Shown: piece after piece, positions 1-64,000 of the stretch
Layout: the number at the start of each line of letters is the position of its first letter
Numbering within the stretch: position 1 is the first letter of the stretch
Assembly (NCBI GenBank): GCA_963575645.1
Contig: OY754470.1
Coordinates: forward strand, 4,286,501 to 4,350,500
DNA length: 64,000 nt
Direction of reading: 5' to 3'
Source of the DNA: Xanthostigma xanthostigma
Lineage: Eukaryota > Arthropoda > Insecta > Raphidioptera > Raphidiidae
Notes under the pieces: generated by a model
Seen by the model: only the letters and a program-made list of their open reading frames with translations
Told to the model about the DNA's origin: nothing
The model's database searches: none
Position numbers and translations under genes: made by a program

Positions 1-551
1 AAAACAAAAAAACGAAAAAAAAATTATTTAGGTATAATTTTCACGGAAATGGTTTTTTACAGATAATTAAATCTGTGTGCACAATTTATACTATACGCTG
101 TTGTTAATCATAGTAGAGAATTTTATCGTTTTTGTGTACATCTTTTTACGCGGAAATTTGTAATTCACCCATTTTAAGAGCTTGAATAATTTACTTAAAA
201 ACTTGACAGTTCTTTTATACTGCAAGGATCAATCAGGATTTGAAACAAGAAAAGAGCTTTTCAGTGGTGTGAGCTATAAAAAACGGACAGATATAGAGTC
301 CTTTAATATTTATTTCTTGACAAAACATTCTTCAAATATAGTGTTTATCGAAAACACAGGAAATTATTTAATTTGGACGCTATTTATTGGCAATATTTTT
401 TTTTATAAATTTTTCAACTAATTAAAACCCTATTTTGAATGAAGTCGGTGTTCAGCGAAACTTCAACTTCCAATATGGAAGACAGTCTTACAATATCGTA
501 AGTTTAAGTGTGGTGCGTGAACAAATATACAATTACATTTTTATTTAATTA

Positions 552-1190
552 CTAGCGGTCCGTCCCGAGTTCATCCGGCTGCGATAGATATAATTCTTCC
601 AATTAATGTACATATTTCGTTTGCGGCCTGGCGTCTGAACTAATAGCTTTGCGCAAATTCCACCAGATTTGCTTCTGATTTAATAGCTTTGAGCAAACTC
701 CATCAGATTTGCTATCAGATGTCACTATTTGGTACTAAAACCTTTTTTTCTGTTTGCTTTTAAACTAATAGTTCACCGACTTAAGGTGCAAAATTGGTTG
801 CCACGAAAAGCGCTTTTATTGCAATGTATAGGAGTTGTATACCTACCGATATATTCCTGGGTTTAAGGAAACGACGACGGCGTTTTTCCGTCCGGCTACG
901 ATAGATATAATTCTGCCAAATGAATTTCGTTTGCGGCCCAGCGTCTGAACTAATAGCTTTGAGCAAATTCCACCAGATTTGCTTCTGAACGAATAGCTTT
1001 GAGCAAATTCCATCATATTTGCTATCAGATGTCACTATTTGGTACTAAAACAGTTTTTTTCTGTTTGCTTCTGAACTAATAACGGTTCAAAATTGGTTTC
1101 CACGAAAAGCGCTTTTATTGCAATGTAGGAGTTGGATACCTACCGATATATTTCTGCGTTTAACGAAACGACGACGGTGTTTTGTTAAAG
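552..1190 (-). mobile_element. Non-autonomous Helitron, minus strand, with internal duplication
   Basis: The 3' terminus at 552-555 is CTAG, followed on the element strand by T. The sequence before it matches the terminal segment of the Helitrons at 12633-13505 and 53525-53913, including the 'tttgagcaaatt' motifs. A unit of about 320 bp is present twice (from about 567 and about 890), so the body is tandemly duplicated. The far end near 1190 is approximate because no clear TC start is visible. Confidence 0.7.
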
Positions 1191-1601
1191 GTCTCTACTT
1201 GAAGTTCAATATACGTCATGTTATCAGCATATATAGGTATCCGAGACATGACGTACAAACCCGATGTTATACAAGATATAATTTATGAAAGCGATCCGGT
1301 ATGAATGATGAATTGCCATGTGAATGGATGGATGGAAGGCAGGAACCCGCTGCCACCATGTTTCTCATCTTGTCGCTTACGTCTAACAGTTGAATGGAAA
1401 TATGAATGCCGTTTTTGACACGCGTGAATCTGAGACGCACTCAGACTTATCAGTTTGCCTCTTTGGAAATTGAGGGTTCGTTCATTACGATTTTCTTTTC
1501 TAAATATGCATTTTTGTATTTCCTGAGTCGCTTCTTTACGAGGGTAATCACAATTTTAATTTATAATAATGATTTCTAATATACAGTTTCATAAAAGATT
1601 G

Positions 1602-1733
1602 TCCTAAAATTCCTTCATTCACCTTTTGCTATTAATTAAGTTGAAGTTGTAAATGTAGCAAATAACGAGAAGTGTGATAAATGGAAAATAGTTATAAAGT
1701 TGAGAAACGGACGTTAAACGCATTATTATTATT
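1602..1733 (+). mobile_element. 5'-truncated SINE fragment (same family)
   Basis: Matches only the 3' third of the SINE at 3586-4009, from the 'gtcctaaaatt' block through the 'gagaaacggacgttaaa' block to an (ATT)n tail. The tRNA head is missing, so it cannot be transcribed from its own promoter. Confidence 0.85.
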
Positions 1734-1979
1734 AGAATTCTACAAAAATATATATTTTACCCCACGAATTCTTTCAACTCCTACATCACATCCTTTGGGA
1801 TAAGAATTTACAGATTAAATCTTCCAGTTTTAGAGCAATATCTTAAAATTTTTCAAATTTCGACATTGCAGCTCATCTGAAAGAGAACGCTAATATTGTA
1901 GTTATAATTTATTATAAAAATCTGTACATTAAACCCTGAAAAAATGATTAAAAGTGCTTTATAAATAGTTAATATTTTT

Positions 1980-2176
1980 GACGTGATAACGTCTTATAAA
2001 TTGATGAAACACCGGCTGCATGCACGAAAAAGTGTCACGTTCCGAAATGTGTCACGTTCCGCCTGACAGCTACTAAAATTTAGGTTATGTATTATTAAAT
2101 ATGATATTCGAGCGGAATACGTTATCACGTAAAACTATCGTCCGTAAACCGACTTTACAGACAACCAATTTTTTTT
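1980..2176 (+). repeat. TIR repeat family, copy 1
   Basis: Runs from the palindromic GACGTGATAACGTC end to the 'gacaaccaatttttttt' end, about 197 bp. The same two ends occur at 4744-5316 (opposite strand) and 17040-17256. The end motif contains ACGTTATCACGT, the complement of part of the start. The interior is shorter than in the 573-bp copy, consistent with an internal-deletion derivative. No transposon superfamily could be assigned. Confidence 0.85.
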
Positions 2177-3035
2177 AAGATTAAATATCGTTTTGTTGTG
2201 ATTTACAAAATAATTTATATTTTTTGAAATATGGATAATTTATATGATTATAACGTCATTAGTTTAGAGAGCCGATAATGCATAAGTAAAATTTACTTGT
2301 CCGTTTCTTTTGATTGCAATCCTACAAAGTATTTACTAGAAAAGCTCCAGAAACCCATTTGGAAATAAAAACGTAGATATACAATATATAAATGGACTAT
2401 TTAAATTCACCGTCTTGTGTGCTAGAAAGAGATGAATGTGCTGTAATTAATCTACGGAATGCGATCAATGGTAACTTGATCAGAATGTCCGCGATGTTCT
2501 TTTATTTTCACGTTGCTATGTCATTTGTTTTTGTCTCGCGCACGCTTTCTCAGCTCGCCTGATAAAATATTAGTGAGATTTTGTGAATCGTATCGTTCTT
2601 GTTAATGCATTATCGTAATTCACTGACGCTACATTAACGGTTATTTTTTAACGATGAATTTGGTTCGGTCAAGACAATTGGTAGGTATAAAAAAACATAT
2701 ACATTGTTTCTGAAATCGACGCGTGCTGTTGAAGTGAAACTTATATAAACCTATATACATGCGATCTATAACGGCCTGACTTACTGCATTGTACTGCCTC
2801 CGCAAGGCTACTTTCATCACACACGTCGGGAAAGAATACTTTAGGGTCATTTACCCATTCGGGGGGCACGTCCCCTAACGCAGGCAAACGGCAAATGTAA
2901 TGTATTTGCAAATGCAAGCTGGACACTTACGTAATTCCAACTTGCATAATTAAATAAGATAACTATTTAAGTTGAAATATATATTTTTTTTTGTAACAAT
3001 GCATTGCTAAATTGTACATCCAATTATACACTTAT

Positions 3036-3480
3036 ATAAAATATAGTTTAAAAAAAACTAAAAAACACGCTTTATATCGGACTAAAAAGTAAAAAATAAT
3101 TGTTTTAAAATAAGCTTAAAAAGCGTTGGGCGCTCGATGTACGAAAATGTGGAACAAAGCGCCCCACGCTTTTTAAGCTTATTTTAAAACAATTATTTTT
3201 TACTTTTTAGTCCGATATAAAGCGTGTTTTTTAGTTTTTTTTAAACTATATTTTATTTTTCACTTTTTAGTTTGAGGATCTATAAAAGAATTTATTAATC
3301 CTGGGGGTCCTAATAAGGATAATGGGAAACTGTTATCAAATTATTGCATTGTCATCGGTCCTTGATACGTATGCAAAGTTTCAAATTAATCAGACTTCGG
3401 GAAATTGGCGAAAATTATGCTCAAAGATTCCGTTACGGACATACATATTTACAACCCAAACTAATATAAAGCGTATAAAA
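3036..3480 (+). mobile_element. Hairpin element copy 1
   Basis: Two arms of about 97 bp form a near-perfect palindrome (about 3038-3134 and 3158-3254) around a loop of about 23 nt starting CGATGTACG. A single-copy tail follows, running to the 'ctaatataaagcgt' end near 3480. One arm pair is mismatched here: the left arm reads gcgTtgggcgct while the right arm implies gcgTggggcgct. No coding capacity. Copies 2 and 3 are at 13807-14243 and 35327-35963. Confidence 0.9.
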
Positions 3481-3585
3481 ATAGATTTTGTTTAATTAAA
3501 ACAATAATTATTATTTCTTTTCAAATATCAAACTTCCGCGATGGCATATGTCTATCTTTTAAGGATGATTTACTATACACATTTT

Positions 3586-4009
3586 ACCGAGCGGTGTAGC
3601 GTAGATGTGAGAGCACTAGACCGCATTCGGAAGGTACCGGGTTCAAATCCCAGCGGCGGCGGATGTGGCTTGGAATTTTTTCTGCTGTCTCACGCCGAGA
3701 AACGGTAATTCCTGTACCGGCCATATTGTTGAGGTTTTCCATGGTTTCCCTGAATAATTCCAGATAAATATCGAGATGGTTCCTTATTCAAGAACATGGC
3801 TGATTACCTGCCAAACTCACTCCTATGCTCAAAATGTGCCTACCTTATCCTAATGTCCTAAAATTCTTTCATTCGCCCATTGCTAGTAATTAAGTGGAAG
3901 TTGAAAAAATGTAGAAAATAACGGGAAGTGTGATAGATGGAAACAGTAATGGTGCGAATGGCGTCTGTTATGAGTCGAGAAACGGACGCTAAACCCATTA
4001 TTATTATTG
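3586..4009 (+). mobile_element. tRNA-derived SINE, full-length older copy
   Basis: Same family as the intronic copy at 22145-22571 over the whole length. The B box GGTTCAAATCC is at 3640-3650; the A box has decayed. The body is clearly alignable and the tail is ATT repeats ending at 4009. More base differences and no clean target duplication suggest an older insertion. A Helitron-type 3' end follows at once (to 4069). Confidence 0.88.
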
Positions 4010-4069
4010 TACCCATTTTAAGTCGACCAAAAAGCGGTGAAAATCTACAATTTCGAGCGAAGCCGCTAG
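4010..4069 (+). mobile_element. Helitron 3' terminus fragment
   Basis: 'aaagcggtgaaaatctacaa' followed by gcgaagccgCTAG (4066-4069) before T resembles the terminus at 52730-52771. It immediately follows the SINE tail, so the SINE may have inserted into this Helitron. Confidence 0.45.
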
Positions 4070-4743
4070 TGTATCTATAAAACGAAGACTTGTTGAAGCA
4101 AAGGTATTTCTTTTTAATAGATCAACGAACTTTGATCATATAGGTATGTGCGAATATAAATTCAGATTGCTTTGGAATATATTTGTCTGACTATAACCAT
4201 TTGTAGATATATAATGTGCGCAAGGTTCTGTCGCATTAGTTCTGTGCTTAGTTGTCAAGTAATCCATTAGTTTCACGTTACATGCCAGCTAAATCTTCCG
4301 CATCCATCGACGTGTTCATTTTGTCCCATTTCCAGCAACCCCCCGTTTTCGATCCCACCTTCTTTTTCATTACAGTATTATTTACATTATGTGCCCATAT
4401 AATAAATACAGCAGACATTTTGATTTACTACAGTGATAGTATTTTGTTTCCGCTTACATAATGATAGCGATGCTGACTTGTTTCGAAGACAGTTCTTTCC
4501 CGCAAAAAGAACAGTTCACAGAGATGTAATCAGCAAACTTACTTGTGAAACAAACTTTTTAAGTAAACAACTGAAATTAGCTGTCTTTTGTCTGTACGGG
4601 GGTAATTTGTTGAAAGGTGACATAAGGTGAATTTATCATCAATATATTTACTACTAACGCCAAAATTATTGAAGTAGAGAAGTTGAAAATTTCCAAGGCT
4701 AAAAAAATGTCTAAAAATACACAACATTTAAAAATATAAAAAA

Positions 4744-5316
4744 ATTGGTTGTCTGTAAAGTCGGTTTACGGACGATAGTTTTACGTGATAACGTATTCCG
4801 TAATACATAACCTAAACCTCCCAAAATTTGGTTTCAATCCGCTTATCCTTGGTGTCGGAATGATAAGAAATGTCAAAAGTGACGTTTGCAACTGTCAAAG
4901 TATTATGTTCAATAATAATTAGTTATTCCAATACTTAACTTAGAAGGCGTTGCATTTCACAAAATACTAATGTCAAAAAATTGAATTAAACATTAGAAAT
5001 GCAGCCGTTTTCATGTTGCATTTATACAGCTATTTTTCTATATAAATTTGTATAAAAAAACTGTTTAGGCAAATTCTGTTATACGAAATCTATGTAAAAT
5101 GTTCTCCTCTTTCGTTTAAGACTGGTTTCAAACCGATCTGATTTAAATTGAGCGAGAAATTAGCAAAAAGCACGCACAGGGTCAGGCGGAACGTTACGCG
5201 TTACGAACGTTAGGAACGTTAGGATTTAGGAACGTTACACTTTTTCGTGCATGCAGCCGGTGTTTTATCAATTTATAAGATTGGTGATTCATCAATTTAT
5301 AAGACGTTATCACGTC
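4744..5316 (-). repeat. TIR repeat family, longest copy
   Basis: Inverted relative to the copies at 1980-2176 and 17040-17256. It begins ttggttgtctgtaaag and ends GACGTTATCACGTC. About 380 bp of extra internal sequence (4830-5160) is missing from the short copies. No coding frame of note. Confidence 0.85.
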
Positions 5317-5967
5317 AAAAAAAAATCAATTATTTTATTTTTTCTATTTTTTTTATTGAGTCTTAAAAACGTCTCCTTATCCGCTCCTAGTTCTCCTAGC
5401 TTACGGATTAGTGGAAACTGAGTTCATCATTTTACTGACCTACATCATGATAGGTTTTGATAAATTAAAAAATATGTGTATTTATGTTTTTACTAAAAGA
5501 TTCGGTGAAATTTTAGACTATTTCAAAATGAAAATACAGACAACGTAATATTTTTTATTGGTGTACGAAACAACAGATTTTATTACCAAGTTGGTATAGT
5601 AAACATCCATTGTTAAAATATATTATATTGACATAAAATTATTTTCATAAAATTCTACTCTTTATACTATATTTGTGAAACGACATGTATGTATACATGC
5701 ATTATTGAAACTGTATTTCAACAAAATATTCAACTAAATTCAGTAAATTGAAATTGTTGTTTAATTTTATAGGTACAGTACTATAGTGTCACCTTAAATA
5801 AAATCGAGTTAACATTGTTACTTTCAATCAGTGTTGCACATTGCACAATAAGAAAATACACAATACATAGCTTCCCTTTAGAATTTTAAATGAACTTTCT
5901 TGAGTTGAAAAGCATATAATTGAAGTGACGTGCATTAGTTTTCCACTATTTTCGAGCGGTCCATTGT

Positions 5968-6460
5968 CAGTTCCGGATTAACCTATAAGCAAAATAAGCA
6001 ACTTCTTAAGGCATCACGTCCCAAGGGGCACCAAAAATCACAACTCAGAAATGAAAAGTACCTCACCAGACCGTGTCAACATTTTTTTTTATTTTGTCAT
6101 GTTCTTAAAAATTTGATCTAGAGTAGGTATGTGTTCAGAAGTAGGCATAGAAGTTAAAAATAAATTATAATTTATTTTTGAAAATGCAAACTATATTTTA
6201 TTAACTTTAAGGTTTTGTAACTCGTTTTTATTTACAGTTAAATTTTCAATGGGAGTGCTCAGTGTAAAATTCAATTTTTCCCCTAAAATTCTAGGCTTTT
6301 TTCTATCAGTTTTATCTTTATGACCCTAACAGTTTGAAAAAAAAATTATAAACTTAACATGACAGACAGATAATATTAAATTTTTTTTAGACTGCTGGTA
6401 GAGATGAGGGCCCATAGGCAAGAAATGCTTAGGGCATCAAGGAGTCTTAATCCGGCACTG
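5968..6460. mobile_element. hAT-type MITE
   Basis: Exact 8-bp target duplication TCCATTGT at 5960-5967 and 6461-6468. Inverted termini CAGTTCCGGATTAA and CAGTGCCGGATTAA differ at one base. The 493-bp interior has no coding capacity. Same family as 13015-13466. Confidence 0.92.
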
Positions 6461-8662
6461 TCCATTGTAAAGTCATTGATTAAATTACCTGGTTAACAAT
6501 CTTTCTATAACACTTTAATCAATGGTAAAGCGTATACTGAAAGTTACAGCTTGTTAGTATTATGTGAATGCATCTTTAGTTTTTTGTCATATTGTTTCTA
6601 GGGCAGTTCTATTTGCGATGCGATTTTATTTTCCAGTGCAGACACCCTAGCATATATACAGATACAATAAATGATGACGTTGTGTAGAGGAAAAGGGGGA
6701 AAAATTGTAAACCAAATCGACAAATCGACGCTTTTTCGTCTCTCTTTTCGCAGGACAACAAAGTGAAAATATTCTTTATTTTTCTCGTTCAATTCTACTG
6801 GGTTATTCATTTGATTCAAGAGATCCGGAAGTAGCGACATAAATCTAATATGGAATATTTTCATGAAAATTGTGTTAAAAGAAAACTACGGATAGTATAA
6901 CTTTATATATGATCAGAAAAAAAGGTGGTTTATGTAACATTTTTGGAATTAGTTTTATTTGTACATATAATTTCAAAATAAAATAATTACATTTTGAACA
7001 GCTTCTGTGGGTACGTGGATCACAACATAAATTCTAATTTAAATATAATAATAACAATAATAAAAATTTAGTTGTCAGAGAATTGTGAAAGAAATAGAAC
7101 ATTACAATATTTTTGTCCACAGTCTACTAAAACAGCCAACTACATAATGTTTGGTAAATTGACATCCTTAAATATATTTAAATAGTTATTCTTATGGGTA
7201 AAGAAAAAATGTGTTCTAATTTAAATAATTTTGAAAAGGTAAGGCCCGTTTTGAGATTATTTAGATTGCAGGACAAAAATTGACAAGTGGGCCATCATCG
7301 CGTTTCACTCGTTTATTGTCGGAAAAGAGCGTACTCATATTTTTTTCTTAGTATTTGGCATAAACCACTTTGCCTTGTAAGCCGCAGATATCACGCTATG
7401 TGAAAATTTATTTGTTTCTTCTCCATATTTTTCATAGCGAAAAAGTGAAAAGTAATAGTTGCTATTGTGTGAAAAATACCAATAAATCTGTTAAACATTT
7501 CCACGAAAATTGTGGATATTTATTTGTTTTCAATAAAAAGAAAATGATATATCAGACCTTTACATTCCATCATTAAATAATGATAAAAAGAAACATTTCA
7601 GTTTATCTTTGTTGTTTGATTAAATATTAAAAGGTTAGGTTTTATATTTGATATAGAAAATGGATAATAAAAAACAATTTATATTCAGAAAGTTCTGGAA
7701 AGAGATAAATTGATAAATTTTCTTATATGGACTGAAAACAATAAAGAAAATGGCTTCATGTCAAAGACGTAATGAAACGTTGAAACAATCTTAAACAAAA
7801 CGCCAGAATTTGATACGAGGATCATATGTTATTTATATAACATCGATATCATCAAATAACGATATATATATATTTTTTTAAACGATTATTTTTTTCCTTG
7901 TAAAAATATGGATTCCATATTTTGCGCTATCTAGTATAAACAGATAAGTCATCGAATTTAACCATCATAAATGTTTATTCGTTTAATATATCGTAGTTAT
8001 ATAGTTTGTTTTTTACAACGGTGATCGAAGACATGTAGAAAGGTTTTTACCAATGACTGCATATTAGGTATTTTGCGTGTAGTGTTAATCGAAAGAATGA
8101 TGGAGGGACTAAGAAGGATAAATTGAGCCGAGATTGTTGAGACACCGTTATTTATAATTTATATTATTGTACCTACTATGACTTATTCAGTCGTTTAAAA
8201 TTCACTAAAATCCGTCGCTTCCACCATAAACCCCTTTACTTCCACCATATATGAGATGCGGTTTTGCTTGTCGTCGTTAATTTTATGTACTCAGAAAAAA
8301 AACACACACGTATTGCAAGACATCTGACGTTGTAACCGAAGTCTTTTTAACGATGCGCTGCTTTTTATCAGCAGTTCATGGCCCACTTGACACGGTACGA
8401 ACATAAAATGGGTCGCAATCTAATATTTGTAGTAAACAGTGTCTCAATATCTATCATATTGCCCTTCAGCTCAGTTGAATTTAATAGCTATTACTTTGCA
8501 TGCACTATCAACAAATGTTGTCGATGTGCTTTGCATTTGGTAGTGCTTATTTATATCATAATAGACGTTACCCGCGACATTGCACGCTTGCAATCAAACT
8601 TTATTTCTTTTATTATACCTTAACGCCAGCGAACCTGAATATGGACGCAGCGTAACCTTTGA

Positions 8663-8762
8663 GGTTTCATTTATTTATGTTTTGTTTATTTTTTATTTAT
8701 TTTTTATTTTTTTATTTATTTTTTATTGAATTTTTATTTATTTTTTATTTATGTTTTATTTG
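8663..8762. repeat. Low-complexity (TTTATT)n tract
   Basis: About 100 bp of TTTATTTATTTTTTATT-type repeats with few interruptions. Confidence 0.9.
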
Positions 8763-8830
8763 TTTTTACGACGACTCACACACATGTCTGTCACTGTGTG
8801 AAATAAAGCTATTCTAAATTCTATTCTAAC
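8755..8830 (+). mobile_element. Possible non-LTR 3' tail
   Basis: 'gtgtgaaataaagctattct' followed by aaattctattctaacc resembles a retroelement 3' end with a TTCTA-type tail. Preceded by a long T/A low-complexity tract. Confidence 0.35.
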
Positions 8831-11321
8831 CTTTGGTGTGAGAGCTCTATATATTTATTTGTAGATATTAAATTTCATTGAAATCGGATTATAGGCGGAA
8901 CAGACACACACAGAGACAAAAAAAAAATGAAAATATTCTTAGCGCTTACGTCATTGTACAAGTTCGATCGTCAAACGTGGTTAACACTTAATTATAGTCG
9001 GATGAGGTGTCCACGATTTCAGTCAATCTATATTCAATTATATTTTGCTTGTGTACTTATTAAGGTTTAGGTACAGAGTTTTGTTTATCTGACAGTTTTG
9101 GAAACATAAAAATATATTTTTAAAATCGCTATATCTTAAAAACGCGTGGGAAAAAAAGTGTAAAGACATTTTTCGTTGAAAATGTTCTACAAATTTTATA
9201 ATAACTGTTTTTGCGATAAAAATTACTGTTGAAGCGATATTTTAAAAAACTTTTTTTTACCTTCGGCCTTGAATAAAATTTTTAGTACAATGCTAAAGTG
9301 ATTTTTGTACAGGGAAAGCCATATTTTAATGTTATTGTAATTCATATTATAGAAATATTTCTATATATTTTGTATTAATTTTTGTTTTTAAATCTTCTGC
9401 CGATATGATTCTGTTGAAAACTATACAAATTTAAATTTCATCTGTAACATTCTCTTTCTTAGTTTTTGTTTTTTTTTTTTTTAAACATAAAACCGTTTGA
9501 AGTTTTACCTTATTTATGTGTTTTCTTGCATGTGTCGCGCAGTTTTTGTTAAATTTTTCTGTTCTGAAACATTCCAAGTGTTCGTGGATTTATTTGGTTA
9601 ACGCCTGTTTTCGATAAAAATAGTTAATGTAGCGTTTCTTTGAAAAAGGAATATTTTAAAAGAGTTTAATGTATTGTATCGAAGAATAATATATTCTGAC
9701 TGAAAAGAATCTACCCTTAAAATTACTGCGATTTGAGAATTGAAATTTATAATTTACATAATTTAAATTGGAAATTCTGCGAATAGAATACAGTATAATA
9801 AAACTGTATATTAAGATATAAATTCGTATATAAACCAAACTTTCTAGTTCATAAAAAAATTAAATAGTATCTATACTGATTTTAAAATTTAAAATACGAA
9901 ATGCATAAAAATGTGTGTTAACAGTGTAGAAATAACGACTCTTTTGTGAAATACATTATTTTATTGTTGAAACAATATTGTTACAGAAAATTTTAAGTGA
10001 AGAAAACTTCTTTAAAATAAAAATATAATTGATGTAAATCTATGATATTTGGAAGCTAAAATAAAAGAGGTTCAAAAGTGATCAACTGTTTTATCACAAA
10101 ATCGCAAAATTGACGTTGTATGCATTTTTTTCTTACACGGAATTAGGGCAATACGAGTATAGGGGTTGCTAGAGTTTCTCTAGTGAGGTTTAGGACAAAG
10201 ATTAATGATTACTGATTGATTCTTTCGATCTACCATATTCTTCAGCCAAAATAAAGATTTTCTTATTTTAATATTTTACTTATTGTTGGCTGTTGATATT
10301 TAGTTATAGAGTTTATTATTAAAACGATATAGTTATGGTATATTGCTTTTATGAATGAAGTCTTGCCTTTCGTTTTTTTAAGAGGTGAGATTGATAATAA
10401 ATAATCTAGATTTTGTTACGGATATTTTTAAAATTAGTAATACATTTTTCATATCAATATTACTTGAAAATTCATAGTGCCTCGTTGCTTTTTTTAAACA
10501 ACTTGTCAAAACAATTAAAACCCAACACTAAAGTAATATTATTGTGTTTAATATTAATACTTTGTTTACTAATTTTTGAAAATTTTAGAGAAGTTAATAG
10601 TTTTATAATGTCGCAATAATTTAGAATAGAACAGTATGAAATGACACTTTTGTTCGTTAGTGTTTGCCGTTTATTATCTAATATATTTATGCCAACAAAG
10701 TAATATCAGCACATGTTATCGTAAATATACCATTTTATAATAGCATACGTACCCTAGACTATGCATATTTAGATATTTAATGCAGGCTTGCTCTGTTATG
10801 TAATCAGAATCACAGCTGAAGGCACTGTGAGTGCATGAGTCGTTAAATTCGTTATCGTCGTTAAAACAGTTGCAACTAGCAACCTGAAGGTGGTTGTATT
10901 CTAACCGGAAATCGCTGGCATTAGTTAAATGTAAAAAAAATTATCGTCTGTAATCGAATCGGACACAGATAAGATAAAAATTCTATGATATGCATGGAAT
11001 TAATATTGTCAAGCGCTTGTAACTTGAAATCTATTTTAACGGCTTTAGTTCTACCATCGTAAATACACGTTGAGATATTTTGTGAAAAGAAAAATTTAAG
11101 CGTTGTTAACCCTTTCGTATAGAAATTGAAGTACACTGATATATTTCAAGAAATTGGGTCCGATATTTACACCAAAGGATCCCGCACAAAGCTTATGGAA
11201 TTTGGTTCTCGGTTAAATTGATCAAAAATGGTTTTATTTTTAGGAAAATTTCTTTTTTCAGTCAAAACCTTAGTGTTTTATGTTATACGTGCATTTTAAT
11301 AAGGATTAATTGTCGAATAAA

Positions 11322-11530
11322 ATGGGGAAAAAGCTGTCAAATCGGAAGTGCTGTGTTGTTGATTGTAAAGATACACCAACTAAACATCCAGAATTACAAT
11401 TCCACTGTTTTCCTGGATTTTCTTATGAATTAGAGAGGAAAAAAATGGACTGCAGCGGTACGTCGTCAACAGCAATTAAATTTTATTTTACGTCTGTAAT
11501 CATTATTAAATACATGAAAAATATCATTGT
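11322..11530 (+). pseudogene. THAP-domain N-terminal fragment, frameshifted
   Basis: From an ATG at 11322 the frame reads MGKKLSNRKCCVVDCKD, then HCFPGFSYELERKK. This matches the start of a C2CH THAP DNA-binding domain, with its first cysteine pair and the FCFP-type segment. At a run of seven A (11442-11448) the frame breaks. Dropping one A resumes the conserved KKW, then TAAVRRQQQ, before a stop. The second zinc-ligand pair (C and H) is not present downstream in this piece, so it is a partial gene, an exon of an unassembled gene, or a relic of a P-element-type transposase. A sequencing error in the A run is possible. Confidence 0.65.
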
Positions 11531-11567
11531 GTTAACAAAAATAAGATTTAAAAAATTTAGAAATTAA

Positions 11568-12632
11568 AAGTGTATATCATTTATGTAGTTTTTTTGCTGA
11601 CATTTTGCGTAAATATTTTTTTATAATTAAAAATAACGCTGGTTTCCATGTTTTTGTAAGTTTTGGGTGAACCACTTTTGAAAAAAATCAAACACGAGAT
11701 GGTGCGAAGGTCGCGTGTCAAAGATACTTTCCTAGCGTATATAACGTCGTCGCATTCAATTTACGAATTTTGTTCAGGGCCGGTTAATATATCATCTAGC
11801 TTATTTCAATGAGTATAATATTATCGTATTATACAGCGGTTCATACGTTCAAATGTTGAAACGTTCAAACAACGTATAATAATAATATTAAATCAGTATT
11901 TTATGGTCAAATTTAGTCTGACAATACGATTCCATTCTCGAGATACGTTGCTTTATTTTGCCAGATTCGTTTTTATTTAGTTCTTTACTTGTTTTGTTGT
12001 AATCTCACTCGACGTTCAACTGTTATTATCTACATTTACTTGTTCCATTACATTTTGTTAAAAATACATTTTTAGCGTCAACTTTAAAACATTATTTTAA
12101 AAATTCTTGAAATGAGCATAAAATGTAAGGAAATGTAAACTGCTTAACGACGGAAAATGATATTATGTAATCTAAATAAATTATGAAGCATTATAAAATA
12201 TCATAAAACATAAGACGGTTGTAACTATTAATGGCATGTAACATAAATTATTTATAAAACAAGATAATGTAGAAATTTGTCTTCTTCCTGCTGTAATTTT
12301 ATGTTAGGTGCACATATTTCTTGAAAAAGAAACCATTATAATTTTCCATAGAAGTTGTGTTTTGTTTAGATGTTATATTTTTGCTACAAACATTTATAAT
12401 TATATAATATGTTCAGTGGAATATATTTTAGTATTCTCATTGTTTTTTTTTGTTGGGTATATCGCAAATAATTGAAAGATTTTTTGGAAGAGTATGTTTT
12501 TAATAGTAATAAATACAATAAAAAATATTTTAAGTTATAATATTTGCGTTTAAGTTTATTGGTTATTTCTAAGGGCAACATTTTTTGAGTTTGCAATAAA
12601 AAACAAATAAAAATATAATAAAGTGTACTACA
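11568..12632. other. Gene-free DNA
   Basis: AT-rich; I looked for the rest of the THAP domain (C-x2-H) here and did not see it. Confidence 0.55.
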
Positions 12633-13505
12633 TCTATATAATTATATATTAAAATCTCGGGTCACAATTTTTTCCGCGCTAATCTCCGAAACAACTGAGC
12701 CGATTTTAATGAAATGTAAATGTGTTTTGCATATTTCAACTTACTCTATAGGATAGTTTTTATTAAATATTTTGTACAAAATTACGGTGTTTTCTAAAAA
12801 AATCTTTTAGTAACATGCAGCGACATTTCATAGAATAGAAAGCTGTTAGTTCAGAAGCAAACAAAAAAAAAACCGTTTTAGTACCGAGTAGCGACATCTG
12901 ATAGAAGTCGCTCAAAACTATTAGTTCAGAAGCAAATCTGATAGAATTTGCTCAAAACTATTAGGTCAGACGCCGGGCTGCAAACGAAATACCTTTTGCA
13001 GAATTATATCTATCCAGTACCGGATTAATCATTAGGCAGAGTAGAAAACTGCCTAATGCCCCCCCATCGACTAGGAGCCCGTGCACGCACCAAGAAAAAA
13101 AACTTTTCATTGAATGAAAATTTTATTTGAAAATTTGTATGAAATTTCCCAACAACAATATTATTTTCTTTCGTTGTTTATTGTAACTACGTCACGTCTC
13201 ATTTCTATTTCCTGACCCATCAAAAAACCTGGATCATCAATATTATCTATAACCTATTCATTAAGACCATTTCAATAAAGCTAACGAGTCAAGTAAGGCA
13301 ATGCTGCAGCATCTAGTCAAAGTAATCATGTTGTTACAATATCACATAAGACATTGAAGGAACAGGATGCCTGGAGCCGATCATCTGGAAGCTACTCACA
13401 TCCCTACATCAAAGAAAAGACCTGATTGCATTGCCTAGGGGCCCGGACAGGGTTAATCCGGCTCTGTATCTATCGCACCCGGGTGAAACCGGGACGGACC
13501 GCTAG
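12633..13505 (+). mobile_element. Non-autonomous Helitron carrying a nested hAT MITE
   Basis: Starts with TC (12633) after an A and ends with CTAG (13502-13505) before a T, the classic Helitron A|T insertion. Just upstream of the end lies the hairpin CCCGG-GTGAAA-CCGGG. Without the 460-bp insertion at 13015-13474 the element is about 413 bp and has no transposase, so it depends on an autonomous RepHel element. Relatives are at 552-1190, 26378-26689, 46529-46745 and 53525-53913. Confidence 0.88.
13015..13466. mobile_element. hAT-type MITE nested in a Helitron
   Basis: Flanked by an exact 8-bp duplication, TATCTATC (13007-13014 and 13467-13474). Terminal inverted repeats start CAGTACCGGATTAA on the left and CAGAGCCGGATTAA on the right. 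No transposase frame is present. The terminal repeats match those at 5968-6460, so the two form one family. Removing it restores the host Helitron exactly. Confidence 0.93.
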
Positions 13506-13806
13506 TAATATATAATGTTAGAGATTGAAGATTATTATTTAAATTTCAGAAAGAAATTTTGAACACTTCTGATATGAAAATAGTTTCCCAAGAGAAAAGT
13601 AGATAATGAAAGCTTTCTGTATGCTGATGCATATTTCGTATTCACCTAACGTCACGGAAGCTTTGGCATTAAGTTCGACAAAAATGATGAAATTTTTCTA
13701 AATTGCCAGATTGAATGTATCTCTATTCACTTTAAAAATACCGTTTTGATTAGGCAATGCTCTCATTTTCTTTATTTACCTTTGAATTAAGTAATTTAAC
13801 GAATAA

Positions 13807-14243
13807 AAAATATAGTTTAAAAAAAACTAAAAAACACGCTTTATATCGGACTAAAAAGTAAAAAATAATTGTTTTAAAATAAGCTTAAAAAGCGTGGGGC
13901 GCTCGATGTACGAAAATGTGGAACAAAGCGCCCCACGCTTTTTAAGCTTATTTTAAAACAATTATTTTTTACTTTTTAGTCCGATATAAAGCGTGTTTTT
14001 TAGTTTTTTTTAAACTATATTTTATTTTTCACTTTTTAGTTTGAGGATCTATAAAAGAATTTATTAATCCTGGGAGTCCTAATAAGGATAATGGGAAACT
14101 GTTATCAAATTATTGCATTGTCATCGGTCCTTGATACGTATGCAAAGTTTCAAATTAATCAGACTTCGGGAAATTGGTGAAAATTATGCTCAAAGATTCC
14201 GTTACATACTTACAACCCAAACTAATATAAAGCGTTTAAAAAT
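13807..14243 (+). mobile_element. Hairpin element copy 2
   Basis: Arms 13807-13903 and 13927-14023 are perfectly complementary over 97 bp, with a 23-nt loop (13904-13926). The tail runs to about 14243. Nearly identical to copy 1, differing at only a few bases, so both spread recently or are homogenised. Confidence 0.92.
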
Positions 14244-15545
14244 ATAGAAATGAACGAAAAAGTTGAAAAATAAAATGTTAACGATTCTCAGAAATAACTT
14301 TTCTTGGTTTTATTTTCTAATAAAAGTATTTTATTCTGTAATAAAACTACTTTTGTGCTTAATAAAAAAAGTTACAACTTTTTCCAAAAAAAATTTTGAA
14401 TTACAAAAATAATAAAAAATACAATTGAAATGAAAGTAGGTAAATATTTACACCGTTAAAACTACGATAGAAAGTGGAAAAGTTTTTGCTTTGTTTACTG
14501 AAAACATATAAATTACTTTGAAATCAAACTTTTTTTCTTATGACACCACATTCAGACACTAATGAAAATCTATTAGATGAATTTTTAATACAGGATGATT
14601 ATAAAAACGAGTACAGTGCGGCGGCTTAGCTGAAAAATTATTTACTTTTCTATAAAGCATGACATTTGAAGTGATACCTTGAAGGTTATTTTAGGATATT
14701 TGGCTGCTTCAAAATTTAGTCATCCAAGATGACTACCAAAATCTTTATTTTATCTAGATATATAATGAACTATTTTGATTGATTTTCAGTTTATAAACTT
14801 ATTTCCAGATAGTAACTTTCGAAATCGAGCTCAAAACTAGTTGAATTTTTTTACGCCGTCTTGCTTTTTAGTAGTTTTTGATTGCAAAATGTCAATTTTA
14901 AACTTATATTTAGCATATATATTAGATATATTTAGCATTTGGAAATTCACGTATAAACTGAATATCAATCAAATGAAGCCATTTTTAAATTATTAGAGAA
15001 AATGTTTCAATGAGAAAATTGCACAAACGTATGTTAAATAAATGTGTAGGTACATATAGTTTTAACCAGATTTTCTGTAACCCATAGCATTAAACAGCCT
15101 GTATATTTTCTGCAATGTATAGTTCTTTTTGTCGCGCTTCTTCACCGATCATCAGTTGGTGTTTTTATCCTTTTAGTGTCCTTTTGATAAACGATAGACC
15201 TGTCTCTAGTGTTCATGAATAAACCTTTTTAAAATGAACGATTCATTTAAACGATTCCTGTTAGATTATATAGCCTAGTCAAGAACTGAGATTCATGAGA
15301 AAGATAGGTCCAAGTCTCCAAAAATTATGAGCAATAGGCAATAGCTTATTCGATTCGGAAAAATATTCCGAAAAAGTAGTTTTTTTAAATTTTTTTTTTG
15401 CCGACAAAAATTGCAGTTGTCATTTTTTTATAGTATTAAATAATAGTTTGAAAATTTAAATAAATTATGGTGTCATCTTAACACTTGAAAGAATAAAGTT
15501 CCGTTGAAAATTTTTTAAAAATATATTTTAAAAAAAGTGAGGCTA
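14244..15545. other. Gene-free AT-rich DNA
   Basis: No feature recognised. Confidence 0.6.
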
Positions 15546-15549
15546 TTAA

Positions 15550-16243
15550 GGAGGTTGAGCCGTTTTACGAAGATAATGAAAAAAATCTGAAATAAAGCTT
15601 TTTAATAGTTTTTTTTTTTGACAAAATTTTCTGTAAAAAATCCAAAATCATTAGGAGATTTATAAAGTTAAAAATTAAAAAATACTTTTACATGTAGTCT
15701 TATGGAAAATATGTCAAGCTAGCATGCAAACTGTTCATTTTAATTTTTTGCAAATAACCAAATAATGTCAGCAGTTCCGAAAACTATCTATGTAAAGCAT
15801 CGATGTCTTAGGCATATTTTAATATTTTTTCCAATTTAATTAGGAGACTTTTAATCAATAAAAAAAATTATTAAACCTTAGCACTTTTCTATTATGGACT
15901 TTTATCCTTGACAGATTAACCAATTTTAACTGAATTTTCAACTTTTTATTGATTTAATTTTAATTTTTATTACTTCTAATTTCTTTTTTTAATTATTTAC
16001 TGCAAAAAATATGTAAAATACAGATATTTACATAAATTTATTTTTTTTAACCTAACTTTGTACAAAAAATTCAAAAGTTAGTCCATTAAGTATAAAGTAC
16101 TGAAATAATTAATTAATATTAAAAAAATTATTTATTTATGCCTTTATGACAATAATTTATTGGTATCATCGACTTATAAACTATAAAAGTTCCCATTTAG
16201 AATTCGATTTACTTTTGATTGGGACTGTAACGGATCAACCTCC
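15550..16243. mobile_element. TTAA-flanked TIR element (piggyBac-like non-autonomous)
   Basis: TTAA at 15546-15549 and 16244-16247 flanks inverted ends GGAGGTTGAGCCGTT and GGAGGTTGATCCGTT (one mismatch in 15). A TTAA target is the hallmark of piggyBac-type insertion. The 694-bp interior is very AT-rich with no transposase frame. Confidence 0.65.
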
Positions 16244-16247
16244 TTAA

Positions 16248-17039
16248 CTAAATATTTTTTTTCAAAAAACCGTCTCCATTGAAAACAACAAAAAATATTT
16301 AAATAATTGGCCTATAAATGTTTTGCTTCATGGAGCCCTTTTTACATATATACCTACTTAACAAGATCACGTTATAAAAGGTTTTAAAAATTGTTTATTT
16401 TGTTTATTATAATGTTTTAATTGTTAACTTTAAAAAATTATAATAAACAATTTTTTTAAATCTTTGGATCAAACAGTCTTTGGTTCGAATCCCATTTCCG
16501 CTCATGAATATTTGTGATGTCGTTAAATTTGTTAGTGTAATTTAAAAACCCTACTCGTCGAGGGTCTATAATCTACGATAAATTAAATAAAGAAAACAGA
16601 TTTTTATTTTGATGTTTCAGTAACGCGTATTTCACTGTCTTTTTCTCATCGTCCGATTTTCCTGAAACATTGAAGATAGAAAAAAACGACATACTAAATT
16701 CGTAATCGCATTTTTACACAAACACGATTCATTGATGAAAAAAAATTTCACAGACCGCAGCTTTTTACGAAAACCTGTTTTCGGACACAGCTTCTTGTTT
16801 AGTCCTAGAACCCACTTCACAGGAAGTTTGGTGTGAAGAATAATGACCACTAAGTGTGACAATTCTGTTGAAACATGACGCATATAAAATAAATGTCCCC
16901 TGTAGACGCAAAGTCCATTGAGATTGTAGAAGAAAACAGTTACAACAAAAACCGTTTGCTATCCCATTAATAGAGTGATTCACAATAACTTTATTAACTA
17001 CGCCAAAATACCTTATTTTCGTGTTTATTAAATATTTTT
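16248..17039. other. Gene-free DNA
   Basis: Contains an isolated B-box-like 'ggttcgaatcccat' near 16485 without a matching A box or tRNA fold; otherwise nothing. Confidence 0.55.
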
Positions 17040-17256
17040 GACGTGATAACGTCTTATAAATTGATAAAACACCAGCTGCACGCAAGAAAAAGTGTAACGT
17101 TCCTAACGTTCCGCCTGACCCTGTGCGTGCAAGCGAGAGCGCAGTATGCTTCGGCCCAAGTTTGACAGCTACTAAAATTTAGGTTATGTATTACGGAATA
17201 CGTTATCACGTAAAACTATCGTCCGTAAACCAACTTTACAGACAACCAATTTTTTT
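17040..17256 (+). repeat. TIR repeat family, copy 3
   Basis: Shares both ends with 1980-2176 and retains a GC-richer middle (ctgtgcgtgcaagcg) that is absent from copy 1. It abuts another low-copy repeat, starting about 17260 (cgatcgaaagta...), which is also found on either side of the Harbinger element near 44610-45340. Confidence 0.85.
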
Positions 17257-17345
17257 CTTCATACGTCGATCGAAAGTACATACTTTCGGCATAAATTGTA
17301 ACGCATAAAGTCGAACATTTGCGCATTGGTGGGATACCAAAAGAC
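17257..17345 (+). repeat. Low-copy repeat with empty Harbinger site
   Basis: 'cgatcgaaagta.atacttt' through 'gcgcattggtggg' matches the two flanks of the Harbinger element at 44610-44634 and 45289-45340, but without the insertion. Confidence 0.75.
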
Positions 17346-18604
17346 ATACATACGTAAAAAAATGGCAAAAAACGAATTCTTTAATATACTTTTGAAACTG
17401 AGAATGTTCACAGAAAAAAATACGCTGAATTCAATGAGCGTAAGCAAACGTCTGTATCTCTTTTAGTTTGGAAACTACGGTTATTCGGAGGTTTTATATG
17501 ATTTTCTGAAAACTATAAACGCAAATAGCTTCTAAACCAAAAGACATACAGACGTTTGTTTGTGCTTATTGGATTGAGCGTGTTTTTTTTTCTATAAGCA
17601 TGATTATTTTGCCAAAGTTCTGAAAGATTTCGGTTTTACACATAATTTTAAAACTGTTCATAAATCGATCAATCCTTCATAAGTAAAATTCTGTAACTCA
17701 AATTTTTGGCGTCTCTCTTAATGTTCGACTTAAAGAGGTTTTACTGTAGTACAGTGCTTTGCGAGAACTTGACCGGCGCACTGCGTTTTGTCGCTGGATT
17801 GGCTTCCGTCTAAAGGAAATTGTTGCAAGGGAAAGTTATAAAACAACAAAGATATCATAAAACTTAATTCTATTATTATCGTTGAATTAAATACATAATA
17901 CAAATGGTACACCCGCTCAAGTGTACTTTAATGAGCTATCGTAGATACATAACATTCTACTAGTATTCGAAGATTCATTTTTATCAGATTTAAAATACAA
18001 TATTATTAATGAAGGCACTTGTATAAGTTTGCCGTAACGTAACAAAAATAGCGTAACGTTTCGACCCGTTATAAGTGATACACAGAAGCTGATCGCTAGA
18101 CAAGTTGCAAAATTTTATTTCTTTGCTTGCGCGTTGATTTTTATAAAAACATTCGCAGTTTTGAATTTAAATATAGTGTTCTTTCTTGGTGTTAATAACA
18201 CACTTTTGGTCACATGGCTCAATAATATCGATTTTTTACAATGTTTTATTTAGTTATGTTAAGATTTTTTGTTAATAATTTTTTTTCAAATAAAAAATTA
18301 CCAGAAACACATTGTTCAGGACACATTTTGTTGTAAAATAATTGAAGAGAATTTGTGTTTGCATGGTTATTAACGTACGCAGTCAAAAAATTTCGATAGA
18401 ATGAACCAAAATTGTTAATGTCAATAACAAAATGAATTGATATAAATTTACAAGATTGAGAAAATTTCCGTGTATTTTCCCAATCATGTATTTTCAATAT
18501 GTCCAGCATTTTCTTTCAACGGCTAAGCGGAAACAAAATTTGACGAATTTTTTTTAAAACAAATTAATTATTCGTTTGTAAATAATTAAATTTGCAGTTC
18601 TGTG

Positions 18605-18742
18605 CAGGGTCAGACTGGGCCGGAAGGGCCCGGGTGGCTCTTTAACAAGCCCGGGGCCCGAGACTGGATAATGGTAGATGAGATACTATCCTATCTACCG
18701 CCCGGCTTGCGGCAAGCCCCGCAAGGCTGGTTCTGTACGCTG
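18605..18742. mobile_element. Short hAT-type MITE
   Basis: A GC-rich 138-bp insert between exact 8-bp duplications GTTCTGTG (18597-18604 and 18743-18750). Ends are CAGGGTCAG and, on the other strand, CAGCGTACAG, so the inverted repeat is short and imperfect. It stands out from AT-rich surroundings. Confidence 0.75.
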
Positions 18743-19380
18743 GTTCTGTGATATATCACTTAGTACGGTACTTATTATTATTATAATAAATAAAAATGTT
18801 TTAAAAATCAGACAAAATATTGTGTTTTTTTATCCTAGATACTAAAATACTTTATAATTTGTCGTTCTTTGGTCCTTATTTTTAAAAGTCTCACTATTTC
18901 GATCACTTATTTTATGGAAAATTTTGAGAAAAATATATTTGTTTTATTTTTTTTTAAACTGAATTGCCACTGAAAAATGAAGATTTAGTCTTGTGATAGG
19001 AATAAAATAGTTAAAATAATTTCAAATGCGCCACATCTATTTTAATTTTAAGAACGGAAGGCACACAAATTAACATTCAAACAAAAATCAAACATTTTAG
19101 GAACTTAAAATTTGTAGATCTTTAGAACAAATGCTCGTTTGGGAAATGGTTTATAACAGCGTTTTTAAACATTCAAAATACTTTTTGTCCAAAACGGGTT
19201 AATTCCAGTGTGCACTTATATTAAATATCACTTTTCATCACAATCTTCCCTGTAGTTTAAGATAACCTTAGTTCCAAAATTATTGAAGTCAATTATTAGT
19301 TGTCATAAATTCTTCCGAAATGTCAGTTTATACTAAATACTTTTTTAAAACTGTACGTTCCCTAATTGGTTAAAGCAATT

Positions 19381-19386
19381 TTTAAT
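19381..19386 (-). terminator. Possible polyadenylation signal (ATTAAA) of the Tret1-like gene
   Basis: Reads ATTAAA on the minus strand, about 85 nt downstream of the stop codon. The canonical AATAAA on this strand is not seen until about 18942. In DNA this AT-rich such hexamers occur by chance, so support is weak. Confidence 0.3.
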
Positions 19387-19469
19387 TGCTCTAACGGAAA
19401 ATTTGTCTTTTCGATCAACAAAACACTTTCGTCTAATAATACATACAAAAAAAAATAGTTCTTTACATT

Positions 19470-22400
19470 TCAAGGCAAAAGTTCCAATTTGCCTGCTTTC
19501 AAATTAAGTATTGATGCCGTTTCTTCAATTTCTAATGGTGGCTGTTTCTTGGGAGATTTGAGAGATCGCGTCCTACCGCAGAAGTAGTCTTCAATTTCTT
19601 GTAGAGTTTTGCCTTTGGTTTCAGGAAGATAATAATACAAAACAATCGTGCCGCTCAAAGAAATGATGCCATAACACCAGAAGGTGCCGTATTGTTGCAC
19701 CAGATGCGATAACATTGGATACGTCTTCACCACCAAAAACACGAACATGTGAGCCGAACAGGTCGTGAATCCGCCCACAATTCCGCGAATCTGAATATTA
19801 AAAATTAAAATAAACCACCCATTTTTTAGAATACATATTTTAATTGCTTTCTACTAACAGTAGAAATGCATATACTTTGTTAGGCAAGACTAAAGTTCGT
19901 TGCAGGAAGATTATCTTTTTTCCATAGTGAACAGATTTCGTTAAACTGGTTTCATTGGGTTATTGAATTGAAATCTTCATCAAAATTAATCTTATTTCAT
20001 ACGAATTACTGAACGAAACAAGTTTCACGAAAATTCATTCGCTATAGATTACGTCCGAGAGTTAGCTTAAATGATATTCGCGATTTGAAACATATGTGAC
20101 TCATGTTATATGAAATTCAGATACATAAAACTGGTATATCGTATGTAATTTGAGTTGGTACCAACCTCCACTGGGTAAACTTCTCCAATCATGACCCAAG
20201 GAACAATAAGAAAACCGACAGTGCATGCAGCTGTGAATAAAAGCATACAAGCTACAGGGATCCAAGTAGCTACTGGGACAACATTTGCTTCTTTCCATCC
20301 TGCCAGGAAAAACTGATAGGTGCCAAGACCTAGCATGCTGAGACCACAGCCAATACCTGAAATATCAAACGCGTTAATGAAACTGTTGGTACATTGTCTA
20401 AGAGTAGATTTTCAGCATAGGCGTAGCTTCGAATTCGAGTTACTCCAAGGATTTTCAGGATAAATACTAACCAGAAATGAATGTAAGAGGCCTTCTGCCG
20501 CATCTTCTTAAAGAAACGCAACCGACAATTGTGAATACCAATCTTGTGACTCCTAAAATGATAGTAGCCAGATACTTGTTGATTGAAGTACCGGAATCCT
20601 GAAATAAACGATATTATTAATATACAAATATAAAATTTCAAAGTAAAAATGATAAAAGCATGGATTGTGCAAACTTATTTTGTGGAAAAATTAAAATTAA
20701 CAGATAGGAAAAAATGATGTATAAATATTTACCTCAAAAATATCAACGGCATAAAAGGTGATAGTGTTGACTCCAGAAAATTGATACATCAGGAAATAAA
20801 ATACCAGTATTGCGAAAGGTTTCAGTGTTGATGGCTTCATGAGAGCTTTCATAATTTCACTGGATGTTTTCAGTCGTTTGACGTTGTTCTTTTCTCTATA
20901 TTCTTGCATACACGTTAACTCCTGAAAATTGAAAAAAGTTTGGTTATAATAAAGTACTGGAAATATAAAATTATTTCACGGCATTCAGCACAAATAATAC
21001 CTGATTGATATTGCATGTGGATGCCCGTAAACGTTTCAGAGCGTTACGCGCAGATTCCGGTTTGTTCCTAGCCAATAAGTACGTTGGTGTTTCCGGTACA
21101 AGCAGCATCAATATTAGGGCTAGCGATGGAATGATTGCTGATAATGCTGCTATGATTTGCCAAGCCAAAATCGAGCCCATTGTATACTGTAATGCAAGAA
21201 TTATATTAGCGAATTTTGTTTTTAATTAGAATTTTGTATGCGAAAATTTAAAAAATCCATACCTGAGCTAGGACTCCAAAAGATATACCAACACTGGCAA
21301 GGGCACTCAGCATTCCTCGCAAATGAGGTTGTGTTACTTCGCTGGTGTATACTCTAGCAGGAGCTCCTACCATTCCGGATCCAAGTCCAACCAATAACCT
21401 GCCTTGAAAATAACCAAAAATACAAATTAAGTAAATGTTATTACTATATTATAACAAATTGATATCAGTCAGCGTATTAAAAATTTATCTGTACCTATGT
21501 AAATCATGTTGACATCTTGCGCAATGGATATTAGAAACCAGCCAAGAATTAGTGGAATTTCGGTTAAAATCAATGTCAGCTTTCGTCCACAGGTGTCCAT
21601 TAAGTAACCACTCAGAACGCATCCTATCGGAGTTGTTGCTGAACTTAAACTAGCTGTAAAAAACATTATGTCAACGAGTGAAATAATTAAAAGTCTCTGG
21701 GCATAGAATAATGAAAATAAAAATATGAAGCAGTACGAAAATTTCGTTGCAATTACAACTTTGTCAGGACATCGTTATGGCATAATAACCATCTTTCTAG
21801 TCTGTCTGCCAATTGTAAATATTTTGAAAATTACATGCAGGCGTTTAGGCTGTATTAAGTAGAGGGTTTACATTAAAATAAGCTTTTGAAGTAATAATGT
21901 GACAACATTTTAGACGTCTTACCTATCCAACTAGCCTGGTCCTCGTCAATATGGATAAAGCTATCCTTTTGTCGCAATTGTGGTGTAGCCACAGCCGAGA
22001 ATCCAAACACTAAACCGGTGTTTACAGTTCCCAGGTTTCCAATAAATGCTGCCACGACCTAAGAAAATAAAATAAATGTGTTAATTTATTTGAAATGTGA
22101 ATTTTATCATGAACTGATAAATGTTGCCTGAAGAAATCGGGAAATAATAATAATAATGGATTTAACGTCCGTTTCTCGACTTTATGTCATAGCAGGCGCC
22201 ATTCGCATCATTACTATTTTCCATCTAGTGCAGTTCCCGTTATTTTCTACTATTTTCAACTTCAACAAATTAATAGCAATGGGCCGAATGCAGGAATTTT
22301 AGGACATTAGAATAAGGTAGGCAAATTTTGAGCATAGGAGTTTGACAGGTAATCAGCCATGGCCTTGATAATGGAGTATCTCGATATTTATCTGGAATTA

Positions 22401-22804
22401 TTGAGGGAAACCATGGAAAACCTCAACAAGATGGCCGGTACAATAATTACCGTTTCTCGGCGAAAGGCAGCAGGAAAAAGTCTCAGCCTCATCTGCTCCC
22501 CGCCGGGATTCGAACCCGGTACCTTCCGAATGCGAGTCTAGTGCTCTCACCACTACGCCACCCCGCTCGGTAAATCGGGAAAAATAAAAAGGGGAAAACT
22601 TTAAATTGTGTAACAAATTTCTTCCTCAGAAGTTTACATTTATGTTTTAAATTGATTACAAAACTTACTTGTCTAAAAGAAGAACCCCGAACTTGTTTGG
22701 TACTTTGAGCTTCAACATTGCCTCCGTCTTTAGCTACACAGCAAGCCTTGTTTTGGTTGCTATCGACAAGGGATTCTTTTTCGGGAGAAGGAATATATTT
22801 TTCC
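19470..22804 (-). CDS. Tret1-like facilitated trehalose/sugar transporter, exons 2-10
   Basis: Sugar-porter (MFS) membrane protein, expected to move trehalose or hexoses by facilitated diffusion at the plasma membrane. Exons on the minus strand: 22804-22669, 22058-21923, 21653-21495, 21402-21263, 21186-21001, 20921-20733, 20598-20472, 20356-20166 and 19790-19470 (stop TGA 19472-19470). Every intron is GT-AG and all phases join into one frame, 532 aa when exon 1 is included. Visible family motifs by residue: first membrane segment about 51-78, GYLMDTCGRK 111-120, VYTSEV to PHLRG 166-178, PETPTYLL 226-233, QFSGVNTITFY 304-314, RRCGRRPLTF 351-360, PWVMIGEVYP 415-424 and PETKGKTL 482-489. The N-terminal ~50 residues are hydrophilic and the C-terminal tail is acidic, as expected for cytosolic ends. 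Length is normal for the insect family. The family is expanded in insects and paralogues differ in substrate, so trehalose specificity is inference; a glucose transporter paralogue is possible. Confidence 0.94.
22145..22571 (-). mobile_element. tRNA-derived SINE, full length, antisense in intron 2 of the transporter gene
   Basis: Read on the minus strand, the head carries a good Pol III A box (TGGCGTAGTGG) and B box (GGTTCGAATCCC), followed by about 330 bp of body and an (ATT)n tail at 22145-22157. An 11-bp target-site duplication, AAATCGGGAAA, flanks it at 22134-22144 and 22572-22582, proving retroposition. A second copy in the opposite genomic orientation lies at 3586-4009 and a tail fragment at 1602-1733. 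It sits well inside intron 2 and does not touch the splice sites. Confidence 0.92.
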
Positions 22805-22984
22805 CTGTAACAACAATAAAATTATATTAAATCAAGCTCCCACCGTTCAACACTACTAGAATTAACACAATACAAATAATATTGTAACGAATCGAAGCGT
22901 TCGGTTTATAGTTAATGAACATGCTAAGGTTTGTTTAATGGAGAAACCAGGGAAACAAGAAAAAGAGTGGTTAGTTTGGGGAGA

Positions 22985-23165
22985 ATAAAATATGACAGGA
23001 GTGAAAATAAATAATACAGTGATGAATAAAGAAATAAAGAGTGATGAATAAAGAAATAAAGAGTGGTGAATAAAGAAATAAAGAGTGATAAATAAAGAAA
23101 TAAGGAGTGATAAATAAAGAAATAAATAGTTATGTTTAAAAAATATGACAGGAGTGAAAATAAGC
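22985..23165. repeat. Minisatellite, ~24-bp unit, in intron 1
   Basis: Four to five tandem units of the type 'gagtgatgaataaagaaata' (23014-23130), flanked on both sides by copies of 'aatatgacaggagtgaaaat' (about 22988 and 23145). The serine/leucine/phenylalanine-rich minus-strand frames are translations of this repeat, not genes. Confidence 0.92.
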
Positions 23166-23254
23166 AATACACCGGCCAATGTAACAAAATTGTAGGGTAA
23201 TTTGTTACAATATCATAGGGAACATAAACTTCGTGACAGACTAATTTGATTTTT

Positions 23255-23312
23255 TGAAGTGAAACTTTTCTAAGCGCTTTAGAGGGTTAATTGGCCTGGA
23301 TCAGACAAAAAT
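23255..23312 (+). repeat. Short repeat pair 'ggcctggatcagac', copy 1
   Basis: 'agtgaaacttttctaagcgc' to 'attggcctggatcagac' matches 27362-27412 with a few differences. Confidence 0.7.
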
Positions 23313-24078
23313 TGAAACGCTTCCCCTTCCCTACTTCAACCGGCAGTTGAGAGGAAAGAATGAGAAATCGTTCCTACTCTCTTTGTCAAAGCGTCATACG
23401 TACTCTACACGCATGCGTAGTGCGTACTGTGTGTATACGTAACATTTTCTTTAGCCCCGGTAACAAATTCCACATAAACATTTTCTAATCCGGCAATAAT
23501 AAAATCGTCAACAAATGCTAGAACCTAAGCGCGAGAGTCTCAGCACACTTTTAAATAGTTTTTTTGCGATCATGTATATTATATATTTGTCAGCAATACT
23601 CTTTAATATTCGTACAGATTGTAGAAAAAAAAACATTTATTTGCAAATTGTGTGCCTTGAATACTCTACGAATTTTAAAAGAAGACTGGTCTATGGAATG
23701 TACTTATGACCTTATAGCAGAAGAGCGCACATGCATTTTATATAAGTAAATGGTAATGATCTTGGAACCGCTTCTATGCAATAAGGGACACAATGGTACA
23801 CATCAGCAACTTCTCGCCCTTTCCCTACCGGTCTTCTTTAGCCGAACGCACTGTACATGGCAGATCTCATAATGAACATTTATCCATTTGGGGAGAGGTC
23901 TTCTAGGTACATATATAAATATTGATATCAACAAAAAATCCCTTTTTAAAAAGGAAATAAGTAAATTTTTATTGCAAAACAATTTTTATGATTTAAATGA
24001 ATTTTTTAATAAATAATGTAATACATTTGATTGTTGACGCTATTAATGTGTTTAAAAAAAATACTTTCTAATAAAGTG

Positions 24079-24113
<35 letters not shown>
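24079..24113. repeat. (TTA)n microsatellite
   Basis: Eleven or so perfect TTA units. Confidence 0.97.
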
Positions 24114-24116
<3 letters not shown>

Positions 24117-24545
24117 AACACGCCTAAAAGTGCGTAATGCATACATTTTCTTTCGATATAAATATATAGTTTTGTTGGAAAAGGTCGAGAACTAACAATA
24201 ATTGAGACAATAACTATATGTATCAACAATAGTTTGATTAACGTTAACGAAATGTTAAATAAACTAAATGCTAATAAATAAAACGAGCGATAGAACTGTT
24301 GACGGGATCCCCATAGTACAAACAACAGAACAAAGTTTACTGTAAATAAATTGTTTAAATATAAAATAATATATAATGCTTGTAAACAATGATGTCTACA
24401 GAGTCTATACAGAAGATACAGTCATACGTTAGTTAGGAATGTCTCATTTACATATTGTTACAACATCGCATACAGTGTGATCATAAAGTTATTGACCGCT
24501 CTGTCAAATAAATGGTCAGATACAACTCGGACTAACTTTCCCATA

Positions 24546-24571
24546 TAATAATAATAATAATAATAATAATG
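24546..24571. repeat. (ATA)n microsatellite, possibly a retroelement tail
   Basis: Perfect ATA units followed by gtagctttattctgg; the arrangement (AAT repeats then TTTATT) mirrors the reversed non-LTR tails at 43961 and 50585. Confidence 0.8.
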
Positions 24572-24983
24572 TAGCTTTATTCTGGAATACTGTAAATACA
24601 GTGTAGAATGCGTCATATTAAAGTTACAATGGATATTTATAAAAATTTATCTTAAAATAATCATTTAAATTGTACAAAGTTTCTTCAATTAAAATGTTTT
24701 ATAAGGAGTAGGTTTATAAAACAAGCCAGGATGGCCACGTCTACGGGTCTTAATATCTTAAAAAACAGAACTTTAAACAAAATGATGTAAAAAGTATGTA
24801 GTTAGGTGGAAAATTCGACGAAGGGATGATTTTTGTGTAGTCCACTAAATTACATTACGAGCAGAACAGGTCAAATTATATCATTGTTAAAAGGAGCTAA
24901 ACAATAGCAAAAAAAATCGATATTTACGTGAGCCAAGCCGAGGTAAACAAACTAGCAATTTTGTGTGTTTGTTTAGGCATTAT

Positions 24984-25090
24984 AGAATAGAATAGATCTT
25001 TATTTTGGCGAAGACCAGCCAATGGCTGTTCTACTTGACCGTCTTGAATTTATACATTGTCATAATTATAATTTTTCTAAACTATTTAGT
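24984..25090 (-). mobile_element. Possible non-LTR 3' tail
   Basis: On the minus strand ends '...aataaagatctattctattc', a polyadenylation-like motif followed by TTCTA repeats. The same tail style occurs on the plus strand at 8800-8830. No coding sequence is left. Confidence 0.4.
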
Positions 25091-26015
25091 AAGCCGTTCT
25101 GATTTTTGAGTACTTATTGCAGAATTATTAAGAAATAAGCCCACAAAATTTCATGCATCTTAAGGTGATTTGATCTATCCCTTATACATCCTTAAAGACA
25201 AAGATTTAAAAATCATATTAGAATTTCATTAGAACGGAAGTTTTTGAAGACCCGTTCCATTTGAAGAAAGGGTATTTCACCTAGTTTTCATAAATATTAT
25301 ATGAATATAGTTGACACAGCAATTTCTCCATTTACTATATTGAAAGAATTATTTGATTTGAATTATTTGTTTGGTAAATATTTGAGATTCGATCGAATTG
25401 TTTGTAGTTCGACAATATATCAGTACCGGGTACTATAAAAGACGATTGACATAATTATTTAACTATTATCTAACATTATACTGTAATAATAATAATGTGA
25501 AAAACTCGGGTCGCAGTGCGAAACCCTGCCGACAATATAGTGTATTTGCTTTTATAAGCAGTGTGGCTCTATTGTATGAACTTAACTTTGTTTTTGGACA
25601 AAAGAAAAAAATTATCCCTTAATACACCCCTTAAAACAAAATTTTTTTCTTAATTTCAATACTATATACCAATTCAACATCTGTATCAAATTATATACAC
25701 CCTTCAGTATGCAAATCCATATCAATAAACTTGCGTTTTCATAAAATTTGTAAGTCCGGTCCTGTCGGGCCGATTTTATTAAAATTTTAGCAGCACATTT
25801 CAATAATTACTAAAGGGTTAAATTTCAAATTTGAAACGATTCTGAGAATTTTTTCGGTATTTTTGGGCCCAAAAACATTTTTCAACCCCTAAATGCCCCC
25901 CTTAAAGTGGCCCGATCGGGCCCATTTTAAATAGGCTTCGTGCGGTGATGGATTTTAACATGTGGTCCAAATTTCGTTAAAATCAATTAACTCCTTCGAA
26001 AGTTATTGCCCGCAC

Positions 26016-26018
26016 CTA

Positions 26019-26077
<59 letters not shown>

Positions 26078-26078
26078 T
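26016..26078. repeat. (AT)n microsatellite
   Basis: TA/AT repeats with a few interruptions, preceded by sequence of the type seen at retroelement 3' ends ('gttaaaatcaattaactcct'). Confidence 0.92.
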
Positions 26079-26377
26079 AAACATACTTTTCCAAAAATGG
26101 TGCCAAACTTCTTAGAAACTTATGAAACGTCGAGAAATTTTGGTCCGACCCCTAGGTCCCGCCATCCGACCGACGCCAATAGTGTAAGTGCCTTATGGCA
26201 AATACACTAATAATGAAACAGCCGGTAAATTCTACAGTATTCTTGTTTTCAGATGTTTAACAATGATTCTTGAACGTATTACAAAGAGGACTTATCCCAT
26301 CATAAGATATGATTGCGTTATTTTGATCTTGTGGTATAGCGAATTACTTCTTGTACTAATTTTAAATTAAAGATATA

Positions 26378-26689
26378 CTAGCGGCCCGTCCCGATTTCAC
26401 CCGGGTGCAAAACTGTTCTGGAAATATACTCCCATCTACACAGCAGAACTATCAAAGTACATATAGTTTTGATGTAAGTATCAAAAACAGTTTTTTTTTT
26501 GACAAAACACCGTCGTAGTTCAGCCATTTTGTACAAAATATTTACAAATTATATATACAGAAACCTTCCTTGTTTATCGCTCTTTCTACTAGTGAAAACC
26601 GTATGAAAATCCGTTCGGTTGTTTTTGAGTTTTTCGCTTTCAGGCAGACAGACGCGGTGGAGGGACTTGGTTTTATATATATACCCAGA
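26378..26689 (-). mobile_element. Non-autonomous Helitron, minus strand
   Basis: On the minus strand it begins TCTGGGTATATATATAAAAC (from 26689) and ends CTAG (26381-26378) with the GCACCCGGGTGAAATCGGG hairpin region just before. Flanking A and T fit a Helitron target. 312 bp. Confidence 0.82.
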
Positions 26690-26825
26690 TAGACAGGTTT
26701 ACTTTAGATCATTTTTGATACATGAAATGAACTCACCATGGACCTATTATGAGTGCCTGTGTGAGCTCATAGTGAATGAAAATCATGACAGAATTCGTTG
26801 AGTATATATTGTAGAAATATTGAAT

Positions 26826-27260
26826 CAAATGGATACTAATAATCTTCAACTAAAAGTTGTCTTCATATTAACAGTAGATCATGATAATATTTGAAAGATT
26901 CAATATTCCTACAAAATATACTTATTCCTATGATGAATATCGTTGACTCATATTTGCTTCATATTATGTACATTCTATGACGGTGTTAGAAAGATTGAAA
27001 ATTAATTCAAATTTGCTTATTTTAATGATGAATATCGTTGACTCATATTTGCTTCATATTACGAACATTCTATGATGGTGTTAAAAAGATTAAATATTAC
27101 TTCAAATTTGCTTATTTCTGTGATGAATATCGTTGACTCATATTGTGAGCATACCATGACAACATAAGAAAATTTCAAAATTCCTAAAAATATAGTCATT
27201 TCCATGAAAAATTTATTTGAATTATGTTTGCTTCATGAAATGATCACAATATGATAATTA
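26826..27260. repeat. ~95-bp tandem satellite in intron 1
   Basis: The block 'gatgaatatcgttgactcat' begins at 26932, 27028 and 27122, spacing 96 and 94 bp. Diverged partial units extend to both sides ('tgcttcat' and 'cattctatgacgg' recur). No coding capacity. Confidence 0.88.
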
Positions 27261-27361
27261 TAGATGAATACACACAGATAAATAATAAAATATATAGATA
27301 TTGTTTTCGGAATAAAATAGTTACTGTTAGTACCTCTCTGGTTTGTAAAGGATATTTGTTA

Positions 27362-27412
27362 AGTGAAACTTTTTACACGCTGGAGGGAGAATTGGCCTGG
27401 ATCAGACGAAAG
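27362..27412 (+). repeat. Short repeat pair 'ggcctggatcagac', copy 2
   Basis: Second copy of 23255-23312, in the same orientation 4 kb away in intron 1. Confidence 0.7.
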
Positions 27413-29202
27413 TAACATTAACGGGAACGAAGCTATTTAAAAAATTTAAAATTCCCAAAGAATATAATAGCTTTGGGTAAAAGTTGTAATTAAAAAAAGA
27501 TTAAATGAAATAATGTACATAGTGGGCACTATCTTTTGAACCGCATTATTATGTCCTATTTACTCACGTCTTGTAGCTTTTAAAATTTAAATATCCATTT
27601 GATTATTGACAAGATCAATAGATATTGCGTGAAGACTGAAGCTACGTGACTTCTTTGTTGTAGTGAGTTGAGTAGGCATAAATGTTTTCCACTATTTTAA
27701 AATCATTGTGTTCCGATATTTTATTGGTCGACTACAATAGACCAAAACATGATGTCACGTACTTTATTGTTGCGTATTTGAGATTCTAAAAATGTTTATG
27801 ACGTATAATTGTTTTTGGATTAATAACAATTCCGGTAGTACCTATCGTTTGGATAGATTTAATTTAGTAAAGTTTAATACTTTGGATTGTACCCATAGAG
27901 AATTAAAACAAATGTAGACTGTTGAGCGTCTATAATCTAGGATCTCTTTCTCTCTTGACCGTCAATAATCTACAACAATTATCTAAAAACGTTTCTCAAA
28001 CTGAATAAAAGAAACAACAATTTATTAGTTCACGCTGCATTTTTCGTTGATTGTTTTTAATTTATAGTAATTAAACTACACGACCGAAGTTTGAGAAACA
28101 CTGATATTCACGTGATCAGTGTGTGAAACAAATGACGCATATTGAATCGCGGTCCATGGCTGCCATCTCGGACAATGTCGGTGTTTTCTTCTTTTTTATT
28201 AAAGGATCAAGACAATAATATAAACGATCAATTAACTACAATTAAAGATTCTAGAATTATAATTTATCATTCAATTTGATAACTGTTGCTGTTGACAATT
28301 GTCACCGTTGATTGAAAAGTTCATTGATATATTTACAGTTAGGTTTAATAGATGAATTAATTATTGTTTACAATCAATCGTATGAAGCGGAGGCACTTTT
28401 TAGCTTAAGCAACTTTTTAGGTAATTTTTTCTTCAGAGAGCCTATAATTACTGAATCGTTTGTCTGATATAATTTTTAAGACCCATTATAAATTTAAATC
28501 TTTGTTAAAATTAATTTGTTTGAATAATCCCAATATTTCTTTTTGTGTTTTGGGCACAATTTTTTTATTTATCATCTAAATACAATTTTTACTAATTTTG
28601 AAATACACTTCGGGGGGTAATGTCGTTTTCGTAAAATATTTCCAGTATGGTCGAACTGTCGGATATTTAAATCTATACCTATTATAAAGTGAAAATCAGC
28701 TATTTTATAGAAGCTACGCGCAAAAAATGTAGTATATATATCTCGTGTGTCTGTTAAAACTCGCTGGGCTCTCGTCTTACCATAATGTAACTAAAATTAC
28801 GCACTTGATACATAATCTAATATCCCTGCGAATCATAACAAAATATATATTTTACATTTTAAATCAGCCGTATTTTGTACTAACAGAATATTGCTGTCAG
28901 GGCGTCGATGTGTCAACACAATGCGATAATTATACCAGATTGTGTTATCAGTGTTCCTGTTGTTTAATAAGCGATTTTATACAAAAAAATTGTATTAATC
29001 TGATATAAAAAATATTTTTGATAATAATAATGTATGTAATTAGTTACTTATCATCATTGATAATAATCATAACCATAACATTTTTAGCTATATTATTTTT
29101 TCAATGTCATTTTTATACATAATCTAATTTCTAACCAAAAAAGAAATATGATAATTTTTGGAAGATTTCCATTTGTACCCGGGCCAATCGTCGTCGAGCA
29201 GC
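27413..29202. other. Intron 1 filler
   Basis: AT-rich with no recognised element. The 87-codon cysteine-containing frame at 28745-29008 resembles no family I know. Confidence 0.55.
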
Positions 29203-29204
29203 TA

Positions 29205-29724
29205 TACAGGGCTTGTCCCACGACATTACTGCCATAGCCTGCGACTGTGTTGCTGGGATGATTTCAAGTCAAAAATGTCTAATGAACATATACCCGGAAC
29301 GCTATCCTAACTGAGCTAGAAGCATTTGAAATTTTAAATAAGTAAGCCCACTAATGCGGGTATTAGGTTCGGCTGTTGGTTTTGTTATTATTAAAAAGAC
29401 CAGATGGCTGTGAATCACCATTAGTATTTATTCGTACTGATCCTGAGACTCTTCGCAGAGCTACCACTTCAATTCTAAGAAGAGCTAGACTGTATTCAGG
29501 GACTGGGTGGACATTTTAAAGAACTAATTCAATAAAGCGATTTCTTTTTAAATGGTTTTTAAATTAGTATAGGGAATTCCTACAACTACTTATCTAAAAT
29601 TTCAAATGCTTCTAGCTCAGTTAGGACAGCGTTCCGGGTATATGTTCATTAGACATTTTTGACTTGAAATCACCCCAGCAACACAGTCCCAGGCTATGGC
29701 AGTCATGTCGTGGGACACCCTGCA
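29205..29724. mobile_element. Long-TIR DNA element
   Basis: Arms of about 135 bp (29205-29340 and 29590-29724) are inverted copies with scattered differences. Outer ends are TACAGGGCTTGTCCCAC and, inverted, TGCAGGGTGTCCCAC; TA flanks both sides (29203-29204, 29725-29726). The TA target and CAGGG ends would fit a Tc1/mariner-type element. The ~250-bp centre has no transposase frame. Confidence 0.7.
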
Positions 29725-29836
29725 TATTATATTTTATACGGCTTTTTTAATTGGAAACGACATAGACTTGATTTCAATCCAACTTGGACTCAATCCGATT
29801 TTTACCGGGCTGACTAGCTACTAGATAGCAATTATA

Positions 29837-30063
29837 GCTCTGTTCCAATCTCTCTGCGAACAGTAACAGAACCGTCACAGTCATGCGCAGTAGCTTAAGC
29901 GTGTCCCAAAACCGATACAAACTGTTTCGTTTTAGCTAGAGCGCATGATGGTTTCGTATTCGTTTTTTTTTTGGAACATACCGATCAGTTTTGGAACACG
30001 TTTTAGCTACCGCGCCTGTCTATGACGGTTCTGTCACCGTTCGCAGAGAGGCTGGAACAGAGC
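29837..30063. mobile_element. TIR MITE family 'GCTCTGTTCC', copy 1
   Basis: Inverted ends GCTCTGTTCCA with a ~45-bp imperfect arm including 'acagaaccgtcacagtc'/'gacggttctgtcac'. Copies at 40947-41093 and 52274-52425. The centre carries 'gtttcgttttagcta'. The reading frame crossing its right end is accidental. Confidence 0.82.
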
Positions 30064-30729
30064 TTATTTATAGTTTCATCTCTCAAACGTAAGCCGAGTT
30101 TCCCTCCAGTTATACGTAAATGTAATAATCTAAAACGAGCAAAGACAAACTTTTTTATATTTGCTCAGCTGTTATGTGCAAAAAATATAAAATTACTCAC
30201 AGCGCAATTATTCGATCCATGTTTGTAACTTAATTTTTAAATTTACATATAGTCGATATTTTTTAAATTGTTATATTTGAATGTGTCTAGACGTTCAAAA
30301 AAATTCAGGTTTTGATTGATAAAATTATTGAAACCAATGAAATTATGGTAACGTTATTAGAAAAAAAATTAAACGTCAGTTTTTTATAGAGATTATACGA
30401 ATTTCGAATGAAGATTTTTTTTTACAGTAGATATAGTTTTAATAAAATGACAAAACCGAAGGAATAACAAAAAAAAATGACACTTATTATTTTTAATGAC
30501 TGTGAAATAGCAGAAAATGCATATTTAAATATTTTCTCTGTGCAACAAAATTGTTCATTTTTCTATGTGCATTGGATTATGGCAGATTTACACAACTTTT
30601 AATAAAGTGGAAAGTTTGAAAAGCCAAGCATTATTTATAATGAAGACGTTGAACACAATTAAATTCCAAGTTACGTAAAAAGTTGAAACGAATTTAAAAA
30701 TGTTTTTATTTTTGATTATGCGCCTGTAT

Positions 30730-30773
30730 GTAGGCAAATCCCTTTACCTTAGTAATCTCTCTGCCTACATACA
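30730..30773. repeat. Short inverted repeat
   Basis: CTGTATGTAGGCA and TGCCTACATACAG are perfect inverted copies separated by about 20 nt. Confidence 0.75.
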
Positions 30774-30841
30774 GTACTATTAATTTTATCTTTTTTATCA
30801 TATTTTATTACTTACATAAGCCTTCAAATTTTATAAGTTTA

Positions 30842-31060
30842 CTAGCGGCCCTGTACGTGCTTCGCTACGTATAAAGTGAAATAATAAAACAATTTAATTG
30901 GAACATCTATCTATCTATTTTATTAATTGCTAGCTATTTTAAAATATACATGGGCGTATATGTGTCTATGTCGAGCACTCCGGCTGCGCCGTCGTGCCGA
31001 GCAGTTTTAAACGATATTCAGTTTTTTTACATCCTCGATCTAGATATATGGTTGTTAAGT
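30842..31060 (-). mobile_element. Probable Helitron 3' terminus, third family
   Basis: On the minus strand the end reads TACGTAGCGAAGCACGTA (hairpin TACGT/ACGTA) then cagggccgCTAG, followed by T at 30841. The internal and 5' limits are not visible. Confidence 0.45.
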
Positions 31061-31180
31061 TCGTTGCGCCATCTATTGAATATTCACTCAATCCAGTCAA
31101 CAGCCATCTTATATGGTTGTTAAGTTCGTTGCGCCATCTATTGAATATTCACTCAATCCAGTCAACAGGTTCGCCATCTT
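31046..31180. repeat. Tandem duplication, ~65-bp unit
   Basis: 'atatggttgttaagttcgtt' and the following 45 bp occur twice head to tail (from 31046 and 31111), nearly identical, so recent. Confidence 0.9.
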
Positions 31181-31183
31181 ATT

Positions 31184-31212
31184 GCACATACCGCTAAACT
31201 AGCGGTATGTGC
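31184..31212. repeat. Perfect 12-bp hairpin
   Basis: GCACATACCGCT, a 5-nt loop (aaact), then AGCGGTATGTGC. It marks the join between the 65-bp duplication and the repeat at 31213-31406. Confidence 0.85.
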
Positions 31213-31406
31213 TTTATTATCGCTTTGTGCGTCAGAGCTGACTTTCGTTCATATAAGAAGTTATATCTAAGTTAATTTCACACGAAATCCATTCAAATTG
31301 AAGCTTTTTGAAAAGAGGAGATTCTAATCTATAAAACAGAACCATTTTTAAATCAATTCGAGTTCATAAATACTATTAAAATTGTAATTGAAAATCACAT
31401 GTTCGA
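31213..31406 (+). repeat. Interspersed repeat, copy 1 (next to tRNA-Lys half)
   Basis: 'atcgctttgtgcgtcagagc' to 'aaaattgtaattgaaaatca' is shared with 63463-63645 at high identity. Non-coding, origin unknown. Confidence 0.85.
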
Positions 31407-31439
31407 TCAGGGTCGTGGGTTCGAGCCCCACGTTGGGCG
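31407..31439 (+). pseudogene. 3' half of a tRNA-Lys(CTT)-like gene
   Basis: 33 nt agree with the 3' half of eukaryotic tRNA-Lys(CTT): end of the anticodon stem, variable loop GGTC, the T arm with GGGTTCGAGCCCC, and the acceptor strand ending GTTGGGCG. No encoded CCA follows. The 5' half (D arm and anticodon) is not present upstream, where the interspersed repeat abuts directly. A T-rich tract that could serve as a Pol III terminator follows. It cannot fold as a tRNA. Confidence 0.8.
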
Positions 31440-31562
31440 AATATATTTTTATTTATTTTTTTTTTATTTTCTACATTGCATTCTTCTTAGGCTTACATTT
31501 AAATTTATTATAATTTTGTTTAATTAAATTATAAAAAATATTAGTTATAAAAAGTTTAAATA

Positions 31563-31721
31563 CTGCTTTTTATCGACAAAAACTTTTGAACAGTAACTCC
31601 GAATATCATAAAATTTGGACACAACATTCATCTCGGTAAACTAAGATGAATGTGCGTACTCATGTTCCTCCCTTCCCCATTCGTTCTTTTGCACTCGGGT
31701 GAAATCGGGCGGGACCGCTAG
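31563..31721 (+). mobile_element. Helitron 3' half
   Basis: The block 'acaaaaacttttgaacagta' to the hairpin and CTAG (31718-31721, before T) matches the second half of 43814-44197. The 5' half is missing. Confidence 0.75.
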
Positions 31722-33131
31722 TAATATATAAAAAGCTTTCCGGTCGGGCGTCGTCCGGGTAAATTTTAATTTGGCATTTATTATTTGTTTAGGAAGCGTG
31801 CGTCAATCTATTTCAGTAATCAAGTGGGGGATCCCCGATTTGTTGTTTTATATTTTCGCTCACTACTTATCCATATTTTTCCGTAATTATTAAATAGACA
31901 AATAATGTTTTGACTTAGTCGCAAACAAACTTCTTGCTTTTATAAAATGTGCAGATTATTAAATGTATTTTGCTTTAAAAAAATGTACATACGAAATTTA
32001 CATATACCTAGGTAACTCTACTTAAAAAAAATAGTTTTGAATTCTTTTTTTACCGTTCTCCTACAAGCTGTGTTTACTTTATTGTGTTTGACTTTGCTGA
32101 AACAAGTATAATCCATATATCTATTAATTAACTACATGAATCATTGCCTATCTACTCAATGTGCGGTGAGTGAACGCAACAAAGCGTATCAAAAATATGT
32201 CTTTCTTTCTTTGATGATACGATTGTTTGATGTACCTGCATTCAATCTGAATAAAGTATCTCTGTTTCAAAAACTTTGTCTTTTTCTATGGCGTTAACAT
32301 GGACGTACCCAGTTTCTGGCCCAGGAGGGGGCAAATTAGAAATTTCTTAAGCCGGGTCCCCCGCGCTTGTTTTGACTTCCTGGATACGCCAGTGCTTCCG
32401 GCGTAAAAAAGACAGAAGTATATGTTTACACCCTAATGGTTCGATTGCGATTTTATTCCTATGCTCAGTATAGAATAAAAGTATATGGCTAAATCTCAAC
32501 TCTCTTTCTATTTATATCTAGTGCAGTATAATATTGACCTATTGTTCTGACTTTAGCAATCTAAACATCAAGGACCAAGGCATCTTAATTTGTTTGGGCA
32601 CTCGGATTTTAAAATCGAATCGAAAAACATCTTGTTTAGAAATTTGAGTTTTATAACCTTGTCTCCCAATTTCCGGCTACGATTTTGATATTTAGATGAA
32701 CGTAAATAACATTGTTAATATAATGAAATGATACACAAACGTTGAACAACGACACTATACTAGAAAACGTATAGTTCATGCTTTCTAAAAATATCAGTGC
32801 ATGGCACATCATGTATTTATTAATAACTTCATAACTTATTTATAGAATATTTTTCAATAATTTAAATTTATTTTTAACTTTCCTTCAAATACGTATGGAT
32901 ATTTTTTAAAATGCCATCAACTGAATATATTTCATTAGGGTTTCTATATATTTTGATACTACGCGCTTTTTAACCGCAGTGACGTCACGATGTATAAAAT
33001 CCATTGAAACAACAACAGAGGCATTAATAATTCACTTGGCAAAAACAATGTACTACTAAATGTTTATAAACAACAAACATGTGCGAATAATGATGTATAA
33101 TAATTAATAAATGCGTATTAATTGTACTTAC
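31722..33131. other. Intron 1, 5' part
   Basis: No gene. 32290-32400 includes a G-rich patch ('aggagggggcaaatt', 'aagccgggtccc'); the piece 'aaattagaaatttcttaagc' also occurs at 44237-44262 beside a Helitron end. Confidence 0.5.
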
Positions 33132-33145
33132 CCGTTAGTATTCAT
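33132..33145 (-). CDS. Proposed first coding exon of the Tret1-like gene (M-N-T-N-G)
   Basis: On the minus strand, ATG AAT ACT AAC GG is followed directly by a consensus donor, GTAAGTA (33131-33125). The exon leaves two bases, and exon 2 (acceptor TTACAG, first base 22804) starts with exactly one base before its frame, so the join makes a glycine codon and gives M-N-T-N-G-E-K-Y-I-P. This makes a 10.3-kb first intron (33131-22805). Long first introns after a tiny coding exon are common in insect transporters. The support is the start codon, donor and phase fit only; a start exon elsewhere, or several alternative first exons, cannot be excluded. The bases just upstream (33146 to about 33750) would then be 5' UTR and promoter. 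Confidence 0.6.
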
Positions 33146-33780
33146 GTTGATACAACAATTTTATTGTTAGAGTTAAAATACTTGTAGAATTATAAAACTA
33201 TTATCACAGTTTGTTTTGAACTTATAAAATATTAATACACATCTATTTTACTTATTTAAGATCTTTAATTACTATTTCAATCGTTCTTTAAAATTATTTT
33301 TAGTAATTAAACAATGACAATTAATTTTAAGTGTTCTTGTTTGAAGTCTTAGTTTTGGAACAAAACTTAAATACATTGATTATCACTTAATTTATTTTCA
33401 CACCGATCGCAAAAATTTTACAAAAAAACAAACGCAAAACTACCGACTTTAAATAAAAAAGCAGCGCATGAAAATTTAACACATCGGAAAAATTTAAATA
33501 TATTAACTTGATTACAACAATCGAATAAATGAACGTCGATACGACGGTAGATTGCTGTTATATTTGAAACAATTGAGCATCGATCACACATAAACAGTTG
33601 CTATCGATACGCACAGTCAGTTTGTAAGGCGAATCTTGTTTTGTTTGTACCACCACTCCTGGGAACGCCTTTTATCTACTCAGCTGATGCCATGCCATGC
33701 GGCGGTGTACGTCGGCCAGTCAGCGTGGTGTTTTGTTTATTCTGGTTTACTTATATAGAACGATTTATGTTTCGAACTAA
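33146..33780 (-). promoter_or_regulatory. Candidate 5' UTR/promoter region of the Tret1-like gene
   Basis: This stretch lies immediately upstream of the proposed start codon on the minus strand. I saw none of the window's repeat families in it, and its distal part (33600-33740) is richer in G and C than the surrounding AT-rich DNA. I found no clear TATA box with initiator at a sensible spacing, so the assignment rests on position alone. Confidence 0.25.
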
Positions 33781-33924
33781 TTAAAAGAACCATTGGACGA
33801 GTCGGCTCTTTTTTAGAGTTCCGTTTATAAGATATAATTATTAATTAGTCTATATTAATGCTATAAAGAGAGAAAGCCTTTTTGTCTTTAGCGAGTAACC
33901 TCAAGAACAACTCAACACATTTTA

Positions 33925-34282
33925 AAAATTCTTCGACCTGGGTATAATACGCGCCACGAATCTAAAAGGTTCGGAAGTTAGATGCGAATGCGGGCTTGCG
34001 CTTGTACAGTTTGTTGAAAAAATACAAACTCGCATATACAGAGAGGCCATAGAAATACACAAACACACAAATAATTTCAACCGCAAAGATGAAAGTTTGA
34101 CTGTAAGTAAAACCTGGACACCAGCACTGAATGGAACGACCAATCACAGAAGAGCATACTTCGACCGAGTAGAGAACACGAGCACGTTGACTATAAAAGA
34201 CGGAAGTACCACACTTGTCGACACACTTACCTGTGAGCAGCCTAGGAGGACACTTCGCCCGCTACCACATCGCCTTTGGTAA
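33925..34282 (+). pseudogene. Penelope-like element C-terminal (GIY-YIG region) remnant
   Basis: The plus-strand frame is open from about 33925 to the TAA at 34280-34282. The diagnostic part is TRIYREAIEIHKHTNNFNRK, soon followed by TVSKTWTPAL, which is the conserved C-terminal tail after the GIY-YIG endonuclease in Penelope-like retroelements. Reverse transcriptase and the catalytic GIY-YIG core are absent. The first ~80 bp (33941-34035) also occur as one end of the inverted-repeat element at 41185-41494. A TATAAAAG motif at 34192 may be part of an element promoter. Confidence 0.78.
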
Positions 34283-34375
34283 TGTCTACCGCAGTTGTAG
34301 ACGAAACGTCAGGTAGTAATACCAATGAACCACGGCATACAAACCCGGAAACCAAGAAGATTTGGATACACGTTT
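34283..34375 (+). mobile_element. Penelope-like element 3'-terminal segment
   Basis: The block 'tctaccgcagttgtagacg' through 'ccaagaagatttggata' recurs almost exactly at 40137-40225. Its translation around NQEDLD resembles the short conserved tail often seen near the 3' end of Penelope-like elements. Read in another frame it gives VVDETSGSNTN. Because stop codons interrupt one of these frames, I treat it as element UTR. Confidence 0.55.
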
Positions 34376-35326
34376 TGCTCTGTGTTTATATTTGAACTGT
34401 CACTGCGCGCGCACCAGATCTATCCACAAAGCAAGCTTGAAAAGAAGTATCGTGTGAAGCGAGCACATAAAAGCAAGTAAGAAAAGTAGCGCTAGAAAAC
34501 TAGTAGTCAGATCTAGTGGCAAATCCAGCCTCGTGTGCAGCGGCTTTGTGAAGCACCACATTCGTTTCTCCGACGTCCTGCGTTTGTCTGTGGGAGCTAA
34601 AAAATCGCTTTTATGCGTTTAGTCACTGAAACTTTATTAAAAGGATAAATCAAAACATTACATTATTTACAATATGCTTCATATTTTTCTTGTACAATAT
34701 TCTTTTGTAATAGATAAATATAAAGTTGCATGATAGAATTATTTAACAGTTCAAAATCTACATGAATCACATATTTTAGACTGACTGGTTTCAATTGGTG
34801 TACCGGGGTTTTGTTATTTACACATTATTTATCAACTGCAAGCAAATCGCAGATGGCCTTGGTCTTTGCTTTTTTATTTGTGGAAGGAGGATACTGATGC
34901 ACATATTACCACATTCTTTCTGTTTACGGTGAAATATCTGACAATTTCTTGGGTAGAATTTCTCTAGACAACGCTCTTTACCTGTTAGATACAATTACAC
35001 ATTTCAACTTACCTGTTGTTTACTTAACTTAGGCTTAACCCGATTTATTCTGTCATTATAATAATTTGCTGGATATTTTTTCGATAATATTATATTGTAA
35101 TATAATACACACCAGACTTTTGAGTTGCTAATTGCTCTTTAAAATTTTACCCACGATGTCAGGGTTTAAACAAATAAATCTTTTTCTAAAGAAAAATAAA
35201 CCATATTACTTACTTAGTACTTTTTACAAATTTAATTTTTAAGCACTCAGAAGTTAGAACGAAAATTTGGAAGTTTTGTGAGTACCTGCCTACTAAGTAG
35301 AATTCAAGTTAGAATATTTTATATAA
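34376..35326. other. Gene-free DNA
   Basis: GC-richer until about 34600 (possibly more Penelope debris), then AT-rich with nothing recognised. Confidence 0.5.
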
Positions 35327-35963
35327 AAAATATAGTTTAAAAAAAACTAAAAAACACGCTTTATATCGAACTAAAAAGTAAAAAATAATTGTTTTAAAAT
35401 AAGCTTAAAAAGCGTTGGGCGCTCGATGTACGAAAATGTGGAACAAAGCGCCCAACGCTTTTTAAGCTTATTTTAAAACAATTATTTTTTACTTTTTAGT
35501 TCGATATAAAGCGTGTTTTTTAGTTTTTTTTAAACTATATTTTATTTTTCACTTTTTAGTTTGAGGATCTATAAAAGAATTTATTAATCCTGGGGGTCCT
35601 AATAAGGATAATGGGAAACTGTTATCAAATTATTGCATTGTCATCGGTCCTTGATACGTATGCAAAGTTTCAAATTAATCAGACTTCGGGAAATTGGTGA
35701 AAATAAAGCGTTTACTACAGAGGATCTATAAAAGAATTTATTAATCCTGGGGGTCCTAATAAGGATAATGGGAAACTGTTATCAAATTATTGCATTGTCA
35801 TCGGTCCTTGATACGTATGCAAAGTTTCAAATTAATCAGACTTCGGGAAATTGGTGAAAATTATGCTCAAAGATTCCGTTACATGCATACATACATACAT
35901 AATACATACATACATACATACATAGTTAGTTACAACCCAAACTAATATAAAGCGTTTAAAAAT
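35327..35963 (+). mobile_element. Hairpin element copy 3, with duplicated tail
   Basis: Arms 35327-35423 and 35447-35543 are perfectly complementary even though the copy carries two changes relative to copy 2; both changes are matched on the opposite arm. The tail is present twice (the 'gaggatctataaaag' block starts near 35563 and again near 35722), joined at a short 'aaataaagcgttta' junction. The distal tail holds a CATA microsatellite (35884-35927) where copies 1 and 2 have only one or two units. Confidence 0.92.
35884..35927. repeat. (CATA)n microsatellite inside hairpin element copy 3
   Basis: About ten CATA units with one interruption. Confidence 0.95.
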
Positions 35964-36815
35964 CAACTGTTTCGACATAAAGCAGAGCTGGCAATTTTCA
36001 ATTTTAATAATATTCAATACGATTTTGTGTTAAACAAACATCACAAGAAAGTCTATACATTCTTACAGAAAATGCCACTGCTGATAAAGAATTATTGCTG
36101 TTTTAAATATTATATCATTTCAGTAAACAAATATTTTGTTACAGCTATATCTTTAATAATTTATTTAAAAGCAAATATAATATTGTTAGAAATTAGTAAT
36201 TCTCAGTGCTTCTCCTCAAAATTTAACAATGCAATATTATGTACTGCTGCAGATAAATATAATTAATTATGAGGAATTTTGTAAACATAATAATTAATGT
36301 ATTTTTCTATTTGAAAGGTACTGACTAGACTTTGTTTGACAACTTGAATTTGTGTACTGGGATCACTTTTCAACCAATAAAATTTTTTTGATAAATGTCT
36401 TGAAATTGACCACATTGTTCTGGTAGAAAATTGATACTTATTGAAAAAAAGAAAAATTATCAAATTGTTTTTTCGGCACATCTTGAAAATGACATATAAA
36501 AGTCGAAATATTAACAATAAAACAGTCCAAATCTATCGAAATTATTTTTTTAATCAGTATTGACTCAAAGACCAACGTAGAGCTGCGGGAACGTTGCGGT
36601 AGTCTGATTTTTTAGGGTCTTATTGACTACTAAATAAAAAATTAAGCTGGCACTTTATGCTCCATTTCTGATATTTCCAATGTACTTTCAGCGCTAAAAG
36701 TATATCTGGTACGGTCAATGTAACATATCTACTTTCAGTAGTCATAACAGAAATAGGGCAATGGGTCTACTAACAAAATATAAAACTGCAAAAGATAACA
36801 ACATAAGTAATTTGA

Positions 36816-36919
36816 CAATAAATAAAATTATCGACCAATTTTTCAGACAAATATATTGACAAAAAATATTGTTTGTTAATATATTTGTCCGAAAAATTGG
36901 TCGATAATTTTATTTATTG
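36816..36919. repeat. Foldback repeat, ~47-bp arms
   Basis: 'aataaataaaattatcgacc' through 'caaatatatt' is followed by its inverted copy with two mismatches and a loop of about 8 nt. Confidence 0.9.
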
Positions 36920-37944
36920 AAGAATTCTACTCAGACGTTAATCAAAGATTTGAATAAGTAATGTGAAGTGTGTAAATCATTTTTAATTGGTTTTGCTTTA
37001 AGTAATTTTATAAGAATTTAAACATCTATGAGCGATATAAAATAAAATCACCACGACCTTATAGATAAGAACGCGTCTTCCTCAAACTGAATCATATTGA
37101 CAAAAGATTGTCAATAATCAAAATGTAAAATGGCAATATACATAAATGATAATATATGTAGAATAATAATAAATAAGGCATAATGCACGTGTACATATAT
37201 TTGACTTGATTATGAATAATTCATCATCATTATTGCAATAGGTGTGGACAAACTGTTATGTTGGGTTTCTTCTTTCAATGATAGTGTGCCTGCTGTTAAA
37301 ATACATCTAGCATTGAAATTGACGGTTATACTTTCGATGGTTATTCAGTGGTTATTTATCGAAAACCATAACTATCCATTTATATTATCAAATAATCTCT
37401 TCACGTGATTTCCATCCCTCTTCGAGGCTAATAGAGGTGAAGGAATTGAGTAGTAAAAAAGTAACCAAAAGTTACAAAACACCAAAACACAGAAGATAAT
37501 TAAAAAAAGCTTTGATCGTATTGTAAGCACTTGAAAAAGTTCTTACTACAAATAAATAAAAAGCCCTTGACAACTTGTCAAAAATGCACTTTTAATAAAA
37601 AAAAAAAACAAAAACAAAAAAAGCCCTTGAATTATAAACAATTCGTGATAAACTGTTTTCTCAAGATGTAATTCATCCATTAATATTTTCAGAATTTTTT
37701 TTTTTTAAAGGTATATCCAATTGTATTTATCCAGTTTTCAGAATTAATGACATTCAATTTTCATGCGTATAGCTAAGAAAAAGTAATTTTGATAATATTA
37801 CATAAGACAGACAGAGAGACATAATAATGCTACAATATGATGGTGCTACCGTGGTTAGCGAAACGTGTATCGAGAAAAAAGTGTTTTGTTGTTTTGTGTT
37901 TATCGACTATATAATAGTTTGTGTAATTAAGTCTTTGATTTATG

Positions 37945-37977
37945 CCTGAAAAATTGGTCGATAATTTTATTTATTCA
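37945..37977. repeat. Third arm of the foldback repeat
   Basis: 'gaaaaattggtcgataattt' + tatttattca is identical to the right arm at 36890-36919. It could be the right inverted terminus of a ~1.16-kb element starting at 36816. Confidence 0.8.
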
Positions 37978-39575
37978 ACACGCGTGAGTAATATATAATT
38001 TCAGGACCCTGCTAAATACGGGAGAAATTACTTTATGTTGACGCGTAAAGTGCAAATAATGAGCCGAAACTGTACGGTAATATATTACAGCATAGTTTCT
38101 GGACCAATAGGAACGCGGTAGCGATTTGTATATATGAAAACAGCATCGCAATTCAGCGAAAGCCAGGGCCATCTTGTGTACATCGAAGGAGGTGGGCACG
38201 TCAATCAATGAAGTGATTTATTATTTCTGCCTCTTTTATCAGGGCCCCGATTACATATTACTCGTGCTAGTTGAATGAAGTATTATGTGCGACCATTGAT
38301 CGAAGGAGAATATTCCACTCGCGTGTTACCGCACTCGCTACGCTCGTGCGGCAAATTTCACGCTCATGAACTGTACTCCTTCTCTCACTAGTCGCACAAT
38401 ATACTATTATTGAATAGTTTGTGTAAACCTGCGAAACAGGTAGGTATATAAAATATATTTATCATGATTTTGGTATGTTAATTTTTGTAAACTACAAAAT
38501 TTAATGTTTGCAATATAATTTGGCTGGGATCATCGGTTTGTTTTTATACTTTGATATCTGATTCCTTCCTTATTTCGTCAGAATATAAATGACTTCATTT
38601 TAAAAAAAAAGGGTGTGCACAGTTTTTGTAATATACAATTTTTTGTAATTTACATTTTTATCGCGATATCGTGAGAAAACATTTTTTTTATTGAACTAAA
38701 GAATTAAGGTTTTCGAAAAAAATTTTGGCCATCAATTTTTTACTTTTCCACATTTACTAGAGTATCGAAGTCTTGTGATCGTGCAAAAATTCTAAAAACA
38801 AGTTACATTTTTGGTTAGAATATGTCAAAATGTCTTTGTAAATAATTTGAGTTCATGTGCCTACGACCTACGTATGGTCGTTTCTCATTGAAAATGTCTC
38901 GGAATCCCTATCAGTTAATTGTTATTGATCGGACGCTATCTTGGCACGTGTTAATTTCAATGGCTTCAAGCATTGTTGCGCCGGCTAAATTTGAATAATA
39001 CTATACAAGTTTGCCAAAAATAAATTTTATATATAATGGAAATTTTTGTGCTTGTTTATTCATCATGTTTAATGCAAATATTTTTTTAGATTCAGAGGAA
39101 GACGCGCAATAGGTAAAATAGAACGTGTTTATTGTAGTTATCTATGTAGTTTTCTGAAAATATCGAAAATTGCCTTCAAATAATAGGATGTTTTAACTAA
39201 AAATTTTACAAAAATCAATAAAGTATATATTTTTAATAACACCAATTTATTTTTATCGTTGAAAAAAAAAATTCTTTTTCAAATATTTTATCATTTTTAG
39301 AAAAATTAAAATAGCTGTTGTGAAAACTGATTCGAAATGAACTTTGTATCTTCTCTGAGGTTTTGCTTAGTAAAGAAAAAGAAAGGTGACTCTTTAACGA
39401 TTACAAAAACATCGATTTCTGTCTGTTAGACGTACATAAGAATTGAGATGAGATTGTTCGAGAATTTTTGATATTGAGAGTTGAGACTTGAACGAGAATA
39501 GTTCGTTGATGTCAGACGAAACGTCAACACTAAGCAATTTAAGGTCTATAGACTGTACTGGAGCAAAAGTTTAAC
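37978..39575. other. Gene-free DNA
   Basis: No recognised feature; 38220-38400 is GC-richer but has no coding frame. Confidence 0.5.
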
Positions 39576-39642
39576 ACTTTTAGAAGACGGACATAAGAAT
39601 ATGTTATATAAGCCTTTTATTATATGTCCGTCTTCTAAAAGT
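39576..39642. repeat. 20-bp perfect inverted repeat
   Basis: ACTTTTAGAAGACGGACATA (39576-39595) and its exact reverse complement (39623-39642), with a 27-nt loop. Could form a stem or be a small transposon relic. Confidence 0.85.
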
Positions 39643-40094
39643 ACAGATATATATGTTACCATTCATAAAAGTATGCAAACAGTTTTGTAACCGTAACGTT
39701 GTTACATACATGTCCTTTCCATCGGCAGTGTTGAATTGGTGTTGCATTTTTAATTATCATTTTGCCATCTCTAGACTTCCTTTTAAAACTATTTAATCTT
39801 AAAGTGATAAGTACAATGACACAAAAGCACAAAGCCAATTTCAGGTGTAAGAATAGTTCACAAATCTCCTGCATTTACACTTGACCAGTAATCAAGAATC
39901 GTTTCAGTTTTTCGTTATGTATTTGAGTGAGGTGTATTTTCGTCACGTTCCAAAGTCCAAGAACATTGGAAACATGACTTACTACTTATGTTTCTATATC
40001 TATGCTTACGGTTTTTTATCACTGTACGTTACAAAGAAATGCATTTTCAATGCCAGGTATTGTATTCTTGAACTCTTGCGGTTGTGCCACAGCA

Positions 40095-40560
40095 TAAAAA
40101 AAATACCACGATGTGGTGCTACCACATCGCCTTTGATAATGTCTACCGCAGTTGTAGACGAAACGTCAGGTAGTAATACCAATGGACCACGGCATACAAG
40201 CCAGGAAACCAAGAAGATTTGGATCAACACCGGCCGTGAAAGCCTACACACTTGGATTGTAATATTAGTTTTGGTCAAGCATTTTAAGAATGAAAGACTA
40301 TTATTTAAAATTAGAATAGAATATTTGTTCCAAAATATGTATTGAAGGAGATTTATTTGGTTGAGGAACAATAGAAATAAGCTTTACCAATGTATCGCTT
40401 GTGGCCAACGTTTCGAAAATTATATTTTCATCCTCAGGGCCTATGAACATGCAATTTTAAACAATTGTTTAGAACAGAAAAAGTAACACATGTTATTGGA
40501 AAAGAACTGTTTGAACATGTTGCTACTACCACGTGTGTGACCCATCACATGTTCAAGAAT
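40095..40560 (+). mobile_element. Second Penelope-like 3' fragment
   Basis: 40120-40265 repeats the segment at 34265-34375 and extends further (QEDLDQHRP-like reading). Further on, 'ccaacgtttcgaaaattat' with 'catcctcagggc' (about 40405-40440) is a motif combination I associate with 3' regions of Penelope-like elements. The reading frames here (for example 39881-40345) show no protein similarity and are likely accidental. Confidence 0.5.
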
Positions 40561-40946
40561 ATGATTAGTTTTTTATATTATCGCGTTACATTTTTTTACC
40601 CAGGTACACGAGCAAGCGTTACTAAAGTAAAATATGTGTCACTGGCCAAGTTATTTTATACAATGTATGTATATAGATCATGATTTGTTTATTTATAAGT
40701 GGCCTATTTGAAATTGAGTAATAAGGTATAGATTTTCCAATAATGTAGATTGTAGAGACTTGATGTCCCCATTTAAATTAAAACTTTATCATTTATTTTT
40801 ATATCAATTTTACATAAATTTCGAAGTTATTTTATCAGAACTGCGTTTAACTGTTGTTACCAATCAAAAAAATATGTTTTTCTCTTTTAGTTGGTTTGCA
40901 TTTGGATAATTGTTTCTCAAATAGAAATAATAACGTTTATACTATA

Positions 40947-41093
40947 GCTCTGTTTCAAGTTCTCAGAGAACAGTAACAGAACCGTCACAGTCTTGCGCAA
41001 AAAACCGATACAAACAGTTTCGTTTTAACTACTGCGCAAGACGGAGACGGTTCAGGTTACCATTCTCAGACAACTTGGAAGTTGGAACAGAGC
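40947..41093. mobile_element. TIR MITE family 'GCTCTGTTCC', copy 2
   Basis: 147 bp between TA dinucleotides (40945-40946 and 41094-41095). Shares the arms and the 'gatacaaacagtttcgtttt' centre with copy 1. Confidence 0.82.
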
Positions 41094-41184
41094 TACTGTG
41101 ATTCATTTAAGTTCATATGCTGCACACTTGTCAAGATATACCTAGCTGTATTATAACTTACCCGTATCCTCAAGTAGCCTCTCT

Positions 41185-41494
41185 TATAATATGCGCCACG
41201 GATCTAAAAGATTCGGAAGTTAGTCACAAACAGCGTCGCAAAGGCACATTTTAGAGCCGTTTTGACTTCCACCACCTCCCAGATACCTGTACGGAACGTG
41301 CGCTCGTCGGTGATTGGCCGTGATCGCTTGTTGCCTTTGTCACTTGTCGCTTTCCTGCTCTAAAGTACAGTCGAGTACGCTATCGTCAAGTTGTTATTGT
41401 TATTTTAGTTTTGTTGAGTTGCGAGTTTGTAGTTTTTCAACAGACTACAAGCGCAAGCCCGCATTCGCCTTTTAGATTCGTGGCGCATATTATA
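41185..41494. mobile_element. 310-bp inverted-repeat element sharing ends with the Penelope remnant
   Basis: Inverted ends TATAATATGCGCCACG + ATCTAAAAG pair over about 26 bp with one mismatch. The right end continues, on the minus strand, with about 50 bp (gcgaatgcgggcttgcgctt, then caaactcgca) that match 33985-34035 next to the Penelope frame. The middle is GC-richer and unrelated. Superfamily unknown. Confidence 0.7.
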
Positions 41495-41887
41495 CCCTAT
41501 AATAAAATTCAAACATATTGAAATGGGCTGTTTAGATCTGCTACATTATATATGGTACATCTAAGTCGCGTTAAGACAATTTATAGACAAAGTTGATTTT
41601 TCCCGTAAATTTCAATGTTTCAGAATATAAATTAGGTTTAAGTTGCAATATGGATGAAATGAAGAAAGTATACTATTTTAATGTTATATGATTATCGATT
41701 CTAAGAGGTATATTAATAGATGCCTAATTTTCTGGCAATTGACCATACAAATTCTCCACGTTTCGTCTTTGTGTTAAATATTGGCACAGGTTTCGTGCAA
41801 AGTCCAAATTGAAAAGCGTCTCGAATGGGAATTATTTTGTATGTGTCGTTGGGAACATTTTTGGTTGTACCTTTCCTCGCTTAAATA

Positions 41888-42157
41888 TCTATACTAATAT
41901 ATAAAGCTGAAGAGTTTGTTTGTTTGGTTGAACGCGCTAATCTCAGGAACTACTGGTTCGAATTGAAAAAAAAATGTTGGATAGCCCATTTATCGACGAA
42001 GGCTATAGGCTATATAATACGACCAATAGGAGCGGAGCATCAATGAAAAATGTTGCAAAATGTAATTCAAAACTCAAAACTAAGATGAATGTACGTACTC
42101 ATGCCCCTCCCCCCATTCGCTCTTTTGCACCCGGGTGAAACCGGGCGGTACCGCTAG
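41888..42157 (+). mobile_element. Non-autonomous Helitron, complete
   Basis: Starts TCTATACTAATATATAAAGC after an A and ends CTAG (42154-42157) before a T, with the hairpin CCCGG-GTGAAA-CCGGG just upstream of the end. The 'gaacgcgctaatctcaggaac' block near the start is typical of a Helitron family widespread in insects. 270 bp, non-coding. Confidence 0.9.
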
Positions 42158-43074
42158 TGTCTTTAAAAGAGTTAAAATCCCGATTTGATTTTTACGAAAG
42201 TTGAAAAGTTCATGAATTTTGTATCAATTTTGTTCCAATAATTAAAAAAGTAAACATGAACCACATTTTTATAGCGACTACATAAAACAATAAAATTTAG
42301 TAGACATGAGACGCCTCTGAGCTAGAAAGACAAACATTGGGATGTGGTCGAAATAGTCCGTTGTCCTGCTAAGATCTGTTCATTTATTTATAAGCCCCGG
42401 AATAGCAATTGAATTAGTGTATTCTTAAATGTATAATAATTACTAAATTGATAAATCAAATTCGTGTTGTAATTTTTTTACATGATATTATGTGATATAC
42501 TTATATTTTTTTTGTGAACCCTGATGTGGTTTGGAGAAGACGAATTCCATTTTAAAGTTTAATTTTGGATCTGGATGTCCAGACATCTTTTGTTTTCTTC
42601 AACTAAAATAAATCTCACACTATATAGAGTGACTCAGAAAATATTTTTTGATTTGTTGTCAAGAAAATAATAATAAATTAGACATGATATTGTATCAAAC
42701 TAAGAAATATGTTTTATTAATATGGATCACAATGAATCTGTTTTTATGCTGGTCAATTTACTTAACTTTAATTTTGACCTTCGGTCTAGTCGTTTTATTT
42801 CTTAATGTAATAAATTTAATTACCAGGTCAGTGACAAATCATTTGAGAAAATTCTAGAATTGTTCACTTCGTTTTTTTGTAAATTATAGTGTTATGTAAA
42901 TTAGACTCTTTACAAAATAATATTGATATTTATTCTGCAATAAATAGATAAGTTACTTAATGTTTAATAACCTAAGAAAATATATCGATAACAAGAAAAA
43001 TTAATTGGTTTATTCATTTTCATAAGTTTGTAGGAAGACTGTATATAAAACTTAAAATTAAAAGCCTGCATGCA
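42158..43074. other. Gene-free DNA
   Basis: A 69-codon hydrophobic frame (42648-42857) lacks an ATG context or family resemblance; nothing else. Confidence 0.5.
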
Positions 43075-43223
43075 GTCCGACAAAAACTTTTGAACAGTGA
43101 CTCCGATCATCATGAAATTTGGTCACAACATTCATCTCGGTAAACTAAGATGAACGTGTGTACTCATGTCTCTCCCCCCATTCTTTCTTTTGAACCCGGG
43201 TGAAACCGGGACGGACCGGTAGT
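43075..43223 (+). mobile_element. Helitron 3' half, decayed end
   Basis: Matches 31563-31721 through the CCCGG-GTGAAA-CCGGG hairpin. The terminus reads GGTAG instead of CTAG, so the end has mutated. Confidence 0.7.
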
Positions 43224-43813
43224 GCATTTATAAATTCGTGTTAAAGATAATATTCGTATTATTTGAACATTTATAGCTATTTTTAATTTTTATATTGAAC
43301 ATGATATAGCAAATCAGCTGTTTCAGTGTAAACAAAAGAAAAGAATAAAATCCGAGGGATTTTTGCCAAATGAACCTCGAACTTGGGATCAAAACGATAT
43401 TTTCACTGAGCGTGTTACTATAATAACTTATAGTAGTCATAAAATAATTTGAATTATAATTTAGCTATAAAAATTATCTAATTTTTTAAGTACATTAACC
43501 AAATATTTGTAGACTATAAAGTTTTTCATGGAAAATAATATTTAAAAGATAAATAAACAATTTTTCAGACATGTACGGATGGTTTCTAAGACGTGAGATT
43601 TTTCTAGAAATTAAACCTCATTCAAGATAATACCATCTACACGTGTGCAGTCACAGAATTTTTTTTCAATTATAAAAAAGTACTTTTCCTGGATTAAGAG
43701 GTGAAATTAAGATTATGCGGGTTGGACCTTAGATACAAACAAAGTTGGTTGTATACAGTTGAAATTCGAATGTATAGTTTTTAAGCTCCTTAACCACACA
43801 TATTATGGACACA

Positions 43814-44197
43814 CTATATAATAATATATAAAACTGAAGAGTTTGTTTGTTTGGTTGAACGCGCTAATCTCAGGAACTACTGCTTCGAATTGAAACTTTT
43901 GAACGGTAACTCCGATCATCGTGAAATTTGGACACAACATTCATCTCGGTAAACTAAGATAATAATAATAATAATAAATTTATTCCCACAAATATCTTTA
44001 CAAAACAAAAACAAATTATAAATCTTAAATTATGGAATTTTCCTACCCAACTTGACTTAAGTCAGGGCTAGGGTAGGAGTGATTAATTGAAAAATAAAAA
44101 TAATCGTAAAACAGTGTGTGGCGATGAATGTGCGTACTCATGTACCTCCCCCCCATTCGTTCTTTTGCACCCGGGTGAAACCGGGCGGGACCGCTAG
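43814..44197 (+). mobile_element. Non-autonomous Helitron interrupted by a non-LTR tail
   Basis: Same family as 41888-42157: start block near 43814 (the TC is mutated) and CTAG end at 44194-44197 before T. Between 43961 and 44122 foreign sequence splits the conserved 'aactaagatgaatgt' segment. Confidence 0.85.
43961..44122 (-). mobile_element. Non-LTR retrotransposon 3' end nested in a Helitron
   Basis: Begins on the plus strand with (AAT)n then aaatttattcccac, which is the reverse complement of a 3' UTR ending in AATAAA-like sequence and an (ATT)n tail. Only GAT (43958-43960 and 44123-44125) is duplicated at the junctions. About 160 bp, severely 5'-truncated, non-coding. Confidence 0.65.
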
Positions 44198-44634
44198 TTT
44201 CTTATACAAGCATCAATTAACATTTTTCAAAAAGCAAATTAGAAATTTCTTAAGCCGGGTCCCGGCAAAGACAAAGACAAACAAATTGTGGGTGTTCTCT
44301 AAAATAATAAAATATATATACTACATATAGAGTATCTACAAATCGTCATTGTTTACACAAATAATTGTGTTTATCAGCTGGTCGCGGAGCACGTTTAACA
44401 CACGCTGCCAGATGTTGATTGTGTTCACTGAATGTTTGTATGTACAGGTGTTTTACCGCGTGAATCACTTGATTAGGTACCTACCCAAAGCTCGTTCAGT
44501 AGCTGTACTAAACACTCTGACCGTGTTTATTTCAATAGGGTACTTGCATGATTTTTTTTAAATTAAACTTTTTTCTTCATACCTCGGTCAAAAAAACAAT
44601 TTCCTTTATTACTCGATCGAAAGTATATACTTTA

Positions 44635-45288
44635 AGGCTAGGTTTACATGAGAGGCGTTAAACGCGCCCCGCGTTAGCCAAACGCGCGTTTACAATTTCA
44701 ATACAATTGCATATAACTGTTTATATGATAACGCGTGTTGGTGGGCGTCGCGCGTTCAACGCCACGATAACGCAAATACCCTGTCTACGCGCGTCAACGC
44801 GCGCTTAGATCATGTCTAACTAAACATTGATTAGCATTGATGTGTTCAGATGCAACGCGCGATTTGAAGCGATAGGTTCCTGCTGTCCAATATTTTCGAT
44901 TATTTTTTCTAGAAAGTTTTCTTTAAAATAAAAAACGGATGGAGAAGAATTTGATTATGATCTATTCATCGACGAAATAGTAGTTGAAAAATTTAGGTTC
45001 ATAATCCCTGAGATTCGGATAAAGTGTAATGTACAAGCTTGAGGTAACTTTATTTTGTAAAATAGGATGAACCCAATATTTTCGATTTTTTCTATGACGC
45101 TGTGTTCTTCGATATATAGCATCCATAAACAGATTGCATCTGCAACGGCCATCTTCGACAGAATACAACACTCGACTAGCGTATAAACTATAAAATAAAC
45201 GCGCTCTTAACGCGTAAAATCGGTAACCATGGTATAAATGTCTACGCGCGTTTAACGCACGATTAACGCTCTTCATGTGAGCTAGGCC
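44635..45288. mobile_element. PIF/Harbinger element, degenerate
   Basis: Flanked by TTA (44632-44634 and 45289-45291), the usual 3-bp Harbinger target. Inverted ends run AGGCTAGGTTTACATGAGAGGCG and GGCCTAGCTCACATGAAGAGCG. Rich in ACGCGC/GCGTT subterminal motifs. It carries a minus-strand transposase N-terminal relic (44962-45276). The flanks (cgatcgaaagta...acttt and gcat...attg) match an uninterrupted repeat at 17262-17330, which shows the empty site. Confidence 0.85.
44962..45276 (-). pseudogene. Harbinger (HARBI1-like) transposase N-terminal relic
   Basis: A 104-codon frame ends with RKYWVHPILQNKVTSS, then LRDYEPKFFNYY, the conserved N-terminus of PIF/Harbinger (HARBI1-like) transposases (R-x-W-V-H-P, then F-F-x-Y-F). 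The DDE catalytic core is absent and the frame stops at 44962. Only the first 50 or so of some 350-400 family residues remain, so it is not a functional transposase. Confidence 0.75.
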
Positions 45289-45291
45289 TTA

Positions 45292-46528
45292 GCATCAATT
45301 GCAAGGCAGCCAAGTCTAACATTTACGCATTGGTGGCATTACACACACTGATGCGGGAAGTACGTACGTTCGGTCGTCAGTATTGAAAAATAACCTATCA
45401 ACTATTGTTTAGATGTCGTTTCCATAGCAATCCTAATACATTTTAGCTAATAGTCGCGAACAGCTGCCATTCGTGTTTTTACGTATAACCTCCAAGCTGC
45501 TTGCTAGGAATTTATCTGTGTTTTTATGTAATTAATATGCATACTTTAGGTAGGTATATGAGGCAAAAGGATTGAGATTTTTGCACTGCGCGTCATGATA
45601 ATTGGTAATTTTTCCTCATTGTTTAATCAAATTATAACTGGGTCCAACGTCTAGCACACTAATCATTACATCTAACTGTTCTCAATTACATACTTCATTA
45701 AAATGTTTGCCAAATAATTTTAACAACCGACTTTTAAAGTACAAACTTTTCCATGGTTGAACATTTGTATAAATAAGTTTGCTGGCATTTCCAATTAGAG
45801 AAAATAATATAGTAATCTTTTTATTTTATCACAGCTATCGACGATAACATCAATTGGTCATTAGTCATGCAAAAATAAATGTTTTTTCCACAGGCACTTG
45901 AAATACCTTATCAGTATTATTACCTTCAATCTTTTAATTGTTTTTATTTCAAAAGTATTTTCATCTCATAAAAGTATGTAAGTACCCACCTGTTTACATA
46001 TAAAATTTTATAGAATATTGGCAGATTATTTCATCACCGCTGCAAAATATAAAACTGTTTTATTATATTGCTAAATTTTATGAGGTTTTTTTCGATAATA
46101 TCAATTGAAAATCGTTATATTAATGCTGTTAATTATATCAAACACTTCAGTTAATTTTTGAGTGTATTGACACTTGATAATAAGAGATATCAGAATAAAA
46201 CTGTTTTTAATATATCGGTGTTTTTATTTGATAAAAAAATGTATTTATGCAAACGGATGATTTTGCCCTTAAAACAGTAGTACTTAAAAAGTACTTTAGT
46301 TTTAGAAATGTTTAGATATTCAAAAATTAGCTAATAATAATATTGATAAGAATTATTTAAGGAAAAAAATAAATTACCGTAATTTAAAAATTTGCTGTTA
46401 GCACTTAAATTATATCAAACTATAGGTACCTATATACATATCTATCGAGTTTGATTTCAGTCAGGTGCAAATCATTATTTTCGCTTACTTCATTCCCCTT
46501 TTTGCCGTAGCAGAATAATATATAGTCT
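45292..46528. other. Gene-free DNA
   Basis: Only the flanking repeat to about 45340 is recognisable. Confidence 0.55.
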
Positions 46529-46745
46529 ACCGGCAGTTCGTCCCGGTTTCACGGTGAAACTTTCACCCGATAGATATAATTCTGCAAAATGTATTTCGTT
46601 TGCGGCCCGGCGTCTGAACTAATAGCTTTGAGCAAATTCTATCAGATTTGCTTCTGAACTACTAGCTTTGAGCGAATTCTATCAGATGTCGCTACTTGGT
46701 ACTAAAACAGTTTTTTTTTGTTTGCTTACTCAAAGCTATTAAGCT
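46529..46745 (-). mobile_element. Helitron fragment, decayed
   Basis: Shares the terminal 'gatagatataattctgc' and 'tttgcggcccggcgtctg' blocks and the 'agcaaatt' motifs with 552-1190 and 12633-13505. The CTAG terminus is lost (accggcag) and the hairpin is altered. Confidence 0.65.
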
Positions 46746-47201
46746 TGAATTGTGAGTTAACAAAAAAGAATAAGACTTTTAAAAACAGGCATTATGGAAA
46801 AAGCTGGTGAACTATCGCGGAAATTTTATTATTGTGAAAAAATATTTCTGTGTTATATCAAAATAAAATAGTATTTAAACAGATGTTGCTTCTGTGACTA
46901 TCAGGTTTCAATGACAGTTAGTAAAAAATCATTTAATAATCATATTTAAATTACAAGCTGTACATTTCTCTGTACATATGTATAGCAAATTATTGTACCG
47001 TGTTTTTCAGTCACATAGTGTGGCTCATAAAATAACCAGTGACAATATTCTAGAAACTGTTTTGTTTAATTTCGGAACAATTTGGTTGCTCATTTAATGC
47101 TAAAAAATCGAAATCTCGTGCCATAATGAGATATATTATTGACGAGTAGTGACATGTTAAAACGGGCGCCCGAGATATTTTTGTTGTATCCCCAATAAGA
47201 T

Positions 47202-47789
47202 ATAGCCAGAGTGCCCGTCGGCAAAAATTTTATTGATACATACTCTCCCCAAACTTTGTATATGGATTCATTAGGCCTAGTCTGACACCTATTTCCTCTA
47301 TGACTTTTCTTGATTTTGGGGCGTTTTCCCTCTAAACTTTCCGAAAGATGTTGTTTTGACAACATGTAAAAATTTATAGATACTGTTTGTTTTTTTAATT
47401 GGATAGCTTAAAAACTTCAACCAAAACGCTAAAATAATGTTCTCTGACAAATAATGTATGAGCTATTTAAAATGTCTGACACTTCGAATATGTCGACCAT
47501 ATTCGAGGTGTCAGACATTTTAAATAGTTCGTGTTATTTGTCAGAGAACATTATTATTTTTAGCGTTTTAGTTGAAGCTTTTAAGTTATCCAATTAAAAA
47601 AACAAACAGTATCTATAAATTTTTACATGTCGTCAAAACGACATCTTTCGGAAAGTTTAGAGGGAAAACGCCCCAAAATCAAGAAAAGTCATAGAGGAAA
47701 TAGGTGTCAGACTAGGCCTAATTAAGCCATATACAAAGTTTGGGGAGAGTATGTATCAATAAATTTTTTGCTGACGGGCACTCTGGCTA
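47202..47789. repeat. ~590-bp near-perfect palindrome
   Basis: The two halves are inverted copies that meet at GTCGAC (47492-47497) with essentially no spacer. Outer ends are tagccagag/ctctggcta. A few substitutions and small indels distinguish the arms. Each arm contains the same possible small frame (right arm MSSKRHLSESLEGKRPKIKK, ending about 47722), which I cannot assign to a family. Confidence 0.9.
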
Positions 47790-49149
47790 ATAACTGCGTT
47801 TGTCATTAATCATTATATTTTCAGTATATTTTTCAAAATTTTTGACATTTCACTTGTACAGTTAAGTTTACTTCTTAATGTCGGGTTTGCGCAAAGCGCA
47901 ACATCAACATAAATGACTATTGAATTTTTCTTTACCGTATTAGTGCACAAGTAAAGTAGTTTTTTATAGGGGGTAGGTAAAAAAATAATAAATTGCATGG
48001 TGGTGTTACTTAAAATAATTTTAATGCGGCCTGTATGTTTTTTTAATTGTTCATATAATTATTGTTATGAGCCAAAGCATTCGTTTGATAAAAAGCTTTT
48101 TAAGGCGTAGCAAATTCAATATAGTAAACTATGTTATTTTTAATCGAGATAAGCATTTTAATATGATTTCTGAAATAAAAAAGTAAATCGATGTAAATTC
48201 CTTAGGCAAGTCTAGTTATTATTTTTGTTTTGAAACTAGCTTGTTAATACAAATTTGGGAATATCTTGTATTTTTAGAGTAAGGCCATTTTATGGCCTTA
48301 CTCCAAAAATATAAGTGTTTATGGCTTTATGCCAGTAATATTGGTTTTCCTAGATTCTGTAAATTTCAAGAAAAGTTTGATAAAAAATTCATGCATTTTC
48401 AAACATAATTTTAAATATTTTATTCTTACTTTGAAATCATATTTTCATTATTTTTCTGTTTTTTGTCAACTCTGTGAGTTAACTTATATTTTTCTGTAAC
48501 CAATTTCTAAAAAAATGTATTTAATAAATCTCAAATTTACGAATACATCAATACAAATACGCAAAAGTAATTTAGAACGTTTAATTATTAGATTTTAGTA
48601 TAGATAAAGCGTATAACATTCATTCTTTATTTCACTCTAGGTAAATAAAATAGCAGGTTTAGGTTAAACTTCGTCTTCTTAGGAGATTTTTGGGTACTCC
48701 AGAATCGTTGTTCGTTTATTTGTACTAACTTAAAAACGGCTGCACCGATTTTAATAAAACTTGATACCCTATTAATTAATTCAAAAATTTCAATTTTTAA
48801 TCGGTATACTCGAGATTAGGGTTAGTTCACGCAAACGAATTAACAAAAAAAAAAATAGTGGAAAAAATATTTGTTGTTTGAAAACAAACCAGATTTAGCT
48901 TTTCAGTGATTTCCTGTAAACATATTTGGTCGATTTCATTAAGGTTAAAGACCTGATCCACATAATGAATTGCAAAGTAAATATTTTGTCACTGTTCCAA
49001 ATCTAATATTAAAATTTTATTTAGAACTATGTACCCATAACCGTAAGTGCAGAAACATTTTTTGTTTACATACTGACAAAATTTGTTTCATACAATATTT
49101 ATGTTATAATTAATATTCGACATAATGTAGTCCAAGAGCTATCAAATAT
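47790..49149. other. Gene-free DNA
   Basis: Nothing besides the short hairpin at 48271-48308. Confidence 0.55.
48271..48308. repeat. Short hairpin
   Basis: 'tttttagagtaaggccat' and 'atggccttactccaaaaa' are complementary with one mismatch, with only a few bases between them. Confidence 0.8.
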
Positions 49150-49805
49150 TTTACCATTCCTACCCAGGGGAATGGTACTAGTTTAGGTAAAAAATCTTTT
49201 TTCAAAAATTTTACAATATCTTTCCGTTTTGAGGTCCCCCGAATCCAAAAAAACATATTTTTGAAAAAACTCTGTGCGTCTGTTTGTCTGTGAACACGAT
49301 ACAGGTCAAACGGATGAGCGGATTGAAACCAAATTTTGGGAGGATGTTTGGTATGCAAATGTGAAGAGCCCTATTGTTTTTGGGGAAAATCGGCGCATGC
49401 ACAGAAGAGATATATGCTATAACGGTGTTTTTTATGTAATAATAGTATACTTTTTATAACGGCTTATTATTATATTTATTTTTTCAAGAAAGTTTCGTTA
49501 AATTTTTTTTCTAAACTTTATAGTTTCGTAAATATTTTGAAAATAAAAAAAATCAGCGGCTCTTTTGTTTTATTGATCTGTCAGAAATAAACTAGTTCAG
49601 CATGCTTTGATTAATTTTTACATGACGTGGAACATAATATTATGTAGGTAACCGAGACAACGAATAGCAAATATCCTATTAAATACTAGTCATTACCCGC
49701 GTCACCACACGCGATATCAGAAATTTCAAATGTCTACATTTTTGAAGTTGGAATGGTCCCGTCGCCCGATTGGCTGGAATTTTTTCTTTCAGGTATAATT
49801 ATAAT
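49150..49805 (+). repeat. Interspersed repeat family, copy 1
   Basis: 'gaatggtactagtttaggt', 'tctgtgcgtctgtttgtctg' and 'cgatacaggtcaaacggat' recur in order at 58730-59400, as do the ends 'gcgtc.ccacacgcg' and 'attggctggaatttttt'. The short reading frames over it are the same accidental translation in both copies. It looks like a ~650-bp non-autonomous element; no class assigned. Confidence 0.82.
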
Positions 49806-50584
49806 TTCTTTCTTTGAATCGTTTATGATATTATGTAACTATTACTGTATTATTACACGATAGAATTCAAGTAGATGAACATTTAAGATAAAATAAAATA
49901 AAATGTTTGTACTGTTTATTATGTCTGAAAACGCATTATATTTGCCATGCAACTCATACAACAAATATAAAATTTAATTATAGAGCGGTATTGTAAATAA
50001 TTTATAAAATTATCACGATGTTGTTGGATCGCGTTATTAATAGAAGTGTATTAAGGTATTAAAAGTGATTCTGAAAATTATGACATTTATAATGTTTATT
50101 ATACCTATTATAAGTTAGTTGAGCGGAGTGGATCAATCAACTCACTGAACGAAGTCTATTTTTCACGTGGGTTAAATGTGAGAGGGCTTATATATATTAT
50201 GGTCGGGCAATTTTAATTGGAAACAATATAATTTGTTGCTAACGGAACACTTCTCCATTTATATTTTGCTTATTGACAAGATTAACATGTTTTGCAATTA
50301 TATATTTCACGTAAAAAACCGATAGCTGTTGTTATAGAATGATTAGAAAATAGACGTTGAAATTCCAAGAAATAAACAAATAATTTTATAATCCCAAATT
50401 AAATTATTTTTTTCAAATTTAGTACGAACTATTATTAATTGCTAAATATTATAATTTCTGCTCCATAGGTATACTAAATAATAAATGTAATAAATTGAAA
50501 ATTGACTAATAAATAAAAAAAGTAGTTCGTCTAAAAAATGGGCTTAAAGATTTTCGGGCAAATTTTACGGGAGATTCACATTAA

Positions 50585-50655
50585 TAATAATAATAAAAAT
50601 TCTTTATTGTTAGGTTTCCAGAAGAAACATAATAGCGTTAGAATAAAATGAAATA
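50585..50655 (-). mobile_element. 3' UTR and (ATT)n tail of the non-LTR fragment
   Basis: On the minus strand this reads from just after the stop codon through 'aacaataaagaattt' to ATT repeats (50585-50600), a microsatellite-type tail like those at 43961, 24546 and in the SINE. Confidence 0.7.
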
Positions 50656-51007
50656 TTACAGGTGATCTATATTATACAAATTTAATGTTAGTAGTCTTTC
50701 TTTAAGTTTTTGTTTAAATTTGTTCGTTTGTTCAATATGTTTAATATCTGCCGGAATTTTGTTATAAATGCGCATTGCCATATTGCGAACACTGTCTCTT
50801 GTTACGCTCAAATGAGCCTGATCGGTCTTCAAATTGCCTTTATGCCGTGTTTTATAATCATGATTGTAGACATTTGTTTTAAATAAATTAGGATTGTTTC
50901 TTACGAAACAGGCTAAATTCAACACATATTGGTCCTGTACTGTTAGTATTTTGAGTGTTTCGAAGATATGCTTACAATGTTCACGATATGCTGCTCCTAC
51001 TATTCAA
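50656..51007 (-). pseudogene. Non-LTR retrotransposon reverse-transcriptase C-terminus
   Basis: An uninterrupted minus-strand frame from about 51007 to the stop at 50656 reads GAAYREHCKHIFETLKILTV, then LNLACFVRNN, then NMAMRIYNKIPADIKHIEQT and FKQKLKERLL. This is the region after the reverse-transcriptase and thumb domains in insect non-LTR elements (Jockey/CR1 type). The catalytic domain and endonuclease are missing, so it is a 5'-truncated dead copy. The 3' UTR runs to an (ATT)n tail at 50585-50600. Confidence 0.8.
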
Positions 51008-51033
51008 GTAATCGAATGTGTCGCACTGTAGAG

Positions 51034-51257
51034 CAGGGGCGGGAAAATCTTTTGATCTTCGGGCCACATTGGTAATGAAAATTTGACCGTGGGCCAAAAA
51101 TTTGGAGAGCAAAAAAAAGGTCCTTCCATTTCCGCAACAAAAAGGTCTTTTTTCGTCTGTTGTATCCCTTGTTATTTACTATTTTTCTAAAAATTTGTTC
51201 ATGCGCAATCTATTATAAAATGCTTCACGGGCCGGATAAAAGCCTACTGCGGGCCTG
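51034..51257. mobile_element. hAT-type MITE next to a non-LTR remnant
   Basis: Ends are CAGGGGCGGG and, inverted, CAGGCCCGCA. The flanking 8-mers CTGTAGAG (51026-51033) and CTTTAGAG (51258-51265) differ at one base, consistent with an aged target duplication. Length 224 bp, no coding capacity. It lies about 25 bp beyond the 5' limit of the non-LTR fragment ending near 51010. Confidence 0.78.
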
Positions 51258-51436
51258 CTTTAGAGTAAGTATTGACTCAGATTTCGCGATAGTTTAGACT
51301 TATGATGGTGAAATTATATTATTTGAAAAAAACATTTTTATTTTATTGCATTTGTAACAATGGGTGTGTCTTAACATTAAATGGGAAACTTTAGCTAAAT
51401 CTATGTGTATAGTCTTACGAACTATGCCGTATCAAC

Positions 51437-51886
51437 TAGAGATGCCACGAATATTCGGCTACTATTCGGTATTCGGCCTATTCGGCTACTTTTTTTAATA
51501 TGCGGTATTCGGCCGAATGTTGCGTACTATTCGGCCGAATACCGAATATCAAATCATGGGGAAAAACCAAAGATATATAGTATTATTTTGTAAAGCTTTT
51601 GGTGACCAAACAGTGATATTTTTTAGTAATAAGGACTATTAATAACACAATTTGATGTAACAATGAACAAATAATGCGTGTCGTGATACGGTCTAGTTGA
51701 GCAAATGAAACAAATACGCCCGCAGCGTTGCTACCGCACGCTCCATAATGGGACAAGTCGTAACCTGTCACCCGCGAAATGTATAAATAATTAGCCGAAC
51801 ATTCGGCCGCCGAATATTCGGCGCTTCGGCCGAGAACATGGCCGAATATTCGGTATTCGGCAAAATCACTATTCGTGGCATCACTA
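51437..51886. mobile_element. hAT-type MITE with internal GAATATTCGGC repeats
   Basis: Exact 8-bp duplication GTATCAAC at 51429-51436 and 51887-51894. Inverted termini TAGAGATGCCACGAATA and TAGTGATGCCACGAATA. Both ends contain clusters of ATTCGGC/GCCGAAT motifs, which look like subterminal transposase-binding repeats. The centre (about 51560-51780) is unrelated AT-rich filler with no coding frame. Confidence 0.92.
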
Positions 51887-52273
51887 GTATCAACCTGTGA
51901 TATTATAAAATATTATAGTTTTACGTAAGAAGCTATTGTGCGCAAAATTGTTATTGATAATTTTTATAACTTTTTGTACACTATTTTCTAACACACAATA
52001 CTTTACGGTACATTACAATGCGCTAGAAACGATATAAACATGTTGACATTTTCGCTAAAATTTAAACTTGTTTACTACAGCTTTTGCGTTATTGTAATTT
52101 TCTCTAATCGATTATTCCACTGAGTATTATGTTTTTTTGAAGGTCGATAATAATATGAAAACAATATGTTTATGCAGGTATTCGCGTACCTTTGGAAAAA
52201 ATTGCGATCAACAAATGAAAATACGGGTCTTAATTCAAAATTTGCTGAAAATATTTCTGGTTTACATACAAAT

Positions 52274-52425
52274 GTCTGTTCCAAGCAGTCTAAGAACGGT
52301 AACAGAACCGTCACAGTCTTGCTATTGCACAAGACTGTCACACGCAGTCGCCAACGATATAATCAGTTTCGTTTTAGCTACTGCGCAAGACGGTGGCGGT
52401 TCTGTTGGGGGTCTCTGGAACAGAC
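52274..52425. mobile_element. TIR MITE family 'GCTCTGTTCC', copy 3 (diverged)
   Basis: Ends GTCTGTTCC/GGAACAGAC, with internal 'acagaaccgtcacagtcttg' and 'cagtttcgttttagctactg' blocks as in copies 1 and 2. Reading frames overlapping it are not genes. Confidence 0.75.
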
Positions 52426-52552
52426 CTACATACTACCTAATTTATAATTTATGTAAACTTATATTATTTAAAGATTAACATTTTTTAAATACCTTAAAAT
52501 TATCAATTGTTCTCAACGTAATTAAGATTTAACGATTTCAAATATGAGGTAT

Positions 52553-52771
52553 AAAGTTTGTAAGTTTAGATGTAGGAGGTAATCTCCGAAACGACTCATC
52601 CGATTTCAAAATATTTTTCACCAATATTTAGAATGGACCTTCAGGATGGACATAGGCTCTATATATTATTGCGTTTAAATAAGAGCGCTTTTTGTGGGGA
52701 TCAATTTTGCAACATAAGTCGACGGAAAAACGGTGGCAATCTACAAATTCGGGCGAAGCCGGTCCGGCTAA
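52553..52771 (+). mobile_element. Probable Helitron of a second family
   Basis: Contains 'taatctccgaaacgactcat' near the start and ends GGGCGAAGCCGGTCCGGCTAA before T, compatible with a hairpin plus CTRR terminus. The start near 52553 is uncertain. Related 3' end at 4010-4069. Confidence 0.5.
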
Positions 52772-53524
52772 TCTTTTATAAAATTTATAACCTCGGTCTT
52801 GTTCAAAACATTTTGTTTAAATTTTAACAGAATTTGTTCGATATTTACGGATTTGACATGTTTTTCGACATCTAGAATTAAAATTAAAATCGATCAGATG
52901 TTCTTACGCTAGATCCAGTTGACTTTAGCGTTGGTGGTCTGAAAAAAAAAGGCTTATCCTTGATTATTTCTTGAAATAAAACATGGTTTCCATTTCCGTT
53001 TCGAGACATTGGCGCTCAATAAGAAGTTTCAATAATTAAAAAAAAAATGTGCAACTTAATATGACAATAATGATGGATATGATTGTAATTATTAAACATT
53101 ATTATCAATGACACTGAACAGTAGATAACACATTACACAGGATAATTTCATATACGAGGTCGCATCAAGGTCATGTTGACATGTGTTGCAAATGGAGCGT
53201 GGTTGACCTGTCTAATGCCAGACTATTTACTATACTTTATCGGTTATCCGTTCCTTATCTGCCTGACGATTGACGCATTCACAATTTTATATATATGTGC
53301 AAATTAAACAAAAATTATATATGGACTATGTGCAAGTGGGCGGAGCCAAGCTGTTTCCGATGTCAAGCTCGCCGCGGTAACAAAATAAGTAAAAAATGTA
53401 CATATCGCGTTACTATGGTAGCATCTATTCTTGTCGTACTGCCAACTAAACTCACGTCTATATTATTTTTTTTTAATATAGACTCACGTCTATATTAAAA
53501 AAAAAAAAAACGGTAAGAGAGGGA

Positions 53525-53913
53525 TATATATATATATAAAATTGTCGTGTCAAAATTTTGGCCGCCTTAATCTTTGAAACCACAGAACTTATTTTAATGA
53601 AATGTAAATGTGTGTTACAAGGTGCAACTTACGCTATAGGAGAGTTTTTAATTTTTATTAAATATTTTGTACAAAATTACGGTGTTTTCTTAAAAAAACA
53701 TGTTTTAGTAACATGTAACGACATTTGATAGAATTTACTCAAAACTATTAGTGCAGAAGAAAACAAAAAACTGTTTTAGTACCAAGGAGCGACATCTGTT
53801 AGAATTCGCTCAAGCTATTAGTTCAGAAGCAAACCTGATAGAAATTGGTCAAAGCTATTAGTTTTGAAGAATTATATCTAACGCACCAGGGTGAAACCGG
53901 GACGGACCGCTAA
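53525..53913 (+). mobile_element. Non-autonomous Helitron ending CTAA
   Basis: Alignable to 12633-13505 (minus its hAT insert) through 'gaattatatctaacgcacc' and 'ggtgaaaccgggacggacc'. It ends CTAA (53910-53913) before T, within the CTRR rule. The 5' boundary is blurred by a TA-rich run. Confidence 0.75.
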
Positions 53914-54150
53914 TAAGTCAATAATATTTGACTGTCTATGGGAGACAATTCTTAATTCAGTTAAACCGTAATATTTTTAACTTCCCGCTTTAAAAAAAAA
54001 AAAAAAAAATTTTTTTTTTTCAAAAATCGGGAAGTTATTGGTTTCACCCCGATTTTCGAAAATCGAGTTTTCGCCAGATCTCGACGTTTTGGGGTCCTAG
54101 GAAGCTATTGAAACTATTTTGGCGATGATGTCCGTAGGGCTGTATGTATG

Positions 54151-54151
54151 G

Positions 54152-54198
<47 letters not shown>
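54151..54198. repeat. (TG)n/(TATG)n microsatellite
   Basis: About 17 TG units then TATG units. Confidence 0.97.
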
Positions 54199-54430
54199 AA
54201 CCTTTTATATCTTTTGAACGGAGTGTCCGACTGAAACGTGGTTTGCGGCATCTGACGTGATCTTGGTGAACTTAGACTTCCTGAAAATTTGAAACGATTC
54301 GGCCCAAAAAATTTTGAGAAATCTTAAAAAAACAAGTTTCAAAAATTTTTAAAAATTTGTTTTTGTAAAAAATTTTCTAAACTACTAAACCGATTAATTC
54401 CAAAAACTAATCAGCTCTTCTCCTTAACAA

Positions 54431-55000
54431 ACTGCGTCGATTTCCGCAAACCGCATCAAAATCGGTTCATTTGTTCACGAGAAACCGTGAACGAAAAAAT
54501 CGTAAAAAAGTGTTTTTTTAAAATGACTCTTAAAATTGTTATCAGATTGATTTTTTTGTAATAAATTACTTTCTTAAGCTAAAAAAACTGCGTCGATCGC
54601 CGCAAACCATATCAAAATTGGTTCATTTGTTCATGAGATAACGTGAACGAAAAATTAGGAAAAAAGTAATTTTTTAAAATTACTCGTAAAATTCTTATCA
54701 AATCGATTTTTTTGTAATAATTTACTTTCTTAGGTTAAAAAAACTGCGTCGATTGCAGCAAACCGCATCAAAATCGGCTCATTTGTTCACGAGATATCGT
54801 GAACGAAAAATTTTTAAAAAGTGTTTTTTTTTAAATTTCTCGTAAAATTCCTATGAGATCGATTTTTCTGTATAAAATTACTTTTTAAGGTTATAAAATT
54901 GCGTCGACTGCCGCAAATCGCATCAAAATCGCTTCATTTGTTCATGAGATATCGTGAACGAAAATTTCGTAACAAAGTGTTTTTTTTTGAGCTCGAAGAG
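54431..55000. repeat. 156-bp tandem array, four units
   Basis: 'actgcgtcga' begins at 54431, 54587, 54743 and about 54898 (periods 156, 156, 155). Each unit includes 'cgcaaaccgcatcaaaatcg' and 'tgttcacgaga..cgtgaacga', the latter an inverted repeat GTTCACG/CGTGAAC. Confidence 0.92.
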
Positions 55001-55070
55001 CTAAAAAATAAACTTCTTGCTATATTTGACATATTTTTGAGCGTTTTGAACTCGAAAATAGCGGGAAGTT

Positions 55071-57005
55071 ACAGGGATGGCCTGCAGGGTCAAACTACTT
55101 TTCAAATTTTTTATAGTGTAGTGACAGATAATTTTTAATGACATCTATAAATATTTGGATTGAAAAATAATCCGCATAATTACATTTTTTTAATATGTCA
55201 GTTGAATTTATTAAATTGTTTATCACGTATCATTTGCTTTTATTGTTTTATAAAATATTCCTGCTTGCTAGGGTTGTAAATATCTATGATCAATTAAGAA
55301 AAATAAAAGTGAAATAAATTTTTTCAATGGTGCTCTCCCACTTATAATTCTCGCAAAAATCATAAAGATCGATTTTAGTTTTAAACTAATAAGTCGATAT
55401 GATCATAAAAACTTATTCCTTTTTTATTTGCCTACTGCAGTAATTAGTTTTATAAAAAAAGGCGCCTGTAGCAACTTATTAAATAATCTATACAATGGCA
55501 CGTAACACCTGAGACCACGTGGTCAATGCACCATAATCACGTGCTTCTGTTGCATATGTGTGATAGCTTCGGTTTTCATAAAAATACTCTTACAACTGAT
55601 AAAAAAAGTCTCGATTATTTTTAACAACGTGATCGTTTATAATCAAAATTATAATTTCTGTCAAGTATAAGTTGATTTTAGGGAAATATTAAAGTTGAGG
55701 GTATATTGTTTCTAGTCACAAAATAATTATTTGAAAATTTAAATTAAGTTGAAAACGGTTATAAAAAGTTGAAGAAATTAATATCATCATTATTTAAACG
55801 AACTAATTTTTTTTTGTTCGGGTTCTATTTTTTTAGTAGTTAATATTATTTTTTATTTCTGATTAGTCGAAAATATCTTGGAATTCTAAGTTGCAGTTGT
55901 AATACTTTCCGCTGAAAGGTTTACACATTCCACGATCATGGAATTTAGCATATTCTACAAAAAATAAAAATCATTGATAGTCAAAAACAAAATTTTATAT
56001 ATTACGATGAAGGAAGGTTTGGTTGAAGATCAAGAAATTCATGAATATTAAGTTTTAACCCTTACGTATATATATTTAAAATTTTAACGAACGTGAACAA
56101 TATTTTTTGTAAAGAAACGAGGACACATTCGCTAGTGAAAAATTGCTTTGGGCTATGGAAATTTACTAGGAGTCAAGTAGCTAATCTCTAAGCAAAAAAT
56201 AAATAGTGACACACACTCTATTATTATAAATTACACCTTTTACCTATATCTAATTAGCATAACTTGTGAATATTAATTTACCTGTCACTATGATACTGAC
56301 CATCTGTGAACAAAAATCAGTAGCGCCTTTATTAAATTTATAAATACTAGTGGTCGAAATTCATTAACATTTTTAAGTTTGGACGTTATTGAGGTTCTTT
56401 TATGGATTTCTCCTGAACAGATTTTACCTGTCATAATTCGTACACATCGCGACGAAACATATATTGTGCACTTCCCCTCATTAAAACGAAGAGAACGATG
56501 TATGTTTCATCACAATGTGTGCGAATTAACACACTCAAATCGGTATTTTTTTCTTTCGCGTATTTATATATGATTCGATTAAAATCCCACGAGTTGTTTT
56601 TGAGTCAACTTGGAACTGACAGACATGAATATATTATATTTATTATAAAGGAAAATTGGTGTCAGGGTAAATGAAAAATTATTTCATCCACCACTGTGTC
56701 GATATTTGTGTGGGTGTTAAACACCTTATTTCTGAAAGTATTCAAAATTGAATTTATAAATGACGAAACTTACTTAGAATGTTACATATTCTTGTAGACA
56801 TTAAAACTCAAATACATTAGTGAAATTTTTATTTTGGGAGTAGGGGATAGAATATTTTTAAGAGCGGATGTCAGAAAAATCAAATACTACCAAAATAAAT
56901 TAAGAATTTAAAATTATATGATTACAGTAATATTATTATTTTATTTTAAAAATCAAGTCATAATTGTTCCTATTATGAAAACATTAAATTGCAAAACATT
57001 CAAGG
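55071..57005. other. Gene-free AT-rich DNA
   Basis: No recognised gene, RNA or repeat. Confidence 0.55.
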
Positions 57006-57013
57006 GTCTAGAC

Positions 57014-57291
57014 CAGGGATCGGCAAGCTTTTGAGACGGAAGTGCCAAAAGTTACAATTTACAAAATTTCCCAGTTTTTAAAGAGCCACTAAACATTTTC
57101 GTTTCAGTATTATAGTTATTGCTTATATAGGTATAACATATTATATATCCGAGGACGACACGCCACGACGGGGGCGGTGCGGGTGAGACGCGAGTGGAAA
57201 TGATTGAGATATAGACATGGTACTCAATCATGGATCGATTGGACGATTTTTAAGGGTTTACATCAAAAGAGCCGCAGGTTGCCGACCCCTG
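57014..57291. mobile_element. hAT-type MITE
   Basis: Exact 8-bp duplication GTCTAGAC at 57006-57013 and 57292-57299. Inverted ends CAGGGATCGGCAAGC and CAGGGGTCGGCAACC. 278 bp, non-coding. A different subfamily from the CCGGATTAA-ended copies. Confidence 0.92.
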
Positions 57292-57299
57292 GTCTAGAC

Positions 57300-58649
57300 A
57301 ATTAATAATATCTAACAATTTTTAACTCATAAACGCCAATCTTAATTTTCTGTTTAGAATTTCAAATTTTTTGCTAGGTATTCAGTTCCCTTTATTAATA
57401 TTTTTGAATATTAACAACCATCTAGGCTTATTACAAAATTTAAAATGAAAAAAAAAACCTACTAAAAAATCAAATATTATATTATTTTTTTTTAAAGAAT
57501 TACATTTTTAATTTCGTCAAGATCGGGTGGTTGTTCTAAAATTATAAGATGGCTGATCCAAGAAGGCAGTGTTTCTCTATATCTCATATTATCTTCCTGT
57601 AAAAATGTCCTGTCGTATCCAGAGAGCCGAATTAAAATCCGTTAAAGGTACTGAAGGGTTATGATACCACACATTGACAGACAAGCAGGCAGAGAGAAAA
57701 ACAGACAGATATATGAGCATACGATTTAAGCACACCCTTATTTTTGAAACATCTAAATCTCCCGAAACCTCGGATAAAATTTTTGTCTCCATTATAACAC
57801 TTTATTCATTCTTACGGCAGCTCGAATAGGAGAAATTCTACTTCGACATAAGAACAAAAACCGATAATACTTCTACGGAACTGTATTGAATAGATGTATT
57901 GATTTGAGATTTCCATATTATTTAAAAAATTACTAGCGCTCTTTGAAATAACAGACAATTGCTAATTGTAAAATTTATGCACATATTGACGAAACAGTCT
58001 GTATTCATTGTGTTTTATAATACATTCGTCTTTTGTTAAAAAGAGAAATGCAACCGGCGTTTTAGCACGTGATCGTCACGTGTACAACGCATGGTTGGAT
58101 ATAAACAGAAGACCAGCTGACTGCTGATTAAATATTATGATGGCAATGCGCGCTTACACTGAATTATTTGTTTATTTTTGTGTTTTTTACCATTCCAACT
58201 TCACACGGGAACAATTGGGCTTTTGAATGAAATTTTTTTTTGTCATAAATGGAAAGATCGTATATAAGTTTTATAACAAAACTATTTTTCTTTTTTTTAT
58301 TTTCGTTATAATTCAAAAGTTATATCAAATTAAAAATAAATTTTTGTACCCAGTTCCGAGAACGCGCCGACATTTCCCGAACATAATGTGACGTCATAAT
58401 GTTTTAGTCAATACACATGTAGAAGCTATTGATAGTATACTGCGTATATACATTTTACCATTATGACGTCACAACTGTCAAAAACAATTTTAGTGCGTTT
58501 GCAGTCACGTGATTTTTTTTAATATTTTATCAATTTTAAACTGCTTATAATTAATTTAAAAAAAGTTTTTTGAAAGTTTTTCGCATCGATTATCAATATT
58601 ATTTATAATAAAGTTTTAAAATACAATAAAAAAATCGATAATTATTTTT
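57300..58649. other. Gene-free AT-rich DNA
   Basis: No recognised gene; 'cacgtgatcgtcacgtg' near 58066 is a local palindrome. Confidence 0.5.
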
Positions 58650-59405
58650 TTTTCAAAAGCCTAATTGCCGCATGCGCGGAAGAGATATGTGCTATAACGT
58701 TGTTTTACCGTTCCAACCAACAATCAGTGGGGAATGGTACTAGTTTAGGTCGAAATTCACTTTTCAAAATTTTACAATATTTTTTTGTTTTGAGGTCCCC
58801 CGAATTCAAAAAACATATTTTTCGAAAAACTCTGTGCGTCTGTTTGTCTGTTATAGTCTGTGAGCACGATACAGGTCAAACGGATTGAAACAAAATTTTG
58901 GGAGGATTTTTGATATGCAAATATGAAGAGACGTATTGTTTTTGGGGGAAATCGGCGCATACGCAAAAGAAATATGTGCTATAACGTTTTTTTTCTCATA
59001 TAATGATACACTTTCCATACTGATTTATGTTCTCTTTATTTTTCAAAGTTTTGTAAAAAAAAATTTTTTCTAAGCCTTATAGTTTCGGAAATATTTTGAA
59101 AAAATCAGCTTTTCTTTTGTTCTGAAGTTTTGTTGATCTGTCAAAATTAGTTGACAAGCATGCTTCAATAGTAGACATTTTATAACGGTTTGTTATTCTA
59201 TTTATTTTTTTCAAGAAAGTTTTGTAATACATATCTTTTCTAAACTGAATAATTTCGGAAATATTTTGAAAAAAAAAATAATAGCAGTCGTTACCTGCGT
59301 CTCCGCACGCGCTTACAGAGTTTTACTTTATTATATGTTAGCTGTCAAATTTTTTGAAGTCGAAATGGCCCTGTCTTTCGCAATTGGCTGGAATTTTTCT
59401 ATCAG
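58650..59405 (+). repeat. Interspersed repeat family, copy 2
   Basis: Aligns with 49150-49805. An extra partial unit ('gcgcggaagagatatgtgct', about 58675) precedes it, so part of the element is tandemly repeated here. Confidence 0.82.
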
Positions 59406-59432
59406 ACAGCGCGGCGATTGTGGCGTGTAAAC

Positions 59433-60051
59433 TAGTGATGTGTCGCTCCTGAGCGTGTCGTTCATAATGAACGACTCCTTTCTCGGAGCGGAGCGAGTTG
59501 CTTTCTTTTTGTGAATGACTCACTCCGAGCGCCATTGCTCTGTGCTGAGCTATTCTGTACTGTTGCATTCGCACATTTACAGAGCGCACACAGCGCAGGC
59601 CACAGAGGCACTAGTGAATTTTGCACGTACGGAGTTATTTTTGCGGAGTCATTTAATGTTGAATGACACACTGTACCTAAGTGTAATAGTACTAAGCTTA
59701 CAGTGACTTAAACCATTCACATTGACGTCTTTGACAAAGATGTAATATTGTAGCAATAAACATTATTATATTTAATCTTTTATAATAGTTTATAGTTTAT
59801 CCGAAATGCGAATAATATAAGATCAGAATCATATTAAAATGAGCTCAGAGCTGAGTGTGTGTATTGTGCTGTGGTATGCTACGTGACTCCTGCGAGCATG
59901 CATGATGACAGTTCACACCTCTGCAGTCTGCACTCTTGTGTAGTGCGTACTGTCTAGTGTCGCTCCTTTGAACGACTCGCTCTGAGAGACTTTTTTAGTG
60001 AGCGGAGCGCACGGAGCCAGCTCCCAATAAAGTCATGTGGACACATCACTA
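59433..60051. mobile_element. hAT-type MITE, 619 bp
   Basis: Exact 8-bp duplication GTGTAAAC at 59425-59432 and 60052-60059. Inverted ends TAGTGATGTGTCGCTCC and TAGTGATGTGTCCACAT. Subterminal parts are rich in GAGCG/CGCTC motifs. The reading frames inside show no transposase similarity. The TAGTGATG end resembles that of 51437-51886, so they may share a transposase source. Confidence 0.9.
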
Positions 60052-60059
60052 GTGTAAAC

Positions 60060-61202
60060 GCGAATTTATGTTATTAAGTCACCAGCTGAAAAGAACTAGT
60101 CAGTGTACACAGTGAATATATAACGAATGTAAAAAGAGAATCCGCGAAACGAAAACCAGTTTCAGTGCCAAACCTTTGTGCCGACACAATGCTCTTTCCT
60201 TTGTTTGTTTGTAAATAACCACAGCTTGCTTGCTTTACCCCCGTGTACCATGAACTCCTGCTTCTGACACTTTACATTATGTGACGCTAAATTTATGTTC
60301 ATTTACTAGTTTAGAGATGTCAGTTTTTACAAGTTTGAATCTTTTTTTTAATCGTTGGAGGCAATTGTTATTAAGGCTGAACTCGAATCAGTTTGACGCG
60401 ATTTCGACTCTTCTATGACAACCTCGGGCTAGTCGAAATTGACCGCCCTTTTGAGTGACTTCATAATTGACGTTATAGAGTCCATACGAGTGAGAGAATA
60501 TTTTTAATGAAACTATTCGGTTATTAATATATAATCTTCAGTAATAAATTATACTATGCTCTTTCTTTATTCTTTGAAACATAGCATTCAAATGTCTCTC
60601 TTAGATTCTCTTCCGCTGACATATTCAGCGCATTTCACAGTATTGAGTATGCTTACTTATGTCTTTTATTATTATTTTTATTATTATTATTATTATTATT
60701 TTATCGGCCTTTGTTCGATGAACCACTGCAAACAGATGACTCTCTCAAGCTCAATAATGGAAACAATATTATTTCGAATGAATTATAATCACTCGAGGTG
60801 CTGTACTTGTATGATTGCGTTGAAATACGACGCGTCATGCGAAGTAATTATTTCGAATGAATCATTCGAAATTAAAAATCATTCGAATAGTAACCTTTTG
60901 ACTATTAAATCCATTCGATTATTCTCATATCTGCTCAGCTTTTCTTCGAAATCATCAGCTGTTTGTGATTTGTGAATAGTCAATGAAAGTTGGCGCACGT
61001 TCTCAAATAAGATAAACTCCAAGAGTCTAAACGGAAATCATGCTTCAAACGAAGAAACATGTTCACGTATAGTGCGAGGCATTTTGGAACTGCTTATTTA
61101 TTTTTTATTGTTTTGGCAATAGTGTTTCTCAAATTAAAGTCGTACTTGCATTTTGCTCTCCAATATTTTACTATATATTCTAGATGAAACTTTTTACATT
61201 CA
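60060..61202. other. Gene-free DNA with a microsatellite
   Basis: The 139-codon frame at 60556-60975 spans the TTA microsatellite and has no family resemblance. ATTCGAA motifs cluster at 60760-60920. Confidence 0.5.
60664..60701. repeat. (TTA)n microsatellite
   Basis: TTA units with one interruption; the tyrosine run in the overlapping frame is its translation. Confidence 0.95.
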
Positions 61203-61210
61203 GACACGAG

Positions 61211-61478
61211 CAAGGGTGTATATAGGGGGGGGGCGGTAAAGGCGATAATTACCCTCCCCAGGAATAATAAAAAATAAATAATACGAAAAATAATAAAAAT
61301 AAAATTTAGAAATACTTCTTGAAAAAAAAAATTGTAAAATTGGTTTGGAAATTAATATTTTGCTTGACACCTTCCCTCGTGAGTAATCTTGTGGGATATT
61401 AATAAAACTTATAAAAAAATATGTTTTTTTTTTTGCTTTAACCCCCCCCCCCAGAAAAAATATATATCTACGCCCTTG
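61211..61478. mobile_element. hAT-type MITE with G/C homopolymer runs
   Basis: Ends CAAGGGTGTATATA and, inverted, CAAGGGCGTAGATATA. Flanking 8-mers GACACGAG (61203-61210) and GACACAAG (61479-61486) differ once. Long runs of G near the left end and C near the right end pair as part of the inverted repeat. The minus-strand reading frame through it is not a real gene. Confidence 0.8.
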
Positions 61479-61486
61479 GACACAAG

Positions 61487-63462
61487 TAGCTCTTATCGAT
61501 ATTTTGACAACAAAATTGTGTTTGAAGTATTGCGTAGGGAAAGAAGTAACCTTGGACACGAATAACCTTAGTTGTTGATCGTCTATAATCTACAATAATA
61601 ATTAAAGGAAGTATCGACTCGTAGAAGTGTTACAAATTATTTTATTTTTTTATGAGAGTATGGTTAATATCGGTACATTGTGAGTTCCCCCGATAGATAC
61701 TCCATACAGCCAGGCTGAGAAAAAAATAAATTTTGTTTTTTTTTTTTTTTTTTTAATTACGTAATATTATTGTAATTGATTAAAAATTGTCCACAAATGC
61801 TTTACAATTTTGAAGAAATATTACGGTTCAACAATGTTTTTATTTTCTATAGGAAAGCCCTCTATGAATAGTATTACATAATTAATTTTGTGAAGTCAAA
61901 AGGTTTCTATCTTTCGAACATAGGTATTTACTGGTGCGCTTGGAAAAATTAAAGCAACTATTTTATTTTCGTCTCCATCTTTACAGAAGGCTTTGTCATT
62001 ATTTTTGCGAAAACACTCCTCGAATTGGTGAAATCAATGATGCCATCTTTTTGCAGGAATAAATTGCAGGAAAATTCGTTTCTCTTATTTGAACTCCTGC
62101 AAAATATAATTTCCTGCAAGCGACTGCTGGAAATACTGGAATAAAGCGTCATCTCTTTGAACAATTTATAGTTGCAGGTTTGTATAGTTCTCTGGTTTGA
62201 ATATAGGATCGCTTACTGTGCTCTAGCATAGTCACTTAGACGATGCTTATTTTCAGTATAGGTGTCACCACATGTGTAAAATGCAATTGTTAAAATTGTA
62301 ACAATCCTGCAATCGGAAACTTGATGATAATTTTGTTTAATTCTGAAAAATTAAATCTGAAACGGTATATAAAACTTTTCAAAATTTTTGATAATTATTT
62401 TTCAACTAAATAATCTGAAATCTTGAAATTTGTTATTTTTTAACGGTTTATTTTGTATTTATGTTTTTTATGATATTCACAAAATTTTTAATTTCAAGAA
62501 ATCTAAACCTCTTAATTTTAGTAAATATTTAAAAAAAAAAAAAATTAAAAATATTTTTGTTTCTGCTCCTCAATTTTACGTTTTCAATATATTTTTATAT
62601 CATGATTTTTTGTTACACGTGGATTGTTTTTGGGCTGCTAAAATGTAAGGTATTTAATTTAAATAATTTAAAATAAAAGTTTTGTTGAGTGTTTGTAAAG
62701 ATTAAGATAAAAAAATGCCCATTTAAAAAAATCACTATTTTGTCTTTTGTGGAATAAAAAAAATAATTATGGTGGTTATTAAATAGCTGCAATAAAATAC
62801 AAAATAACCTAAAATTACAAGCAATGTTTTCAGTCTTTTTGTTCTTTTTCAGTACAAATTGAATATTTTTGCTACGTAGCTATTTTTACGTGTCGAAGAA
62901 CTATTAAAGTAAAAATATTTTCATGTAAAATACAAAGGCATTTGTTTTAACTATATACCTACTACAGAAAAATACAAATCGGCTACAAATGTGTTTGTTC
63001 TTTCAAACAACATTATAATAAAGAGAAAATATGCTATTGGCTAGTTCGTTGATTCAGGGTTTCCCAAAGAACTATCTCAAGATCACTTACAATAAACGAA
63101 TTATTTAATATTATGATAAAATTAAACATATTTACTGGTCCTAGGCTCAGATGAGTTGTTCAGGTGGCCTGGAAAATCAATTAAGGTTTAATTGATAACG
63201 AAATTTAGTTTAGCATGAATTGAATAGTACCTACTAAATTCATAAAGAAAGCACAAAATATAAGAATTAACAAATTATCTCAGTCGAAAAAAATGTTGCT
63301 GGATGAAAAATTTAGAAAAAACTAAGAAAATTATTTGAAATCTCTGAAAGCTGTTAAAAGTTTAAATCATTTTATGGCCTATAAAACAATTTTATCTTTT
63401 ATATTAAATACATTTTTTTTGCTTATTAATTATTATTTTCGAATAAGAATAAAACAAATCGC
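61487..63462. other. Gene-free AT-rich DNA
   Basis: Contains a T run at about 61735-61754 and clustered 'tgcagga'/'tcctgca' words at 62050-62180; no gene recognised. Confidence 0.5.
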
Positions 63463-63645
63463 AAGTATCGCTTTGTGCGTCAGAGCTGACTTTCATTCAT
63501 AAAAGAAGTTATATCTAGGTTAATTTCGCACGAAATCCATTCAAATTGTAGCTTTTTGAATAGAGGAGATTCTGTTCTATAAAACAGAACCATTTTTAGA
63601 TCGGTTCGAGTGCATAATTACTACTAAAATTGTAATTGAAAATCA
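63463..63645 (+). repeat. Interspersed repeat, copy 2
   Basis: Copy of 31213-31406. Here the tRNA-Lys half is absent; the sequence changes to 'gaacagcagttgtcggttgg' directly after 'gaaaatcac'. Confidence 0.85.
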
Positions 63646-64000
63646 CGAACAGCAGTTGTCGGTTGGTCTGTACGTGTGTACGTACGTCACGACTCTACAG
63701 ATCGCAATTTTCTTTTATGATGAACCACATTACAAATTCTTTGGTGACCCCTGGTATAACATATTTAAATCTGTGATAACGCTCTGCGGGTGGTTTCTGT
63801 GTAACAATTACGAACGTAAACATAACCGTAAATATTTCGCTCATGAACATATTATGTAATATATTTATGCAACATAATGTGTTCCTGCATTCATTTATAC
63901 AAGACGATTATGTTCATAATTTGTTGGTTAATTATTTCTAAAAAAATTAAAATATTTATAAAAAATCTGGGGCAAAATTCTTATTTTTTGTTTAGTACCA

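Follow-up and report, generated by a model that had tools for sequence, protein, structure and literature searches.

Hairpin elements in the genome of Xanthostigma xanthostigma carry matching changes on their two arms, and the hairpin is found in either orientation against the rest of the element. Both features are probably the result of DNA-level copying from arm to arm within the 3' palindrome of what looks like a non-autonomous Helentron (HINE), by template switching or by conversion in a folded heteroduplex. A preliminary description of three copies had reported the matched changes and had offered gene conversion between the arms, template switching or selection for the folded form as explanations; the two orientations of the hairpin are new relative to it. 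Its interpretation is upheld as far as homogenisation of the arms is concerned. It does not hold for copy 1 as a rare intermediate, and the alleles of copy 3 are largely inherited.

The hairpin element and its carrier

The window, which is the whole stretch of DNA analysed (64,000 nucleotides), belongs to an assembly of 623 Mb in 28 contigs; this assembly is the genome that was searched. There are three copies of the hairpin element in the window (Table 1). Their arms are 97-102 nt long and 98-100% complementary, and they enclose a loop of 23 nt. The arms of copy 3 (35327-35423 and 35447-35543) are 100% complementary over 97 nt. Folded as single-stranded DNA, copy 3 forms one stem with an energy of -107.3 kcal/mol; the mean of shuffled sequences is -24.4 (z -23).

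Table 1. Features of the three hairpin elements in the window; states are given as left arm/right arm
Feature	Position	Strand	Details
Copy 1 hairpin	3036..3256	+	arms 3036-3134 / 3158-3256; 99 nt, 99% complementary; 23-nt loop
Copy 1 states			position 45, G/G; position 92, T/G
Copy 1 tail	3257..3481	+	remainder of element; final letters ...AATATAAAGCGTATAAAAA
Copy 2 hairpin	13805..14025	+	G/G at positions 45 and 92
Copy 2 arms	13802-13903 / 13927-14028		102 nt, 98% complementary
Copy 2 tail	14026..14242	+
Copy 3 hairpin, whole	35325-35545
Copy 3 left arm	35327..35423	+	97 nt; bears 35369 A and 35416 T
Copy 3 left arm, outer part			putative 3' HINE end, by inspection: stem TAGTTT/AAACTA and subterminal inverted repeat ACGCTTTATAT
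Copy 3 loop	35424..35446	+	CGATGTACGAAAATGTGGAACAA; 23 nt; reversed relative to the tail in many other copies
Copy 3 right arm	35447..35543	+	bears the matched 35454 A and 35501 T
Copy 3 tail	35544..35962	+	core internally duplicated; repeat starts 35563 and 35720
Copy 3 tail, ATAC-type microsatellite	~35886-35921
Copy 3 tail, putative 5' subterminal inverted repeat	35945-35955		ATATAAAGCGT

The loop occurs 5165 times genome-wide when up to three mismatches are allowed (2579 and 2586 times on the two strands), and the reversed loop, used as a control pattern, has no match genome-wide. An exact 27-base loop pattern has no match in viral contigs. The study is based on a single genome assembly, and the sampled copies have the exact loop and lie in the window or in part of contig C1: the sample comprises the first 100 exact-loop places on C1 (0.14-15.9 Mb) and the three window copies, and since one sampled locus has two loops the total is 104 copies. 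A further 17 loci (L002-L008 and L109-L118) were picked for their likeness to copy 3; they are outside the counts unless stated. The sample includes a short-arm family, the copies of which are mostly young, and a long-arm family in which each arm is longer by about 38 nt; the palindrome arms of this older family are about 135 nt long.

The carrier of the hairpin looks like a HINE with an unusually long 3' palindrome. Read in reverse orientation, the element starts with TTTAAACGCTTTATATTAG and ends with ATATAAAGCGTGTTTTTTAGTTTTTTTTAAACTATATTTT; between them is an ATAC/TATG-type microsatellite whose length varies. By inspection, it has a perfect 11-bp pair of subterminal inverted repeats, ACGCTTTATAT at the free end of the hairpin and ATATAAAGCGT at the tail end; the published length in HINEs is about 12-15 bp, so the pair is one base short. 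A short stem, TAGTTT/AAACTA, is likewise seen by inspection in the outer arm. The ATAC-type array lies near the tail end in many copies with a type A tail, the type found in the window, and is very short in copies 1 and 2. For the nine filled sites shown, comparison with paralogous empty sites places the insertion in an A-tract, which is a T-tract on the other strand; the 18 alignments were picked from a longer list, and extra A's at the ends could hide a short target duplication. No open frame of at least 110 aa is present over the three window copies. The Helitron-like Rep domain PF14214 has 89 matches in the genome, 42 of them in open frames of at least 1500 aa, and none in 14 control genomes. 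HINE/DINE-1 elements as described in PMC4067079 are alike in their layout of subterminal inverted repeats and a short 3' stem, in the microsatellite, in apparent insertion into T-rich tracts (A-rich on the strand read), in the lack of a frame of at least 110 aa (seen here in the window copies) and in their high copy number. However, the 3' palindrome described there is 5-10 bp long, whereas here it is a hairpin of at least 97 bp which occurs in both orientations. The unusual feature is that the entire 3' end is present twice, inverted.

Several composite structures are found. The tail of copy 3 is duplicated internally at 35563-35860, and nested or tandem tails are seen in several other copies. 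In L121 and L022, two hairpins are nested or fused arm to arm with their loops opposite; these may be template-switch chimeras. At C1:41319-41338 kb (G000), two pairs of hairpins separated by about 18 kb are in mirror order, which suggests an inverted segmental duplication; all four hairpins are among the left-tail matches described below.

Changes on the two arms

Copy 3 differs from copy 2 by matched changes at two stem positions. At position 45, copy 3 has 35369 A with 35501 T where copy 2 has G with C; at position 92, it has 35416 T with 35454 A, and copy 2 again has G with C. Copy 1 differs from copy 2 only at position 92 of the left arm (3127 T facing 3165 C), apart from the outermost base 2. 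Both the matched changes and the one-sided change had been recognised in the preliminary description, although the latter had been placed at about 3126 and 3167, off by one and two bases.

Position 45 was counted over the whole genome with exact flanks and short-arm spacing. There are 1190 G/G places (each counted on both strands), 876 in which neither arm has G (these may take in mismatches between A, C and T) and 8 mixed ones, out of 2074. Independent arms would give about 1013 mixed places. Mutation after insertion would give about five, from the one-copy rate of 19 changes over the two arms of 55 copies at 98 columns per arm. The mixed state has therefore left essentially no descendants at position 45. 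Together with the 5165 loop matches against none for the reversed control, this count means that the pattern in the three window copies is not due to chance. The matched alleles at this position are G, A and C. All four bases occur at position 45 though the tails vary little; in each listing T is on one arm only.

Position 92 behaves differently. Exact 57-mers were counted genome-wide for three states: T/G is present 1452 times, T/T 325 times and G/T five times. Copy 1 is therefore one member of a large subfamily in which the mismatch is stable, and not the rare intermediate that it had appeared to be, although T/G may be an ancestral step from G/G to T/T. Since amplification brought T/G to 1452 copies, correction is not obligatory, nor is it fast. 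The five G/T copies (L119-L123) were considered as reciprocal intermediates and rejected; by inspection they look like single changes in older hairpins, some of them truncated or nested. The T/T state is found on the 45/67 backgrounds GG/GG, AA/TT, GG/TT, AA/GG and CC/GG (the last from the set chosen for likeness to copy 3), and T/G on GG/GG, CC/GG and AA/TT. The presence of T/T on five backgrounds, and of T/G on three of these, thus points to repeated conversion or recombination. The alleles of copy 3 at positions 45 and 92 are common to many other copies; its matched pair is real, but in the window it consists mainly of inherited subfamily alleles.

Matched and unmatched substitutions were counted in 55 of 56 copies of the short family and 35 of 42 copies of the long family, with a class cut-off slightly unlike the split by the 38-nt stretch. 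Substitutions shared between copies are matched in 47 cases and unmatched in 47 in the short family, where T/G at position 92 accounts for 38 of the unmatched cases; in the long family 25 are matched and 105 unmatched. Among those confined to one copy, the short family has 0 matched and 19 unmatched; the long family has 5 matched, 66 unmatched and a further 2 in which each arm changed in a different way. The preliminary description had looked to a large excess of matched over unmatched changes as the mark of homogenisation. In plain numbers the reverse is found: unmatched changes prevail by 237 to 77 overall and by 85 to 5 among one-copy changes in both families. An excess of matched changes does appear against permuted arms, mainly in the shared changes: the totals are 47 against a mean of 14.7 (maximum 26) in the short family and 30 against a mean of 9.9 (maximum 18) in the long family, where the 5 one-copy matched changes compare with about 0.2 expected. 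It should be noted that the permutation preserves allele frequencies and not ancestry, so that a shared matched change counts one event many times; the whole-genome counts therefore weigh more.

Deletions are matched as well. Single-A deletions are present on both arms at positions 15 and 56 (two copies each) and 63 (one copy); the deletion at position 15 is also found once unmatched, and within A-runs such deletions could arise twice by slippage. In L084, 8 nt are deleted on both arms. The stretch of about 38 nt that distinguishes the long family is on both arms in 43 copies, on neither in 56 and on a single arm in 5, i.e. it is on both or neither in 99 of 104. One of these five, L009, is a hybrid of long and short; the other four are truncated, nested or internally deleted.

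One insertion has a matched double change of its own. L046 carries three matched and four unmatched changes, and a 24-mer which includes two neighbouring matched changes has exactly two matches in the genome, its own two arms; as a single locus and a single exact 24-mer were tested, relatives with an extra change inside the 24-mer would escape notice. Arm-to-arm copying therefore also belongs to the history of this single insertion, at or after its arrival.

Orientation of the loop against the tail

The rest of the element, the tail, is of two types, A and B. A tail is found within 400 nt in 99 of the 104 copies, always on one side of the hairpin only; none is found within that distance in the other five. 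Relative to the loop, the tail is on the left in 65 of these 99 copies and on the right in 34. Exact motifs for tail A give 1038 left and 609 right genome-wide.

Opposite orientations also occur with the same tail. L041 and L056 have at least 770 nt of tail in common with at most one mismatch, and L028 and L051 have 532 nt in common. Aligned by the loop, the two 217-nt hairpins of each pair are identical, yet they lie opposite relative to the tail; the flanks at the free end differ, so the members of each pair are separate insertions. Pairs with at least 400 nt of common tail are opposite in 9 of 37 cases; the nine derive from three tails (L041 with L056 and L091, L018 with six others, and L028 with L051). 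With at least 150 nt in common, 264 of 536 pairs are opposite, and an identical 175-nt tail shared by 24 copies is on the left in 13 and on the right in 11. Groups with exactly the same full tail are mostly of a single orientation. Inversion of the loop is recurrent and recent but does not take place in every cycle; a flip at every cycle was rejected on account of the exact-tail groups. Tail trees require 5 orientation changes for tail A, against 5.7 in shuffles, and 11 for tail B, against 13.3 (42 or 53 of 500 shuffles are as low, depending on the label); few forks are supported, and the trees weigh little except in showing that sets of identical tails are mixed.

L018 has a tail near-identical to those of L053 and L103 and a different hairpin; exchange of hairpins between copies could mimic some events. 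The B tail (L036, L061, L085) has what we take to be a resemblance to a reversed tRNA-like sequence. A tRNA gene in this tail was considered and rejected, as ARAGORN found none in five of five loci.

Probable arm-to-arm copying and its alternatives

In the probable course of events, the 3' end of a HINE would have become a palindrome with arms of 97-102 nt (about 135 nt in the older family) around the 23-nt loop. During copying of this palindrome the nascent strand would at times jump to the opposite arm; alternatively, one arm may be converted from the other within a folded or cruciform heteroduplex. A single switch would overwrite an arm from its partner, so that a one-sided mutation becomes matched. 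The loop would be reversed relative to the tail by a crossover, or by a switch to the other arm followed by a return. If the product lay in a copy that later transposed, it would give rise to matched subfamily alleles such as those of the window; otherwise it would stay private. Template switching thus explains the matched substitutions, the matched deletions and the flips together. Gene conversion with or without crossover would leave the same marks; we infer template switching in preference to crossover or mismatch repair, and the stage of the event likewise.

Template switching between the arms of inverted repeats has been described as giving arm homogenisation together with spacer inversion (PMC8604942), and a role in keeping hairpins paired has been proposed for it (PMC8794818). 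Both marks are found here: homogenisation in the position 45 counts, the matched excess and L046, and inversion in the left and right tail counts and the opposite pairs. The likeness extends to matched changes without a wobble step. Whereas those studies deal with short inverted repeats in yeast genes and RNA genes (PMC8604942, PMC8794818), the case described here is a single long palindrome carried by thousands of transposon copies dispersed over the genome. The human Y palindrome P6 is also comparable, as conversion keeps its arms similar and inversions are rare; however, it is described as one large palindrome on one chromosome (PMC3723533), not as arms of about 97 bp in thousands of dispersed copies. 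Among the open-licence literature matches listed, there is no report of a transposon hairpin with homogenised arms or an inverted loop.

Plain subfamily descent, in which each matched allele came about once in a founder (by chance or at formation of the hairpin) and was then inherited, accords with the many copies that have the alleles of copy 3 and with single-copy changes that are mostly unmatched. We consider it unlikely. The founders would still require double changes: position 45 alone has matched G, A and C, and matched changes are found at positions 67 and 64 and elsewhere. Descent is also at odds with the recurrence of T/T on several backgrounds, with a double change that is private to one insertion (L046) and with opposite-orientation pairs that are otherwise identical.

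A second alternative is hairpin replication coupled to transposition. A single-stranded intermediate that ends in the hairpin would prime synthesis of its own second strand from it and be resolved by a nick, so that the hairpin flips and mismatches meet repair. Adeno-associated virus (AAV) has terminal hairpins which exist in flip and flop forms and undergo self-primed replication (PMC1131931). The location of the hairpin at one end of the element, the coexistence of both orientations (1038:609, and also with near-identical tails) and the Helitron-like Rep frames in the genome all agree with such a cycle. This alternative is doubtful in our view, and it is similarly doubtful that the element is a Helentron-derived transposon with an acquired parvovirus-like terminal hairpin, with matched changes and loop inversion as by-products of transposition. 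In parvovirus hairpin transfer, flip and flop are about equal in each replicating lineage. No such equality is found here: orientation is mostly constant in the exact-tail groups, and the 9 of 37 opposite pairs at a common tail of at least 400 nt are not 1:1. T/G at position 92 also went uncorrected through many transpositions. Stable orientation in close groups and the long-lived T/G therefore argue against an obligatory parvovirus-like cycle. The likeness to AAV (PMC1131931) lies in a terminal hairpin with two orientations; in contrast to it, neither an autonomous replicon nor a terminal resolution site is evident here, the hairpin is at a single end, and orientation is not at equilibrium within the subfamilies.

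Selection for folded RNA or DNA would produce matched changes by independent compensating mutations, if well-paired copies transposed better or gave rise to siRNA. In 52 of 122 copies (one copy counted twice and 17 others chosen for likeness to copy 3), the local alignment of the arms is free of gaps and contains no more than one mismatch, and stem loops in HINEs have been suggested to be necessary for transposition (PMC4067079). However, the mismatched T/G (1452) exceeds the paired T/T (325), and in 40 of 42 one-sided cells at positions 64, 72 and 92 the two bases do not form a G-T wobble on the strand that was read. Single compensations do not predict the matched deletions or a stretch of about 38 nt on both arms, nor does folding predict opposite loop orientations. 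The deletions and flips thus favour DNA copying over selection on folded RNA, which we regard as quite improbable; the loop inversion that bears on this had been missed when selection was first proposed. An assembly artefact, i.e. palindromes collapsed or inverted by the assembler, is very improbable even though palindromes are difficult to sequence, as a unit of some 220 nt is small beside a long read, the main contigs reach lengths of tens of Mb, strand counts are balanced with reversed-pattern controls at 0, and unmatched changes persist.

Arm-to-arm copying at palindromes is of wider relevance. As a rule, template switching at such sites is deduced from single events that are scattered, whereas this one genome contains about 5,000 dispersed copies of the same long hairpin. 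The markers at stem positions 45, 67 and 92 and the directional loop allow conversion, correction and inversion to be counted, dated and compared across insertions, and the hairpin family can be considered a natural archive of the copying of DNA at hairpins. A repeat family can thus show covariation without selection on RNA structure, a point of caution when structured RNAs are sought by comparative methods.

The window contains other repeats with inverted arms. A further foldback element at 47203-47789 has 232-nt arms (96% complementary, 123 nt apart), and an inverted repeat at 29214-29717 has 131-nt arms (96% complementary, 242 nt apart). At 36809-36926 there is a palindrome without a spacer, with 59-nt arms that are 90% complementary; by eye, a sequence like it adjoins broken hairpins in L063 and L122.
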